From contig NZ_LT635455.1 in assembly GCF_900119915.1 (NCBI RefSeq), positions 1,116,001 through 1,180,000 on the forward strand: 64,000 bases of DNA, in the 5' to 3' direction. Position 1 is the stretch's first letter. The number at the start of each line of letters is the position of its first letter. Shown here piece by piece: positions 1 to 64,000 of the stretch. This DNA comes from Olsenella timonensis (GTDB taxonomy: Bacteria; Actinomycetota; Coriobacteriia; Coriobacteriales; Atopobiaceae). The notes below the pieces were generated by a model, which had not been told where the DNA came from, searched no databases, and worked only from the letters and a program-made list of their open reading frames with translations. A program made the position numbers and the translations under genes.

Positions 1-461
1 CGCCAGGCGCGCTCGGGCATGTTGTAGTGGAAGGCGGTGTCCGGCACGATGACGTTGCCCAGCTCGGGGAACATCTCGCGGCAGATCTCTATGACGTCGG
101 CCTCGGCGTAGTTGTGCAGCGGCGCCAGCGGGGCGACCTCGCGGACCCAGCCGAGGGTCTCGTCGGTCACGACGGCGGACTCGGGGAAGTACCAGCCGCC
201 CTGGACCACGCGGTGGCCGATGCCGCCGATGGGCTTGTCCACGGTCTTGAGGATGTCGAAGACGTACTTGATGGCGGTCTTGTGGTCGGGCAGCGCCACC
301 TCGAGCTTCTGCTTCTCGCCGCCCATCTCCTCGTGGCCGACGAAGCTGCCGTCTATGCCGATGCGCTCGCAGTTGCCCTTGGCGTAGACCTCACGCGTGT
401 CCACGTCCAGGAGCTGGTACTTGAGCGACGAGCTTCCGGCATTGATAACGAGTACGTTCAT
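1..461 (-). CDS. ackA: Acetate kinase, N-terminal part (cut by window edge)
   Basis: Acetate kinase interconverts acetyl phosphate plus ADP and acetate plus ATP, the ATP-yielding last step of acetate fermentation in the cytoplasm. The first ~153 residues are present. They open with MNVLVINAGSSSLKYQL, the family's phosphate-binding signature, followed by IGGIGHRVVQGG and a VAPLAPLHN segment, both typical of AckA. The C-terminal ~60% lies beyond the left edge. The ATG at 461 has a strong GGGAGGAGAG Shine-Dalgarno sequence just upstream. No pta is visible; it may lie outside the window. A weak -10-like TATCAT lies at about 515-520 on the minus strand. Confidence 0.96.
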   Translation of the reverse strand, partial: MNVLVINAGSSSLKYQLLDVDTREVYAKGNCERIGIDGSFVGHEEMGGEKQKLEVALPDHKTAIKYVFDILKTVDKPIGGIGHRVVQGGWYFPESAVVTDETLGWVREVAPLAPLHNYAEADVIEICREMFPELGNVIVPDTAFHYNMPERAW

Positions 462-591
462 GACTCTCCTCCCGCGGGGGCCTCCCCCACTCTCAGGCGA
501 AACACAGCACTCACATGATACGCCCGAGCCGCTGCCGCGGGAGGGCGGCATCGCCGAGCGGGGCGCGGCAGGGGGCGCGCGACGCGCCCGC

Positions 592-936
592 CTAGGCCGG
601 AACGAGCCCCTCGCCGAGGGGCTTTCCGCCGAGGACGTGCATGTGGAGGTGCATCACGGTCTGGCCGGCGGCGGCGCCCGTGTTCATGATGCAGCGGAAC
701 CCCGTCTCGGCGACACCGGTCCGCTCGGCCACCGCACGGACGGCGCGCTCCATGGACGCCAGCGTCTCGGCGGGCACGTCGTCGACGAAGTTGTCATGAT
801 GCGCCTTGGGAACCACGAGCACGTGCACCGGTGCCTGGGGGTTGAGGTCGTTGAAGGCGACGACGTTGTCGTCCTCGTAGAGGAACTCGCTCGGGATCTC
901 TCCGTTCGCGATCTTGCAGAAGATGCAGTCTGACAT
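592..936 (-). CDS. HIT-family nucleotide-binding hydrolase
   Basis: A 114-aa histidine-triad protein of the Hint/HinT branch. These purine nucleotide phosphoramidases hydrolyse AMP-N or AMP-acyl bonds in the cytoplasm. The catalytic triad motif HLHMHVLGG is at residues 96-104, with the nucleophile expected at H98. The N-terminus (SDCIFCKIANGEIPS) with C4 and C7 is typical of bacterial Hint proteins. Length is normal for the family. It is the last gene of a minus-strand run (membrane peptidase, xseA, xseB, HIT) and starts 21 nt after the xseB stop, so it is probably co-transcribed. The physiological substrate cannot be read from sequence. Confidence 0.93.
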   Translation of the reverse strand: MSDCIFCKIANGEIPSEFLYEDDNVVAFNDLNPQAPVHVLVVPKAHHDNFVDDVPAETLASMERAVRAVAERTGVAETGFRCIMNTGAAAGQTVMHLHMHVLGGKPLGEGLVPA

Positions 937-957
937 GGGGCTCTCCTCTCGCTGCGG

Positions 958-1227
958 CTACTCGTTCAGATAGGCGGTGCTCGGCGCCGCCGAGGTGTCC
1001 GTCGTGACGGCGTTCTCGTCGGTGGCGTCCAGCAGGACGCGAACCCTCTGCTCGGCGTTGGCCAGGCGCGCGCGCAGGCTCTTCAGGAGCTCTACGCCGC
1101 GGCCGTAGCGCTCGAGCGACTCCTCGAGCTCGAGCTCGCCCGACTCGAGCGCGCGCACGATCTGCTCGAGCTCGATGGAGGCCTCCTTGAACGTCATGTC
1201 CTCGACTGCCCTGGGCTCGTCTGCCAT
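958..1227 (-). CDS. xseB: Exodeoxyribonuclease VII small subunit
   Basis: The 89-aa small subunit of exonuclease VII, which degrades single-stranded DNA from either end together with XseA. The helical pattern MTFKEASIELEQIVRALESG followed by LEESLERYGRGVELLK is the standard XseB signature. The acidic C-terminal tail (ATDENAVTTDTSAAPS) is variable in the family. The gene starts 24 nt after the xseA stop, with a GGGAAGGGGAGAG ribosome-binding site, and is in the usual operon order xseA-xseB. Confidence 0.95.
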   Translation of the reverse strand: MADEPRAVEDMTFKEASIELEQIVRALESGELELEESLERYGRGVELLKSLRARLANAEQRVRVLLDATDENAVTTDTSAAPSTAYLNE

Positions 1228-1251
1228 GGTCTCTCCCCTTCCCGGGCGCTA

Positions 1252-2598
1252 CTACGCCCGATCTTCGTTGATTTTGGTGACCGTCGCGTCAAAGGACCCG
1301 GCACCCACGAGGACGCGAACCGCGTCTCCGCGCGCCAGCTCGAACGCGTCCTTCACGACATGGCCCGTCGCGTCGCGGGCGATCGCATATCCGCGCGAGA
1401 GGACCGAGAGCGGCGAGAGCGCGTCGAGCGAGGCGGCGAGGCGCGCGAGCGTGGCCTCGGAGGGGCGCAGGATCCGAGCCCCCACGCCGTCGAGGCGGGT
1501 CGCCATCTGGTCGCAGCGATCCATGGAGCGCGCGAGGGCACGGGGAATGGCGTCGTGAAGGCGCTGCTCGGTCTGGTTGAGGTCGGCCGCACGGTCGCGC
1601 ACGGAGGCGAGCGGGTCGGTGAGGCAGCGCCGCGCGCCAAGGGCATCGAGCGCCACCCGACGGCGAGCGAGGTCGGCGTCGACGCTGCCCGCCATGAGGC
1701 GTGCGGCGGCGTCAAGCCGCTGCCGTCGAAACTCGAGCGCGGACGACATAGCGCGGCCGAGGCGCACCTGGCGCTGGAGCATCTGGCGCTCCACCTCGTC
1801 GATCGCGGGCGCGACCGACTCCGCGGCAGCGGTGGGCGTTGACGCGCGGCGGTCGGCGACCATGTCTGCGATCGTGGTGTCGGGCTCGTGGCCGATGCCC
1901 GTCACCACGGGTACGGGGCAGGCGGCGATCGCCCGGGCGAGACCCTCGTCGTTGAAGCACATGAGATCCTCGAACGACCCGCCGCCGCGCACGAGCAGAA
2001 TCGCGTCGGGACGCGTCTCGGCGGCAGTGGCGAGGGCGCGGACGATGGTGGCCGGGGCGTCCGCCCCCTGCACGGAACAGCCTACGACGTCGAGCTCGAC
2101 GAGGGGGTTGCGTCGGGCGAGGGTGCGCTTCACGTCCTCGATGACGCTGCCGGAGAGCGACGTGACGACGCAGACGCGAGAGCAGAACGCGGGCACGTGA
2201 CGCTTGCGGCCCGGGTCCATGAGGCCCTCGCGCTCGAGGGCGCGGGCGAGCTCAGCCACCTGCTGCCGCAGGAGCCCCTCGCCCGCCGCCTCCACCCTGC
2301 TCGCGACGAACGAGAGCTTGCCCGACGCCTTGTAGACGTCGAACTTTCCGGTGAGCTGGACGGACAGCCCGTCGCGAAGCGCGAAGCCCATCTTGGCGGC
2401 CGTGCCGCGCCACACGATGACGCTCATCGAGGCGCCGTCGTCCTTGACCTCGAAGTAGCAGTGGCCGGACCTGGCGTTGGGACCGCGGAAGCCCGAGACC
2501 TCGCCGTTGACGACGAGCGTGGGCCAGGCAGAGACGGCGCCCTTTGCGAGCGCCACGGCGTCGGTGACCGAGAGGGGCTGCGGACGCTCCCCCGGCAT
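1252..2598 (-). CDS. xseA: Exodeoxyribonuclease VII large subunit
   Basis: The 448-aa catalytic subunit of exonuclease VII. The N-terminal OB-fold, residues ~10-100 (LSVTDAVALAKG, LVVNGEVSGFRGP, GHCYFEVKDD), binds single-stranded DNA. The nuclease core follows, with VVTSLSGSVIEDV, LLVRGGGSFEDLMCFN and VVTGIGHEPDTTIADMVADRRASTPTAAAE, the conserved XseA blocks. The C-terminus is a long helical region ending in a small strand domain (LSRGYAIARD). The frame stays open far upstream, but the chosen ATG at 2598 overlaps the TGA of the preceding peptidase gene by 1 nt and places the OB-fold at the right distance from the start. The upstream extension is Arg/Pro-rich and unlike XseA. Confidence 0.95.
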   Translation of the reverse strand: MPGERPQPLSVTDAVALAKGAVSAWPTLVVNGEVSGFRGPNARSGHCYFEVKDDGASMSVIVWRGTAAKMGFALRDGLSVQLTGKFDVYKASGKLSFVASRVEAAGEGLLRQQVAELARALEREGLMDPGRKRHVPAFCSRVCVVTSLSGSVIEDVKRTLARRNPLVELDVVGCSVQGADAPATIVRALATAAETRPDAILLVRGGGSFEDLMCFNDEGLARAIAACPVPVVTGIGHEPDTTIADMVADRRASTPTAAAESVAPAIDEVERQMLQRQVRLGRAMSSALEFRRQRLDAAARLMAGSVDADLARRRVALDALGARRCLTDPLASVRDRAADLNQTEQRLHDAIPRALARSMDRCDQMATRLDGVGARILRPSEATLARLAASLDALSPLSVLSRGYAIARDATGHVVKDAFELARGDAVRVLVGAGSFDATVTKINEDRA

Positions 2599-3296
2599 CA
2601 GTCGTTGCCCCTGTTGCCGTAGCGGCCCAGGAGGTAGACGAGCTGCATGATCGAGGTCAGCGCCGCCGCCACGTAGGTGAGGGCGGCCGCGGTGAGCACC
2701 GCGCGGGCGCCCTTCTCGTCGAGGCCGGACCCGCGCGAGGAGAGGAACGCCACGGCGCGGCGGGAGGCGTCGATCTCGACCGGGAGCGTCACGAGCTGGA
2801 AGACGACGGCGACCGCGAACAGCACGATCGCGAGCTGCACGAGACCGCCGAGGTTGAGCAGGACGCCGGCGAGCAGGACGAGGATCCAGGAGTTCTCGGC
2901 GATGCCGACCGCCGGGACGAGCATCGTGCGCACGCGATAGGGGAAGAAGCCCTGGGCGGCCTGTATGGCGTGCCCAGCCTCGTGGCACGCCACGGCGAGC
3001 GAGGCGACCGACGCCCCGCGGTAGTTGTCGTCCGAGAGGTGGAGCTTGTTGTCGCGCGGGTCGTAGTGATCGGTGAGCGAGCCCCCCACGCGGGCGATTC
3101 CCACGCCGGAGGCGCCACCGTCGGCAAGCATGACGCGGGCGACCTCCGCGCCCGTCCCCGGGATGCCGGCGTCCACCTGCGACCACTTGCGGTAGGTGCT
3201 CCTGATGTAGCCCTGGGCCGCCGTGCCCAGGACGAGCGCGACGAGGACGACGGCGAGGTAGGCAGAATCGACGCCGTAGCCAAAGTAGAAGGGCAT
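2598..3296 (-). CDS. YugP-like neutral zinc membrane metallopeptidase
   Basis: A 232-aa membrane protein of the Zn_peptidase_2 (YugP) family. An N-terminal membrane segment (residues ~12-30) precedes a soluble part carrying the zinc motif HEAGH at 105-109. Then come two or three hydrophobic segments (~128-172) and a C-terminal one (~205-225). The conserved DHYDPRDNKLHLS block (residues 76-88) is typical. Members are presumed integral-membrane endopeptidases; substrates are unknown. The stop overlaps the xseA ATG by 1 nt, so the two genes are translationally coupled. That placement says nothing about function. Confidence 0.9.
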   Translation of the reverse strand: MPFYFGYGVDSAYLAVVLVALVLGTAAQGYIRSTYRKWSQVDAGIPGTGAEVARVMLADGGASGVGIARVGGSLTDHYDPRDNKLHLSDDNYRGASVASLAVACHEAGHAIQAAQGFFPYRVRTMLVPAVGIAENSWILVLLAGVLLNLGGLVQLAIVLFAVAVVFQLVTLPVEIDASRRAVAFLSSRGSGLDEKGARAVLTAAALTYVAAALTSIMQLVYLLGRYGNRGND

Positions 3297-3365
3297 CTTG
3301 ACTCCAATCGCTGGGTTACGAGGACCATTCTACCCGCATGGCCGGACGCAATTCACCGCGCACCT

Positions 3366-4496
3366 TCAGAGCAGCTCGATCTGGCCGTCGCGGACCGTGA
3401 GGCCGACCTCGCCGGACAGGAGGCGCTCGAGCGTGGAGCCGGCGAGCTCGTGGCGCCAGCCCGACGCGAGGGGCGAGCGCTTGCGGTCCTGCATGAAGTC
3501 GAGCAGGTCGTCCCTGGTCGCGATGAGCTGCGTCGCAACCCCGCTCTTCTCGGAGGCGAGGCGCAGCACCGCGTACATGAGGTCGATCACTCCCTCGGCC
3601 TCGGCGGTCGGGCGGACGTGGCGCGCGACCTTGGGGCACTCCTCGGCCGGGCACGCCGCGCCGCGGGCGACGGCCTCGATCAGGGCGCGGGCGTCGCGCT
3701 CCCCTATCTGGTCGGTGCCGCGAATGCGGCGCAGGCGGTCGAGCGAGGCGGGCGTGCGCTTGCAGACCTCGACGATGACCTCGTCGGAGGCGACCCACTT
3801 GCGCGGGAGGTCGCGTCGTGCGGCGACGTCCTCGCGCCAGGCGCAGGCCTCGCGGGCGATGGCGAGCTGACGGCGCGTGAGCGAGCCGGCGCGGCGCAGG
3901 CGGCGATAGGCCTCGCGCGGGTCGCGGCGCACGCGGGCGGGGTCGCAGAGCGCCTCCATCTCGGGCAGGACCCACGAGAGGCGGTCCTTCTCGACCAGCT
4001 CCTGCATCATGCGGTCGTAGATGCCCGGGAGGTATCGGACGTCGTCCTCAGCGTAGCTCAGCTGCTCGGGGTCGAGCGGGCGGCGCGACCAGTCGGTGAG
4101 CGACTCGGCCTTGGGCAGGCGGACGCCGCAGTAGGACTCCACGAGCGAGGCGTAGCTCACCTGCTGGCGGAGACCGAGAAAGGCGGCGGCCAGCTGCGTG
4201 TCGAAGACGGGCGAGCAGAAGACCCCCATGCCGTCGGACAGGACCTCGAGGTCCTGTCCGCACGCGTGGAAGACCTTGGTGACGGCGGGGTCCTCGAGCA
4301 GCGCGGCGAGCGGTGAGAGGTCGTCTATCAGGATGGGGTCGACCGCGGCGACGTGCTCGCCGGCGGCCACCTGGATGAGGCAGAGCTTGGGGAAGTAGGT
4401 CCTCTCGCGGAGGAACTCGGTGTCGACGGCGATGACCTTCGCCGCTGAGGCGAGCTCGCAGAACCGCTCGAGCTCTGGCTTTGTGGAGAGGTACAA
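3366..4496 (-). CDS. rnd: Ribonuclease D
   Basis: A 376-aa 3'-to-5' exoribonuclease of the DEDDy family that trims tRNA and other structured RNA 3' ends. The exonuclease domain (1-~200) shows VIAVDTEFLRERTYFP (D25, E27 of motif I), VFHACGQDLEVL (motif II), and LSYAEDDVRYLPGIYD (motif III Tyr/Asp). HRDC-type helices follow, seen in SLTRRQLAIAREACAWRED and VSDEV-like segments. The start is TTG at 4496 with a GGGGGAG Shine-Dalgarno sequence about 10 nt upstream; no ATG lies closer to the conserved N-terminus. It is divergent from the lipid kinase across a 114-nt spacer. Confidence 0.93.
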   Translation of the reverse strand: MYLSTKPELERFCELASAAKVIAVDTEFLRERTYFPKLCLIQVAAGEHVAAVDPILIDDLSPLAALLEDPAVTKVFHACGQDLEVLSDGMGVFCSPVFDTQLAAAFLGLRQQVSYASLVESYCGVRLPKAESLTDWSRRPLDPEQLSYAEDDVRYLPGIYDRMMQELVEKDRLSWVLPEMEALCDPARVRRDPREAYRRLRRAGSLTRRQLAIAREACAWREDVAARRDLPRKWVASDEVIVEVCKRTPASLDRLRRIRGTDQIGERDARALIEAVARGAACPAEECPKVARHVRPTAEAEGVIDLMYAVLRLASEKSGVATQLIATRDDLLDFMQDRKRSPLASGWRHELAGSTLERLLSGEVGLTVRDGQIELL

Positions 4497-4610
4497 GTCG
4501 CTCGATTCTCCCCCGGAGGGGGCCTGGGTACGCTAGGATGGAGGAGGCCTCGCCCGAGGCCGTCCCCCTATGATAGCCAATCGGCCGCCTCGGCCCGGGA
4601 GGAGATTCTC

Positions 4611-5582
4611 TTGCGCGCGCTCATCGTCCACAACCCCCGCTCGGGCTTTGGGTCCGACGCGGTGTTCCAGTTCGAGAGGGCCCTGCTCCAGGCCGGGGAC
4701 GAGTGCGTCATGCGCGCGCTCGCCGACGACTTCGTCGCCGCCGAGGCGATCGCAGACGCCGACGCCTATGACGTCGTCGTGCTCTCGGGCGGCGACGGCA
4801 CGGTGTCGTCGCTGCTCTACGAGCTGCGCGACACGTCGGTCCCCGTCTGCGTCTTCCCGTCGGGAACGGCAAACCTCCTGTGCGCCAACCTCGGCAACGC
4901 CCCCGAGCCCGCGGCGCTCGCGCGGGCCTGCCGCATCGGCAAGACCGCGGCGCTCGACCTCGGCGAAATCTCGTGGACCGACGTCGGGGGCGCGCACGTC
5001 ACCCGCGGCTTTGCCCTGATGTCAGGCACCGGCTTCGACGCCCAGCTCATGCAGGCCGCCCTCCCCAACAAGGCGATCATGGGACAGGCCGCCTACTTCG
5101 CCGCAGCGCTCTCCAACCCCCGGCCCACCGTGTCGAGCTTTGCCATCACGGTGGACGGCGTGACCCACGAGCGCAGCGGCATCACCTGCCTCGTCGCAAA
5201 CACCGCGACGATCCAGGGCGACATAGAGATCATCCCCGACTGCCGCATGGACGACGGCCTGCTCGACGTCATCGTCGTGGAGACGTCGGACGCCGCGCAG
5301 CTGCTCAAGCCGCTCGCCTTCGGCCTGCTCGACCGCAGCGGGCACGCCGTCGGGAGGCCGCACATCGAGTCGTTCAGGGGGCGCGAGGTCACGATCGCCT
5401 CCTCCGTCCCCGTGCCGCTCGAGGTCGACGGCGAGGTGGAGGCCGGGCTCGTAAGCTCCTACTCTGCCCGTGCCCTGCCGCACGCGGCGCAGATCATCGT
5501 CGACCCGATGAGCCCCTACGGCTCGGCGGACGACGGCTCCTCGCGCTTCGGCGGCTCCGACGTCATCGCCTACCCGAGGTAG
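4611..5582 (+). CDS. Diacylglycerol/lipid kinase family protein (copy 1)
   Basis: A 323-aa cytosolic protein of the DAGK catalytic-domain family (YegS/DgkB/BmrU-like), which phosphorylates lipids with ATP. Visible signatures are the N-terminal IVHNPRSGFG, the nucleotide-binding GGDGT at residues 60-64 and FPSGTANLLCANLG near 82-95. The C-terminal beta-rich half includes MDDGLLDVIVV and VPLEVDGE. The start is TTG at 4611, seven bases after a GGAGGAG Shine-Dalgarno sequence, and it fits the family N-terminus exactly. A second paralogue lies at 58145. Whether the substrate is diacylglycerol, sphingoid base or another lipid cannot be told. A -10-like TATGAT lies near 4570. Confidence 0.88.
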   Translation: MRALIVHNPRSGFGSDAVFQFERALLQAGDECVMRALADDFVAAEAIADADAYDVVVLSGGDGTVSSLLYELRDTSVPVCVFPSGTANLLCANLGNAPEPAALARACRIGKTAALDLGEISWTDVGGAHVTRGFALMSGTGFDAQLMQAALPNKAIMGQAAYFAAALSNPRPTVSSFAITVDGVTHERSGITCLVANTATIQGDIEIIPDCRMDDGLLDVIVVETSDAAQLLKPLAFGLLDRSGHAVGRPHIESFRGREVTIASSVPVPLEVDGEVEAGLVSSYSARALPHAAQIIVDPMSPYGSADDGSSRFGGSDVIAYPR

Positions 5583-5591
5583 GGTCTGCGC

Positions 5592-5618
5592 GCCCCGGAC
5601 CGCGCGCGAGGCCGGGGC
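5592..5618. terminator. Possible bidirectional terminator between convergent genes
   Basis: Inverted repeat GCCCCGG (5592-5598) and CCGGGGC (5612-5618) around a 13-nt GC-rich loop, in the 53-nt spacer between the convergent lipid kinase and azlD genes. There is no T-tract on either side, so the stem may act only as a weak or Rho-assisted end. Confidence 0.4.
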
Positions 5619-5635
5619 CCGAGAGCCGGGCGGCG

Positions 5636-5947
5636 TTAGCCCACGAGCGTGAGCAGCCCGTAGGCAGCCATGCCGCTGAGGGCGCACCATATCAGCGAGC
5701 CGGTCCTTCTCGCCACGACGACCACGAGGCCCGCGGCGAGCAGCGGCCGCCAGGAGAGCCCCGCCGAGGGGTCGAAGAGGTCGTTCGCCACGAGCGCGGC
5801 AAAGGCCGCGGGAGGGATGAGGGAGAGCGCCTCGCCCACGCGCGGCGAGAGCTCGCGCCCCTTCAGCGCAAGCAGCGGGATGCAGCGACAGGCCAGAATG
5901 ACCGCGAGCACGCAGGCGTAGAAGACGAGGAAGTCGAGCTCGCTCAT
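5636..5947 (-). CDS. azlD: AzlD-type branched-chain amino acid exporter subunit
   Basis: A 103-aa membrane protein with about four hydrophobic segments and the AzlD pattern CRCIPLLALKGRELSPRVGEAL followed by IPPAAFAALVANDLF. It is the small partner of AzlC in a two-component permease (LIV-E family) associated with export of branched-chain amino acids or analogues. The ATG at 5947 overlaps the azlC TGA by 4 nt (ATGA), so translation is coupled. Length is normal for the family. Confidence 0.9.
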   Translation of the reverse strand: MSELDFLVFYACVLAVILACRCIPLLALKGRELSPRVGEALSLIPPAAFAALVANDLFDPSAGLSWRPLLAAGLVVVVARRTGSLIWCALSGMAAYGLLTLVG

Positions 5948-6651
5948 GACGCCCCCTCGCGGCGGCGGGCAGCCGCGACCATGCCCGCGGCGACGCCGGC
6001 GAGCGCGCCGAGCAGGACCGAGAGCGAGCCGAGCCCGAGCGCCTTCATGGCCACGACGCAGCCCGCGGACACTGCGACGACGACCGCCGTGACGGGCGTC
6101 CAGCGCTGTGCGACGAGAAGGCACACGAAGATGGACGTCATGGCGAACGACATGATCGCGGTGGGCACCGCAAGGGCGGGGCCGACGAGGGCGCCGACCG
6201 CGTTTGCAGACGCCCAGGAGAGCATGCTCGCGAGGTTGACCACGGTCGCCTGCGCGGCGGTCCACGGCTCTTCGGAGGCAAAGCGCCCCAGGTTCACCCC
6301 AAAGCTCTCGTCGGTCACCGTCGCCGCGAAGAGCGCGGCAAGCGGGCGCGGCGCCCGCGCGACGTAGGGGGACAGCGCGGCCGAGTAGAGGATCTGCCGC
6401 GTGCTCACGAGCGCCACGCTCGCGACCATCGACGGCAGCGGCGTCCCGGCAAGCGCGAGGGAGGCCATCATGAACTGGCCCGCCCCCGAGTAGAACGTCG
6501 CCGACAGCAGGAACGCCACGACGGGCCCCAGCCCCACCTCGGCAGCCATGACGCCGCAGGGCACGCCGATCGTGAGGTAGCCGAGCATGACGGGCAGGGC
6601 GGCGACCAGGGCCGCGTGTGCCTCCGCGCGCGTGAGGGCCCTAGCGCGCAT
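5944..6651 (-). CDS. azlC: AzlC-type branched-chain amino acid exporter subunit
   Basis: A ~235-aa integral membrane protein with 6-7 hydrophobic segments. The signature block LLSATFYSGAGQFMMASLA, with TDESFGVN further on, is diagnostic of AzlC. With AzlD it forms the LIV-E exporter in the cytoplasmic membrane. I place the start at the ATG at 6651 (MRARALTRAEAH). It overlaps the end of the upstream oxidoreductase gene by 11 nt. An upstream ATG at 6693 would add 14 basic residues and a 53-nt overlap. Substrate specificity is inferred from the family only. Confidence 0.9.
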   Translation of the reverse strand: MRARALTRAEAHAALVAALPVMLGYLTIGVPCGVMAAEVGLGPVVAFLLSATFYSGAGQFMMASLALAGTPLPSMVASVALVSTRQILYSAALSPYVARAPRPLAALFAATVTDESFGVNLGRFASEEPWTAAQATVVNLASMLSWASANAVGALVGPALAVPTAIMSFAMTSIFVCLLVAQRWTPVTAVVVAVSAGCVVAMKALGLGSLSVLLGALAGVAAGMVAAARRREGAS

Positions 6652-7705
6652 CGTCCGCCGGGAAGCGCACGCCGACCTGGCGGCGGATCTCATCCATGAC
6701 GGCGAGCGAGTCGACCGTCACCCGCTCGAAGCGCGCGCACGCGGCCAGCGCGGCATCGTCGCCGCGGACGGCGGCGGTGAAGTCGTCGATCTCGCAGACC
6801 ATGTCGTTGTCCGGGACCTCGACGGGGATGGGGCGCGTCTCCATGCCCTCGACGCGGAAGATGAGGCCCTTGTCCTCGTGCATGTGGACGCGCGGGTTCA
6901 CCGGGCAGGAGGTCTGGTCCCAGATGAGCGTGCCCTCCTCGCCCTCGACCTGGGAGGGCAGGAGGTCATCGCTCATCTTGCCGTAGGACAGGCTCACGAT
7001 CTTGTCGCCGTAGCCGAGCAGCGCCTCGCCGGCGAGGTCGACCGTGTCGCAGGGGTCTCCCTCGACGTGCCCCGGCACCTTCGTCGTCACCGCGAGGGCA
7101 CGGACGGTCTCGGGGCGGCCGAAGAGCGCCACCGCGGGCTCCACGCAGTAGACCCCGATGTCCATGAGGGCGCCGCCGGCGAGCGCGGGATCGAACACGT
7201 TGAGCCGCTCGCCCGCACGCAGCCGGGCCATGCGCGAGGTCACCTTGGCGAAGCGCAGCGTGGCCGCGCGGACGGCGCCCAGCTCGTTGGTCGCGACGCG
7301 CTCGATCGCGGAGAAGGTGGGGACGTGCAGGTTGCGCATGGCCTCCATCACGACGACGCCGCGCTCGCGCCCGGCGTCGAACACCTCGCGCGCCTCCCGC
7401 TCGTTCGAGGCGAGGGACTTCTCCACGAGCACGTGCTTGCCGCCCCCGATCATCGCGAGGGCCTGCACGGCGTGGGCGCCGTTGGGGCTCGAGACGTAGA
7501 CGGCGTCGACGTCCGGCGACGCCGCGAGCGCCCCCAGGTCGTCGAAGGCCAGCCGTGCACCGTAGCGCCCGGCAAACTCGCACGCCCTCGCCATGTCGCG
7601 CGAGTAGGCGCCCACGTACTCAACGCCCTCCGCCTCGGCGAGCGCCTCGAGGAAGCGCTCGCAGATGCCGCTCGTGCCGATGGTCGCAAACCTGACCGTA
7701 CCCAT
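6641..7705 (-). CDS. Gfo/Idh/MocA-family oxidoreductase
   Basis: A 354-aa NAD(P)-dependent oxidoreductase. The Rossmann domain begins MGTVRFATIGTSGICERFLE. The conserved VYVSSPNGAHAVQALAMIGGGKHVLVEKSLASN gives the EKP-like catalytic Lys motif as EKS. The C-terminal alpha/beta domain contains GGALMDIGVYCVEPA, typical of the trans-1,2-dihydrobenzene-1,2-diol dehydrogenase/GFO subgroup. The start at 7705 follows a GGGG-type ribosome-binding site; an in-frame ATG 13 codons upstream lacks one. It precedes azlCD on the same strand with an 11-nt overlap. Substrate is unknown, probably a sugar or polyol derivative. Confidence 0.88.
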   Translation of the reverse strand: MGTVRFATIGTSGICERFLEALAEAEGVEYVGAYSRDMARACEFAGRYGARLAFDDLGALAASPDVDAVYVSSPNGAHAVQALAMIGGGKHVLVEKSLASNEREAREVFDAGRERGVVVMEAMRNLHVPTFSAIERVATNELGAVRAATLRFAKVTSRMARLRAGERLNVFDPALAGGALMDIGVYCVEPAVALFGRPETVRALAVTTKVPGHVEGDPCDTVDLAGEALLGYGDKIVSLSYGKMSDDLLPSQVEGEEGTLIWDQTSCPVNPRVHMHEDKGLIFRVEGMETRPIPVEVPDNDMVCEIDDFTAAVRGDDAALAACARFERVTVDSLAVMDEIRRQVGVRFPADDAR

Positions 7706-7811
7706 GGACGTCCCCTTTCGCCGGATGTCCCCCGATTCTAGCACCGTGCTTTTCTCGTGCGGGCGGCCGCGGACTGGTAAGGTTTGGTCGTCGAGCGAGA
7801 GAGGCGGTCGA

Positions 7812-8540
7812 ATGTACGGCTTCGAGAGCAGGGTGCGCTACAGCGAGTGCGACGAGAGGGGACGCCTCTCGCTCCCCTCGATGGTCAACTACCTCCAGGA
7901 CGCCTCGACGTTCCAGTCCATGGACGTCGGCAGCGGCTTTGAGACGCTCGTCCCCCGCGGCATCGCCTGGATTCTGGCGTGCTGGCGGATCGAGGTCGCC
8001 GAGCTGCCGCGCCTCGGCGACAGGATCAGGGTCTCGACCTGGTGCTACGAGATGACCCGCTCCCACGCGCTTCGCTGCTTCTCGATCGCGGGAGCGGACG
8101 GGCGCGACCTGGTGCGCGCCGACTCCCAGTGGTTCGTCCTCGACATGACGTCCGGGCGCGTCGTCCGCGTCCCCGAGGACCAGCGCGTCTACCTCTCCGA
8201 CGAGCCCCGCGCCCCGATGGGGCCGCTCGAGAGGCGCGCGCACGTCGAGGGGCAGGGCCGCGAGGGCACGGCGTTCCTCGTCCGCACGCACAACCTCGAC
8301 ACCAACCGGCACATGAACAACGCGCAGTACGTCCTGCTCGCGCACGACGCACTCGAGGAGCTCGGGCTCGCGGGGCAGATCACGGGCCTGACGGTCATCT
8401 ACCGGCGCATGGCCCTTCTCGGCGACGTGGTCGTGCCCGCGGTGCGCGAGCAGGCGGGCGGCGTTGACGTCGACCTCACCGACCGCGACGGCGCATCCTA
8501 TGCGCTCGTGCGCTTTGACCTACAAAAGGAGGAACCATGA
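7812..8540 (+). CDS. Acyl-ACP thioesterase (FatA/B-like double hotdog)
   Basis: A 242-aa cytosolic protein of the acyl-ACP thioesterase family, which releases free fatty acids from acyl carrier protein. The first hotdog domain starts with ESRVRYSECDERGRLSLPS and continues to ILACWRIEVAELPRLGDRIRVSTW. The second carries the catalytic-type TNRHMNNAQYVLLA (Asn/His pair) around residues 160-175. The start is ATG 7812 with GAGAGG upstream. The TGA overlaps the next gene's ATG (ATGA), so the Nudix gene is translationally coupled. The true substrate could be a non-ACP thioester. Confidence 0.87.
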   Translation: MYGFESRVRYSECDERGRLSLPSMVNYLQDASTFQSMDVGSGFETLVPRGIAWILACWRIEVAELPRLGDRIRVSTWCYEMTRSHALRCFSIAGADGRDLVRADSQWFVLDMTSGRVVRVPEDQRVYLSDEPRAPMGPLERRAHVEGQGREGTAFLVRTHNLDTNRHMNNAQYVLLAHDALEELGLAGQITGLTVIYRRMALLGDVVVPAVREQAGGVDVDLTDRDGASYALVRFDLQKEEP

Positions 8541-8983
8541 GCACCGAGAGCAAGAGCGCGGGCGAGGCGGTGCGCGTCGCCGCGGCGCTCATAGCCCGTG
8601 ACGGGCGCCTGCTCGCCGCCCGGAGGGCATCCGGCGACCAGGCGGGGCTCTGGGAGCTGCCCGGGGGCAAGCTCCGCGCGGGCGAGAGGAGCGACGCGGC
8701 CCTGCGCCGCGAGGTCCGCGAGGAGATCGGCTGCGAGCTCGGCGTGGCCTGGCTCTACGACACCCTCGACTACGACTACCCCGACTTCCACCTCACGATG
8801 GACTGCTTCGTCTGCCGGCTTGCCGACGGCGCCGAGCCGGTCGCCCATGAGGGCGTTCACTCCGAGCTGCGCTGGCTCGCGCGCGAGGAGCTCTTTGACG
8901 TCGAGTGGCTGCCGGCGGACGTCCAGATGATGCGCTCGGTCGCCTACTACTGGGACGAGGCCTTCGCGGACCAGCTCCTCTAG
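8537..8983 (+). CDS. Nudix hydrolase, MutT/8-oxo-dGTP type
   Basis: A 148-aa Nudix protein. The Nudix box is complete (GGKLRAGERSD then LRREVREEIGCELG), matching Gx5Ex7REUxEExGU. The N-terminal RVAAALIARDGRLLAARRAS and the WELPGGK lead resemble the MutT/CTP-pyrophosphohydrolase subgroup, which sanitises oxidised or damaged nucleoside triphosphates. It overlaps the thioesterase gene by 4 nt, with AAAGGAGG as Shine-Dalgarno. The exact substrate is not readable. Confidence 0.88.
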   Translation: MSTESKSAGEAVRVAAALIARDGRLLAARRASGDQAGLWELPGGKLRAGERSDAALRREVREEIGCELGVAWLYDTLDYDYPDFHLTMDCFVCRLADGAEPVAHEGVHSELRWLAREELFDVEWLPADVQMMRSVAYYWDEAFADQLL

Positions 8984-9020
8984 CGTCTTGCTATGATGGA
9001 GCAAACGAGAGGAGATGCCC

Positions 9021-9335
9021 ATGCCAGAAGACAACGCCCCCGCCCGTCGTGACGAGACTCCCGTCGTCGAGGGCCCCAGCGCGACGACCGACCGCGACAA
9101 CGCCAACTCCGGCCCGGCGGCCTACGTGATCTTCGCCATCGCCGTCGCCCTTCTCGTCGTCCTCGTCATGAGCCTGACGAGCTGCGTCGGCGCGCTCGGC
9201 ACGTTCGTGGCGACCCACTACGACTCCGGCTCCACCACCCTCGTCCCGGAGGGCCACCGCGACGACCGTGGCTGGGGCGAGGACACCTCGTTCGACGACG
9301 TGTGGGACGAGTACGACTCGCGCGTGTGGGCATAG
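9021..9335 (+). CDS. Small single-pass membrane protein, unknown function
   Basis: About 104 aa. The N-terminus is polar (residues 1-~33), followed by one hydrophobic helix (AAYVIFAIAVALLVVLVM, ~33-52) and a Cys (SLTSCVGA) at the membrane edge. The ~45-residue tail is acidic (SFDDVWDEYDSR). The ATG at 9021 is preferred over one at 9015 because the GAGAGGAG ribosome-binding site abuts 9015 but is ideally spaced from 9021. It sits between the Nudix gene and thyA and is likely co-transcribed. I do not recognise a family. Confidence 0.7.
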   Translation: MPEDNAPARRDETPVVEGPSATTDRDNANSGPAAYVIFAIAVALLVVLVMSLTSCVGALGTFVATHYDSGSTTLVPEGHRDDRGWGEDTSFDDVWDEYDSRVWA

Positions 9336-9347
9336 CGGGGAGGCGCC

Positions 9348-10196
9348 ATGAGCAAGGCCGACGACATCTTCGTCTCCATGTGCTCCGACATCATCGAGCA
9401 TGGCACCACCACCGAGGGCCAGAAGGTCCGCCCGCACTGGGAGGACGGCACCCCGGCGTACACGATCAAGCGCTTCGGCGTGTGCAACCGCTACGACCTG
9501 CGCGAGGAGTTCCCGGCGCTCACGCTGCGCCGCACGGCGCTCAAGTCCGCGATGGACGAGGTCCTCTGGATCTACCAGCGCAAGTCCAACAACGTCCACG
9601 ACCTCAAGCCCCACATCTGGGACGAGTGGGCGGACGAGACGGGCTCGATCGGCAAGGCGTACGGCTATCAGGTGGGCCGGGTCTCCCACTATCCCGAGGG
9701 CGACTTCGACCAGATGGACCGGGTCCTCTTTGACCTGCGCGAGAACCCCTACTCGCGACGGATCATGACGAACCTCTACACCTTTGCCGACCTCTCCGAG
9801 ATGCATCTCTATCCCTGCGCCTACAACGCTATCTACAACGTCACGCAGGAGCCCGGCGCGGAGCGCCCCACGCTCAACATGGTCCTCGTCCAGCGCAGCC
9901 AGGACGTGCTCGCCGCCAACAACTGGAACGTCTGCCAGTACGCGATCCTGCTGATGATGGTGGCTCAGGTGTCCGGCATGGAGGCCGGCGAGCTCGTCCA
10001 CATGATCGCCGACGCGCACATCTACGACCGCCACGTCGACGTCGTCCGCGAGCTCATCTCGCGCCCGACGCATCCTGCGCCGACGGTGCGCCTCAACCCC
10101 GAGGTCACGAACTTCTACGACTTCACGACCGACGACCTGGTCGTCGAGAACTACGAGCACGGCCCGCAGGTCACCGACATCCCCATCGCGGTGTGA
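9348..10196 (+). CDS. thyA: Thymidylate synthase
   Basis: A 282-aa folate-dependent thymidylate synthase that methylates dUMP to dTMP using 5,10-methylene-THF and releases dihydrofolate. The dUMP/folate-site blocks RSQDVLAANNWNVCQYAIL and IADAHIYDRHVD are present. The active-site segment reads MHLYPCAYNAIYNV: the nucleophilic Cys is there, but the usual PCH is PCA. As I recall, this occurs in a subset of Gram-positive ThyA proteins. It is followed 65 nt downstream by folA, which recycles the dihydrofolate product. The start has a GGGGAGGCGCC ribosome-binding site. Confidence 0.95.
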   Translation: MSKADDIFVSMCSDIIEHGTTTEGQKVRPHWEDGTPAYTIKRFGVCNRYDLREEFPALTLRRTALKSAMDEVLWIYQRKSNNVHDLKPHIWDEWADETGSIGKAYGYQVGRVSHYPEGDFDQMDRVLFDLRENPYSRRIMTNLYTFADLSEMHLYPCAYNAIYNVTQEPGAERPTLNMVLVQRSQDVLAANNWNVCQYAILLMMVAQVSGMEAGELVHMIADAHIYDRHVDVVRELISRPTHPAPTVRLNPEVTNFYDFTTDDLVVENYEHGPQVTDIPIAV

Positions 10197-10261
10197 CGGA
10201 CCACCCGGCGAGAGGGGCGGGGCAATGCGCCCGGTGCGCCCCCACAGAAAGGCGTGAAGAC

Positions 10262-10759
10262 ATGGGCTGCAAGCTGAGCGCGATCGTTGCGGTGTGCGAT
10301 GACTGGGGCATCGGGCTCGACGGCGGCATGGTCGTCGAGAACCGCGAGGACATGCGGCACTTCGTCGCCTGCACGACCGGGCATCCCGTCATCATGGGAC
10401 GCAGGACGCTCGAGAGCTTCCCCGGCGCGCGACCACTCAGGAACCGCCGCAACGTGGTGCTCACGCGCGACACGACCTTCTCGCCCGAGGGCGTGGAGGT
10501 CGTGCACACGCTGGACGAGGCGCTCGCGGCGGTCGCAGCCGAGCCCGAGGCCTGGGTCATCGGCGGCGGCGAGGTCTACCGGCAGCTCCTTCCCCACTGC
10601 GACCGCGCCGTCGTGACACGCAACCACTGCGTGCGCCCCTGTGACACGCGCTTCCCCGACCTCGACGCCGACCCCTCGTGGGCGCTCGCCGAGGCGCGGG
10701 CGGGCGGCGTCACGCCCGAGGGAGTGTCCTTCGACTTCATGACCTACGTGCGCCGCTGA
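10262..10759 (+). CDS. folA: Dihydrofolate reductase
   Basis: A 165-aa NADPH-dependent reductase converting dihydrofolate to tetrahydrofolate. Signatures are LSAIVAVCDDWGIGLDGGM at the N-terminus, HPVIMGRRTLESFPGARPLRNRRNVVLTRD, and AWVIGGGEVYRQLLP. The frame is open upstream of 10262, but the ATG there starts exactly at the family N-terminus and follows GAAAGGCGTGAAGAC. It sits directly behind thyA, forming the usual dTMP-synthesis pair. Confidence 0.94.
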   Translation: MGCKLSAIVAVCDDWGIGLDGGMVVENREDMRHFVACTTGHPVIMGRRTLESFPGARPLRNRRNVVLTRDTTFSPEGVEVVHTLDEALAAVAAEPEAWVIGGGEVYRQLLPHCDRAVVTRNHCVRPCDTRFPDLDADPSWALAEARAGGVTPEGVSFDFMTYVRR

Positions 10760-10804
10760 CCCACGCGCTCATCGAGACGGAGCGTCTGCGCATCGTCAAC
10801 GAAA

Positions 10805-10835
10805 GGGCCCGCCAGCCGGAGGGGCTGACGGGCCC
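10805..10835. terminator. Bidirectional intrinsic terminator-like hairpin
   Basis: Stem GGGCCCGCCAGCC (10805-10817) pairs with GGCTGACGGGCCC (10823-10835) with one mismatch and a 5-nt loop. It lies between convergent folA and the adhE-downstream kinase gene. The minus-strand tail is only CTTTC, so efficiency is uncertain. Confidence 0.65.
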
Positions 10836-10858
10836 AAAGTCGCACGGTGCGGCGCTCG

Positions 10859-11632
10859 CTAGTCGATGTCGAGCGCGGCGTCGACCTGGCTGCGGAGGAA
10901 CTCCTCGGCGTCCTTGCGGCCGCGGGAGAGCTCGGCGGCGGCCATGACGGGCACCCAGTAGTGGACCTTCTGCTTGGCGACGTCGGCCTTCTTGGAGAAG
11001 ACGTCGAGGTACTTCTCGGCGTGGCCGGGGTGATACATCTTGAAGAGGATGTAGGTCATCGCGGCGTCGGCCTCGGGCAGGCCACGGGTGACGTGGGTCC
11101 AGTCGCAGGCGTAGAGCGTCCCGTCCTCGGCGACGATCACGTTGGAGGGGTTGAAGTCGCAGTGGCAGATGCTGTGGCCCGGCGCCATGCGGTCGGTCCT
11201 CATCTGCAGGTCGTAACGCACGGACGGGTCGAGGTCCGGCGTCTTGCCGACCATGCCGGCGATCTTGGTCTTCTGGTCCTTGAGCAGCTCAGGGGCATGG
11301 GTGTTCTGGATCTCGATCTGGAAGTCCACAAACTGCTCGAGGAGCCTGTCGTACTCGTCAGTACCCTCGGCGGCGTCCATGAGGGAGCGCATGGTGACGC
11401 CCTCGACGTACTCCGTGGAGAGGGCCCAGGAGCCGTCGGCGGTCTGCGAGACCTCGAGGATCTTGGGCACGCGGACGCCGGCGCCCATGATGCGGGCGAC
11501 GTTCAGCGCCTCGTTGAAGACGTCAGAGGCGGGCTTGGTGGCCTTGAAGACCTTGACGATGCGGTCGCCGTCACGGTAGACGACCTTGTTGTGACGCTCG
11601 ACGATGGCCTGCTTGTTCTCAGAAAGTTCCAT
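10859..11632 (-). CDS. APH/choline-kinase-fold phosphotransferase
   Basis: A 257-aa protein with a protein-kinase-like small-molecule kinase fold. The N-lobe (KVVYRDGDRIVKVFKATKP) carries the ATP-binding Lys. The catalytic loop is HCDFNPSNVIV, matching HxDxxxxN, and the metal-binding Asp is in YACDWTHVTRG (the DxD-like motif is DW). An aminoglycoside or choline-type substrate is possible but not indicated. The gene begins 39 nt after the adhE stop with an AGAAGGAGG ribosome-binding site and no visible terminator between, so it is probably co-transcribed with adhE. Confidence 0.85.
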   Translation of the reverse strand: MELSENKQAIVERHNKVVYRDGDRIVKVFKATKPASDVFNEALNVARIMGAGVRVPKILEVSQTADGSWALSTEYVEGVTMRSLMDAAEGTDEYDRLLEQFVDFQIEIQNTHAPELLKDQKTKIAGMVGKTPDLDPSVRYDLQMRTDRMAPGHSICHCDFNPSNVIVAEDGTLYACDWTHVTRGLPEADAAMTYILFKMYHPGHAEKYLDVFSKKADVAKQKVHYWVPVMAAAELSRGRKDAEEFLRSQVDAALDID

Positions 11633-11671
11633 TGCTGCCTCCTTCTGGGCAACGAGAAGAACGTGTGCGGA

Positions 11672-14293
11672 CTAGTCCTCGTAGGAGCTGGGCTCGCGGC
11701 CGTAGAAGGCGTCGAGGTAGAGCTCCTTGATCTCGGACACGAGCGGGTAGCGCGGGTTGGCGCCGGTGCACTGGTCGTTGAACGCGTTCTCGGACATCTC
11801 GTCGAGCGTGGCGAGGAAGTCCTCCTCGGTGACGCCAAAGCCGGCAATCGTCTCGGGCACGCCCACGTGGGCCTTGAGCTCCTCGATGCGCGCGATGAAG
11901 TTCTCGAAGACCTCCTGGTCGTTGCGGCCCTTGATGCCGCAGAAGCGACCCGCCTCGGCGTAGCGCGCGAGGGTCTTGGGGTGGTCGTACTGCGGGAAGG
12001 TGCCCATCTTCACCGGGCGCTCGGCGGCGTTGTAGCGCATGACGCGGGTCAGGATGACGGCGTTGGCCATGCCGTGGGCGATGTGGTGGTAGGCGCCGAG
12101 CTTGTGGGCCATCGAGTGGTTGACGCCAAGGAAGGCGTTGGCGAAGGCCATGCCGGCGAGGCAGGAGGCGTTGGCCATGTGGTCGCGGGCCTCGACGTCG
12201 GTGCCGTCGTCATAGGCGCGCTCGAGATAGGTGAGGACGAGCTTCATGGCGCGCAGGGCGAGGCCGTCGGTGTAGTCGGAGGCCATGATGGAGACGTACG
12301 CCTCGAGGGCGTGCGTGAGCACGTCGACGCCGGAGGCGGCGGTCAGGCCCTTGGGCTGGGTCATCATGTTGTCGGTGTCGACGATGGCCATGTTGGGCAG
12401 GAGCTGGTAGTCGGCGATCGGCCACTTGGTGCCGGTCGTGGCGTCGGTGATGATCGAGAAGGGCGTCACCTCGGAGCCGGTGCCCGAGGAGGTGGGGATG
12501 GCCACGAAGAAGGCCTTCTGACCCATCTCGGGGAAGGTGTAGACGCGCTTGCGGATGTCCATGAAGTCCATGGCCATGTCCTCGAACTTGGCCTCGGGGT
12601 GCTCGTACATCATCCACATGATCTTGCCGGCGTCCATGGCAGAGCCGCCGCCGATGGCGATGATGCAGTCGGGCTCGAAGGCCTTGACCTGCTCGAGGCC
12701 GCGCTCGCAGTCCTGGAGCTTGGGGTCAGGGGAGATCGACCAGAAGCTGGAGTAGACGATGCCCTGCTCGTCGAGGGACGCCTCGATCTTCTTGGTGAAG
12801 CCGCTCTTGTAGAGGAAGGAGTCGGTGACGATGAAGGCGCGCTTCTTGCCGTAGACCTCGGAGAGCTCGCGAAGCGCCACGGGCATGCAGCCCTTCTTGA
12901 AGAAGACCTTCTCGGGAACACGGAACCACAGCATGTTCTCACGCCTCTCTGCGACGGACTTGATGTTGAGCAGGTGCTGGGGGCCGACGTTGCCCGAGAC
13001 GGAGTTGCCGCCCCAGGAGCCGCAGCCGAGCGTCAGCGAGGGCGGCATCTTGAAGTTGTAGATGTCGCCGATGCCGCCCTGTGCGGCCGGGGTGTTGATG
13101 AGGATGCGGCAGGTCTTCATGCGCTTGGCGTGCTCGGCCATCTTCTCGGTCTCGCGCGTGTCGATAAAGAGCGAGCTCGTGTGGCCGTACCCGCCGTCGG
13201 CGATGAGGCGCTCGGCCTTGGAGAGGGCGTCCTCCCAGTTCTTGGCGCGGTACATGCCGAGGATGGTGGTGAGCTTCTCGTGCGCCCACGGCTCGGAGGG
13301 CTCGACGGACTCGACCTCGCCGATGAGGACCTTGGTGCTGGCCGGGACGGAGACGCCGGCGGCCTCGGCGATCTTGGGGGCGGGCTGGCCGACCATCTTG
13401 GCGTTGACGCCGCCGTTGACGATGACGGTGTTGCCGACCTTGGCGATCTCGTCTCCCTGGAGGAAGTAGCAGCCGCGCTTCTCGAACTCGGCCTTGACCT
13501 TGTTGTAGACCTTGTCCAGGACGATGACGTTCTGCTCGGTCGCGCAGATCATGCCGTAGTCGAAGGTCTTGGAGTGGATGATCGAGTTGACGGAGAGCTC
13601 GATGTCGGCCGTGTCGTCGATGATGGCGGGGTTGTTGCCCGGGCCGACGCCGAGGGCGGGCTTGCCGGAGGAGTAGGCGGCGTTGACCATGCCCGGGCCG
13701 CCGGTGGCGAGGATGATGTCGGCGGAGCGCATGAGCTCGGAGGTCATGTCGAGGGACGGCACGTCGACCCAGTCGATGATGCCCTTGGGGGCGCCGGCGG
13801 CCTCGGCGGCCTCGCGCACGATGCGGGCGGCCTCGGCGGTGCACTTGCCGGCGCGCGGGTGCGGGGAGATGAGGATGGCGTTGCGGGTCTTCAGGCAGAT
13901 GAGCGTCTTGAAGATGGCCGTGGAGGTGGGGTTGGTCGTCGGGATGACGGCGGCGACGAGGCCGAGCGGCTCGGCGATCTGCTTGTAGCCGAAGGCGGGG
14001 TCGTCGGAGATGACGTCGCACGTCTTCATGTTCTTGTACTTGTTGTAGATGTACTCGGAGGCGTAGTGGTTCTTGATGACCTTGTCCTCCATGACGCCGT
14101 AGCCGGTCTCCTCGACGGCCATCTTGGCCAGCGGGATGCGGGCCTTGTTGGCGGCCATGGCGGCCTCATAGAAGATCTTGTCCACCTGCTCCTGGGTGAA
14201 CGTCGCGAACTCGGCCTGCGCGGCTCGCATCTCCTTGATGCGCTCCTGCAGCGCCTCGACGCTGTCAATCGGGGTCCTGACGATGTCTGCCAT
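11672..14293 (-). CDS. adhE: Bifunctional acetaldehyde-CoA/alcohol dehydrogenase
   Basis: An 873-aa fusion that reduces acetyl-CoA to acetaldehyde and then ethanol, reoxidising two NADH. Residues ~1-440 are the aldehyde dehydrogenase domain, with MICATEQNVIVLD carrying the catalytic Cys. Residues ~450-873 are the iron-dependent alcohol dehydrogenase, with AIGGGSAMDAGK for NAD and the iron ligands in HSMAHKLGAYHHIAHGMAN. AdhE is known to polymerise into spirosomes. The AGGAGG Shine-Dalgarno sequence is 6 nt before the ATG. With ackA in this window, mixed acetate/ethanol fermentation is implied. Confidence 0.98.
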   Translation of the reverse strand: MADIVRTPIDSVEALQERIKEMRAAQAEFATFTQEQVDKIFYEAAMAANKARIPLAKMAVEETGYGVMEDKVIKNHYASEYIYNKYKNMKTCDVISDDPAFGYKQIAEPLGLVAAVIPTTNPTSTAIFKTLICLKTRNAILISPHPRAGKCTAEAARIVREAAEAAGAPKGIIDWVDVPSLDMTSELMRSADIILATGGPGMVNAAYSSGKPALGVGPGNNPAIIDDTADIELSVNSIIHSKTFDYGMICATEQNVIVLDKVYNKVKAEFEKRGCYFLQGDEIAKVGNTVIVNGGVNAKMVGQPAPKIAEAAGVSVPASTKVLIGEVESVEPSEPWAHEKLTTILGMYRAKNWEDALSKAERLIADGGYGHTSSLFIDTRETEKMAEHAKRMKTCRILINTPAAQGGIGDIYNFKMPPSLTLGCGSWGGNSVSGNVGPQHLLNIKSVAERRENMLWFRVPEKVFFKKGCMPVALRELSEVYGKKRAFIVTDSFLYKSGFTKKIEASLDEQGIVYSSFWSISPDPKLQDCERGLEQVKAFEPDCIIAIGGGSAMDAGKIMWMMYEHPEAKFEDMAMDFMDIRKRVYTFPEMGQKAFFVAIPTSSGTGSEVTPFSIITDATTGTKWPIADYQLLPNMAIVDTDNMMTQPKGLTAASGVDVLTHALEAYVSIMASDYTDGLALRAMKLVLTYLERAYDDGTDVEARDHMANASCLAGMAFANAFLGVNHSMAHKLGAYHHIAHGMANAVILTRVMRYNAAERPVKMGTFPQYDHPKTLARYAEAGRFCGIKGRNDQEVFENFIARIEELKAHVGVPETIAGFGVTEEDFLATLDEMSENAFNDQCTGANPRYPLVSEIKELYLDAFYGREPSSYED

Positions 14294-14390
14294 GCGTTCC
14301 TCCTATTTCTCGGACCGCCGGGCATGGGGCCCTGCGGTCGTACAAAGGACGGTCGGACAATGCGTCGGGCACGCATTTAGTCAAAGTATA
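14294..14390 (-). promoter_or_regulatory. adhE promoter, operator-like palindrome and leader hairpin
   Basis: On the minus strand a TATACT -10 box lies at 14390-14385. It is followed at once by a perfect inverted repeat AATGCGT-gcccg-ACGCATT (14359-14377), positioned where an operator would block initiation. Further down the leader, GACCGC..GGGC pairs with GCCC..CGGTC just before the ribosome-binding site. A redox regulator such as Rex would be expected for adhE, but I see no confident Rex site. Confidence 0.5.
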
Positions 14391-14429
14391 GTGCAGATTG
14401 GGCGAGAAGCGCGGCGGCGCCGGACGGCA

Positions 14430-14747
14430 TCAGCCGAGAAGCGCCTCGAGCTCCATGACCTGCTCGCGGGCGTCCCGCCCGTCCGCCTCCCAGAGGCGCC
14501 ACTCCCCCGCCGAGCGATACGCGACGCGCGGGCCGAAGCCGCAGGCGAGCTCGCTGGCGGCACGGGGGAAGTCGGGGTCCTGCTTGAGCCCCGGGTAGCG
14601 GACGGCCTCGACGCGCGGGTGGCACGCGAGGTAGTTGGCCACGACCTGGGCAGAGTCTGACACGGCCCTCCACCGCTCCCGCCCGAGCCTGGACGAGAGC
14701 GCCTGGAGGGCCGTGAGGTCGAGGTACTTCTCGACGACCTGGTCCAC
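14430..14747 (-). CDS. Small protein resembling a Cys/Met-metabolism PLP-enzyme segment
   Basis: About 105 aa, starting with GTG at 14747 two bases after the thrS TAG. Residues ~35-80 (DSAQVVANYLACHPRVEAVRYPGLKQDP, then ACGFGPRVAY) match the C-terminal small-domain start of cystathionine-gamma-synthase/O-acetylhomoserine-sulfhydrylase-type PLP enzymes. The PLP-binding Lys domain is entirely absent. The first 30 residues (VDQVVEKYLDLTALQALSSR) have no counterpart I recognise. The ribosome-binding site is weak, so expression may depend on coupling to thrS. It could be a decayed remnant or a genuine mini-protein; the frame is clean. Confidence 0.65.
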   Translation of the reverse strand: MDQVVEKYLDLTALQALSSRLGRERWRAVSDSAQVVANYLACHPRVEAVRYPGLKQDPDFPRAASELACGFGPRVAYRSAGEWRLWEADGRDAREQVMELEALLG

Positions 14748-14749
14748 GG

Positions 14750-16513
14750 CTAGCGGCGCTCGGCGATCTCTGCCGTGACGTCGGCGATGAAGTCGTCGAG
14801 GCCGGCGACGTGCGTCTCGTTGCTGCGGTCGCGCACGGAGATGGTGCCCGCCTCGACCTCCTGCTCGCCGAGGATCAGCATGTACGGCGGACGGTCGACG
14901 TTGCGGGCCTCGCGGATCTTGTAGCCGATCTTCTCGTCGCGCTCGTCGAGGACCGCGCGGATGCCGGCGGCCTCCAGGCGCTCGGTGACGCCGCGCGCGT
15001 AGTCGCGGCTCTTCTCGGACACGGGCAGGACCTTCACCTGGCAGGGGGCGAGCCACGTGGGGAACTTGCCGGCGAAGTGCTCGATCAGGATGCCGATGAA
15101 GCGCTCGATGGAGCCGAAGCACACGCGGTGCAGCATGATGGGGCGCTTCTTGGAGCCGTCGGCGTCGGTGTACTCGAGGTCGAAGTTGAGCGGCATCTGG
15201 AAGTCGAGCTGCACGGTGCCGCACTGCCAGGTGCGGCCGAGCGAGTCCTCGAGGTGGAAGTCGATCTTAGGACCGTAGAAGGCGCCGTCGCCCTCGTTGA
15301 CCACGTACTCCTTCCCGAGGCGCTCGAGCGCGACGCGCAGCGCGGACTCGGCGCGCTCCCAGTCCTCGTCGGACCCCATGGAGTCGTCGGGGCGGGTCGA
15401 GAGCTCCAGGTGATAGGTGAAGCCGAACTTCTGGTACACCGAGTCGATGAGGTTCACGACGCCCACGATCTCGTCGGTGAGCTGGTCGGGGCGCACAAAG
15501 AGGTGCGCGTCGTCCTGGTTGAAGCAGCGCACGCGGAAGAGGCCGTGCAGCGCGCCGCGCATCTCGTGACGGTGCACGAGGCCGATCTCGCCGGCGCGGA
15601 TGGGGAGCTCGCGATAGCTGTGCGGCTTGGAGGCGTAGACGAGCACACCGCCCGGGCAGTTCATCGGCTTGATGCAGTACTCCTCGTCGTCGATGGTGGT
15701 GGAGTACATGTTGTCCTTGTAGTGGTCCCAGTGGCCGGAGGTCTCCCACAGGCTCTTGCTCATGATCTGCGGCGTGGAGATCTCCACGTAGCCGGCGGCG
15801 CGGTGAATCTCCCGCCAGTACTGGAGCAGCTCGTTCTTGAGAATCATGCCGTTGGGCAGGAAGAACGGGAAGCCGGGCGCCTCGTCGCGCATCATGAAGA
15901 TGTCCATCTCGCGGCCGATCCTGCGGTGGTCGCGCTTCTTGGCCTCCTCGAGCAGGCGCAGGTGCTCGTCGAGCTCCTCCCTCGTGGCGAAGGCGGTGCC
16001 GTTGACGCGCGTGAGCATCTTGTTGTTCTTGTCGCCCTTCCAGTAGGCGCCCGAGACGCCCGTGAGCTTGAAGGCCTTGAGGGCCTTGGTGTAGGTGAGG
16101 TGCGGGCCCACGCACATGTCGATGTACTCGCCCTGCTGGTAGAAGGTGATGCGCGCGTCCTCGGGAAGGTCGCCGATATGCTCGACCTTGTACTTCTCGC
16201 CACGCTCCTGCATGAGGGCGACGGCCTCGGCACGCGGGAGCTCGAAGACCGTGAACTTGAGGTTCTCCTTCACGATCCTCTTCATCTCCGCCTCGATGGC
16301 CGGGAAGTCCTCCTCGGAGATCTTCTGGCCCTCGGGCAGGTCGATGTCGTAGTAGAAGCCGTTGTCGGTGGCCGGGCCGTAGGCGAAGTCCGCCTCGGGG
16401 TAGAGGCGCTTGACGGCCTGGGCCATGATGTGGGCGGCGCTGTGGCGGACGACGTGAGTGAGCTCGTCGGCGGGGCACTCGTCAACGTGACCGTCGTTGT
16501 ACAGGACCTTCAT
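14750..16513 (-). CDS. thrS: Threonyl-tRNA synthetase (no TGS domain)
   Basis: A 587-aa class II synthetase charging tRNA-Thr. The editing (second additional) domain is visible at residues ~20-210, with HSAAHIMAQAVKRLYPEADFAYGP (HxxxH) and CVGPHLTYTK. The class II core is seen in MNCPGGVLVYASKPHSYRELPIR and RVRCFNQDDAHLFV. The C-terminal anticodon-binding domain ends IRAVLDERDEKIGYKIREA. The usual N-terminal TGS domain (~60 aa) is missing. The chosen ATG at 16513 starts directly at the editing-domain lead. RBS: AGAAAGGTG. Confidence 0.96.
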   Translation of the reverse strand: MKVLYNDGHVDECPADELTHVVRHSAAHIMAQAVKRLYPEADFAYGPATDNGFYYDIDLPEGQKISEEDFPAIEAEMKRIVKENLKFTVFELPRAEAVALMQERGEKYKVEHIGDLPEDARITFYQQGEYIDMCVGPHLTYTKALKAFKLTGVSGAYWKGDKNNKMLTRVNGTAFATREELDEHLRLLEEAKKRDHRRIGREMDIFMMRDEAPGFPFFLPNGMILKNELLQYWREIHRAAGYVEISTPQIMSKSLWETSGHWDHYKDNMYSTTIDDEEYCIKPMNCPGGVLVYASKPHSYRELPIRAGEIGLVHRHEMRGALHGLFRVRCFNQDDAHLFVRPDQLTDEIVGVVNLIDSVYQKFGFTYHLELSTRPDDSMGSDEDWERAESALRVALERLGKEYVVNEGDGAFYGPKIDFHLEDSLGRTWQCGTVQLDFQMPLNFDLEYTDADGSKKRPIMLHRVCFGSIERFIGILIEHFAGKFPTWLAPCQVKVLPVSEKSRDYARGVTERLEAAGIRAVLDERDEKIGYKIREARNVDRPPYMLILGEQEVEAGTISVRDRSNETHVAGLDDFIADVTAEIAERR

Positions 16514-16773
16514 GGGAGACACCTTTCTGGCAGGGGGTGCGAACAACAAAAACGCCCGCGCGCCGCCGCGGCGACGTCAGGCGATATGCGGCGCCTGCCC
16601 GGGCACGCGGCCGGGGATGGGCAGACGCCTAGATAGTCTGCGTTCGAACGAAATGTGCGACGGCGTGGCGCATCTGGGTCCTTCGTCTTGGTTGCACCCT
16701 TTAGGTTTACCACAAGTGGGCGGCGATATTCGCCGGGACGCGGATTTGCCGCATCATGCCGCGGGGCGTCCAC
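16514..16773 (-). promoter_or_regulatory. thrS leader with attenuator-like structure and a coupled short frame
   Basis: About 230 nt upstream of thrS. On the minus strand, GC-rich self-complementary segments (GGCGCCGC with GCGGCGCGC, 16561-16600) run into CGGGCGTTTTTG (T-run about 16546-16550), resembling an attenuator terminator. A short open frame starting around the GTG near 16711 contains a threonine-bearing stretch (GATKTKDP) and ends in a TGA overlapping the thrS ATG by 4 nt. It lacks the T-box core sequence. A leader-peptide or simple terminator/antiterminator mechanism is possible. The frame itself has low-complexity, non-protein-like composition. Confidence 0.35.
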
Positions 16774-16780
16774 ACACGAA

Positions 16781-16810
16781 GCGGGCCCCGCTCGACGGAG
16801 CGGGGCCCGC
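16781..16810 (-). terminator. Strong GC hairpin after the zinc-ribbon gene
   Basis: A perfect 13-bp stem: GCGGGCCCCGCTC (16781-16793), a 4-nt loop, and its complement at 16798-16810. It lies 20 nt beyond the stop of the minus-strand zinc-ribbon gene and upstream of the thrS leader. The following bases on the minus strand (TTCGTGTGTGG) are only moderately T-rich. Confidence 0.6.
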
Positions 16811-16830
16811 GAACCGGACTCCTTGGCGCG

Positions 16831-17265
16831 CTACTGCTGGATGCGGGTGCGGCAGTAGGGGCAGACCTTCCAGTCGGCGTTGAGCGGGCGATGGCAGGTG
16901 GGGCAGACGTTGCGGACCTGCGTGTTGCAGATCGGGCAGACCACGAAGTCCCGGTCGATCGGCGCGCCGCACTTGGGGCAGATGCCGTAGTGAGAGAGCT
17001 GGTGCTCGCGCAGGGCGATGTCGAGGTCCTGCTCCTCGCGGTCGATGAGATAGGAGCTCGGGCGCAGGATGACGTAGGCGAGCAGGCCAACGATCGGGAT
17101 GACGGAGATGATGGCCCACATCCACCAGGGCTCCGCGCCGCGGCGCTGGGCGTCGCGGATGACGTAAACGATGGAGAGGATGTAGAGCATGACGACGCAC
17201 ACGACCATGAGGTAGAGGACCATGCGGACCTCGGGGGTGATGAGCTGGTCGAGAAGTTCTTGCAT
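16831..17265 (-). CDS. Membrane-anchored double zinc-ribbon protein
   Basis: 144 aa. Two hydrophobic helices (residues ~14-36 and ~47-68) resemble the PLDc_N/phospholipase-N-terminal membrane hairpin (VIRDAQRRGAEPWWMWAIIS). Three CxxC pairs follow, making two zinc ribbons: CPKCGAP, CPICN, CPTCHRP and CPYCRTR. The soluble C-terminus would face the cytoplasm. The start ATG 17265 has an AAGGAG site. It follows folC by 68 nt on the same strand. Function is unknown; zinc-ribbon hairpin proteins of this kind are common in Actinomycetota. Confidence 0.8.
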   Translation of the reverse strand: MQELLDQLITPEVRMVLYLMVVCVVMLYILSIVYVIRDAQRRGAEPWWMWAIISVIPIVGLLAYVILRPSSYLIDREEQDLDIALREHQLSHYGICPKCGAPIDRDFVVCPICNTQVRNVCPTCHRPLNADWKVCPYCRTRIQQ

Positions 17266-17333
17266 GTCGGGGACTCCTTCTGACGTCGGGCGCTGCGTCG
17301 CGCCGCCACATACAAGCGAGATTGTAGCAAAAG

Positions 17334-18665
17334 CTACCGGAAGAGGCCCACAAGCTCCCCCGCAAGCGTGATTGAGCCGCAGGCGACGTAGCTTTCTCCA
17401 CACAATGCCGACTTCGCGGCGCCGACCGTCGGGTACGTGCCGACCACCTCGACGCCGGCGGCGGCGAAGGCACGGGCGAGCTCGGTCGCCGGCAGCGCGC
17501 GGGGGCTGGCCGTCTGCGTGACGGCGACGCGCGGGAACGCGGCGGCGAGCAGGGCGACGATGCCGTCGACGTCCTTGTCGGCGAGGACCGCGGCGAGAAG
17601 GACGGGGCGCTCGGCCCGCTCGGGCGCGACGTCGGCGAGGGCCTCGAGGAACGCCTCGACCGACTGCGGGTTGTGGCAGGCGTCGATGAGCACGGGCGGG
17701 TCGGGCCGCAGCAGCTGGAAGCGCCCGGGCGTCGGACACCGGACGACGGAGGTGAAGAGCGCGTCGGGGTCGAGGGCGCGACCGAGGTGGGCCTCCGCGA
17801 GGGCGACGGCGCAGGCGATGTTCTGGGCCTGGTAGGCGGGTTTGAGCGCCGCGAGCTCGGCGTAGGTGGCGCGCGGCGTCGTGACGGAGAGCTCCAGCGG
17901 CCCCCCGAGGCGACGCGGGCGCTTCGTGACCTCGAAGCCCGGGCGGACGGGAACGACCCCCGCCTCCCGAGCGCGGTCGAGAAAGACGTCCTCGACGCTC
18001 CTCGGCCGTGCCGTCCCGGCCCCCAGGACGCAGGCGCGACCCGGCTTTATGATGGCGGCCTTCTCGCCGGCGATCTCCTCGAGGGTGTCCCCGAGGATGC
18101 GCGTGTGGTCGAGCCCGATGCCCGTCACGGCGACGGAGCGAATCGACTTCGCGGCCGAGGTGGCATCCCAGCGCCCGCCCAGGCCGCACTCGAGGACCGC
18201 GACGTCGACGCCCGCCTCCGCGAACACCACCATGGCGGCGACCGTGAGCGTGTCGAACTCGGTGATGTCGTAGGGCCGCTCCCCTGCGGCCGAGCGGCGC
18301 GCGTTGACGCGCTCGCCCGCCACACGCGCCGCGGCGACGCCGCGGGCGAAGGCCTCCTCGGAGACGGGACGTCCGTCGACCTCCATGCGCTCGGTGTAGC
18401 TCACCAGCTCGGGCGAGGTGTAGAGGGCGACCCTCAGCCCCTCCCCCGCGAGGATCGCCGCGGTGTAGCGCGCCGTCGACGTCTTGCCGTTGGTGCCCGC
18501 GACCTGTACGCACTCGAAGGCGAGATCCGGGTCGCCGAGCTCGGCGAGCATGTCCTCGACGGGAGCCAGGCTCGGGTTGACACCGAAGCGCAGACTCCTC
18601 TCAAGCACGCCCACGGCATCAGAGAAGCCAGATCGTGGAACGGGGAAAGGAAGGCGGTAACTCAT
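17334..18665 (-). CDS. folC: Folylpolyglutamate synthase/dihydrofolate synthase
   Basis: A 443-aa Mur-ligase-superfamily enzyme that adds glutamate to dihydropteroate and/or gamma-glutamate tails to folates, with ATP. The P-loop region is VQVAGTNGKTSTARYTAAIL. LYTSPELVSYTERMEVDGRPVS and LECGLGGRWDATS are classic FolC blocks, and the C-terminal ligase domain shows VLIDACHNPQSVEAFLEAL. It lies at the downstream end of a folate block (fhs, fchA, folD, folE, then three unusual genes) and starts 48 nt after the FolC-like gene with a GGAG site. It is the orthodox FolC of the window. Confidence 0.94.
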   Translation of the reverse strand: MSYRLPFPVPRSGFSDAVGVLERSLRFGVNPSLAPVEDMLAELGDPDLAFECVQVAGTNGKTSTARYTAAILAGEGLRVALYTSPELVSYTERMEVDGRPVSEEAFARGVAAARVAGERVNARRSAAGERPYDITEFDTLTVAAMVVFAEAGVDVAVLECGLGGRWDATSAAKSIRSVAVTGIGLDHTRILGDTLEEIAGEKAAIIKPGRACVLGAGTARPRSVEDVFLDRAREAGVVPVRPGFEVTKRPRRLGGPLELSVTTPRATYAELAALKPAYQAQNIACAVALAEAHLGRALDPDALFTSVVRCPTPGRFQLLRPDPPVLIDACHNPQSVEAFLEALADVAPERAERPVLLAAVLADKDVDGIVALLAAAFPRVAVTQTASPRALPATELARAFAAAGVEVVGTYPTVGAAKSALCGESYVACGSITLAGELVGLFR

Positions 18666-18713
18666 GGCTGCTCCAGCGTTGTCACGGGCGTCGAGTGCGC
18701 AGGCCCGGGCGGG

Positions 18714-20036
18714 CTAGACCTCGAGGCCCAGAAGATCGTAAACATCGGTAATCAGGGCGGTCGTACCGAGAATCACCACGGGCAGCCCGCACGACCGGGC
18801 ATGGGCGAGCGCCTCCGCGAGGTTATCACAAAAGGTGGCACCCACCCCCGCAGCACGCACGACGTCGGCCTGACGTGCGTCGAAGCGATAGTGGGCATTG
18901 CGCGCACGAACGAGCACCACCTCAGCCGCAACCCCGCACATTCCGAGCGCTACGCCGAGATAATCCTTATCGCTCGGGATGCCCAGCACGACGACCGCTC
19001 TCTCGACGCCGAGCTCGCGCAGCGCCATGCGGACCTCTCGGCAGCTCGCCCGATTGATGCACGCATCGAGGAGTGTAAGGGGGTCGTGGCCCACGACCTC
19101 CATTCGCCCCGGTATGCGCAGGGTGCCCAGGGCGGTGCGCACCTCGTCGTCGAGCATCCCGAGCACACGTCCGGAGCCCGGGGCCACGTCACCGCCACAA
19201 CGGACCCGCCCCAGCATGGACGCCGCAAGGGCGAGGGCGAGGGCGCAGTTGCGCGCCTGGAACGAGCCGAGCACGGGAAGCCGCACATCGGATAGGCGCG
19301 CGTCGCCGAGGCGCACGTCAAAGACGAGGAGGCCCCCTTCGTAGCGGACGTTCTCGGCCTCGAAATCGCGACCGTACACCCTCAGCTCGCACCCGACCCG
19401 CTCGGCTCGCTCCCTCAAGACGCCCATCGCCTCCTCGCTCTGCGGGCCGGAGAATGCCACCCTGACCCCCGTGCGCATCACGTGCGCCTTGTCCGAGGCG
19501 ATGGCGCGCACCGTCGGCCCAAGCTCCCGCGTGTGCTCGAGAAAGACGGTGTTGATGGCGGCGAATTCGTGGCAGACGTTGTTCACGTCATCATAGCGAG
19601 CTCCCTTCCCACACTCGAGCACGTTGGCCTCGCACCCTGAGCGTCGGAAGTGCTCGAGGGCGAGCGCGACCTGGATGCCCATGGGGCTGAGATAGCGTCC
19701 CGGGGGAATCCGGGAAATCACGCCCCTGAGCTCGGGCTCGAGAGACTCGAGGCACGAGACGAGCTCGCCATCAGAGATGGGCCTGCCGTTCACGCGGAAA
19801 CGCTCGTTGAACGACCGAACATGCGGGCTCGTCATGGAGCCCGTCGTAAGCGCACAGCCGAGCGCGCAGGCAGTCATGCGCACGACGGAGCCCTTCCCCT
19901 TACTCCCCGTCACGACAGCGCATGGGGCGCCCGAGAGCCGCTCGAGCAGGGGGGCGCTGTACTCCGGATGGCGCTTGGCCGAATCCGGGTCCTCATAGCG
20001 CAGCATGCCATCAGCCGCGAGATACGACTCATACAC
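18714..20036 (-). CDS. FolC-like Mur-ligase-superfamily amide ligase (divergent)
   Basis: About 440 aa. Homology to FolC/Mur ligases is clear: ATP loop VVTGSKGKGSVVRMTA (the usual GTNGKGS is GSKGKGS), SPHVRSFNERFRVNGRPISD, LECGKGARYDDVN (FolC has ExGLGGRxDxTN) and a C-terminal Rossmann-like domain with HDPLTLLDACINRASCREVRMAL. The missing GLGGR implies an altered substrate site. The start is GTG 20036 (GAGGAC upstream), 23 nt after the RimK-like gene's stop; the next ATG is at 20006. It should join an amino acid such as glutamate to a carboxylate, but the acceptor is unknown. It is distinct from the orthodox folC directly downstream. Confidence 0.8.
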   Translation of the reverse strand: MYESYLAADGMLRYEDPDSAKRHPEYSAPLLERLSGAPCAVVTGSKGKGSVVRMTACALGCALTTGSMTSPHVRSFNERFRVNGRPISDGELVSCLESLEPELRGVISRIPPGRYLSPMGIQVALALEHFRRSGCEANVLECGKGARYDDVNNVCHEFAAINTVFLEHTRELGPTVRAIASDKAHVMRTGVRVAFSGPQSEEAMGVLRERAERVGCELRVYGRDFEAENVRYEGGLLVFDVRLGDARLSDVRLPVLGSFQARNCALALALAASMLGRVRCGGDVAPGSGRVLGMLDDEVRTALGTLRIPGRMEVVGHDPLTLLDACINRASCREVRMALRELGVERAVVVLGIPSDKDYLGVALGMCGVAAEVVLVRARNAHYRFDARQADVVRAAGVGATFCDNLAEALAHARSCGLPVVILGTTALITDVYDLLGLEV

Positions 20037-20059
20037 AAAGTCCTCGGCCTCTTGCCGAT

Positions 20060-20911
20060 CTATCTCAGATCGCCCCCGATCACGTCGATCATGGCCCCGG
20101 CGACATTGACCCCGGTGGCCGCCTCCAACCCGGAAATCCCCGGCATGACGTTGATCTCGCAGAACACGTACCCACCCTCTCCATAGAGCAGGTCTATGCC
20201 CACGAAGTCCAGCCCCGTCTGCTCGTAGACGTCGCGGGCGACGCACTCGAGGGCATCGTCGACGCGTCTGGCGCTCACCTCTGCCCCGAGTGCGACGTTC
20301 GCCCGGAAGTCGCACTCCGAACGGCGCTCCATGCAGGCGAGCGGAAGCCCGCGAACCGCAAACAGTCTCAGGTCGCGACCCGCACTCGATGAGACGAACT
20401 CCTCGAAGACCAGCTCCCTGTCGGCACCGAAGCGCGAGGCGAGAAGTCCCATGTCTGCCTCCGACGAGACGAGCTCGACCTCCGCTCCCTGCGAGCTTGC
20501 GAGCCCCTTTGCCACGAAGGGCACCCCCAGAAGCGACGCCATGCGCTCAAAGCCCTGTCCAGGGGTTCCCAGGACCCATCGAGGAATCGTGAACGCCTCC
20601 GATCGGATGGACACGAGCTGCTCGTACTTGTCAACGAAACGCTCGAAGGGAACGGGGGAGTTATAGGCACGCGGAGCGAGCCGGCCGAGCTCCCGCTTGA
20701 GATGACCCCACTTGTAGCGATTGATGACGAAGTCGCGCGGCTTCAGAGCCTCGTCGTCGTGTCGGAGGGCACCGTCCACGACCTGCGTGTCGAGCACGCC
20801 CACGACGCGCAGGTCGATCCCGCGCCCCTGTGCCTCCTCGACGAGGCGACGGGTGGTGTACGCCCCCGCCATGTCGTCATACCTCTCGACAAGGTAGCCA
20901 CGCACCCTCAT
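20060..20911 (-). CDS. RimK-like ATP-grasp amide ligase
   Basis: 283 aa. ATP-grasp signatures are PFVAKGLASSQGAEVELV (ATP-binding Lys and loop), ELVFEEFVSSSAGRDLRLF, ECDFRANVALGAE (RimK-type GDFRxN) and the metal/phosphate block YVFCEINVMPGISGLEAATG (ExNxxPG). RimK relatives ligate glutamate or similar amino acids to protein, coenzyme F420 or peptide acceptors. The ATG at 20911 overlaps the TGA of the preceding gene by 4 nt, so production is coupled. Its position between an amidohydrolase-like membrane protein and a FolC-like ligase implies a shared carboxylate-amine product, unidentified. Confidence 0.85.
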   Translation of the reverse strand: MRVRGYLVERYDDMAGAYTTRRLVEEAQGRGIDLRVVGVLDTQVVDGALRHDDEALKPRDFVINRYKWGHLKRELGRLAPRAYNSPVPFERFVDKYEQLVSIRSEAFTIPRWVLGTPGQGFERMASLLGVPFVAKGLASSQGAEVELVSSEADMGLLASRFGADRELVFEEFVSSSAGRDLRLFAVRGLPLACMERRSECDFRANVALGAEVSARRVDDALECVARDVYEQTGLDFVGIDLLYGEGGYVFCEINVMPGISGLEAATGVNVAGAMIDVIGGDLR

Positions 20912-22914
20912 TTGACCTTCGCCCTCTCCGAGAAGAGCGCGAAGTAGATGATGAGCGGCACACACACCAACGACACGAGAAGCCCGACGGTCGGGTCGGT
21001 GAAGATCTGCGCCAAGGTAAGAATCGTCCCCAGAATCACGATCACCTGCTCCTCGGAGTGGAGCGAGAGGATGTAGCCCATGTCCCGGGAAACGGACACT
21101 ATGTCGTTCACGCTGTCGAGTCCGAGCGACATCCTTGCAGGGGCGGGAATCCCTATGGAGCAGTCGTCGAGCCTGGGATCGCCAAGGACGCGCAGACTGT
21201 CCGATCTGCCCGCAAAGTTCACGACGACCTTCCCGTGGTCATCGACTCCGAGCAGGCTCATCATATAGGGGCTCAAGCGCGCCACCCCGTGCGCGTCGTC
21301 GGGAAGCGAGGTCCACGTCGCGCGCAGGCTGTACGACGAGCTTCCGACGACACGCTCGAGAATGCGCACCCTCCACCGCGACGCCACGGGACGATGATGC
21401 TCACGGTTGGACCGCGGCCAGCGCAGGAGCTCGATTCGACCCACAAGCCCGAGGTCACGCTGGACGTCCGAGAGCTCCCGCAGGTCCTCGTCCTTGACGC
21501 TCTTGGTTTTCAGGAACATGAACGCACCGTCAGACGAGCGTTCGTAGCATCGCCGCATCAAATCCCGGTGCTCGGCGGAAAGCGCGTCGACCAGATGGGG
21601 GAACTCCTCGGCACGGATGGCACCCAGGGGAAGGTCGAGAAGGCCGAGCAACTTCCTGTAGTAGCGCGGCACCATGACCTTCTCGCCCTGGACCCTGCCG
21701 TCGTCCCCATAGTCGCTGCTGTCGACCTCGATGGGGAGGGAGGTGTCCGAGATGCGATTGTAGAGCGCATACGAGAGACCGCCCGATGCGTGGCTCTCGT
21801 CGACGAGGCGATCGTGGAGAGCGCTCGAGAGGGTCACGCAATCGAGTCGGTCTGCCCTCGGGACGCCAACGGCAAATGTCTCTCGGACCGGGAGGGACAC
21901 CACGACGGCCGCACCGTAGAGCGAGGCGTCGACCTGACGCCCGCACACCTCCTGGATCAGGCGGTTTGTCAGGGCGGCGAACTGACCCTCCTCGGCCTCC
22001 GGGGGATCGTCCGGAGAATCCGCAGATTCGTCGGCCGGGGGCTCGAGGCGCACGAACGCCTTCGCCCCCCTGCCCGTCGCACCCTGAACGCAAACGAGCT
22101 CGTGGTCAGCGAGGCAGGCCGGGAGGCTGGCGGACGACATTCTCACCACGTCCTGCGGAACCTGGCACGACGTCGGCCGGATCCGATAGGCCTCCATACA
22201 GGAAGACCCCCAGTCGAGCGCGGAGAGAGTCCGGATGGCGGCCTCAAGGCCGCGCACCAGGGCGAGAAGCGCCTCGGGCTCGTCGAGCGAGCGGTAGCGG
22301 GCGTTCACCTCGAGCTGTATGCAGTCGGTCCTCGTGGCCGCTGCCACATTCCTGGTCACAGTGTTCTGGGAGCCGGCGTCAAAGAGGCGGTTTCTCCAAA
22401 CGTCCGTCGTCACGCCCTCGAGACCCTCGAACTCATGCTCGAGCGAAAAGCGTAGAAGACGCGCAATGAAAGGGTGGTCATGAAGCGACGGGTCCCCTCG
22501 GCCGTCGGGGCCTGGAGCGGTCCCGAACTCCACCGCGAACGGCCGGTCCGCGGAGCTGCCATGCAGGTCGACGAGAACCCTGATGCCATGACGCTGAACG
22601 TACCTGATGAGCGCACCCTGATACGGATTCGAGGTCGGCTCGTCATAGTTCGGGTCACCACCGCAGCTCGAGGCGGCATAGACGACGTGGCATCCCGTCA
22701 GACGACCGAGCAGACGGGCAATCGCCCCCGTCAGCAGCTCGGCAGGCTTGGCCCTGCCCTCACGCACCTGGTTGACGGCATGGGGTGCCGACACCATGAC
22801 AGGAACGGAGCCACCTTGGAACCGCACGGCCCCGCACCCGCGTCCTTCGTATCCACGGGCGGCGAACGGACGCTCGAGTCGAGCAAGAAGGCGAATGATA
22901 TCCGTGTCGCTCAT
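20908..22914 (-). CDS. N-formylglutamate-amidohydrolase-like protein with C-terminal membrane anchor
   Basis: 668 aa. Residues ~35-235 look like the N-formylglutamate amidohydrolase/zinc-carboxypeptidase fold: VSAPHAVNQVREG (H45), VLVDLHGSSADR (D116, H118) and CIQLEVNARYR (E202) are the expected metal and catalytic positions. Residues ~245-500 match nothing I know. Residues ~510-612 (RLSPYMMSLLGVDDHGKVVV, then SIGIPAPARMSLGLDSVNDIV) resemble a double-psi beta-barrel such as the CDC48 N-domain. Two hydrophobic helices at ~623-661 would anchor it with the bulk cytoplasmic. ATG 22914 follows AAAGG. It is the first gene of a coupled trio with the RimK-like and FolC-like ligases. Function is unknown. 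Confidence 0.75.
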   Translation of the reverse strand: MSDTDIIRLLARLERPFAARGYEGRGCGAVRFQGGSVPVMVSAPHAVNQVREGRAKPAELLTGAIARLLGRLTGCHVVYAASSCGGDPNYDEPTSNPYQGALIRYVQRHGIRVLVDLHGSSADRPFAVEFGTAPGPDGRGDPSLHDHPFIARLLRFSLEHEFEGLEGVTTDVWRNRLFDAGSQNTVTRNVAAATRTDCIQLEVNARYRSLDEPEALLALVRGLEAAIRTLSALDWGSSCMEAYRIRPTSCQVPQDVVRMSSASLPACLADHELVCVQGATGRGAKAFVRLEPPADESADSPDDPPEAEEGQFAALTNRLIQEVCGRQVDASLYGAAVVVSLPVRETFAVGVPRADRLDCVTLSSALHDRLVDESHASGGLSYALYNRISDTSLPIEVDSSDYGDDGRVQGEKVMVPRYYRKLLGLLDLPLGAIRAEEFPHLVDALSAEHRDLMRRCYERSSDGAFMFLKTKSVKDEDLRELSDVQRDLGLVGRIELLRWPRSNREHHRPVASRWRVRILERVVGSSSYSLRATWTSLPDDAHGVARLSPYMMSLLGVDDHGKVVVNFAGRSDSLRVLGDPRLDDCSIGIPAPARMSLGLDSVNDIVSVSRDMGYILSLHSEEQVIVILGTILTLAQIFTDPTVGLLVSLVCVPLIIYFALFSERAKVK

Positions 22915-22931
22915 AATGCAACCTTTCTCAG

Positions 22932-23030
22932 CACGGCGCCGTGGAGAGGAGCGTCCGTCGTGAGTTCTTGCCGAGCGCCCCTCTCGGCAAGCCGTCTTGG
23001 CACCGGATGTTCCCCGCCGTGGCGCCGTGC
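22932..23030. repeat. Palindrome cluster in the folE downstream spacer
   Basis: The 125-nt spacer holds three short palindromic elements. A perfect 12-bp palindrome CACGGCGCCGTG lies at 22932-22943. A hairpin TTGCCGAG-cgcccct-CTCGGCAA lies at about 22968-22990. A second copy related to the first (CCGTGGCGCCGTG) lies at about 23017-23029. None has a T-tract. They may end or process the folate transcript before the three-gene cluster, or form an operator pair for that cluster. Confidence 0.45.
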
Positions 23031-23039
23031 GGGTAGACG

Positions 23040-23624
23040 CTACAGCCCGAGCAGGCGCAGGGCCTCCTCGCGGGTCTTGAGGTCGCGGAGGCAGCCGCGC
23101 ACCGCCGAGGTCGTGGTGAGCGCCCCGGCGGCTCGGATCCCGCGCATCGTCATGCAGGTGTGCTCCGCCTCGAGGACCACGAGCACGCCGAGCGGGTCGA
23201 GCTCTCGCACCATGGCGTCGGCGATCTGGCCGGTGAGACGCTCCTGCACCTGGAGCCGGCGCGCATACCCGGAGACGCATCGCGCGATCTTGGAGAGCCC
23301 GGTGATCCTGCCGTCACGCGGGATGTAGCAGACGTGGGCCCGCCCGGTGAACGGCAGGATGTGATGCTCGCACAGGGAGGAGAACGGGATGTCCTTGACA
23401 ATCACCATCTCCTGGTTTCCGGGCTCGTGGAACTGTCTGCGCAGGTGGGCGCCCGGGTCCTCCTGCATGCCGCCGAGAATCTCCTCGCAGGCGCGCGCCA
23501 CGCGGTCGGGCGTGCCGAGAAGCCCCTCTCGGTCCGGGTCCTCCCCAATCGCGAGCAGAAGCTCGCGCACGGCGGCCTCCACGCGCGGGCGGTCCAGCGT
23601 CTTGAAGCTCAGGTCATCTGACAT
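23040..23624 (-). CDS. folE: GTP cyclohydrolase I
   Basis: A 194-aa enzyme converting GTP to 7,8-dihydroneopterin triphosphate, the entry step of folate synthesis. Zinc ligands are visible in [10 protein letters not shown] (C85, H88) and in [12 protein letters not shown] (the distal Cys). [17 protein letters not shown] is the conserved GTP-site helix. Full length. The ATG begins immediately after the folD TAG, so it is last of the coupled set fhs-fchA-folD-folE. Confidence 0.97.
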
Positions 23625-24479
23625 CTAGCGAACCATCCTCTCGGCGGCCTCTACCACATGCTTGGCGAGAATCGCGGTGGTCACGGCACCGATCCCCCCG
23701 GGAACGGGCGTGATGGCGCCGACGATGTCGCGCACGGCGTCATAGTCTACGTCACCCACGAGCCGACCGCTCCCCTCGTCCCAGTTGATGCCGACGTCCA
23801 CGACGGTCTGCCCCGCGCGCACGCACGACGCCCCCACCATGCGCGGACGACCCGCGGCGACGACGAGGACGTCGGCAGCGCGGCAGGCTCCGGCGAGGTC
23901 GCGCGTCCTCGAGTGGCACATGGTCACGGTGGCGTCGCGGTCCTGGAGCATGAGCGAGACGGGACGGCCGATCACGAGCGAGCGACCGACGACGGTCACG
24001 CGCGCGCCCGACAGGGCCACGCCGTAGTGGTCGAGCACCGCGAGCACGGCCTCCGCCGTGCAGGGGGGAAAGCCGTAGCCCCGGCCGGCGAGGGTGCCGT
24101 AGAGCGAGGCGGGCGTGGCGCAGTCCACGTCCTTGTCGGGTAAGAGCAAGGCGCAGACGGCCTCCTCGTCGAGGTGCTCCGGAAGCGGGCGGAGGAGCAG
24201 GCACCCGTGGACGGCAGGGTCGGCGTTGATGGCAGCGACCTCGTCCAGCAGGTCGTGCGTCGAGCAGTCGGCGGGGAGGGTCACGCGCCGCGCCGCGATC
24301 CCGACGCGCTCGCAGCGCTTGAGCGCGCCGCGCTCGTAGGAGAGGTCGTCGGCGCGCTCGCCCACGCGCACGACGGCAAGCGTGGGCGTGACGCCGAGCG
24401 CGCCGAGGGATGCCGAGCGGACGGCCAGTCGCTCGGTCAGGGCGGAGGCGACGTTCGCGCCGCGCAGCTCGAGCGCCAT
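23625..24479 (-). CDS. folD: Methylene-THF dehydrogenase (FolD family, cyclohydrolase residues replaced)
   Basis: 284 aa. FolD normally carries out both the NAD(P)-dependent dehydrogenase and the cyclohydrolase steps between methylene- and formyl-THF. The NADP domain is present (VTVVGRSLVIGRPVSLMLQ), as are KDVD (residues 116-119) and the C-terminal TPVPGGIGAVT. In the substrate site the YxxxK motif reads Y48-ERG-A52, so the catalytic Lys is Ala, and the usual VQLPLP Gln is Leu96 (LLLRPLP). These changes predict loss of cyclohydrolase activity. The neighbouring fchA could supply it. The ATG at 24479 overlaps the fchA TGA by 1 nt. Confidence 0.92.
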   Translation of the reverse strand: MALELRGANVASALTERLAVRSASLGALGVTPTLAVVRVGERADDLSYERGALKRCERVGIAARRVTLPADCSTHDLLDEVAAINADPAVHGCLLLRPLPEHLDEEAVCALLLPDKDVDCATPASLYGTLAGRGYGFPPCTAEAVLAVLDHYGVALSGARVTVVGRSLVIGRPVSLMLQDRDATVTMCHSRTRDLAGACRAADVLVVAAGRPRMVGASCVRAGQTVVDVGINWDEGSGRLVGDVDYDAVRDIVGAITPVPGGIGAVTTAILAKHVVEAAERMVR

Positions 24480-25105
24480 CAGCGGACGGACCTCTCGGCG
24501 TGACGCCGCACGAGGGCACGCGCCCGCGGCACGAACTCGTCCAGCATCTCGGCGCACGCGGACTCGATGCTCGTCGTCGTGTCGTCATGAGGCAGGCCGT
24601 CGGTGTTCACGTAGACGTTGACGCTGGCCGCCTGGAGCGCCGCGGCGGCGAGGACGGCACCGCATGCGACGTCGGAGACGAGCAGCCGGGAGCAGATCCC
24701 GGACATCTCCTCGAGCAGCACGATGGCGCGGCAGCACTCCCCCATCATCGCGAGCGGCGCCATGCAGGCGTCCCTGGTCGCCGCCTCGATCGCCGCGCGG
24801 CGGCGCGGGTCGTCCCGCGGCAGGGCGTAGGCCTCGAGCAGGGGCGAGAAGCCCGTGGCATCGTCCTCGACGAGCTCGAGCAGCCTGAAGCGAACGTCCT
24901 CGGCGTCCTCCATGACGCTGGCGAGCGCGCCCTCGACGGCGGCATAGCGGGGCTTGCCCACGGTGAGGGCACCCGCCATGGAGCAGAGCGCCGCAGCCAG
25001 CGAGCCGGCGAGAGCCGCCGCGCCGCCGCCGCCGGGGACGCCGTCGCTCGAGGCGAGCCGATCGGCGAACTCCTCGCAGCTCAGCTCCGTGAGCCTCTCT
25101 TCCAC
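24479..25105 (-). CDS. fchA: Formiminotransferase-cyclodeaminase family / methenyl-THF cyclohydrolase
   Basis: A 208-aa all-helical protein of the FTCD C-terminal family. Members are formimino-THF cyclodeaminases, or FchA-type methenyl-THF cyclohydrolases when they stand alone in C1 operons. The signature PGGGGAAALAGSLAAAL is at residues ~24-40. The gene starts with GTG at 25105 after a GAGGGGG site, 13 nt behind fhs, and overlaps folD. No hut (histidine) genes are nearby, so methenyl-THF cyclohydrolase is the better reading, complementing the apparently crippled FolD. Confidence 0.88.
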   Translation of the reverse strand: MEERLTELSCEEFADRLASSDGVPGGGGAAALAGSLAAALCSMAGALTVGKPRYAAVEGALASVMEDAEDVRFRLLELVEDDATGFSPLLEAYALPRDDPRRRAAIEAATRDACMAPLAMMGECCRAIVLLEEMSGICSRLLVSDVACGAVLAAAALQAASVNVYVNTDGLPHDDTTTSIESACAEMLDEFVPRARALVRRHAERSVR

Positions 25106-25118
25106 GAGACCCCCTCGC

Positions 25119-26792
25119 CTAGAACAGGCCGACGATGCGGCCGTCGGGCGTGACGTCGATCTTCTCGGCAGCGGGGACCTTGGGAAGGCCCGGCATCGTC
25201 ATGATGTCGCCGGTGAGCGCGACGATGAACCCGGCGCCGGCGGACACCTTGAGGTTGCGCACCGTGATGCGGAATCCCCGGGGAGCGCCGAGCTTGGCCT
25301 GGTCGTCGGAGAAGGAGTACTGGGTCTTGGCGACGCAGATGGGCAGGCCGCCGAAGCCCTGCTCCTCGAGCTGGCGCAGCTGCTTTGCCGCGGAGCTCGT
25401 GAAGTCGACGCCGTCGGCGTGGTAGACCTTGGTCGCGATGGCGGCGAGCTTGCCCTCGATCGTGTCGTCGAGCTCGTAGGCAAAGCGGAAGTCGCTGGGC
25501 TCGTCGCAGAGGCGCACGACCTCGTCGGCGAGCGCGCGGCCGCCCTCGCCGCCCTTGGCCCAGACCTCGGAGAGAGCGACGTTGACACCCAGCTCGTTGC
25601 ACTTGCGCTCGACCAGCGCAAGCTCGGCGGCGGTGTCCGTCGGGAAGGCGTTGATCGCGACGACCACGGGCAGTCCCCAGACGTCTCGGATGTTGGAGAC
25701 GTGCTGGAGGAGGTTGGGCATGCCCGCCTCGAGGGCTTCGAGGTTCTCGGCCCCCAGGTCGGACTTGGCGACCCCACCGTTGTACTTGAGGGCGCGAACG
25801 GTGGCAACGAGCACCACGGCGCTCGGACGGATGCCGGCGTAGCGGCACTTGATGTCCAGGAACTTCTCCGCGCCGAGGTCGGCGCCGAACCCCGCCTCGG
25901 TGACGACGTAGTCGGCGAGCTTGAGGGCCGTCGTGGTCGCCTCGACGGAGTTGCAGCCGTGCGCGATGTTGGCGAAGGGGCCGCCGTGGACGAAGGCGGG
26001 GTTGCCCTCGAGGGTCTGCACGAGATTGGGCTTGATGGCGTCCTTGAGCAGCGCGGCCATGGCGCCCTCGGCGTGGATGTCGGCCACGGTCACGGGCCGT
26101 CGGTCATAGGTGTAGGCGATGACCATGCGGGCGAGGCGCGCCTTGAGGTCCATGAGGTCGGTCGCGAGGCAGAAGACGGCCATGACCTCGGACGCGACGG
26201 TGATGTCAAAGCCATCCTGTCGCGGCGTGCCGTCCGCCACGCCGCCCAGGCCATCGACGACATTGCGCAGCTGGCGGTCGTTCATGTCCACGCAGCGCCT
26301 CCACACGACGCGGCGCGGGTCGATGCCGAGGGCGTTGCCCTGCTTGATGTGGTTGTCCAGCATCGCGGCGCAGAGGTTGTTCGCGGCGCCGATGGCATGG
26401 AAGTCTCCGGTGAAGTGCAGGTTGATGTCCTCCATGGGGACGACCTGGGCATAGCCGCCGCCCGCGGCGCCCCCCTTGATGCCGAAGACCGGGCCGAGCG
26501 AGGGCTCGCGCAGCGCGAGCATGGTGCGGCGACCGGTGAGGTTGAGCGCGTCGGCGAGGCCGATGGAGGTCGTGGTCTTGCCCTCGCCCGCGGGCGTCGG
26601 GTTGATCGCCGTCACGAGCACGAGCTTGCCCCGGAGCGGGCGGTCGGCGAGCGAGTGGATGTCGACCTTGGCCTTTGTGCGGCCGTACGGCTCGATCATG
26701 TCCTCGGTGAGGCCCGCCCGTCTCGCCACCTCAAGGATGGGCAGCATCTCCGCCTCCTGGGCGATCTGGATGTCGGACTTGAACTCGGCCAT
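25119..26792 (-). CDS. fhs: Formate-tetrahydrofolate ligase
   Basis: A 557-aa enzyme (10-formyl-THF synthetase) that activates formate with ATP onto THF. The P-loop [18 protein letters not shown] is near residue 65, with [25 protein letters not shown] and the C-terminal block [14 protein letters not shown]. It is full length. It leads a minus-strand operon fhs-fchA-folD-folE. Together these genes interconvert formate and methylene-THF and make the pterin precursor. No Wood-Ljungdahl carbonyl-branch genes are seen. Confidence 0.97.
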
Positions 26793-26812
26793 GTGCGTCC
26801 CCCTCGAACGGC

Positions 26813-26831
26813 AGTAGAGACCTCTACTATA
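26813..26831 (-). promoter_or_regulatory. fhs -10 box overlapping an operator-like palindrome
   Basis: On the minus strand TATAGT (26831-26826) is a good -10 sequence. It abuts a palindrome with 7-bp perfect arms, AGTAGAG and CTCTACT, around a 2-nt centre (26813-26828). The overlap of -10 and palindrome is typical of repressor control. The regulator is unknown, and no THF riboswitch fold fits the 20-nt leader. Confidence 0.45.
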
Positions 26832-26864
26832 GCGCGCGGAGCGCGGCGCCGGGCGGGATGCCCC

Positions 26865-27890
26865 CTAGCGCGCGCGAGCCACGCTCTCGCGCTCAACGAG
26901 CTTGGGCGCGATGCGGATGGCAACCGGCTGGTAGCCCGGCGCGGAGCCGAGCAGCGCGTGCTCCACGGCCGTCCGCCCGCGGGCGAAGAGGTCAAAGCTC
27001 ACCGTGGTGAGCCGGACGTGCGGCATCATCCTGGTCAGAGAGTCATCGACGCCGACGACGCTCACGTCCTCCGGGACGCGGCGACCGGCGTCCGCGAGGG
27101 CCTCCCACACGCCGACGGCCATCTGGTCGTTGGCGGCGTAGACCGCCGTGACGTCGGGGTCGCGCGCGATCTGCCAGCCAAGCTCGTAGCCGCTGTTCGC
27201 GGTCCAGTCGCCTCGCAGCGGCTCGGTGACGCGCAGGCCCCGTGCGACGAGCTCGTCTCGCCAGCCCCGCTCGCGGAAGACCGAGTCGACGGAGTAGAGG
27301 GGCCCGCTCACGAAGCGAATCTCTCGGTGCCCGCGCGAGGTGAGGTGCTCCATGATGAGACGGGAGCACGCGTACTGGTCGGAGTCGATCGTCGTGCAGC
27401 ATGGGTGCTCGTACATGGAGAGCAGCACGGTGGAGATGCCGGGATGAGGCACGAACTGCTCGAAGTCGCTCGCCTTGATGCTCATGCTGATGACGAGGGC
27501 GTCGATGGGCAGCGCAATCATCCGCCTGGTCGCCTCGGCGAGCGAGAGCGGAACCCGGTCGTCCATCTCGAGCGTGGTGACCGCGTAGCCCATCTCGCCC
27601 GCCGCCGAGAGGATCCCCTTGATCGTTGCGAGGTTCCCGAACTGGTCGACGTTGTACAGGCACAGGCCGAGCGAGTTGTACCGTCCGCTGCGCAGGGACT
27701 TCCCGGCGAAGTTGGGCCTGAAGCCGAGCTCGCGGATGGCGTCGAGCACGCGGGCGCGCGTCCGCTCGCTCACGTTGGGATGACCGTTGACCACGCGCGA
27801 GACGGTCTGCTGGGAGACCCCGGCGGCGCGGGCGACCTCCGCCATGGAGACCGGGCGCGCCTCGGGGCAACTGGACCCCCGCCCTGCCAT
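26865..27890 (-). CDS. LacI/GalR-family transcriptional regulator
   Basis: 341 aa. The N-terminal LacI helix-turn-helix is SMAEVARAAGVSQQTVSRVVNGHPNVSERTR, with hinge helix FAGKSLRSGR. A periplasmic-binding-protein-like effector domain follows, containing VSVVGVDDS and IARDPDVTAVYAANDQMA. ATG 27890 is chosen, with GGGGGTGG upstream. The gene is divergent from galM, with a 14-bp operator-like sequence between them (27967-27980) that recurs before mglB. A role as a galactose or glucose-responsive repressor of lacI/galM/mgl is inferred. Confidence 0.92.
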   Translation of the reverse strand: MAGRGSSCPEARPVSMAEVARAAGVSQQTVSRVVNGHPNVSERTRARVLDAIRELGFRPNFAGKSLRSGRYNSLGLCLYNVDQFGNLATIKGILSAAGEMGYAVTTLEMDDRVPLSLAEATRRMIALPIDALVISMSIKASDFEQFVPHPGISTVLLSMYEHPCCTTIDSDQYACSRLIMEHLTSRGHREIRFVSGPLYSVDSVFRERGWRDELVARGLRVTEPLRGDWTANSGYELGWQIARDPDVTAVYAANDQMAVGVWEALADAGRRVPEDVSVVGVDDSLTRMMPHVRLTTVSFDLFARGRTAVEHALLGSAPGYQPVAIRIAPKLVERESVARAR

Positions 27891-27966
27891 GCATCCACCC
27901 CCGACCGCTCGCGAACAGTTTGCGGACCAACGGCGAAAAACTCGCCGCATCGGGCAACGTGCCCTA

Positions 27967-27980
27967 TGTGTACGTTAACA
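27967..27980. promoter_or_regulatory. Probable LacI-family operator in lacI-galM intergenic region
   Basis: TGTGTACGTTAACA: an imperfect 14-bp palindrome around a central CG, with outer TGT/ACA and inner AC/GT matching as in LacI-family operators. Ten consecutive bases (TACGTTAACA) recur at 33958-33967 upstream of mglB. Its location between the divergent regulator and galM fits autoregulation and joint control. Confidence 0.6.
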
Positions 27981-28067
27981 TCTTGTTGAGGTCCGACTGG
28001 GGCTCGTTCGCGTGCAGACGGTGAGCGGCGCCCTTCCGCACCGTCTGCGACAGGAGGGAGCACGGTC

Positions 28068-29147
28068 ATGGAGGTCTCGTCGTTCGGCACGGCGCCCGAG
28101 GGAGCGCAGGCGCACGTCTACGAGCTCGCGAGCGAGCATGCCCGCGTGCGCGTCTCTGACTTCGGGGCGACGCTCGTGGGGATCGACGTGCCCGACCGTG
28201 ACGGCCGCACGGCCGACGTCCTTCTCGGCTTTGCGTCGGTGGAGGGGTATGCCGGCACCAACGCCGCGTGTTACGGGGGCGTTATCGGCCCCATGGCCAA
28301 CCGCACCGACCGAGCCGAGGTCCCCATCAACGGGACGACCTACCACCTTCCCGGGAACGACGGGGCAAACGGCGAGAACAACCTCCACTCCAGCCTCGAC
28401 CACGGCCTGCACAAGCGCCTGTGGGACGCCGCGCCCGACGGCCCGGCGAACGCGCTTCGCCTCAGCTGCCGGCTCGCCGACGGCGAGCTGGGGCTGCCCG
28501 GAAACCGAACCTTCACGACGAGCTACGCGCTCTCGGAGCCCGAGGAGGGCGTCGTGGAGCTGAGAATCGACTTTGGCTGCACCACGGACGCCGAGACCTA
28601 CGTGAACATGACGAGCCACGCCTACGTGAACCTCGCGGGACACGATGCGGGCGACGTGCTCGACGAGGTCGTCTCGGTGGACGCGGACGCCTTCCTCCCC
28701 CTGCGCGAGGACTCCGTCTCCGAGGGGGAGGTCCGCGACGTCGCCGGCACGCCGTTCGACTTTCGCTCCCCCAAGGCGCTCGGCGCGGACATCGAGGCGG
28801 ACGACGAGCAGCTGGCTCGCGGGCGTGGCTACGACCACTGCATGTGCGTGCGCGGCTGGGAGCCCGGCGCTGCGCCGCGCCACGCCATGCGCTCCGTGGA
28901 CCCGGCGAGCGGCCGCGCGCTCGACGTCCTGATCACCATGCCCGGCGCGCATCTCTACACCGGCAACTGGCTCGAGGACGACGCCCCCCTCACCAAGGGC
29001 GGCGCGAGCTACCGCCCGCGCTCCGGGCTTGCCTTTGAGCCGGAGTTCTATCCCGACGCGCCGCACCACGCAGACTGGCCGCAGCCCGTCTGCGAGCCCG
29101 GTCGCCCCTACGCCCAGACGATCGTCTATCGCTTCTCGACGGTCTAG
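28068..29147 (+). CDS. galM: Aldose 1-epimerase (galactose mutarotase)
   Basis: A 359-aa enzyme interconverting alpha and beta anomers of galactose or glucose before phosphorylation. Visible landmarks are VRVSDFGATLVGIDVPDRDG, GGVIGPMANRTDRAEVPING, NNLHSS (the NHLHGG-type His), the catalytic His in NMTSHAYVNLAGH and the general-base Glu in LAFEPEFYPDAPHH. AGGAGGGAG precedes the ATG. It lies between the LacI-family regulator and the mgl transporter genes, supporting a galactose uptake and use unit. Confidence 0.94.
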   Translation: MEVSSFGTAPEGAQAHVYELASEHARVRVSDFGATLVGIDVPDRDGRTADVLLGFASVEGYAGTNAACYGGVIGPMANRTDRAEVPINGTTYHLPGNDGANGENNLHSSLDHGLHKRLWDAAPDGPANALRLSCRLADGELGLPGNRTFTTSYALSEPEEGVVELRIDFGCTTDAETYVNMTSHAYVNLAGHDAGDVLDEVVSVDADAFLPLREDSVSEGEVRDVAGTPFDFRSPKALGADIEADDEQLARGRGYDHCMCVRGWEPGAAPRHAMRSVDPASGRALDVLITMPGAHLYTGNWLEDDAPLTKGGASYRPRSGLAFEPEFYPDAPHHADWPQPVCEPGRPYAQTIVYRFSTV

Positions 29148-29180
29148 GCCGACGCGTCGCACGACGACAGCAGGCTGACG

Positions 29181-29209
29181 GGCCCCGTCCGCGCGACGGG
29201 GCCGCTTTT
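29181..29209 (+). terminator. Intrinsic terminator of galM
   Basis: Perfect 9-bp stem GGCCCCGTC (29181-29189), 5-nt loop, GACGGGGCC (29195-29203), followed by GCTTTTG. It is a clear Rho-independent terminator 34 nt past the galM stop. Confidence 0.85.
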
Positions 29210-29230
29210 GTGTGACGCTCGCCCGGGGTG

Positions 29231-29266
29231 CCATAAAGAACCCGCCCGGGGAGGGCCCGGGCGGGT
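29231..29266 (-). terminator. Intrinsic terminator of the mgl operon
   Basis: CCCGCCCGGG (29241-29250) and CCCGGGCGGG (29256-29265) form a 10-bp stem, extended by an A-T pair, with a 5-nt loop. On the minus strand it is followed by TTCTTTAT. It lies just beyond the mglC stop. Confidence 0.85.
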
Positions 29267-29291
29267 CTGGGGGACGATCAGAGCGGCCGCG

Positions 29292-30938
29292 TCACTTCTT
29301 CTGGATGTACTTCAGGCAGTCGAGGGTGACGGCGAGCAGGATGATGACGCCGGAGAAGACGAACTGGAGGTTCGTGTCGACGCCGAGGATCGTGAGCGAG
29401 TAGGTCAGCGCGGTGAAGATGAGAACGCCGATCGTGACGCCCGAGATCTTGCCGATGCCACCGGTGAAGGAGACGCCGCCGACGACGCAGGCCGCGATGG
29501 CGTCGGTCTCCCAGCCCTGGCCGTATGCCGCGGAGCCGGAGCCGGTCATGCGCAGGCACTCGAGCCAGGAGCCAAAGCCGTAGAGGACGCCGGCGAGCAT
29601 GAAGGTGCCGAGCATGACCCAGAAGACGTTGATGCCGGAGACGGCAGCGGCCTCGGGGTTGCCGCCCACCGCGTACATGTTCTTGCCGAACGTGGTCTTG
29701 TTCCAGATGAACCAGACGATGGCGATGGCGGCGATTGCCCACAGGATGATCGTCGGGAAGCCGCCGATCCTGGGGATGACCATGTTGGGAATCGAGGTCT
29801 CGATCGAGCCGAAGGAGACGCCCTTGGTGGCGTAGGTCAGAAGGCCGAAGATGATCAGCATGTTTGCCATTGTCGAGATGAACCAGTGCATCTTGAACTT
29901 GGCCGTGAAGAAGCCGGCAATCGTGGCGAAGAACACGCAGAGCACGATGCAGACGACGAGGGCGAGCACGATGCGCCCGACGACGGGGACGGAGGTGAAG
30001 TCGAACGCGACGCCGAAGACCGTGCCGGTGTTGATGCCCTGGTGCATGATGATCGTCGAGGCGGTCATGCCCATGCCCACCATACGGCCGATCGAGAGGT
30101 CGGTGCCCGTCTGGAGGATCAGGCCGGCGACGCCGAGGGCGAGGAACATGCGCGGCGAAGCCTGCTGCAGGATGTTGAGCACGTTGTTGGGCGTCAGCAG
30201 CTGGGTGTTCTTGACGATGGGCGCCGCGATGCACAGGCCGATGAAGACGGCGAGGATGGCGATGTAGAGGCCGTTGCGCAGCAGGAACTGGCGACGGTCG
30301 AACGTGTACTTGTAGTTCTCCCAGCGCTGCGCCTGGTTCTCGGCGAAGGTGAACTTCGACATGCGCAGCATGTCGATCAGGTGGTAGCGGTGGGTGAACG
30401 CCTCGTGCTCACGGTCCTTGATGAGCTGCAGCGCCTTCTCGTACTCGAGCTTAGCGTCGAAGCGGCGGTTCTTGTAGACGTAGTTCTCATCCTTGACCTC
30501 GGCGCTGTCGGAGAGCTTGGCGAGGTTGGCCTGGTGCTCCTTCTCGAGCTTGGCGAGGTGCTTGTCGTAGTTCTGCTTGGCGACGACGCGCTCGGCGGCG
30601 CAGGACTGCCTGACCGCGGCGAGGTAGTCCTTCTCGTAGTGGGCGGAGAGGTAGTCGGTCGCCTCCTTGATGAGGGCGTCTACCTGGGACTTGTTCTTGG
30701 CCTCGACGGACTTTGCCGTCGCGAGGTCCTTCTGGTAGGTCGCGATGGCGCGGTCGCGCTCGTCCCTGGTGAGGATCTTGTCGCGCTTGGCGTCGTCGAT
30801 CGAGCCCTCGAGCGCAACGACCTTGTCCGTTCCGTCGACGCGCAGGGCGTCGACCTTAGCCTGGATGGCGCCGACGCGGTCGTCGATCGGCTTGCGCAGG
30901 GCCATCTCCTCCTCGGGCGTGAGAATTGCGTTTGCCAT
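29292..30938 (-). CDS. mglC: Galactose/methyl-galactoside ABC permease with long N-terminal extension
   Basis: 548 aa versus about 336 for ordinary MglC. Residues ~225-548 are the permease: about ten hydrophobic segments with NVLNILQQASPRMFLALGVAGLI, TGTDLSIGRMVGMG, and the inner-membrane loop TFGKNMYAVGGNPEAAAVSGI. Residues ~1-215 are an added cytoplasmic, charged helical region (KVDALRVDGTDKV, YQKDLATAKSVEAKNKSQVDAL, YDKHLAKLEKEHQANLAKL) with coiled-coil character. It is last of the mglB-mglA-mglC operon, 12 nt after mglA. Transport by the permease domain is well supported; the extension's role is unknown. Confidence 0.9.
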   Translation of the reverse strand: MANAILTPEEEMALRKPIDDRVGAIQAKVDALRVDGTDKVVALEGSIDDAKRDKILTRDERDRAIATYQKDLATAKSVEAKNKSQVDALIKEATDYLSAHYEKDYLAAVRQSCAAERVVAKQNYDKHLAKLEKEHQANLAKLSDSAEVKDENYVYKNRRFDAKLEYEKALQLIKDREHEAFTHRYHLIDMLRMSKFTFAENQAQRWENYKYTFDRRQFLLRNGLYIAILAVFIGLCIAAPIVKNTQLLTPNNVLNILQQASPRMFLALGVAGLILQTGTDLSIGRMVGMGMTASTIIMHQGINTGTVFGVAFDFTSVPVVGRIVLALVVCIVLCVFFATIAGFFTAKFKMHWFISTMANMLIIFGLLTYATKGVSFGSIETSIPNMVIPRIGGFPTIILWAIAAIAIVWFIWNKTTFGKNMYAVGGNPEAAAVSGINVFWVMLGTFMLAGVLYGFGSWLECLRMTGSGSAAYGQGWETDAIAACVVGGVSFTGGIGKISGVTIGVLIFTALTYSLTILGVDTNLQFVFSGVIILLAVTLDCLKYIQKK

Positions 30939-30950
30939 AGGTTATCCCCC

Positions 30951-32459
30951 TTACAGATACTTGGCGCTGAGGCGCAGGAGCTCCTCCTGGTTCGTCTCCT
31001 TGGTGTTGACGATGCCGGAGAGCCTGCCGTTGGACATTACGCCGATGCGGTTGGTGATGCCGAGAATCTCGGGCATCTCGGAGGAGACCACGATGATGGT
31101 CTTGCCCTCCTTCGCCATCTTGATGATGAGCTCGTAGATCTCGTACTTGGCACCGACGTCGATGCCGCGGGTCGGCTCGTCCATCAGGAAGACCTGCGGG
31201 GCGCGCTCGAGCCACTTTCCGAAGATGACCTTCTGCTGGTTGCCGCCGGACAGCGACGAAATGAGGTCTTCGGGCCCCATGCACTTGGTGTGCATCGTCT
31301 TGATCTCCTCGTTGGTGGCGCTGACCATCCTCGGCTTGGAGAGGGCGATGCCGGACTTGTAGTGGCCCAGGTTTGCGATCGTGGTGTTGAACGTCAGGTC
31401 TCCCTTGAGGAACAGGCCGTTCGCCTTGCGCTCCTCCGTGATGAGGGCAAAGCCGTAGTCCATGGCCTCCTGGGCGCTGCTGAAGTTCATGAGGTGGTCG
31501 CGGAAGTAGACGCGGCCCGAGGCGCGCGTGCGAATGCCGAAGATCGTCTCCAGAAGCTCGGTGCGTCCCGCGCCGACGAGGCCGTAGAGGCCGAAGATCT
31601 CGCCCTTGCGGACGTCGAAGGTGATGTCGGAGAGGTTGGGGGCGTACTTCGTGGAGAGGTGCTGGATGGAGAGGATGGGCTCGCCGGGCGTGTTGTCCAC
31701 CGGGGGGAAGCGGTTGTCGAGGGAGCGACCGACCATGGCGGCGATAAGCTCGTTCATGTCGGTGTCCTCGATGCGCTTGGTCATGACCAGCTCGCCGTCG
31801 CGCAGGACCGAGACGTCGTCGCAGATCTCGAAGATCTCGTCCATCTTGTGGGAGATGTAGATCAGCGAGATGCCCTGCTCCTTGAGCATGCGCATCATCG
31901 CAAAGAGCTTCTCGACCTCCTGGGTCATGAGCGAGGAGGTGGGCTCGTCCAGGACGATGACCTGGGCGTTGTAGGAGATGGCCTTTGCGATCTCGCACAT
32001 CTGGCGCTGGGAGACCGACATGTTGCGCATCGGCGTGTTGAGGTTGACCGTGAGCCCGAGCTTGCGGAACAGGTCGGCCGCCTCCTTGCGCATGCGCCCC
32101 TCGTCGACCATGCCGAAGGCGTTCGTGGGGAAGCGACCGAGGAACAGGTTGTCCTTGACGTTGCGGTCCAGGCACTGGTTGAGCTCCTGGTGCACCATCG
32201 CGATGCCGTTCTCGAGAGCGTCCTTGGGCCCGGAGAAGGCGACCTCCTTGCCGTTGAGCAGGATGGTGCCCTCGTCCTTCTGGTAGGTGCCGAACAGGCA
32301 GTTCATCATCGTGGACTTGCCCGCGCCGTTCTCGCCCATGAGGCCCATGACGGTGCCGCGCCGAACGTTGAGGTCGATGTGGTTCAGGACGCGGTTGCGC
32401 CCGAACGACTTGCTCATGCCCTGGATCGACAGGATGATGTCATCTTGCTTGTCAGCCAA
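30951..32459 (-). CDS. mglA: Galactose/methyl-galactoside ABC importer ATPase
   Basis: About 502 aa with two fused nucleotide-binding domains, as in MglA/RbsA. The first has Walker A GLMGENGAGKSTMMNCLFG, signature MSVSQRQMCEIAKAI and Walker B VIVLDEPTSSL. The second has the degenerate GLYGLVGAGRTELLE, signature LSGGNQQKVIFGKWL and VFLMDEPTRGIDVG. A TTG start at 32459 is preferred because AAGGGG sits 8 nt upstream. A GTG at 32468 would lie directly on that site. It powers sugar import with MglB and MglC. Confidence 0.95.
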   Translation of the reverse strand: MADKQDDIILSIQGMSKSFGRNRVLNHIDLNVRRGTVMGLMGENGAGKSTMMNCLFGTYQKDEGTILLNGKEVAFSGPKDALENGIAMVHQELNQCLDRNVKDNLFLGRFPTNAFGMVDEGRMRKEAADLFRKLGLTVNLNTPMRNMSVSQRQMCEIAKAISYNAQVIVLDEPTSSLMTQEVEKLFAMMRMLKEQGISLIYISHKMDEIFEICDDVSVLRDGELVMTKRIEDTDMNELIAAMVGRSLDNRFPPVDNTPGEPILSIQHLSTKYAPNLSDITFDVRKGEIFGLYGLVGAGRTELLETIFGIRTRASGRVYFRDHLMNFSSAQEAMDYGFALITEERKANGLFLKGDLTFNTTIANLGHYKSGIALSKPRMVSATNEEIKTMHTKCMGPEDLISSLSGGNQQKVIFGKWLERAPQVFLMDEPTRGIDVGAKYEIYELIIKMAKEGKTIIVVSSEMPEILGITNRIGVMSNGRLSGIVNTKETNQEELLRLSAKYL

Positions 32460-32538
32460 TAGTTTCACCCCTTACGTTGTTCGTGGCGCCACTGCGCCTC
32501 CAGAGAAACACCGCTAACCCAAACCCCCGACACGCACA

Positions 32539-32568
32539 GGGAGGGAGGAGCGTGACCTCCTCCCTCCC
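32539..32568 (-). other. Intercistronic hairpin between mglB and mglA
   Basis: GGGAGGGAGGAG (32539-32550), loop cgtgac, CTCCTCCCTCCC (32557-32568): a perfect 12-bp stem without a T-tract on the minus strand. It is well placed to stabilise the 3' end of an mglB message or partly stop transcription, favouring excess binding protein over ATPase and permease. Confidence 0.65.
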
Positions 32569-32607
32569 TTGTTGCTCCGTGTTAGCGGAATGAACCCATG
32601 AGCCTGC

Positions 32608-33897
32608 CTACGCGAGAAGCGAGGTGTAGGAAGCGCCGTTGTCGGTCTTGACCATGTTGATGGCGAAGCCGTCGTACTGGTCGGGGTTACCGAGGCGGTT
32701 GGTGATGTTGGACTCGGTCTGGCCGTCGCCGCCGATGTACTCGACCGTGAGGTTGAGCAGGTCGTCGTACTTCTCGAGGAGCGGCTGATAGGTCGCGGAG
32801 AGGAAGTTGTCCGCGGCGTTGTAGATGTTCAGCCAGACGCTCTTGTTGGGGTGAGCGGACTCGTCGAGCTGGCTCTGCGCGGTGGCGTAGAGCGTGGTGG
32901 CGTCGAGGTAGTCCTCGTAGTTCTCGGCCGTGACGGCGATGTTCATCGCGTAGTAGGAGCGCTCGTCCTCGTTGTAGACGTAGTCAGCCTCGGCGATGAC
33001 GTTGCCCGCGTCGTCCTCGGTGGCGATGCCGGTGTTGATGTCGGCGCCGTCGAAGACGTTGCGGAGCAGGCGCAGGGTGAGGTAGGCCTGGACGGCGGGG
33101 TTCTGGGAGATGGTGCCCGCGTAGCCCTCGGCGATGGCCGCGACGGCGTCGGAGTTGGCGTCATAGCCGAACGTCGGGACGCCCTGCTCCTTGGACCAGG
33201 CGTTGAACATGGACATGCCCATGCCGTCGTTGTTGGAGACGACGACGTCGATCTGGTCGCCGAACGCGGAGGACCAGGACTGGATGGCGTTGCCGGCCGT
33301 GGCGGCATCCCAGGTGGCGCCGGACTGGTTCTTCATCTCCTGCGAGGCGAGCTCGCGGATGGTGTACTCCTTGCCGTCGTCGGCGGTGATGGTGGCGTCC
33401 TGGACGAGGGTGGAGGAGCCGTCGACGTTGGTGCCGATCGGGGTCGGGTCGATGTTGCCGTCGACCTCGATGCCGGTGCCGAGCGCCTTGCGGGTGCCGC
33501 GCGTACGGGCGATGGAGTCGTTGTGGCCGATGTCACCGACGGCGAGGACGTAGCCGATGACGCCGTCGCCGTTGCGGTCGAGCTCGGCGGCGTGGGCCTT
33601 GATGTGAGCGAGGACCATCTCGCCCTGGAGGTCGCCGCCCTGCGTGGCGTCAAAGCCGACGTAGTAGGTGTTCTCGTTGAAGTTCAGGGTGTCCATGTCG
33701 AGCTCGCCCGTGGTGGAGTTGGACGGCTGACGGTTGAAGAAGACGACCGGCTTGGCGGCGTTGCCGGTGGCGGCGTCGCCGCCGTCCTCGGCAGGCTGGT
33801 CGGTGCTCTCGCCACCGCAGCCGACGAGCGCAACGGTACCGGCTCCGGCGAGACCGAGGCCGCAGACCCTCACGAAGTTGCGACGAGTCAGATCCAT
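32608..33897 (-). CDS. mglB: Galactose/glucose-binding lipoprotein (MglB-like)
   Basis: 429 aa. The N-terminus MDLTRRNFVRVCGLGLAGAG has twin arginines (R5, R6) and a lipobox LVGC ending at C27, so it should be a Tat- or Sec-exported lipoprotein on the outer face of the membrane. The body is a type I periplasmic-binding-protein fold. LDRNGDGVIGYVLAV and GHNDSIARTRG closely parallel the calcium loop of the enteric galactose-binding protein, and VVSNNDGMGMSMFNAW fits the sugar site. ATG 33897 has GGGGAAAGGAAA upstream. First gene of mglBAC. Confidence 0.94.
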   Translation of the reverse strand: MDLTRRNFVRVCGLGLAGAGTVALVGCGGESTDQPAEDGGDAATGNAAKPVVFFNRQPSNSTTGELDMDTLNFNENTYYVGFDATQGGDLQGEMVLAHIKAHAAELDRNGDGVIGYVLAVGDIGHNDSIARTRGTRKALGTGIEVDGNIDPTPIGTNVDGSSTLVQDATITADDGKEYTIRELASQEMKNQSGATWDAATAGNAIQSWSSAFGDQIDVVVSNNDGMGMSMFNAWSKEQGVPTFGYDANSDAVAAIAEGYAGTISQNPAVQAYLTLRLLRNVFDGADINTGIATEDDAGNVIAEADYVYNEDERSYYAMNIAVTAENYEDYLDATTLYATAQSQLDESAHPNKSVWLNIYNAADNFLSATYQPLLEKYDDLLNLTVEYIGGDGQTESNITNRLGNPDQYDGFAINMVKTDNGASYTSLLA

Positions 33898-33953
33898 GAT
33901 AGGTTTCCTTTCCCCGTTTCCCCGGGCGCACGATATTGCGCGCCCATGTCTTG

Positions 33954-33967
33954 TGAGTACGTTAACA
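33954..33967. promoter_or_regulatory. Probable LacI-family operator upstream of mglB
   Basis: Minus strand reads TGTTAACGTACTCA, sharing TGTTAACGTA with the lacI-galM site (27967-27980). Its palindrome is less perfect. It lies 57-70 nt before the mglB start. A second inverted repeat, GGGCGC..GCGCCC (about 33924-33945), lies between it and the start. The spacer to paaK holds nothing else I can support. Confidence 0.55.
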
Positions 33968-34075
33968 CCGTGTTGCGGCGGCCCCGACAGGTGGGGCCCC
34001 ATTCATCGCCCACCGGTCGTATGGGTCACGTGAACGGCGCGAACGACAACCTCACTTTTAGGAAGAGGTTCCTAT

Positions 34076-35311
34076 CTACTCATACCTCTCGTCGAACACC
34101 CGGCGGGTCTTCTTCTCGCTCCGCGGCAGCACGCCGAGCTCGACGACCTTGACGAGCGGGGTGAAGCCGACGCGGCGCTTGACCTCGTGCGCGACGGCAT
34201 CCGCGGTCTCCAGGAAGTCCTGGGTGCCGTCGGTCTCCACGTAGATGCGCATGGTGTCGCGCCCCTCGAGGTGCGAGAGGCGGATCTGGTACTCGCTCGA
34301 GAGCGCCGGGAACGTCTGGAGGATCTCCTCGATCTGGCGGGGGAAGACGTTGACGCCGTGGATCTTGACCATGTCGTCGGAGCGGCCCTGGAGCGAGTCG
34401 ATGCGGGGGAACGGGCTGCCGCAGGGGCACTCGCCGGGGATGATGCGACTGAGGTCGTGCGTTCGGAAGCGAATGAGCGGCGCGCCCTCCTTGACGAGCG
34501 TCGTGATGACGATCTCGCCCCACTCCCCGTCCGGGAGCGGCTCGCCCGTCGCGGGGTCGACGATCTCTATGTAGAGGTAGTCGTCCCAGTAGTGCATGCC
34601 GTCCTCGGCGTCGCAGGAGATGCCGATGCCGGGGCCGTAGACCTCCGTAAGGCCATAGATGTCGTAGACGTCGATGCCGAGGCCCGCCTTCACGCGGTCG
34701 CGCATCTTCTTGCCCCAGCGCTCGGAGCCGATGACGCCCTTGCGCAGGGCGATCTGGTCCCTCATGCCGCGCCTCTCGACCTCCTCGGCGAGCAGGAGCG
34801 CGTAGCTCGACGTGGCGCCGATGACGGTGGTCTTGAGGTCGACCATGAACTGCAGCTGCTTCTCGGTGTTGCCGGGTCCCATGGGCACCGCCATGGCACC
34901 GAGCTTCTCGGCGCCCGCCTGGAAGCCGATGCCCGCGGTCCACAGGCCGTAGCCCGGGGTGATCTGGATGCGGTCCTCCGAGGTGATGCCGGCGAGCTCG
35001 TAGCAGCGGCGGAACTGCTCGGCCCAGTCGTCGACGTCCTTTGCGGTGTAGGGGATGATGACCGGGGTGCCCGTGGTGCCCGAGCTCGAGTGGATGCGCA
35101 CGATCTCTCGCTCGTCGACGGCGGAGACACCGAGCGGGTAGCAGTTGCGCAGGTCCTCCTTCTCGGAGAAGGGCAGCGCGAGGAAGTCCCCCTCGGTGAG
35201 CACCTCGGTGACGCCCGCCTCCTGGAGGCGGCGCCCAAAGTAGTTGCCCGACGCCACGAGACGCTGGACCTGGCTGTTGACAAGCTTGAGCTGGGACTCG
35301 TTGATGCGCAT
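34076..35311 (-). CDS. paaK: Phenylacetate/arylacetate-CoA ligase
   Basis: A 411-aa member of the PaaK subfamily of adenylate-forming enzymes, which joins phenylacetate or related aryl acids to CoA using ATP, or in reverse makes ATP from aryl-CoA. The AMP loop is IVRIHSSSGTTGTPVIIPYT. DIYGLTEVYGPGIGISC and QGRSDDMVKIHGVNVFPRQIEE are diagnostic, and the C-terminal Lys is in LPRSEKKTRRVFD. It sits 9 nt behind iorB, so IorAB makes aryl-acetyl-CoA and this enzyme could conserve its energy while releasing aryl acetate. Confidence 0.94.
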   Translation of the reverse strand: MRINESQLKLVNSQVQRLVASGNYFGRRLQEAGVTEVLTEGDFLALPFSEKEDLRNCYPLGVSAVDEREIVRIHSSSGTTGTPVIIPYTAKDVDDWAEQFRRCYELAGITSEDRIQITPGYGLWTAGIGFQAGAEKLGAMAVPMGPGNTEKQLQFMVDLKTTVIGATSSYALLLAEEVERRGMRDQIALRKGVIGSERWGKKMRDRVKAGLGIDVYDIYGLTEVYGPGIGISCDAEDGMHYWDDYLYIEIVDPATGEPLPDGEWGEIVITTLVKEGAPLIRFRTHDLSRIIPGECPCGSPFPRIDSLQGRSDDMVKIHGVNVFPRQIEEILQTFPALSSEYQIRLSHLEGRDTMRIYVETDGTQDFLETADAVAHEVKRRVGFTPLVKVVELGVLPRSEKKTRRVFDERYE

Positions 35312-35320
35312 GACGGGCTC

Positions 35321-35896
35321 CTAGAGGTTGAGGGCGCGAACGTCTAGATCGACGAAGGCGGGCTTTACGGAGGCACGAACCGCGGAGACGAGGTCGTCCA
35401 CGGTGACGGGACCGAACGCGCCGGAGCGGGCGGCGGCGCCGAGAAGGACGACGTTCAGCGCCCGGGCGGTGTCGAGCGCGGCCTCCGCCGCCACGGCGTC
35501 CACGACGACGAGGTTCTTCTCGCCCACGCGCTCGCGCAGGTAGGACATGATAGCCGGCAGGTCGTAGGCGGGTCCGCCGGTCGACGCGGACGCGGGGATC
35601 ACCGGGGCGTCGCTCGTGACGACCATCCCGCCCGGACGCAGGAACGGCAGCTGGCGCACCGCCTCGGCAGGCTCGAACGCGACGATCGCGTCAGCGCGGC
35701 CGCGCCCCACGAGCGGCGATCTGACGCCCTCCCCCATCCGCACGTGGCTGAAGACCGACCCGCCTCGCTGCGCCATCCCGATGGTCTCGGCGGTCTTGAC
35801 GGGGAGGCCGCGCCCCATCGCGGCGCGGGCGAGGAGCTTGGAGGCGAGGACGGCGCCCTGGCCGCCCACGCCGGCGAGGATGACGTTGGTGCTCAC
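35321..35896 (-). CDS. iorB: Indolepyruvate:ferredoxin oxidoreductase, beta subunit
   Basis: 191 aa. The POR-gamma-type domain begins STNVILAGVGGQGAVLASKLLA, and GMAQRGGSVFSHVRMGE is the conserved block. Together with IorA it oxidatively decarboxylates aryl pyruvates, from Trp, Tyr or Phe transamination, to aryl-acetyl-CoA while reducing ferredoxin. The GTG at 35896 overlaps the iorA TGA (GTGA), so expression is coupled. Confidence 0.94.
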   Translation of the reverse strand: MSTNVILAGVGGQGAVLASKLLARAAMGRGLPVKTAETIGMAQRGGSVFSHVRMGEGVRSPLVGRGRADAIVAFEPAEAVRQLPFLRPGGMVVTSDAPVIPASASTGGPAYDLPAIMSYLRERVGEKNLVVVDAVAAEAALDTARALNVVLLGAAARSGAFGPVTVDDLVSAVRASVKPAFVDLDVRALNL

Positions 35897-37725
35897 AGGC
35901 GCTCCCCTCCCGATATGGCGTGCGTGGGACAGACCTGCTCGCAGAGGGTGCAGCCCGTGCACTGCGCGGCGTCGATGCGGACCTTGCCGGCAGCGGCGTC
36001 CGGCACGAGCGCCGGGCAGCCGAGCTCGCGCACGCAGCGCTGGCAGCCGACGCACCTGTCGGCGTCAACCGCGCTCGTGGCACGCGGCTTGGCGAGGACC
36101 ACGCACGGGCTCCGGAAGACGATGGCCTTGACGCCGGGCTCGTCGGCGACGCGGCGCACCGTGGACACGGCGGCGTCGAGGTCGAGCGGGTCGACCGTCT
36201 CCACGATCGTGAGGCCGACGGCGCGCAGCACGCGCTCGATGCTGACCTTCTCCACGACCTGGCCCATCATGGTCCGGCCCGTGCCCGGGTGCGGCTGATG
36301 GCCGGTCATGGCGGTGGTGGAGTTGTCGAGTACGACGAGCGTCATGTTTGCCTGGTTGTAGAAGGCGTTCACCACGCCGGTGATGCCGGAGGCGAAGAAG
36401 GTGGAGTCGCCGACGAAGGCAAACGCCGCGGTGTCCGGTTCCACGTGCGTCACGCCCTGCGCGATGTTGATGCCCGCACCCATGCACAGGCACGTGTCAA
36501 CCATGTCGAGCGGCTTGGCGTTGCCGAGGGTGTAGCAGCCGATGTCTCCGCAGAAGAGCGTCTTGCGGCCGCGCATGGCGCGCTTGACGGCATAGAAGCT
36601 CGCGCGATGCGGGCATCCGGCACAGAGGACGGGCGGGCGAACGGGGAGCTGCGGGGGCGCCGGAACAGGCGCAGCGTCACCCTCCTCGGCGCCACGGCCG
36701 AGGAAGCGGTCGAGGGCGGCCCCCACGCCCTCGACGGTGTTCTCGCCGGAGGGCTGGATGTCGCCGGTGAGCTTGCCGCGGATCTTGACGCTGAGGCCGC
36801 GGCGGCCGCAGGTGGCGACGAGGGCGCGCTCGATCACGGGATCGAGCTCCTCCACGCAGAGGACCTCGTCGAGGCCGTCGAGGAACTCGGCCGCCAGGGG
36901 CTCGGGGAAGGGGTACGGGGTCGCCACGCGCAGGACGCGGACGTCGTCCCTCTCGCCGAGGTTCTCGGCGACGTAGGTGGCGCTGATGCCGTGCGTGGCG
37001 ACGCCGAGGCGCGGACGTGCGTCCGGCCCGGCCGTCTGGTGGACCGTGTTCCTCGCGTAGCTGGAAAGGCGCTGGGAGAGCGCGGCATCGCGCGCCTCGA
37101 TGGCGGCGTGGGCGCGCACGGAGAGCGCCGGGAAGATGACCCAGCGCGACGGGTCACGGACGAAGCCGTCGGGCTCATGGCGCTCCCACTCCTCGGGGTC
37201 CGCGACCTCCACGCCCTCGTAGCCGTGGTCGACGCGCGTCGTGGGCCGCACGATCACGGGGCAGCGCAGCTCCTCGGAGAGCGCGAACGCCTCCCCCATC
37301 ATCGCGTAGGCCTCGGACGGGCTCGACGGGTCGAGGATCGGCAGCTTGGCGTAGGCGGCGAAGGTGCGCGTGTCCTGCTCGGTCTGCGAGGAGATGGGGC
37401 CGGGGTCGTCGGCCACGAGCACGACCATGCCGCCCTTGACGCCGATGTAGGAGAGGCTCATGAGCGGGTCGGAGGCAACGTTGAGGCCAACCTGCTTCAT
37501 GGTCACGAGCGCGCGGGCGCCGGCATAGGCCGCGCCGGCAGCGACCTCGAGCGCGGCCTTCTCGTTGACCGACCACTCCACGTAGACGTCCTCGCCGCGC
37601 CGCTTTGCCGCGGCCTCAAGGACCTCGGTGGACGGCGTGCCGGGATAGCCAGCCACCACGTTCACGCCGGCGGCGAGCGCGCCCACGGCCATGGCCTCGT
37701 TGCCCATCAGGAACTCTCGATGCAT
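35893..37725 (-). CDS. iorA: Indolepyruvate:ferredoxin oxidoreductase, alpha subunit
   Basis: 610 aa. N-terminal pyrimidine-binding part (NVVAGYPGTPSTEVLEA, VEWSVNEKAALEVAAGAAYAG). Thiamine-diphosphate domain with LCAGCPHRASFYAVKR, GDIGCYTLG and FVGDSTFFASGITGVVNAFYN. Two C-terminal 4Fe-4S clusters: CVGCQRCVRELGC and CTGCTLCEQVCP. A cytoplasmic, oxygen-sensitive enzyme typical of amino-acid-fermenting anaerobes. ATG 37725 follows GAGGGGG. Coupled to iorB and followed by paaK. Confidence 0.95.
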   Translation of the reverse strand: MHREFLMGNEAMAVGALAAGVNVVAGYPGTPSTEVLEAAAKRRGEDVYVEWSVNEKAALEVAAGAAYAGARALVTMKQVGLNVASDPLMSLSYIGVKGGMVVLVADDPGPISSQTEQDTRTFAAYAKLPILDPSSPSEAYAMMGEAFALSEELRCPVIVRPTTRVDHGYEGVEVADPEEWERHEPDGFVRDPSRWVIFPALSVRAHAAIEARDAALSQRLSSYARNTVHQTAGPDARPRLGVATHGISATYVAENLGERDDVRVLRVATPYPFPEPLAAEFLDGLDEVLCVEELDPVIERALVATCGRRGLSVKIRGKLTGDIQPSGENTVEGVGAALDRFLGRGAEEGDAAPVPAPPQLPVRPPVLCAGCPHRASFYAVKRAMRGRKTLFCGDIGCYTLGNAKPLDMVDTCLCMGAGINIAQGVTHVEPDTAAFAFVGDSTFFASGITGVVNAFYNQANMTLVVLDNSTTAMTGHQPHPGTGRTMMGQVVEKVSIERVLRAVGLTIVETVDPLDLDAAVSTVRRVADEPGVKAIVFRSPCVVLAKPRATSAVDADRCVGCQRCVRELGCPALVPDAAAGKVRIDAAQCTGCTLCEQVCPTHAISGGERL

Positions 37726-37839
37726 GGAATCCCCCTCGATCTTGATGGACGCAGTGTAGTCGAGGGGCACCCCGTTTGGCGGAAGCGTCGCAAACCGGTA
37801 ACGTAGGGCGAGACGCAGGTCGAGAGGAACGGAGCGCGC

Positions 37840-38565
37840 GTGGCGGAGACGGCGACGGACAGACTGAGACTCGTCGTCGGCGACGAGGGGCTCGAGCGGC
37901 TGGGCGAGGCGCGCGTGGCCGTGATCGGCCTCGGCGGCGTGGGCTCCTCCTGCGCGGAGGCGCTCGTCCGCGGCGGCGTGGGCCACCTCGTCCTTCTCGA
38001 CCGCGACGTTGTGGCGCCGAGCAACATCAACCGCCAGGCGCTCGCGTTCACGAGCACGCTCGGCCGGCCCAAGGCCGAGGTCATGCGTGCCATGGCTCTC
38101 GACATAAACCCCGAAGCAGACGTCACGGCCGTGACCGCGTTTCTCGACAAGGACGCGCTCCCCCAGCAGATGGCCGAGCTCGGACACCTGGACTACGTGG
38201 TCGACGCCATCGACACCGTCGCCCAGAAGCTGCGCCTGGCAGCCTGGTGCCAGGAGCGCGGCGTGCCCGAGCTCTCCGCGATGGGCGGTGCCAACAAGCT
38301 CGACCCGTGCCGGCTGCGCTTCGCACGCATCGAGGACACCGTCAACTGCCCGCTCGCGCGCGTCATGCGCAAGGAGTGTCGCCGCCGCGGCATCCGGGGG
38401 CTGCGGGTGCTCTTCTCGGACGAGGAGCCCGTGCGCATGGAGGCCATCTCAGACGAACGCTGGATGCGCGAGGGGCCGCTTCTGGGCACGATGAGCTACC
38501 TGCCGCCGATCATGGGCCAGATGCTCGCGAGCCGCGTGATACGCGACCTCCTGGGCTGGGAGTAG
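37840..38565 (+). CDS. tcdA: tRNA threonylcarbamoyladenosine dehydratase (TcdA/CsdL, ThiF family)
   Basis: A 241-aa E1-like enzyme that cyclises t6A37 of tRNAs to ct6A with ATP. The nucleotide loop is VAVIGLGGVGSSCAEALVRGG. DRDVVAPSNINRQALAF, PKAEVMRAMALDINP and YVVDAIDTVAQK are the standard TcdA blocks. The start is GTG 37840 with GGAG upstream. It is divergent from iorA over a 114-nt spacer. The 3' flank (38566-38706) contains no recognisable feature. Confidence 0.93.
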   Translation: MAETATDRLRLVVGDEGLERLGEARVAVIGLGGVGSSCAEALVRGGVGHLVLLDRDVVAPSNINRQALAFTSTLGRPKAEVMRAMALDINPEADVTAVTAFLDKDALPQQMAELGHLDYVVDAIDTVAQKLRLAAWCQERGVPELSAMGGANKLDPCRLRFARIEDTVNCPLARVMRKECRRRGIRGLRVLFSDEEPVRMEAISDERWMREGPLLGTMSYLPPIMGQMLASRVIRDLLGWE

Positions 38566-38706
38566 CATCCCTTCACGAACAGGGTTTGGGTTCACCGCCA
38601 GCCGCTCTCAGAGACGTCAAGTATCGGACCGAACCTCTAGCCGCGCATTTGTAGGTGGGCAGAACGATTCCTGAGGCGGGCGCGAACCCAAGCCCCGCGC
38701 GGGCGC

Positions 38707-40176
38707 TTATCGCAGGGACCGGATGAGAATCAAATCGACCGCAACGGCGCAGGCGAGCGCGGGCATCACGCCCAGCAGCCCGACGAGCCCAACGACAAAG
38801 ACACAGAGCACGCCACACGCAAAGGCCGTGAGCCGGAAGTTCCCGACGGAGCGCGCGCGTTGGGGGTCGTCGAAGGCCGCAGCGAGCACGAGCATCAGCA
38901 CAATCGCCCACGCAAGGAGAACCGAGGGGACCGGGTTCGCCCCGAGCGGACCGACCGACACGGCAAGCACGAGCGCAGACGACGCCAGCGAGCCCACGAG
39001 CATCGGAAGTGAGTCGAGCAGGAGCAGGCTCAGCGCCCCCGCCGGAAGAAGGGGGCGAACAAGGCGGTTGGCGCAGTCCTCGCGAAACACGTGCGCGAGC
39101 GGCAGGGGCTCGCGCAGGGCAAGCGCCACCGAGAGGAGCCAGACGAGGAGCACGCCCACATCGGCGCCCCTCGTGATGAGCAGGATACCGATCGGAACGA
39201 GCGCGCCGCCCCATGTGAGGGTGCCGAGCAGCAGGGAGGGACGACGCACGAGGCTCAGGAGGGCATGCGAGACGTGCGCCGCGCCTCCCCGTGCGAAGCG
39301 CCAGGTCCTCCTCGCCTTCCGCCCGCGCCCGAGCCGACGGCGCCGACACGCCTCCTTGTAGGCGCCCGCGTTGGCGAACGCCAGGAAGCTCAGCGCCTTG
39401 CGAGCGGCGTAGAGCTCATTGTCGTCGACGACGAAGGCCATGTCCGCGCGCGCGGCGAGCGCGAGGGATAGCGCGACGAGCAGCACGTCAGCGACAAGCG
39501 CCGGGGGCACGAGGAGCGCCCCCATCAGAAAGACGAGCGTCGGGGTCGCAAGCGCGAGCAGCACGGCGAGAAGGACGGCGACGACGCCGGAGCCAACCGT
39601 GAAGGGCAGTCGAAGCTTGCGCCGTGCGGCGCTTCTCGCCAGCGCGCAGACGAGGGAGGCGAGGCGGGCCGTAAGCGCGAGGACGGCGAGGAGCGCGGCC
39701 CATGCGAGGGGCTCGTACGCACCGGCGAGCACGCCGAACACATGGCCCCCAAGCGCACCGGCGAACAGCCAGAGCGCGACGACTCGAACGAGGCGCACGG
39801 CAAGGATCTCCTCCGGGCGAACCACGCGCGCGAGCCAGGAGATGTCGGGGAGGGTCAGGCGCAGCGGGGTCTCCTGCAGCCCGGAGATTGCACAGCACAT
39901 GAGCAGGACCGCCGGCAGGAACGAAAGAAGGGCGAAGGCGATGCTGCCGGCAAGGGAGCCAAGTGCGTCGCGGGCGCCCTCGACAAGATCGACCACCTGC
40001 GCCCAGGACAGCACGAGGGCGAGGGCGAAGAGCGCCACGAGGTAGAGCTGGTACGTCCGCTCGAGGAAGCCCTGGTCCTCGTCGATGTCCGCCCCGGCAG
40101 CAAACAGCAGGAAGCGCAGGTCGCTCCGGGCATGGCGCAGTTCCAGGCGGGCGAGAAGCCCCACGTTGCCGCGCAT
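38707..40176 (-). CDS. ABC-2-type membrane permease
   Basis: 489 aa and very hydrophobic, with about 12 predicted membrane segments in two bundles. The central basic stretch (CRRRRLGRGRKARRTWRFARGG, around residues 260-285) should face the cytoplasm. The start ATG 40176 is one base after the ATPase stop, so the two genes are coupled. No family-specific motif is visible beyond general ABC-2 exporter character; substrate unknown. Confidence 0.75.
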   Translation of the reverse strand: MRGNVGLLARLELRHARSDLRFLLFAAGADIDEDQGFLERTYQLYLVALFALALVLSWAQVVDLVEGARDALGSLAGSIAFALLSFLPAVLLMCCAISGLQETPLRLTLPDISWLARVVRPEEILAVRLVRVVALWLFAGALGGHVFGVLAGAYEPLAWAALLAVLALTARLASLVCALARSAARRKLRLPFTVGSGVVAVLLAVLLALATPTLVFLMGALLVPPALVADVLLVALSLALAARADMAFVVDDNELYAARKALSFLAFANAGAYKEACRRRRLGRGRKARRTWRFARGGAAHVSHALLSLVRRPSLLLGTLTWGGALVPIGILLITRGADVGVLLVWLLSVALALREPLPLAHVFREDCANRLVRPLLPAGALSLLLLDSLPMLVGSLASSALVLAVSVGPLGANPVPSVLLAWAIVLMLVLAAAFDDPQRARSVGNFRLTAFACGVLCVFVVGLVGLLGVMPALACAVAVDLILIRSLR

Positions 40177-40177
40177 C

Positions 40178-40828
40178 TCAGGCCTCGGTGGCACGAAGCG
40201 CCCCGCCCGCGAGCTCGAGGGAGAGGTCGGGCGCGAGCCCGGGGACGTCATGGTGGCAGCTCAGGAGCACGGCCGTCCCCTCGCGCGCCGCAGCCGCAAG
40301 CTCATCGGAGAGCGCGAGCGACGCCTCGCGGTCGAGCGGACCGTGAGGCTCGTCGAGCAGCAGCACGCGCGGTCGAAGCGCGAGCGCGAGCACCAGCGCG
40401 AGCTTCTCCCGCATCCCGCGCGAGTACGCCGAGGGCAGCAGGCGCTCATGCCCGACGAGGCCAAAGCGCTCGAGCAGGCGCTGCGCACGGGGACGAGCCG
40501 AGTCCGCCCTGTTGGCGGCAAGCACGAACTCCACGTGCTCCATCGCGGTGAGGTCGTCGTAGAAGCTCGGCACGTCCGGCACGAACGCGAGCGTGCCGGG
40601 AGCGAGCCTCGTGCGTCCGGTGAAGGGCGCCCCGCCGAGAAGGACCTCGCCCTCGTCGGGCTCGAGCCATCCCGCGAGGCAGCGGAAGAGCGTGGACTTG
40701 CCCGCACCGTTGGGACCGGTCAGAAACGCGACCCGTCCCGCGGCCAACGAGAAGGAGACGTCCTCCCACACCGGGACGTCGCCGTAGCCAAAACGGAGGT
40801 CGCGTACCTCGAGCGCCGCGTCGGACAT
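40178..40828 (-). CDS. ABC transporter ATP-binding protein
   Basis: A 216-aa single nucleotide-binding domain: Walker A FLTGPNGAGKSTLFRCLAGW, Q-loop region LAFVPDVPSF, signature AYSRGMREKLALVLAL (LSGGQ replaced by YSRGM, as in ABC-2-type exporters) and Walker B RVLLLDEPHGPLD. It is preceded by GAGGGGG, with a -10-like TATCAT at 40868-40863 (minus). It pairs with the downstream permease as an exporter of unknown cargo. The 334-nt spacer toward valS otherwise holds only the valS terminator. Confidence 0.9.
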   Translation of the reverse strand: MSDAALEVRDLRFGYGDVPVWEDVSFSLAAGRVAFLTGPNGAGKSTLFRCLAGWLEPDEGEVLLGGAPFTGRTRLAPGTLAFVPDVPSFYDDLTAMEHVEFVLAANRADSARPRAQRLLERFGLVGHERLLPSAYSRGMREKLALVLALALRPRVLLLDEPHGPLDREASLALSDELAAAAREGTAVLLSCHHDVPGLAPDLSLELAGGALRATEA

Positions 40829-41072
40829 GTCAGCCCCCTCGTTGCGATCAAACGATGACGAGATGATACGCCTCTCACGGCGACCGGTTGAGCTGAGGCT
40901 TGCCGTGGTTCCCAGAGTCACGCCGGCTTTTTGGCACATGTGGCCTCGAAGCGCGCCTCTCGCCCATCGGCTACCCAGGCATCCACGAACCGCGCGTTCA
41001 GCTCCGTATACGATTCGGCATGGCATCCCGTCGCGCTCGCGCTGCCCCCCAGTCGCGAGAATCGAGACGGAA

Positions 41073-41144
41073 AGGCCCGCCGGCACTTCTCGATCGACGA
41101 CTTTTGGGCAAAGCCCGATGAGCCGATGAGAGGTGCCGGCGGGC
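41073..41144 (-). terminator. Long-loop terminator hairpin of valS
   Basis: GGCCCGCCGGCAC (41073-41085) and its exact complement (41132-41144) form a 13-bp stem around a 46-nt loop. On the minus strand the stem is followed by TTTCC. It begins 18 nt past the valS stop. Confidence 0.7.
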
Positions 41145-41162
41145 CCTCAGGTGCGCGAGGAT

Positions 41163-43850
<2,688 letters not shown>

Positions 43851-43933
43851 GGGGCATCCTCTCCCGGTCGCGTGCATATCGGTTCATTAGGATAGCACGC
43901 GAAGGGCGGGGCCGGGGAGACCTGCGGCACCAG

Positions 43934-44188
43934 AGGCCCTGCAACGCAAAATGGCCGCTCGTGCTACATTTTCACCGTCGAGAGACCAAAACTCCCGCTC
44001 GTGTGGCGTCATTTTGTCCCTTCGCCTTGATTAGGTTCACTGTTTTATACGCTCAACTGGGCTTTTCTTGCTGGGGGTGCCCAAAGAACGTGTGCAGAGG
44101 GCGGAATGATGTTGCACGAGCGAGCGTTTTGATCTTCAAGGGGCATATTTGTTGCACGAGCGACGCTTTTGACAGGGAGGCCCGGCAA
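43934..44188. mobile_element. MITE-like element with paired 24-bp repeats
   Basis: The valS-tatD divergent spacer (337 nt) is clearly AT-richer than its surroundings. It contains four copies of TGTtGCACGAGCGnnnnTTTTG: minus-strand copies at 43945-43968 and 43985-44008, plus-strand copies at 44110-44133 and 44150-44173. Both pairs have exactly 40-bp spacing and face outward, giving terminal inverted repeats CAAAAn5CGCTCGTGCnACA. Flanking 11-bp direct repeats, AGGCCCTGCAA (43934-43944) and AGGCCCGGCAA (44178-44188), could be a target-site duplication with one mismatch. No open frame inside. An operator array is the alternative. Confidence 0.55.
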
Positions 44189-44958
44189 TGGAGCGTTGCG
44201 AGCGGAGCGCGGTCGACATGCACGACCACCTGGGATGGTTCCGTGACCCCGTCGCCGTGGCGCGGGCGGCAGCCGCGCGCGGGTTGGGGATGCTCGCCGT
44301 CACGGTGACTCCCGAGGAGTTCCTGCAACTTCGCCCGCGCCTGGCGGGCATAGAGAGCGTGCGGCTCGCGGTGGGCCTCCATCCCTGGTGGGTGCGAGAC
44401 GCCACGGATGCCGACACGCTCTGCGAGCTCGTCGGCCGCGCTCGCTTTGTTGGGGAGATAGGGCTGGACGCCTCTCCGCGACGCTCCTCGAACTGGGACG
44501 CCCAGCTCGCCGCCTTCGAGCGCATCTGCGCGGCATGCGCCTCGACGAGCGTTCCCCCGGCTCCCAAGGTCCTCTCCATCCACGCCGTCCGTGCCGCCAC
44601 GGCGGTGCTCGACGTCCTCGAGCGCACGGGTGCGTCCGAGCGCTGTCGCTGCGTGCTGCACTGGTTCGCCGGCTCGTCCGACGAGCTCTGGCGCGCCGTG
44701 CGCCTGGGCTGCCGGTTCTCCCTCGGGGAGCGCTCGCTCGCGACACGGCGGGGACGTGAGTACGCGCGCATCCTGCCAGCCGACCGGTTGCTCACGGAGA
44801 CGGACCTGCCCGAGGGCGAGGGGGCGCGCTCCTCCGCCTCCGACGTCGTCGCCTCGCTCGAGCGCGCCGTCTCCTCCATCGCCACCGCCCGGGAGACATC
44901 CGTGGAGGAGGTTCGCAGGATCGTCTCCGCAAACGGGGCGGAGCTGCTCGACGTTTGA
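44188..44958 (+). CDS. TatD-family metal-dependent hydrolase
   Basis: A 256-aa TIM-barrel amidohydrolase relative of TatD DNases. Metal-ligand motifs in order: VDMHDHLGW, AVGLHPWWVRDA, FVGEIGLDASP, KVLSIHAVRAA, CVLHWFAGSSDELW and RLLTETDLPEGEG. Members act as 3'-5' DNA/RNA exonucleases or D-aminoacyl-tRNA deacylase-like enzymes; which applies here cannot be read. The ATG follows GGGAGG, which overlaps the right border of the adjoining MITE-like element. Confidence 0.88.
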   Translation: MERCERSAVDMHDHLGWFRDPVAVARAAAARGLGMLAVTVTPEEFLQLRPRLAGIESVRLAVGLHPWWVRDATDADTLCELVGRARFVGEIGLDASPRRSSNWDAQLAAFERICAACASTSVPPAPKVLSIHAVRAATAVLDVLERTGASERCRCVLHWFAGSSDELWRAVRLGCRFSLGERSLATRRGREYARILPADRLLTETDLPEGEGARSSASDVVASLERAVSSIATARETSVEEVRRIVSANGAELLDV

Positions 44959-45017
44959 GAGCCGACGCGCCGCATGGTAGAGTTGTGAGGTCCGAGAGGC
45001 GCCCGAACCGAGGTCAC

Positions 45018-46142
45018 ATGAAGCCGCTGCGCAAGACCACGCACGTGAGAAACCCGCTTTCGTCGACGATGCTCGCAAGCACGTCCGGCGACCTCGACCT
45101 GCCGCTCGACGACGTCGTCCTCGTCTTTGCCTGCAGCGAGAACTTCGTTCCCTACCTCTCGGTCGCCATACAGTCCATCGTGGACAACGCGAGCCCGACC
45201 CGGCGCTATGACATCGTCGTGCTCACGCGCAACATCTCGCCGGCGAGCATGATCACGCTCACCCGCCAGACCAAGGCGGACAACGTCGGCATCGGGTTTC
45301 TCGACGTCGACGCCGCGCTCGGCGACATAGAGCTCCCCCATCACGGGCACTTCCGCCCGGAGACCTACTACCGCCTTCTGGCCCCGCAGCTTCTGCACAA
45401 CGTCGACAAGGCAATCTACCTCGACTCCGACCTCATCGTCGACGCCGACGTCGCGGCGCTCTTTGACGTTGACGTGACGGGCTACCCGCTCGCGGCGACG
45501 CGTGACGCCGACACGATCGGCCAGATCGATGGCTACGACACCACGGTCGGCCCCTACCTCAAAAACGAGCTCGGGATGAGCGACCCGCACGACTACTTCC
45601 AGGCGGGCGTTCTGCTCATGAACCTCGCCGAGCTGCGCGCGACCATCACCCCCGAGGAGTTCCTCGAGCTCTCCACCAGGCGGATGTGGCGATGGCTCGA
45701 CCAGGACGTGCTCAACAAGGTCGTTGACGGCAACTACGTGCGTGTCCACATGCGGTGGAACTACCTCATGGACTGGCAGCACCTGCGTCGCAGCCATATC
45801 GTGTCCAACGCGCCGGCAGACGTGCGCACCGAGTACGAGGAGGCGGCTGCCGACCCCGCGATCATCCACTTCGCGGGACCGGACAACCGCCCCTGGCTCT
45901 ACCCCGACGCCGACCGAGCCGACCTCTTCTGGCACTACGCCATGCGCTCCCCCTACCTCGACGAGATTCGCGGCCAGCTCGAGGAGTCGCGAGCCTCGGC
46001 GGCGGGCCTCGCCAAGCGGCTCCAGGTCATCACCATCTACAAGGGCATCATGCCGGCCTTTGACAGGCTGTGCCCCGCCGGGTCTCGCAGGCGCGACGCC
46101 ATCATCCGCACCTACATGGGGCTCGGCGGCTCCAACCTCTAA
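45018..46142 (+). CDS. Glycosyltransferase family 8 protein
   Basis: About 374 aa. The GT8 (lipopolysaccharide galactosyl/glucosyltransferase-like) fold is shown by VVLVFACSENFVPYLSVAIQS, FRPETYYRLLAPQLL, the metal-binding DxD in KAIYLDSDLIV, FQAGVLLMNLAELR and AIIHFAGPDNRPWLY. It transfers sugar from UDP- or similar nucleotide donors to a cell-surface or glycolipid acceptor; no signal peptide, so it is cytoplasmic. ATG 45018 follows CCGAGGTC; an in-frame ATG 63 nt upstream lacks a good site. The stop is 6 nt before a REP palindrome. Confidence 0.88.
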   Translation: MKPLRKTTHVRNPLSSTMLASTSGDLDLPLDDVVLVFACSENFVPYLSVAIQSIVDNASPTRRYDIVVLTRNISPASMITLTRQTKADNVGIGFLDVDAALGDIELPHHGHFRPETYYRLLAPQLLHNVDKAIYLDSDLIVDADVAALFDVDVTGYPLAATRDADTIGQIDGYDTTVGPYLKNELGMSDPHDYFQAGVLLMNLAELRATITPEEFLELSTRRMWRWLDQDVLNKVVDGNYVRVHMRWNYLMDWQHLRRSHIVSNAPADVRTEYEEAAADPAIIHFAGPDNRPWLYPDADRADLFWHYAMRSPYLDEIRGQLEESRASAAGLAKRLQVITIYKGIMPAFDRLCPAGSRRRDAIIRTYMGLGGSNL

Positions 46143-46148
46143 GACCTG

Positions 46149-46245
46149 CCAAAGGGGTCGGGTCCAAATTTGCAGAACATAAAATTGTTCTGCTAATTTG
46201 GACCCGACCCCTTTGGCCTTTCTAATTTGGACCCGACCCCTTTGG
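46149..46245. repeat. REP palindrome plus 29-bp tandem copy
   Basis: A 31-bp arm (46149-46179, core AAAGGGGTCGGGTCC) and its complement (46186-46216) differ at one position around a 6-nt loop, giving a very stable hairpin. The right arm's last part is repeated in tandem 29 bp further on (ending near 46245). The same core bounds the RAYT element at 59069-60056. It lies between the convergent GT8 and clpX genes, within about 10 nt of both stop codons. Confidence 0.9.
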
Positions 46246-46254
46246 CCTTTGGAT

Positions 46255-47562
<1,308 letters not shown>

Positions 47563-47565
47563 GGG

Positions 47566-48183
47566 CTACTCCTGGCTCTGCTCGACGCGCGAGGTGATGA
47601 CCCTGTCGACGAGACCGTACTCGCAGGCCTCGGTGGCGCGCATGTAGTTGTCACGCTCGGTGTCGGCGTTGACCTTCTCGATCGGCTGGCCGGTGGCTTC
47701 GGCGAGAATCTCGTTCAGGCGCTGGCGGATCCAGCGGGTCTCGTCGGCCACGATCTGGATGTCGGTCTGCTGGCCCTGGACGCCGGAGCTCGGCTGGTGG
47801 ATGAGGACCATGGAGTTGGGAAGCGCGAGGCGCTTGCCCTTGGCGCCACAGGCGAGGATGGCGGCGCCCATGGAGGCGGCCATGCCCACGCAGATGGTCG
47901 AGACGTCGGGCTTGATGAAGTTCATCGTGTCGATGATGCCCAGCCCGGCGTAGACGTCGCCGCCGGGCGAGTCGATGTAGAGGGAGATGTCCTTGTCGGG
48001 GTCCTGGCTCTCCAGGTGCAGGAGCTGGGCGATCACGAGGTTCGCGGAGTCGCGCGTAACCTCCTCGCCGAGAAACACGATGCGGTCGTTGAGCAGGCGC
48101 GAGTAGATGTCGTAGCTGCGCTCGCCGCGAGGCGTCTGCTCGACGACGTAGGGGATGAGCGGAATGTTGGTCGGCTGGTGCAT
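47566..48183 (-). CDS. clpP: ATP-dependent Clp protease proteolytic subunit
   Basis: A 205-aa serine peptidase forming the tetradecameric barrel. The nucleophile is Ser104 in [11 protein letters not shown] and the His is H129 in [10 protein letters not shown]; the Asp is expected in the [13 protein letters not shown] segment. The N-terminal axial-loop region [25 protein letters not shown] is standard. It is between tig and clpX in the conserved order tig-clpP-clpX. Confidence 0.97.
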
Positions 48184-48204
48184 ATGCTCTCCGTTTCGTA
48201 TGTG

Positions 48205-48236
48205 AAAGCCCCGGGCGAGCGAGCGCCGCCCGGGGC
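48205..48236 (-). terminator. Hairpin in the tig-clpP spacer
   Basis: GCCCCGGGC (48208-48216) and GCCCGGGGC (48228-48236) form a 9-bp stem with an 11-nt loop, followed on the minus strand by TTTCAC. It may partly end tig transcription or protect its 3' end before clpP. Confidence 0.6.
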
Positions 48237-48258
48237 GTTTCCGGCACGTGGGACGGGG

Positions 48259-49608
48259 CTACTCGGCGTCGGCGTCCTTCTCGCCCTCCGCGGAGCGCTC
48301 GGCAACCTCGTCGACGATGTTCACCTTGCAGTTGTCGACGAGCCAGTTGAGGGCCTTGGTGCGACGAATGGAGTCGCGGATGGCGGGCAGACGGCCCTCG
48401 GAGCGCCACTGCTCGACGGAGGCGTCGACGTCCTCGACGCCGGCCTTCTCGAACTCCTCGCGAACCTCGTCCTCGCTGACCTCGACGCCGAGCTTGGCGG
48501 CGAGGGAGTCGAGCGCGAGCGACTGGCGGGCGCGCTCCTCGGCCTGGACGCGGAGGTCGGCGATGAAGTCGTCGGTCTTCACGCCGCGGGCGCGCAGGTA
48601 CATGTCGAGCGAGGCGCCCTGGCTCTGCAGACGGCCCAGGAACTCGGACGCGAGCTCGTTGAAGATCTCGTTCTGGTACTCCTCGGGGACGGTCTCGAGC
48701 TTGAGGAGCTTGCCCACGGCCTCGACGAGGCGGTCCTCCTTGAGGTTGGGGAGGCTCGTCTTCTTGTCGCCCTCGATCTCCTCCTTGACGGCGTCGCGGA
48801 AGGATGCGACGTCGTCGTAGCCGTACTTCTTCGCGACCTCGTCGTCGAGCTCGGGGGTGACGGCCTTCTTGATGGCGTTGAGCTTGACCTTGACGGAGAA
48901 GGTGTGGGAGTGCTCCTCGCCCTCGTGCTCGTGGGTGCGGGTCCACTCGATGGCCTTCTCCTCCCCCTTCTTCATGCCGACGATGCCCTCCTCGAGCTGC
49001 TCGGGCACCTGCTGGCCGTCGAGCGCGAGCATGCGGTTGGTGCCGGCGAGGTGGCCGGCGCCCTCGACGTTCTCGACGTCAACGGAGACGACGTCGCCGG
49101 GCTCGACGGCGCGGTCCTCCTCGACGTCCTCGTAGGTGACCTGGTAGCTCAGAAGCTGGTTGATCTGCCAGTCGATCTCGGCCTCGGTGGCCTCCTCGGG
49201 CGGCATGTTGATCGTGGGGGCGTCGTAGCTCTCGAGCTCGCAGGCGGGGCGCACGCCGATCGTGGCGCTGACCACGTAGTCGGAGCCCTGCTGGGCGAGC
49301 TCGGGATCGGCGTCCTCGGGGCCAAAGCTCACGCGGCCGACGGGCGTGACGTCAAGCTCCTCGAGCATGAGGGGCTGCGCGGCGTTGAGGAGGTCGTTGG
49401 TGGCCTGGGCGAGCACGGCCTCGCGGCCCATGATGCCGTCGATCACCGGGCGCGGGGCGTGGCCGCGACGGAAGCCCTGGAAGTTGTACTTCTTGGCGAT
49501 GTCCTTGTAGGTGCGCGCGATGGCGGCGTCGACCTCGGCGGCGGGGATGGTGAGCGTGGCAGCCATCTTCTCGTCGGACGGCTTCTCGGCGGTGACGGTG
49601 ATCTTCAA
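48259..49608 (-). CDS. tig: Trigger factor (ribosome-associated chaperone)
   Basis: A 449-aa chaperone and peptidyl-prolyl isomerase docking at the ribosome exit tunnel. The ribosome-binding signature (GFRxGxxP) reads NFQGFRRGHAPRPVIDGIMG. The FKBP-type middle domain is near residues 155-245 (RAVEPGDVVSVDVENV, KGEEKAIEW). The long helical C-terminal cradle ends in an acidic tail (SAEGEKDADAE). First protein gene of the tig-clpP-clpX set, directly downstream of tRNA-Leu. Confidence 0.96.
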   Translation of the reverse strand: MKITVTAEKPSDEKMAATLTIPAAEVDAAIARTYKDIAKKYNFQGFRRGHAPRPVIDGIMGREAVLAQATNDLLNAAQPLMLEELDVTPVGRVSFGPEDADPELAQQGSDYVVSATIGVRPACELESYDAPTINMPPEEATEAEIDWQINQLLSYQVTYEDVEEDRAVEPGDVVSVDVENVEGAGHLAGTNRMLALDGQQVPEQLEEGIVGMKKGEEKAIEWTRTHEHEGEEHSHTFSVKVKLNAIKKAVTPELDDEVAKKYGYDDVASFRDAVKEEIEGDKKTSLPNLKEDRLVEAVGKLLKLETVPEEYQNEIFNELASEFLGRLQSQGASLDMYLRARGVKTDDFIADLRVQAEERARQSLALDSLAAKLGVEVSEDEVREEFEKAGVEDVDASVEQWRSEGRLPAIRDSIRRTKALNWLVDNCKVNIVDEVAERSAEGEKDADAE

Positions 49609-49656
49609 CGTTCCTCCAGTGTCTCAGCGGCGGGCGAGCCCGTCTGTATCCTTGCT

Positions 49657-49743
49657 TGGTGCGGGCGAAAGGACTCGAACCTTCATGGGGTCTCCCCCAC
49701 TGGAACCTAAATCCAGCGTGTCTACCAATTCCACCACGCCCGC
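49657..49743 (-). tRNA. tRNA-Leu (anticodon UAG)
   Basis: 87 nt including encoded CCA. Acceptor arms GCGGGCG/CGCCCGC pair perfectly. The anticodon stem CTGGA/TCCAG encloses loop TTTAGGT, giving UAG. A long variable arm (GTGGGGGAGACCCCAT) marks it as class II, as for Leu. T-loop GGTTCGAGTCC. It lies 48 nt upstream of tig on the same strand and may share its transcript. Confidence 0.96.
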
Positions 49744-49827
49744 AGTTCGCACAGCCTTATGAATATACCAAACTTCTACAGGATACCCACGTCTCGGCAG
49801 ATAATTCATGCGGCGAGAAGAACGCGG

Positions 49828-50670
49828 TCATCGCAGGGGCATCGCGTCCCAGCCGCCGTCGGCGCGCGGGACCTCGACCGTGCGGTAGCCCGCATCCCAG
49901 GCGTGCGCGTAGGCGGCCCCGATGCCGTCGCAGATGTCACGGGGCACGTGGCCGTCGGAGCCGACGGTGATCGGGACGCCCGCCCGGGCGAGGCGCTCGA
50001 GCAGGCCCCGGGCGGGATAGTAGTCCCCCACCCCCTTGCGCCAGCCCGCCGTGGAGAGCTCGGCGCGCCGCCCCGTGTCGCGGGCGCAGGCGGCCATCCG
50101 GTCCCAGAGCGGCTCGAGGTCGATCGTGGGGGCGAACCCCTCGTTGCGCATCCTCGCGGGCAGGTCGGGGTGGGCCATCACGTCAAAGGGCAGGTCGCTC
50201 TCGCAGGCCGCGCACCAGGCGTCGACGTAGGCGCGCCACACGCCGTCCGGCCCGAGCTCGCGCCAGACCCGCGTGTCGGAGACGTCGTCGATCCAGCCGC
50301 CGTCGTCCTTCTCGCCCAGCCAGTGCACGCTGCCGAGAAGGACCTGGGCCCCGGACGACCAGCGGAGCACGTTCCCCTCGCAGCCGGGGTACCAGTCGCA
50401 CTCAAAGCCGTAGACCATCTCGAGCTCGGGGTGGGCGTCGCGCGCCGCCTCCCACGCGGCGCGGTGGGCGACGAGCTCCCCCTCGACGACCTGCACGGAC
50501 CCCGTCGGGTCCATGGCCTCCGGCAGCGTGAGGTGGTCGGTCGAGACGAGCACGGCGCACCCGGCGGCGGCAGCGGCGCGGGCGTTCTCCTCGAACGTCC
50601 CGACGCCATCCGAGAAGCGCGTGTGGGTATGGCAGTCAGCGATCGAGCCGGCAGCGAGCGGGCCCATCAT
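49828..50670 (-). CDS. PHP-domain phosphoesterase (histidinol-phosphatase-like)
   Basis: 280 aa. PHP metal motifs: ADCHTHTRFSDG (HxH), LVSTDHLTLPE, VYGFECDWYPG, VLLGSVHWLGE, FDVMAHPDLPAR and PITVGSDGHVPRDI. These match the HisJ-type histidinol-phosphate phosphatase/PHP family. No his genes are adjacent, so another phosphoester is possible. ATG 50670 (or the next codon) follows GGGAGGGAGG. It lies downstream of carB, separated by 171 nt of palindromic repeats. Confidence 0.85.
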   Translation of the reverse strand: MMGPLAAGSIADCHTHTRFSDGVGTFEENARAAAAAGCAVLVSTDHLTLPEAMDPTGSVQVVEGELVAHRAAWEAARDAHPELEMVYGFECDWYPGCEGNVLRWSSGAQVLLGSVHWLGEKDDGGWIDDVSDTRVWRELGPDGVWRAYVDAWCAACESDLPFDVMAHPDLPARMRNEGFAPTIDLEPLWDRMAACARDTGRRAELSTAGWRKGVGDYYPARGLLERLARAGVPITVGSDGHVPRDICDGIGAAYAHAWDAGYRTVEVPRADGGWDAMPLR

Positions 50671-50705
50671 GCCTCCCTCCCTCGATCTGTCCCGACGCCG
50701 TGCAC

Positions 50706-50771
50706 CGAGACGGAGCGTCTGCGGAAAACGCCCCCGTTCTGGGGCTCATTTTCCGTTATTCCTCCGTCTCG
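50706..50771. repeat. Nested palindromic repeat (second REP-like type)
   Basis: Outer arms CGAGACGGAG (50706-50715) and CTCCGTCTCG (50762-50771), middle arms GGAAAA/TTTTCC and an inner GCCCC/GGGGC stem fold the whole ~66 nt into one stacked hairpin. The left 18 bases (CGAGACGGAGCGTCTGCG) recur exactly at 10773-10790. It does not match the RAYT-linked REP core. Confidence 0.6.
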
Positions 50772-50780
50772 ACGCAAGAA

Positions 50781-50807
50781 GGCCGCCGGGCGAGAAGCCC
50801 GACGGCC
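50781..50807 (-). terminator. carB downstream terminator hairpin
   Basis: GGCCGCCGGGC (50781-50791) with GCCCGACGGCC (50797-50807): 11-bp stem with one mismatch and 5-nt loop, followed on the minus strand by TTCTTGC. Probable intrinsic terminator of carAB. Confidence 0.65.
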
Positions 50808-50813
50808 CGAATG

Positions 50814-50841
50814 GGTCAAAAGGGGACTGTCCCCTTTTGAC

Positions 50842-50842
<1 letters not shown>
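50814..50842. repeat. Perfect 14-bp palindrome abutting the carB stop codon
   Basis: GGTCAAAAGGGGAC (50814-50827), a single central T, and its exact complement (50829-50842). The last base of the carB TAG is within it. The AAAGGGG and CCCC-TTTT layout resembles the RAYT-linked REP core at 46149 and 59069 but is a distinct variant. Confidence 0.85.
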
Positions 50843-54060
<3,218 letters not shown>

Positions 54061-55329
54061 CTAGAAGCGCCTCCCCTCGCGGACGTCGATGGCGAGGTAG
54101 TCGTCCTCGCCGCGCATGAGCCTGGCGAACGCCGAGAAGGCGTACGTGGAGTCGTTGGGGCCGGGCTTGGCCTCGGGGTGGTACTGCATGGAGAAGGCGG
54201 GGACGTCGAGGAACTGGATCCCCTCGGGCGTGCCGTCGTTGAGGTTGACGTGCGTGAGACGGATGCGCCCGTACTTCTCGGTCATGACGACGGGAGCGAT
54301 GTGGGCACGAGACCAGAAGCGCAGGTCCTCGTCTGCGGGGTGCTCGGAGACGCCGCCGGAGAGCTCGGGCACGAGCGGGCCGAAGGTCGAGAAGACCGGG
54401 CCGTAGTTGTGGTTCTGCGCGGTGATCTCCACCTTGCCGGTGAGCAGGTTCATGACGGGCTCGTTGCCGCCGTGGTGGCCGTACGGGAGCTTCTCGATCT
54501 GGCCGCCGGCGGCCATGGAGATGACCTGGTTGCCGAGGCAGATGCCAAAGACGGGGAGCTTTCCGAGGCAGGCGCGGACCGCCTCGACCACGGGCGGCAC
54601 GCTGACCGGGTCGCCGGGGCCGTTGGAGAAGAACACGCCGTCGGGGCTCATCTCGAGGACCTTCTCGGCCGGCGTGTCCCACGGCACGACCGTGACCTCG
54701 CAGCCGGCGGCGGAGAGGCGCTTGGCGATGCCCTTCTTCTCGCCGCAGTCGTAGGCCACCACGCGCAGACGCGGGTGTCCGTCGGCGTCCTGGCCGGGAA
54801 CGGTGTAGGCCTCCTTGGTGGAGACGTCGGCGACGTAGTTGTGATCGGCGATGGACGGCGACGCCTTGACGCGCGCGATGAGGCTCTCCGGGTCGAGGTC
54901 GGTCGTGGAGATGGCCGCGCGCATGGCGCCGCCCTCGCGGATGGCAATGGTGAGGGCACGGGTATCCACGTCCTCGATCGCGACGACGCCGTTCTGGGCG
55001 AGGAAGTTCGGGAAGGTCTCCACGCTCTGCCAGTTGCTCGGGGTATAGCACATGTCGTGGACCACGAGGCCGGCAAGGTGGAGCGGGTCGCCCTGCATGT
55101 CCTTCTCGTTGATGCCGTAGTTGCCGATCTGCGGGTACGTGAGGGTCACGATCTGGCCCGCGTACGACGGGTCCGAGACGATCTCCTGATAGCCTACCAT
55201 CGAGGTGTTGAACACGATCTCCCCGAAGGCCTCGCCCTCGGCGCCGCACGAGCGCCCGTAGAAGTACATCCCGTTCTCGAGCGCAAGGAGCGCTCTCGGA
55301 TGCCTGCCGCCATCCACCAGTAGGTTCAC
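54061..55329 (-). CDS. carA: Carbamoyl-phosphate synthase small (glutaminase) subunit
   Basis: 422 aa. N-terminal CarA domain (RALLALENGMYFYGRS, GEIVFNTSMVGYQEIVSDPSYAGQ). C-terminal class I glutamine amidotransferase: nucleophile in VFGICLGNQVISMA, His/Glu in FSMQYHPEAKPGPND. The start is GTG 55329, seven bases after AGGGCGG; the frame continues upstream through leader RNA and is not coding there. Pyrimidine-responsive control is suggested by the leader elements at 55377-55473. Confidence 0.96.
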   Translation of the reverse strand: MNLLVDGGRHPRALLALENGMYFYGRSCGAEGEAFGEIVFNTSMVGYQEIVSDPSYAGQIVTLTYPQIGNYGINEKDMQGDPLHLAGLVVHDMCYTPSNWQSVETFPNFLAQNGVVAIEDVDTRALTIAIREGGAMRAAISTTDLDPESLIARVKASPSIADHNYVADVSTKEAYTVPGQDADGHPRLRVVAYDCGEKKGIAKRLSAAGCEVTVVPWDTPAEKVLEMSPDGVFFSNGPGDPVSVPPVVEAVRACLGKLPVFGICLGNQVISMAAGGQIEKLPYGHHGGNEPVMNLLTGKVEITAQNHNYGPVFSTFGPLVPELSGGVSEHPADEDLRFWSRAHIAPVVMTEKYGRIRLTHVNLNDGTPEGIQFLDVPAFSMQYHPEAKPGPNDSTYAFSAFARLMRGEDDYLAIDVREGRRF

Positions 55330-55376
55330 AGCAACACCGCCCTTTCGTCGCGCGCCCAGGGGCACACCGGAGCCAC

Positions 55377-55473
55377 AAAAAACGGAGCGACCGCCGCATG
55401 GCGGAGACTCCGAAGAAGGCAGCTGCGGTTTAGGTTGTGGACGCCTTTTCGGTCTCTCGTACCGTCTTAAAGG
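55377..55473 (-). promoter_or_regulatory. carA leader: PyrR-type binding hairpin and attenuator terminator
   Basis: On the minus strand, the segment at 55473-55444 has CCTTTAAGA, then the hairpin CGGTACGAGAGACCG, then AAAAGG. This is the layout of the PyrR-bound anti-antiterminator (GAGA-containing loop, UUUAA side and AAGG flank). About 30 nt downstream a terminator follows at 55412-55377: CGGAG..CCGCC, 4-nt loop, GGCGG..CTCCG, TTTTTT. Uridine-nucleotide-dependent attenuation of carAB by PyrR is inferred; pyrR itself is not in the window. A -10-like TATGCT lies upstream near 55490. Confidence 0.65.
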
Positions 55474-55639
55474 TCTCCGATAGCATAGCAGGTCTTGCGT
55501 TATCCGTGTGACGGCATAACGGCTTCGCAAAAATCGCGCGTCGAGAAGGGCGTGGGGGGCTCATGGCGCCAGCGCGCGGCTTCGCTGAGGCGGCCGGCAC
55601 CAAGACGGCCCCGCGCGGCAGCATCCCGGCAGCAGAGGA

Positions 55640-55698
55640 CCCGCCGACTTCCCAGGCAGGAGCTTCGCGAAGCGCACTCCTGCGTGGAAGTCGGCGGG
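55640..55698. terminator. Long imperfect hairpin downstream of gdhA
   Basis: CCCGCCGACTTCC (55640-55652) pairs perfectly with 55686-55698. Inner arms CAGGAG (55657-55662) and CTCCTG (55677-55682) and a CTTCGCGAAG tip extend the stem. There is no T-tract on the minus strand, so it may be an RNA-stabilising or repeat element rather than an intrinsic terminator. Confidence 0.5.
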
Positions 55699-55725
55699 CC
55701 CCTCCGAACGTCAGGCTCTTCTCGC

Positions 55726-57162
<1,437 letters not shown>

Positions 57163-57273
57163 TCAGTGCGTCACGCGTAACGGCCTCGAACCTTGCGCGA
57201 AATAATCCGTACACATGAAACACAGGCGCAATCCACATGCGCGCTTCTCGCAAAAAGCCCCGTGGCCCGCCGG

Positions 57274-57810
57274 CTACGCGCGGCCCAGCACGCGGTCGAT
57301 CGCAGCGTTCGCACGCCGGGCGTACAGGAAGTGCCGAAGGGAGAGCGCAAAGGCGACCGCAGACGCAACGAGCGCCATGACCGCGGGGACCTCGCCGTCG
57401 GAGGGCAGGTCAAGCCCGGCGACCATGGCCAGGGCGAGCGAGAGCGTCACGAGCAGGGCGATGCTCGAGGCGACGAGCTTCACCACGCGGCGCGTCGAGG
57501 CCCGCCCGAGCTTCGCGCGCTCGCGGGCGAGCTCGCTGGCGGGGAGCTGTCCCGCGAGAAGCCTGGCGCGCTGGGTGGCGAGCCGAGCCTTGTAGTCGGC
57601 GCGCGACACCTGCGTCACGGCCTTGCAGGAGTCGCAGGCGAGCAGGCGCTTCTGGATGAAGCGCAGGATCGGTATGAGGCAGAGGAGCTTGATGTCGCTC
57701 ACCTCGCTGGCGAGGTAGAGACGATTCTTGGCGCCGCACGCGGGGCAAAAGGCCTCCCCCACCCAGATGCCCTCGCGGACGTAGACCTCGTCGGAATAGA
57801 AGATGAACAT
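57274..57810 (-). CDS. Zinc-ribbon membrane protein, unknown function
   Basis: 178 aa. The N-terminal ~65 residues hold two CxxC pairs (FCPACGAKN and LLACDSCKAV), a zinc-ribbon-like fold seen in small actinobacterial proteins. A basic helix (YKARLATQRARLLAG) follows, then two hydrophobic segments (~115-135 and ~143-160). ATG 57810 is chosen just downstream of tRNA-Gly; the longer frame reading back through the two tRNAs is not coding. No homologue with a known role is recognised. Confidence 0.75.
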   Translation of the reverse strand: MFIFYSDEVYVREGIWVGEAFCPACGAKNRLYLASEVSDIKLLCLIPILRFIQKRLLACDSCKAVTQVSRADYKARLATQRARLLAGQLPASELARERAKLGRASTRRVVKLVASSIALLVTLSLALAMVAGLDLPSDGEVPAVMALVASAVAFALSLRHFLYARRANAAIDRVLGRA

Positions 57811-57902
57811 GCGGCCCCCGGATCGCTCGCGCCAAAAGACGAGAACGGCGCGCCCATCAAAGCAAACGCCCCGGCCGCAGAACGACCGGGGCGACGTGTC
57901 TC

Positions 57903-57976
<74 letters not shown>

Positions 57977-57982
57977 ATGCGG

Positions 57983-58059
57983 TGGTCGGGGCGACTGGAT
58001 TCGAACCAGCGACCCTCTGCTCCCAAAGCAGATGCGCTACCAAGCTGCGCCACGCCCCG
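57983..58059 (-). tRNA. tRNA-Pro (anticodon UGG)
   Basis: 77 nt with encoded CCA. Acceptor CGGGGCG/CGCCCCG, anticodon loop TTTGGGA giving UGG, T-arm with GGTTCGAATCC. Upstream member of a tRNA-Pro/tRNA-Gly pair. Confidence 0.96.
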
Positions 58060-58144
58060 GTCGCAGGGTCAAAGTATAGGTGAGCGCCGGTCGCACGGCA
58101 AGAGTAGAATGGACGGCGAGAAGAACCCCGTAGATTGGCCGCGC

Positions 58145-59092
58145 ATGTCTGACTCCCCCCTCGGGCGCACGCTCCTTATCGCCAACCCTGCCGCGCACAG
58201 CGGGCGGGGGGCCGAGGGCGCCGAGTTTGCGCGGCGCTTCCTGGAAAGCTACTCCGCCGTGACCGACGGCTACGACGTGCGCCTCACGTCGAGGCCGGGC
58301 GAGGCCACCTCCATCGCCGCGCGGTCCGTGGGCTACGACACGCTCGTCGTGCTCGGTGGGGACGGCGTCATCCACGAGGCCGCATGCGGCCTGATGTCGC
58401 TGCCCAGGGAGCGGCGGGCGCGGCTCGCCGTGCTTCCGCTCGGGTCCGGCAACGACTACGCCCGCACGCTCGGCATGGCGAGAAACGACGTCGAGGCGGC
58501 GTTCGCGCAGATCGTCCGCGGGACGCCGCGTCCCGTCGACGTGGGGCGCGTGAACGGGACCCACTTCGTCGAGACGCTCTCGTTTGGGCTCGACGCCGCC
58601 ATCGCGCTCGACACCACCGCGCGACGGGCGGCAGACACCTCGCAGGAGGGCGAGGCCCTGTTCGTGACCTCGGGGCTCAAGATCCTGTCTCGGGCCAGGG
58701 GCGGCTACCCATGTGTGGCGCGCTTTGACGACGAGGCGCCCGTCGAGCTCTCCACGCTCGTCTTCGCGATTCAGATCGGCCCGAGCTACGGCGGCGGGTT
58801 CAGGATCTGCCCCGATGCCGACCCCTCCGACGGTCTGCTCGACGTGTGCTACAACGTGCGCGTTCCGTCAATCCCTCACCTGCTCGCGCTCTTTGGGCTC
58901 GCGCGCTCGGGACGCCACGCGGGCTCTCGGGCGGTGCGCCTGCGTCGCATCCGACGCGCTGTGCTCGACTTTGCCGCGGAGCCGCCGTGCCAGGTGGACG
59001 GAGAGCCGCTGACCGGCACGCACTTCGAGGTCGAGGTCGTGCCCGGCGCCCTCAGCGTCTTCACCCCTCCAAAGGGGTCGGGTCCCTTTTAA
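58145..59092 (+). CDS. Diacylglycerol/lipid kinase family protein (copy 2)
   Basis: 315 aa. DAGK-family blocks: LIANPAAHSGRG, VVLGGDGVIHEAACGL (GGDGT becomes GGDGV), LAVLPLGSGNDYARTLGM and DGLLDVCYNV. It is a paralogue of the gene at 4611 but closer to the YegS/DgkB subgroup with the GSGNDYAR motif. ATG 58145 fits the family start; an in-frame ATG lies at 58109. The last residues (PPKGSGPF) and the TAA are encoded by the left inverted repeat of the RAYT element, so the element has supplied the gene's end. Confidence 0.87.
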   Translation: MSDSPLGRTLLIANPAAHSGRGAEGAEFARRFLESYSAVTDGYDVRLTSRPGEATSIAARSVGYDTLVVLGGDGVIHEAACGLMSLPRERRARLAVLPLGSGNDYARTLGMARNDVEAAFAQIVRGTPRPVDVGRVNGTHFVETLSFGLDAAIALDTTARRAADTSQEGEALFVTSGLKILSRARGGYPCVARFDDEAPVELSTLVFAIQIGPSYGGGFRICPDADPSDGLLDVCYNVRVPSIPHLLALFGLARSGRHAGSRAVRLRRIRRAVLDFAAEPPCQVDGEPLTGTHFEVEVVPGALSVFTPPKGSGPF

Positions 59093-60056
59093 CAGAAACT
59101 TTTGATACCGTCTCACGCCTTTCCCAGGGCTCTCTGTATTGAATACCTGCCCACTCCGGTCACGCGCTCGATCTGGCGCTGAGACAGGCCGGCCTCGCTC
59201 AGCCTCCTGAGGGCCCCGCTCCTTGCGCGCGCCTCGAGCCCCTTCACCTCCATGGGGTCGCGGGGGTGAAGCACGGCGCGCGCAATGTCGAGCAGCTCCT
59301 CGTCGGGCACTCGTCTTCCGGTTCGGAAGTGATACGGTGTACGCTCGGAGGCGTCAGACCCCGGCGCAAGGAGCGACTCTGTGCCCCCGAGCACGCCGAG
59401 AAGAACACTGGTGTCGCAGATCCAGGGCTTCCCCGCATACTCCCCGAAGCTGCTCCACTCGTACTCTTCCGCCGGGCATATCCCTCCCTTCTCGGGGTTG
59501 TCGTGGATGTAGCGAGCGGCCGCGACGAGCTGCGCCTCAGACTCCACGGGGACGCTCTTGAACCTTCCCCCAAAGACTGCCCCAACGTGCCCGGTCTTTC
59601 GGTTGAAGTACCCCGCGTATGCTGAGGCGAGGTCGTGGAGCGCCTCGCTCAGCATTCTCCCCTCGTCGCCCACAAGAAGGTGAACGTGATTCGTCATGAG
59701 GCACCAGGCGATAAGAACGACGCTCGACCGGGTGAGCATCTCCGACAGCAGGCTGAGAAACCTCAGTCTGTCACCATCATCCTCAAAGAGGATCTGCCTC
59801 CCGCAGCCGCGCATCATCACGTGGTAGAAACCTGACTCGGAAACTTGCCTCGCGCCTCTTGACATGCGGTCCCCCCGCGTCGTTCATGTTACGTATCTAC
59901 CATCGCAACTTAATCTTTATCCGATTATACATATTGTTTGTCTTTAACTCGTTAGTTTTTTGCTACCAAAGAGCGCTTACAAACAATGATGCCGCCCGCC
60001 GAGGAGTCGACGAGCGGCATCAAAGTTTTCTGATAAAAGGGACCCGACCCCTTTGG
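59069..60056. mobile_element. RAYT element bounded by 42-bp inverted repeats
   Basis: Left end 59069-59110 and right end 60015-60056 are inverted copies differing at about 4 of 42 positions. Both begin CCAAAGGGGTCGGGTCC and continue through CCTTTTA and CAGAAA to TTGAT. Between them lies a REP-associated tyrosine transposase on the minus strand and an AT-rich stretch (about 59880-59985). That stretch holds its likely -10 TATAAT (59929-59924). The right end also pairs internally (GATGCCGC at 59988 with GCGGCATC at 60014). The ends lie on or next to the stop codons of the lipid kinase and ptsI genes. Confidence 0.85.
59113..59865 (-). CDS. REP-associated tyrosine transposase (Y1/IS200-like)
   Basis: 250 aa. 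HUH-type single-strand transposase: SGFYHVMMRGCGRQILFED at the start, the HxH metal motif in CLMTNHVHLLV (H60, H62), and SAYAGYFNRKTGHVGAVFGGRFKSVPV with the candidate catalytic Tyr (Y83 or Y86). The C-terminal ~60 residues form a helix-turn-helix (LSEAGLSQRQIERVTGVGRYSIQRAL), as in many RAYTs. These proteins cut and join single-stranded REP DNA. The frame is intact and the flanking repeats match the REP at 46149-46245, so it may still be active. Confidence 0.92.
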   Translation of the reverse strand: MSRGARQVSESGFYHVMMRGCGRQILFEDDGDRLRFLSLLSEMLTRSSVVLIAWCLMTNHVHLLVGDEGRMLSEALHDLASAYAGYFNRKTGHVGAVFGGRFKSVPVESEAQLVAAARYIHDNPEKGGICPAEEYEWSSFGEYAGKPWICDTSVLLGVLGGTESLLAPGSDASERTPYHFRTGRRVPDEELLDIARAVLHPRDPMEVKGLEARARSGALRRLSEAGLSQRQIERVTGVGRYSIQRALGKA

Positions 60057-60060
60057 TTGG

Positions 60061-61764
60061 CTAGCGGGCAGCGGCCTGGAGCATCGCCTTGACCTCGGTG
60101 GCGGTCTTGAGCTTCATGACCTTCTCGGTGAGGGCGTCGGCATCGGCCTTGGTCCACTCGGAGATGATGCGGCGCGTGCGCAGGATCGACGGCGCGCTCA
60201 CGGAGAACTCGTTCAGGCCGAAGGAGATGAGCACCGGGATCAGCAGCGGGTCGGCCGCAGCCTCGCCGCACATGCCGACCATGATGCCGACCTTGTTGCC
60301 CTCCTCGATGATGCGCTTGAGCGAGCGCAGCACCGCGGGCTGGTAGACCTCGTAGAGGTAGCCGACACGGTCGTTGCCGCGGTCGGCGCACATGGTGTAG
60401 CCGATGAGGTCGTTGGTGCCGATCGAGAAGAAGTCGCACTCGGCAGCGAGGTCGTCGGCGATCAGCGACGCGGCGGGCGTCTCGATCATGGTGCCGACCT
60501 CGATGTCCTTGTTGTAGGCCACGCCGCGCGCGTCAAGATCGGCCTTGCACTCCTCCACGAGCGCCTTGACCTGACGAATCTCGTCGATGTTGGTGACGAG
60601 CGGGACCATGATCTTGATGTCGCCGAAGGCGGAGGCGCGCAGCAGGGCCGTGAGCTGGACCCGGTACTGGTCCGGGTTGTTCAGGCAGTAGCGCACCGCG
60701 CGGAAGCCCATGAACGGGTTCTCTTCCTTCTTGAGGTTGAGATACGGGATCTCCTTGTCGCCGCCCACGTCGAGCGTGCGGATGATGACCGGCTGCCCCT
60801 TCATGCGCAGCGCGACCTTCTGGTACGCGGCGAACTGCTCGTCCTCGCTCGGGAGCTCCTTGGCGTCCATGAACAGGAACTCGGAGCGGAAGAGGCCCAC
60901 GCCCTCGCAGTCATGCTCGGCGGCGACGTTGGCGTCGTCCGGATTGCCGATGTTGGCGACGAGAAGGACCTTCTCGCCGTCGCCGGTCACGGTCTCCTTG
61001 CCGCGATAGGCCTCGAGCGCGAGCTTCTCCTCGGCGTACTGCTTGGCCTTGGCGCGGTAGTGGGTGAGGTCGTTGTCGTCGGGGTTGACGAGCACGCGGC
61101 CGCGCGTTCCGTCAACGATCACCATATCGCCGTTCTTGATGGTGCCCGTGATGTCGGCGACCGACAGGACCGCCGGAATCTCGAGCGCGCGGGCGATGAT
61201 CGCGGAGTGGGAGGTGCGTCCGCCGGTCTCGGTCACGATCGCAGCGACGTTGTCCTTGTCGATGTCGGCGGTCATGGACGGCGTGAGCTCGTGGACCACG
61301 ACGACGGAGTTCTCGGGCAGCGTGGAGAGGTCCACGACCTCCTTGCCCAGCAGGTCGGCGAGGAGCCCGGTCTTGACGTCGGCGACGTCGGCAGCGCGCT
61401 CGCGGAAGAGCTCGTCCTCCATGTTGGAGAACATGTTGTAGTACATGTCATAGGCCTCGGAGACGGCCTGCTCGGCGCACATACCGCTCTCGATGGAGCC
61501 GTTGACCATCTCCTGGATGCCCTCGTCCTGGGCGAACTCGATGTGAGCACCCATGATGGCGGCGGCCTCCTCGCCCACGGTCTCGGTCATGCGCGCGATC
61601 TGGGCGTTGGTCTGCTCGATGAACTTGTCCACCGCAGCCGCATAGCGCTGCTTCTCGTCGCCGGCGTCCTCCGGCGCGTGCGGCGTGAAGCTGAGGTCGG
61701 GCTCCACGGCGACTCGGGCAACACCGATGCCGATGCCGTCAGATGCGTTGACTCCCTCGTACAT
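60061..61764 (-). CDS. ptsI: PTS enzyme I (phosphoenolpyruvate-protein phosphotransferase)
   Basis: 567 aa. It takes phosphate from PEP and passes it to HPr, driving sugar PTS uptake. The phospho-accepting His is H186 in ETGGRTSHSAIIARA. The C-terminal PEP-binding barrel has GVGLFRSEFLFMD, VIIRTLDVGGDKE, VGTMIETPAA, FFSIGTNDLIGYTM and VGMCGEAAADP. It lies 90 nt after fruK. No ptsH is in the window. The stop lies 4 nt from the right end of the RAYT element. Confidence 0.97.
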   Translation of the reverse strand: MYEGVNASDGIGIGVARVAVEPDLSFTPHAPEDAGDEKQRYAAAVDKFIEQTNAQIARMTETVGEEAAAIMGAHIEFAQDEGIQEMVNGSIESGMCAEQAVSEAYDMYYNMFSNMEDELFRERAADVADVKTGLLADLLGKEVVDLSTLPENSVVVVHELTPSMTADIDKDNVAAIVTETGGRTSHSAIIARALEIPAVLSVADITGTIKNGDMVIVDGTRGRVLVNPDDNDLTHYRAKAKQYAEEKLALEAYRGKETVTGDGEKVLLVANIGNPDDANVAAEHDCEGVGLFRSEFLFMDAKELPSEDEQFAAYQKVALRMKGQPVIIRTLDVGGDKEIPYLNLKKEENPFMGFRAVRYCLNNPDQYRVQLTALLRASAFGDIKIMVPLVTNIDEIRQVKALVEECKADLDARGVAYNKDIEVGTMIETPAASLIADDLAAECDFFSIGTNDLIGYTMCADRGNDRVGYLYEVYQPAVLRSLKRIIEEGNKVGIMVGMCGEAAADPLLIPVLISFGLNEFSVSAPSILRTRRIISEWTKADADALTEKVMKLKTATEVKAMLQAAAR

Positions 61765-61854
61765 ATCGACTCCCCCATTGTCCTTGGGCCGTCTGCGCGG
61801 CCAACCCCTGTATCGTCCACGCCCATCCGGGCGAAGCGAACCCCAAGCGTGCGC

Positions 61855-62853
61855 CTACTTACCGTCCGCCGTCTCCCGCGCCTGCTCGCGCTCACGGTTG
61901 TTCTCCATGTCGCGGGCGATGGTGCCGGGAATGGCGCGACCCATCTTCTTGTAGAGGGCTGCCACGACGCGGTCGATGGTCGAGCGCTTGGCGATGCCCT
62001 TGCTCGCCGCCGTGGCGGTGCCGCACGCGGAGGCAAAGATGAGCGCCGTCTCGTAATCGACGCCACGCGTGACCTGCGCGAGGAAGCCGCCGACCATCGA
62101 GTCGCCGGCGCCCGTCGCGTTGACGAGCCTGATCTTGGCCGTGGGGACCACGTGCTCGGCGCCGTTCTCGTCGAGCAGCAGCGAGCCGTGCCCACCGCAG
62201 GAGATGATGACGTTGCGGGCGCCCGCGTCCTGGAGCTTGTGCGCGTAGGGCATGCAGGCCTCGGGCTCCTCGATCTCAACGCCGAAGATGCGGCCGACCT
62301 CGTGGTTGTTGGGCTTGATGAGGAAGGGGTGCGCCTCGAGGGACTCCATCAGGAGCTGGCCCGGGGCGTCGACCACGAACTGGATGCCGCGGCCGCCGAG
62401 GCGCCGCATGATCTGCATGTACATGTCCTCGGGAAGCGAGTTGGGGATGGAGCCCGTGAGGACCAGCGTGTCCCCGGCGCCCACCACGTCCATGCGCTCG
62501 AGCAGCTCGTCGACCTTCTTCTCGGGAATCTTGGGGCCCATGCCGTTGACCATCGTCATGACGATGCCGTTGAGCTTGATGTTGATGCGGGTGTAGCCAC
62601 GGTCGAGAAGGACGAAGTTGAGCGCGACGCCCTTCTCCTGGAGGCGGCGGATGAGGTAGTCGCCGGTGAAGCCGGCCGCGATGCCCATGGCGATGCTGGG
62701 AACGTCCAGCTCGTTCAGAAGGGTGGAGATGTTGATGCCGTTGCCGCCGCAGTGCAGCTCCTCCGAGGACGAGCGGTTGGTGAAGCCCATGTCGAGGGTC
62801 AGGGGATGCATGACGTAGTCAAGAGCAGGGTTCAACGTCATCGTGTAAATCAA
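61855..62853 (-). CDS. fruK: 1-phosphofructokinase (PfkB family)
   Basis: A 332-aa ribokinase-superfamily kinase. The N-terminal IYTMTLNPALDYVM is the FruK/LacC signature, with GGNGINISTLLNELD for substrate binding and LVNATGAGDSMVGGFLAQV holding the catalytic Asp. 1-Phosphofructokinase makes fructose-1,6-bisphosphate from PTS-imported fructose; tagatose-6-phosphate kinase is an alternative. The start is TTG 62853, seven bases after AAGGAG. A ~25-residue charged tail extends beyond the usual end. It is upstream of ptsI on the same strand, consistent with fructose PTS use; no EII gene is present. Confidence 0.9.
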   Translation of the reverse strand: MIYTMTLNPALDYVMHPLTLDMGFTNRSSSEELHCGGNGINISTLLNELDVPSIAMGIAAGFTGDYLIRRLQEKGVALNFVLLDRGYTRINIKLNGIVMTMVNGMGPKIPEKKVDELLERMDVVGAGDTLVLTGSIPNSLPEDMYMQIMRRLGGRGIQFVVDAPGQLLMESLEAHPFLIKPNNHEVGRIFGVEIEEPEACMPYAHKLQDAGARNVIISCGGHGSLLLDENGAEHVVPTAKIRLVNATGAGDSMVGGFLAQVTRGVDYETALIFASACGTATAASKGIAKRSTIDRVVAALYKKMGRAIPGTIARDMENNREREQARETADGK

Positions 62854-62984
62854 CGCGAGCTCCTTCCATCGGGCAAATCACACGTTACAAGTATGCCGTA
62901 AGTCCGCTCGGCGCGCCGCAGAATTTTGCGAGCGTATTTCGACTCGCGGTCAGAGGCGATGGGGGGCGCCCCTCGCGCCGCGCG

Positions 62985-63012
62985 AAAAGGGCCGGGGCAT
63001 GAGCCCCGGCCC
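62985..63012 (-). terminator. Intrinsic terminator after tRNA-Arg
   Basis: Perfect 10-bp stem GGGCCGGGGC (62989-62998), 4-nt loop, GCCCCGGCCC (63003-63012), followed on the minus strand by TTTTCG. It closes the Nudix/tRNA-Arg transcript before fruK. Confidence 0.85.
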
Positions 63013-63021
63013 GAAGTCCCC

Positions 63022-63098
63022 TGGCGCGCCCTGAGGGATTCGAACCCCCGACCTTGGGATTAGAAGTCCCCCGCTCTATCCAGCTGAGCTAAGGGCGC
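63022..63098 (-). tRNA. tRNA-Arg (anticodon UCU)
   Basis: 77 nt with encoded CCA. Acceptor GCGCCCT/AGGGCGC, D-arm AGCTCAGCTGGATAGAGC, anticodon loop CTTCTAA giving UCU, T-arm GGGGGTTCGAATCCCT. It stands 18 nt downstream of the Nudix gene stop. Confidence 0.96.
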
Positions 63099-63116
63099 CT
63101 GAGTCGAGGCACCATT

Positions 63117-63695
63117 CTAGAGCATCCCGAAGGCGCGCGCGGCGAGAAGCCCCATCACGGTCTTGGCGTCGTCGATGAGCCCGAGGCGGATGGCCTCGAT
63201 CACGTCGTCCACCGGAAGCCACAGCACGTTCAGGAACTCGCCCTCGTCGGGGGCCGACTCCCCCTGCGTGAGGCCGTGCGCGAAGTAGACGGAGGTGTGC
63301 TCGTTCGTGAAGCCCGGCGCGCCGTACGACTCCACGAGCAGCTCGGCGCGCTCGGCGACGAGGCCCGTCTCCTCGGTGAGCTCGCGCGCGGCGCAGACGT
63401 CGCGGGGCTCGTCGGGATCGACCTTGCCCGCGGGAATCTCGAGCGTCATGCGCCCGAGCGCCACTCGGTACTGCCGGACCAGGCAGACGCGACCGTCGCG
63501 CACGGCGACCACGCCGGCCCCGCCGTGGTGCAGGACGAGGTCGCGCCCACTGCGGGAGCCGTCGGAGAGCTCGACCTCGACCTGCTCGACGGTGAAGATC
63601 CTGCCCGACCAGGAGAAGTCAGTCCCCACGACCCGCTCGTAGAGCGCCGGGTCGCCCTCGAGCGCGCGGCGAATGGCGTCAAGACCCTCGGACAT
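63117..63695 (-). CDS. Nudix hydrolase, ADP-ribose pyrophosphatase type
   Basis: 192 aa. The Nudix box GKVDPDEPRDVCAARELTEETG is complete. The N-terminal strand domain (FTVEQVEVELSDGSRSGRD, VVAVRDGRVCLVRQYR) and the YGAPGFTNEHTSVYFA segment are typical of the ADP-ribose/NDP-sugar pyrophosphatase group (NudF-like). ATG 63695 has GGGAGGT upstream and starts one base after the stop of the next minus-strand gene, so the two are co-transcribed. Confidence 0.9.
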   Translation of the reverse strand: MSEGLDAIRRALEGDPALYERVVGTDFSWSGRIFTVEQVEVELSDGSRSGRDLVLHHGGAGVVAVRDGRVCLVRQYRVALGRMTLEIPAGKVDPDEPRDVCAARELTEETGLVAERAELLVESYGAPGFTNEHTSVYFAHGLTQGESAPDEGEFLNVLWLPVDDVIEAIRLGLIDDAKTVMGLLAARAFGML

Positions 63696-63696
63696 G

Positions 63697-64000
63697 TCAT
63701 ACCTCCCAGAACTCGCCGGTGGCGTAGTCGATCTCGAACCCCGCGGCGGCGTTGAAGACCTCGACCTCGAGGTCAAGCTCGCCGTCCGAGGAGAGGACGT
63801 CGACGAAGACGCTGCGGGGCACGAGCTCGTCCCCCTCGTAGACCGGCGTCGCGGCGTAGTAGACGGTGCCGTCACGATTGTCCCACAGCCAGTCGCGCGC
63901 GAGGCCCTCGGCGTATGCCATGCCGCCGTCCTGGCCCCGATTGTCACCCACGTTCTGAGTCCGCGTGCCCGTGACCAGGTTCTCCGGCACCTCCTCGCCG
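63697..64000 (-). CDS. DNA/RNA non-specific endonuclease, C-terminal part (cut by window edge)
   Basis: The open frame reaches the right edge; about 100 residues are visible. LVTGTRTQNVGDNRG, then VYYAATPVYEGDELVPRSVFVD and FEIDYATGEF match the C-terminal half of the Endonuclease_NS_2 / DNA-entry-nuclease family. These are usually secreted or membrane-anchored beta-beta-alpha-metal nucleases. The catalytic DRGH-like motif and any signal peptide would lie beyond the window. GTG 63990 is in frame but unlikely to be the true start, since coding character continues upstream of it. Confidence 0.72.
   Translation of the reverse strand, partial: GEEVPENLVTGTRTQNVGDNRGQDGGMAYAEGLARDWLWDNRDGTVYYAATPVYEGDELVPRSVFVDVLSSDGELDLEVEVFNAAAGFEIDYATGEFWEV

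Follow-up and report, generated by a model that had tools for sequence, protein, structure and literature searches.

Two predicted ligases and a membrane-anchored hydrolase-fold protein encoded beside folC in Olsenella timonensis: a candidate module for folate tail remodelling

Three genes in the 64-kb stretch of Olsenella timonensis DNA analysed here (the window) form a real, rare set, which encodes two ligase-type proteins (P2 and P3) and a protein with a hydrolase fold (P1). We give about an even chance to the explanation that we favour, which is that the trio serves to remodel the amino-acid tails carried by folates. The tail governs the retention of folates in the cell and their binding by enzymes, and FolC is the standard enzyme of its synthesis. 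The trio and its neighbours are as follows.

17334..18665, minus strand: orthodox folC, directly downstream of the trio
18714..20063, minus strand: P3, 449 aa, FolC-derived Mur-type ligase with an altered C-terminal site; first codon probably ATA
20060..20063, minus strand: P2/P3 overlap ATAG, the P2 stop TAG with the P3 first codon ATA
20060..20911, minus strand: P2, 283 aa, RimK-family ATP-grasp ligase
20908..22914, minus strand: P1, 668 aa
23040..23624, minus strand: folE (GTP cyclohydrolase I; PF01227), directly upstream of the trio
23625..24482, minus strand: folD (THF dehydrogenase/cyclohydrolase; PF02882 181.5 bits, PF00763 104.8 bits), start approximate, in the folE block
24479-25105, minus strand: cyclodeaminase-type fchA (PF04961 170.5 bits), with fhs the start of a one-carbon block
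25119-26792, minus strand: fhs (PF01268 892.1 bits), with fchA the start of the one-carbon block

The sequence-only reading had placed three overlapping or closely spaced minus-strand genes between folE and the orthodox folC, and the coordinates agree. Each overlap is of four bases: the P1 stop lies over the ATG of P2 (20908-20911), and the TAG of P2 over the first codon of P3 (20060-20063). The same ATAG junction is found in a congener (L012), and ATG occupies the position in L008/L016. We take P3 to span 18714-20063 because its conserved N-terminus begins with the ATA codon at 20063; the relatives carry ATG or GTG at this point. The downstream folC is orthodox, scoring 280 bits against TIGR01499 compared with 177 for P3. 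Between 14000 and 28500, no Rfam element, riboswitches included, reached its gathering score, and a scan for promoters and terminators gave nothing above chance.

P3 is a FolC relative by score (177.2 bits against TIGR01499, cut-off 162.65), and a higher-scoring FolC is also present in all 22 P3 genomes and in the window's own genome. The ATP/Mg residues of FolC (K57, E150, H177, K192, R320 and D333) are kept in 22/22 P3 relatives, the P-loop Lys and Ser (K57, S59) are retained, and S79 is found in 20/22. In L. casei FolC (FPGS, 1fgs), the P-loop Lys, E143, H170, Lys185, R300 and D313 are what we take to be the ATP/Mg catalytic residues. The P-loop itself reads TGSKGKGS in P3 and AGTNGKGS in FolC. 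Other differences lie at three positions, with counts that come from related, not independent, sequences: the His of DGAHN is Ile336 in P3 (Ile in 21 of 22 relatives, Val in one; His in 25/25 orthodox FolC), the Arg of SPR is His391 (22/22, against Arg in 25/25), and Ser (25/25) is replaced by Thr434 (22/22). Because the DGAHN histidine and the SPR arginine are missing, P3 may not ligate glutamate as FolC does. The replacement of GLGGR by GKGAR, from which an altered substrate motif had been proposed, is present, and most of the P3 relatives listed also have its GKG portion. A PHROG match of function unknown (1.2e-39) is read as general FolC likeness. The FolC2 protein of L. reuteri was ruled out as a precedent for P3, being assigned to a different family, COG1478, in the accessible text of PMC5061717.

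The identification of P2 as a RimK-like ATP-grasp ligase is secure against PF08443 (85.3 bits, gathering score 21, E 5.2e-24). The protein shares this domain with the alpha-glutamate ligases RimK, MptN, CofF and MyfB, although the likeness to MyfB is by description, not by sequence. It differs from the group in falling under the TIGR00768 cut-off (118.4 bits against 143.4) and far under the equivalog cut-offs of the MptN and CofF models, which it also matches. Its nearest solved structure is the ribosomal protein S6 glutamate ligase (6.5e-29). P2 and P3 co-diverge, with r 0.90 across 13 loci.

P1 consists of a domain with a zinc-hydrolase fold (residues ~1-235), a central region, a CDC48-N-type double-psi barrel (526-614) and a hydrophobic C-terminal anchor, which is followed by a short basic tail with an RxK[VI] core. 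At E<=1 it has no match in Pfam, NCBIfam or PADLOC, and a sequence profile of its N-domain found none among solved structures at E<=10. The predicted structure of that domain (pLDDT 83, pTM 0.87) is nearest to 2odf and 2q7s (both Z 15.5, rmsd 3.4 over 189 and 186 residues), which belong to the N-formylglutamate amidohydrolase family (PF05013). The phage poly-gamma-glutamate hydrolase 3a9l follows (Z 14.5, rmsd 4.1 over 176 residues), as does 21dc (Z 14.1); Foldseek places the poly-gamma-glutamate hydrolase above 2q7s. Over both families, the second being PghP/PM1/YndL (3a9l, 21dc, 5onj; PghP is M86), the shared fold gives Z 13.2-15.5, and the putative ligand and base residues of P1 come in the sequence His, acid, His, Glu known from these families. 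H45, D116, H118 and E202 are invariant in 18/18 aligned homologues of the N-domain, and all 18 have an acidic residue, E or D, at position 59. Compared by order in sequence, H45, acid 59, H118 and E202 follow the pattern of PghP-type enzymes (metal ligands His, Glu and His, then a catalytic Glu), as in His41, Glu46, His102 and Glu165 of PghL in the accessible text of PMC6506827. P1 differs from these families in having no sequence match to them and in being fused to the barrel and anchor. The amidohydrolase-like first protein with H45, D116/H118 and E202, as first proposed, is thus upheld in both the modelled fold and the conserved metal-ligand-type residues, and the N-domain is probably a metal-dependent amide hydrolase. 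Its fold does not choose the substrate, because general carboxypeptidases and aminoacylases also resemble it (Z 13-14) and unrelated uridine phosphorylases enter the Foldseek list from E 8e-5.

The two other features that had been noticed in P1, a double-psi-barrel-like domain and a C-terminal membrane anchor, are likewise found. Modelled residues 526-614 resemble the N domains of p97/CDC48 (PF02359) with Z about 15 (5epp: Z 15.1, 87 residues, rmsd 1.4), but P1 lacks the AAA ATPase of those proteins and carries a hydrolase domain and an anchor. Kyte-Doolittle hydropathy reaches 2.66 at 643-661, with a weaker stretch at 624-642. The whole-P1 model, built from seven sequences, has a mean pLDDT of 56 and falls below 50 at 242-432 and 489-525. 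Split homologues of P1 match the expected families below the gathering scores: L062 matches PF05013 at 3.9e-5 (24.3 bits against 28.9) and L060 matches PF02359 at 3.1e-6.

The order P1-P2-P3 is shared by Olsenella-like genomes and Butyrivibrio. It is found in the window, in L007/L012 and L008/L016, in three Butyrivibrio loci (near relatives that represent one lineage) and in one Spirochaetaceae MAG, in which P1 is cut down to its hydrolase domain. Because the order recurs in other genera and phyla, the arrangement is not a matter of chance. The 22 P3 loci are a lower bound, obtained from a contig scan with two short peptide patterns; the contigs of L012, L013 and L016 are those already counted under G030, G044 and G071, and add no genomes. 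Other Lachnospiraceae have P2-P3 without P1. In 15 of the 22 P3 genomes no P1 was found. Most of these genomes are MAGs, so that a few copies may have been overlooked, but the ligases may not always need the hydrolase. A search for P1 in Lachnospiraceae at large returned 1/250, the query genome itself. The hydrolase domain occurs on its own in six coriobacterial genomes, and the five that were searched for P2 (all but G109) gave none at E<=1e-20.

The trio was probably acquired by horizontal transfer, as the sequence-only reading had allowed; its patchy distribution, the empty site in congeners and its GC3 all point this way. In five of the six congener loci read, folE abuts folC with no trio between them. 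Compared with the congener L012, folC is 82% identical and the trio 47-55%, so that the trio and its folC have no long history in common. The lower GC content proposed for the trio is seen in GC3, which is 0.80-0.81, against 0.88-0.98 in the seven other window genes measured; total GC (64.8-66.7%) is equally low in thrS and adhE, so that GC3 is the telling number. Carriage as phage or plasmid cargo was rejected, since the two short peptide patterns found no P3 relative in viral contigs and P1 had no match in plasmids. An anti-phage defence system was also rejected within the compass of the PADLOC library, no family of which matched P1, P2 or P3 at E<=1.

The case for folates is made by the gene neighbourhoods. 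In all eight coriobacterial genomes with P3 or the C-terminal part of P1 (G000, G030, G071, G044, G333, G360, G201 and G324, from four genera), folC follows immediately downstream. A sister genus has its version of the trio in front of folC. Two further coriobacterial genera have P1 split into two genes which, with RimK-like genes, lie directly before folC; in the genome checked for each (G201 and G333), the adjoining folC is the only one over the cut-off, and the order in G333 is fhs - fchA - folD - RimK - RimK - hydrolase - barrel/TM - folC. In the three Butyrivibrio genomes, the gene after P3, in convergent orientation, belongs to a folate ECF transporter family (TIGR04518, 122.7-125.5 bits, cut-off 60). 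It is the only gene of its genome over that cut-off, and no folP over cut-off was found in these three genomes. The folC neighbourhoods, together with the folP-less Butyrivibrio and their sole transporter gene beside P3, are the grounds for the tail-remodelling reading. Folate tail editing had been the leading idea from the outset, and three further folate links now support it. Counting against it are the lost P3 residues, the many P3 genomes without P1, the hydrolase domain that occurs alone, the unequal identities of folC and trio, and the lack of folate neighbours at most Firmicutes loci read by eye.

The assignment to the transporter family was controlled by comparison with folP. By curated cut-offs, below which most genomes have weaker hits, nine of the 22 P3 genomes have a folate transporter, and these are the same nine that have no folP; G030 and G071 stand for G150 and G154 in this count (shared contigs). 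Outside Butyrivibrio, the transporter adjoins the orthodox folC in four of six genomes by coordinates (G162, G166, G167 and G169) and is on a different contig from it in G153 and G157. A link between P3 and folate auxotrophy was rejected, 15 P3 genomes being divided into nine folP-positive and six folP-negative.

In the mechanism that we propose, P3 and P2 would each activate a tail carboxylate with ATP and attach residues other than those added by the orthodox FolC. P2 would probably add alpha-linked glutamate, by analogy with the action of MptN, CofF and MyfB on other coenzymes, and P3 a residue of FolC type but differently specified. The N-domain of P1 would cut such a tail as a metal-dependent amide hydrolase, with the double-psi barrel and the hydrophobic C-terminus keeping it on the inner side of the membrane. 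The domain identities of the three proteins support the original notion of an amide-bond set. A partial parallel is methylofuran, a one-carbon coenzyme to which MyfB, a RimK/MptN-like enzyme, adds glutamates (PMC8141765). The MyfA/MyfB system resembles our proposal in pairing a RimK-type ligase with a glutamate tail on a one-carbon coenzyme, but that coenzyme is a different one, and the accessible text of the report mentions no FolC-type partner or tail hydrolase.

Alternatively, the trio might make and degrade a separate small molecule or polymer, such as a glutamyl or aminoacyl peptide, with the folate neighbourhood a convenient insertion site. We consider this unlikely, though by no means negligible. 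Polymer hydrolases are among the relatives of the P1 hydrolase, 21-22 of 22 relatives depart from FolC at residues on the C-terminal side of P3, and most Firmicutes loci, several on short contigs, have no folate gene beside P2-P3 or P3 when read by eye. The logic would be that of cyanophycin synthetase (CphA), in which an ATP-grasp domain precedes a Mur-type ligase, a pair resembling P2 and P3. CphA is, however, a single protein, whereas P2 and P3 are separate genes and P3 is FolC-like; TIGR02068 matches P3 only at E 0.12 (10.3 bits, cut-off 850), with P2 absent among the matches listed, while P3 passes the FolC cut-off. Also against a separate product are the independent folate links, namely the position before folC in four coriobacterial genera and the sole over-cut-off transporter gene in Butyrivibrio.

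It is improbable, in our view, that the target is a protein, glutamylated by P2 as S6 is by RimK, with P3 priming, and with P1 binding the client by its barrel and removing the tag. The structural neighbour of P2 fits this, and CDC48-N barrels bind protein partners in solved complexes (judged by entry titles); against it, the substrates of FolC-type ligases are small molecules, no candidate client gene was seen travelling with the set in loci read by eye, and the context is one of folate genes. That same context, with fhs, fchA and folD in one block, would suit a formyl-group hydrolase directed at N-formylglutamate or formyl-folate, with P1 recycling formyl and the ligases incidental. The best structural matches of P1 and the sub-threshold PF05013 match of L062 agree with such a role, which we nevertheless regard as very improbable: the poly-gamma-glutamate hydrolase is only 1.0 Z lower, P2-P3 recur without P1, and no fhs-fchA-folD block was seen by eye beside the trio in Butyrivibrio.

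The kinds of component are already known; the combination, the architecture of P1 and the P3 subfamily appear to be new, and our literature search found no description of such a trio, nor any named pathway to which it belongs. The trio would add a subfamily to FolC and an architecture to the hydrolases, neither of which is picked up by the current copies of Pfam and NCBIfam. A bolder form of the tail-remodelling reading, which we hold tentatively and with some doubt, is that folates have a second tail chemistry (alpha-linked, branched or non-glutamate) and that the trio, moving between phyla, is its first genetic system, with the ligases to build the tail and the membrane-held hydrolase to edit it. 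If so, that chemistry is carried mostly among rumen and gut bacteria. Alpha linkages in the distal folate tail have been reported in E. coli, with no gene named for them in the accessible text of the report (PMC1971073), and the trio, if correctly read, would hint at the kind of enzyme behind them. The patchy spread of a set with two further ligases and a hydrolase, which lies at folC in one phylum and beside the sole over-cut-off folate-transporter gene in another, makes this directly testable. The set would also advise caution in labelling P3-type FolC-like genes as folate synthases.

The host of the window is a coriobacterium with a genome of 2.18 Mb on one contig, and the Olsenella label is also carried by two MAGs with an identical gene order. 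The minus strand carries, in order, a one-carbon block (fhs, fchA, folD, folE), three genes here termed P1, P2 and P3, and folC:

20908-22914, minus strand, P1, 668 aa, hydrolase-fold and barrel protein
20060-20911, minus strand, P2, 283 aa, RimK-type ligase
18714-20063, minus strand, P3, 449 aa, FolC-derived ligase

P1 and P2 overlap by ATGA, and P2 and P3 by ATAG (20060-20063, minus strand). The conserved start of P3 is occupied by ATA both in the window and in a congener contig (L012, 3326), that is, in two species, and by ATG or GTG in other relatives; ATA appears to be a rare start codon set within the stop-start overlap. Between folC and thrS (16831-17262, minus strand), a gene kept in congeners encodes a small membrane protein whose tail is rich in cysteine and resembles a zinc ribbon.

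P3 scores 177.2 bits against the folC model, above the curated cut-off of 162.65, and retains the nucleotide and metal residues of FolC. It was compared, as a set of 22 sequences (truncated L031 excluded), with 25 orthodox FolC proteins, these being what remained of 27 loci once L085 and L100, which had no ORF passing the filter, were dropped. The His of DGAHN is replaced by Ile in 21 of the 22 P3 proteins and by Val in the other (L024), the Arg of SPR by His in all 22, and the Ser of the C-terminal GS motif by Thr in all 22, each FolC residue being found in 25/25 of the orthodox set; the P-loop has SK in P3 where FolC has TN. The SPR Arg corresponds in position to the amino-acid-binding Arg of MurE. 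Judged by these replacements, P3 is a coherent subfamily, and its amino-acid site probably differs from that of FolC. A FolC scoring above P3 is also present in all 22 P3 genomes and in that of the window. Aneurinibacillus tyrosinisolvens has a tandem FolC-like pair (L032, 6659-9329), the second member being of P3 type, with an orthodox folC elsewhere. In P2, the RimK ATP-grasp domain is matched at 85.3 bits (cut-off 21). Among named models, those of the RimK family, LysX, RimK and MptN fit P2 best, every one scoring below its own cut-off; of the solved structures, RimK, which ligates glutamate to ribosomal protein S6, and two ‘probable alpha-L-glutamate ligases’ are nearest.

P1 matched no Pfam, NCBIfam or PADLOC model at E<=1. 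A structure model of residues 1-240 (pLDDT 83, pTM 0.87) is closest to 2odf and 2q7s of the N-formylglutamate amidohydrolase family (Z 15.5, rmsd 3.4; 189 and 186 aligned residues, respectively). At Z 14.5 comes 3a9l, a poly-gamma-glutamate hydrolase from a phage; a carboxypeptidase B (14.3) and carboxypeptidase G2 (14.2) rank after it, and numerous M14- and M20-type enzymes score between Z 13 and 14. Foldseek also places 2odf at the top, with 3a9l above 2q7s and uridine phosphorylases from E 8e-5. Judged by these matches, the modelled fold is clearly that of a hydrolase, without singling out a substrate. No substitution occurs among 18 aligned homologues at H45, R51, D87, N89, D91, Y98, D116, H118, Q200 or E202, and each of them has Glu or Asp at position 59. 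In PghL, the zinc ligands and catalytic Glu are given in PMC6506827 as His41, Glu46, His102 and Glu165, and the conserved P1 residues share this His-acid-His-Glu order. In a model of whole P1, residues 242-432 stay below pLDDT 50. Residues 526-614 form a CDC48-N-type double-psi barrel (structure comparison, Z 15.1); towards the C-terminus lie a weaker (624-642) and a stronger (643-661) hydrophobic stretch. The protein closes with a brief basic tail, and 11/11 sequences, fused or split, keep its R-x-K-(V/I) core. Butyrivibrio P1 (L017, 4458-7148) has approximately 200 additional residues separating the hydrolase and barrel parts.

Scanning genomes with the P3 alignment turned up 22 P3 loci, a lower bound. 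They come from MAGs of Olsenella and other actinobacteria, from Lachnospiraceae (Butyrivibrio among them), Eubacteriaceae and Aneurinibacillus, from a Spirochaetaceae MAG, and from two MAGs whose labels are less precise. P2 lies immediately upstream of P3 in 13 of these and separated from it by one gene in two more (in one of which P2 is a fragment where the contig ends), and is found anywhere in 16 of the 22 genomes (E<=1e-20). P1 lies upstream of P2 in six loci, one of which has just its hydrolase domain, and occurs anywhere in seven genomes. Across the order as sampled (347 genomes), P3 occurs in three (E<=1e-60) and P1, whole or in part, in 12; among 150 relatives, P1 occurs in five including the window's own genome, two having the hydrolase part only. 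In four genomes of other coriobacterial genera (G201, G324, G333, G360), the hydrolase and barrel/TM parts are separate adjacent genes accompanied by one or two RimK-like genes (model scans covered three of the RimK-like proteins, those being from G201 and G333), and the split proteins align to fused P1 through the C-terminal tail. In G333, a 6-pyruvoyl-tetrahydropterin-synthase-like gene follows folC (L062, 9243-9683; PF01242, 104 bits), extending the pterin/folate block. The hydrolase domain occurs without the rest of P1 in six other genomes; these lone single-domain relatives are coriobacterial (L064 3858-4649, L065, L066, L067, L005, L006), and no RimK- or FolC-like gene was seen directly adjoining them. 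The Lachnospiraceae MAG G158 has P1 (L068, 10685-13408) and P2-P3 on different contigs, and an in-frame TAG separates the hydrolase from the barrel part of its P1, which may mean that there are two genes, that the gene is broken or that the assembly is wrong.

The best single account of the trio, which we consider about evenly poised between right and wrong, is that it remodels folate tails: P2 and P3 would act as ligases on carboxylate tails, and P1 would act as a hydrolase, its relatives being enzymes that cleave glutamyl or formyl-glutamyl amides. The argument joins these activities to repeated placement at folate genes. The next gene is folC in 8/8 coriobacterial genomes bearing P3 or the barrel part, across four genera and two arrangements; beside the split form it is the sole folC above the cut-off in G201 and G333, the two searched, and it overlaps the barrel gene in G201 and G324. 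In Butyrivibrio (G155, G156, G171), the gene after P3, convergent with it, is the sole folate ECF transporter family (TIGR04518) gene above the cut-off, and no folP above the cut-off was found. As a control for the transporter call, the 22 P3 genomes were compared (G030 and G071 standing for G150 and G154): the nine with a transporter above the cut-off are the same nine that lack folP above the cut-off, and the transporter adjoins orthodox folC in 4/6 of the non-Butyrivibrio bearers. There is precedent for tail ligation on other coenzymes by RimK-type enzymes, with MyfB acting on methylofuran and MptN on tetrahydromethanopterin (PMC8141765), and alpha linkages are on record in E. coli folate tails (PMC1971073).

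The main rival, that the trio makes a non-folate product, is rather unlikely given this repeated placement. It draws on the other Firmicutes and the spirochaete, where, on reading by eye of loci that include several contigs shorter than 7 kb, no folate gene was seen beside the P2-P3 pair, except for an SHMT gene approximately 4 kb away in L027. The higher-scoring FolC in every P3 genome also weighs against the folate links. No description of the trio was found in the searched literature, which included few subscription papers, so an earlier in silico mention is possible.

Acquisition of the trio by transfer is likely. In five of the six congener loci read (G003, G005, G007, G019, G022), folE adjoins folC with no P3-type gene; GC3 is 0.80-0.81 in the trio vs 0.88-0.98 in seven other window genes; and identity to congener L012 is 82% for folC and 47%, 55% and 52% for P1, P2 and P3. 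Faster change, or loss elsewhere, could possibly account for the pattern instead. The identities of P2 and P3 are correlated (r 0.90 over 13 loci, two near-duplicate Butyrivibrio removed; 0.96 for all 15). At the sixth congener locus, G026, folE is absent, and a single 780-aa open frame (L108, 1492-3834) with a FolD-like start contains the FolC match, possibly a FolD-FolC fusion.
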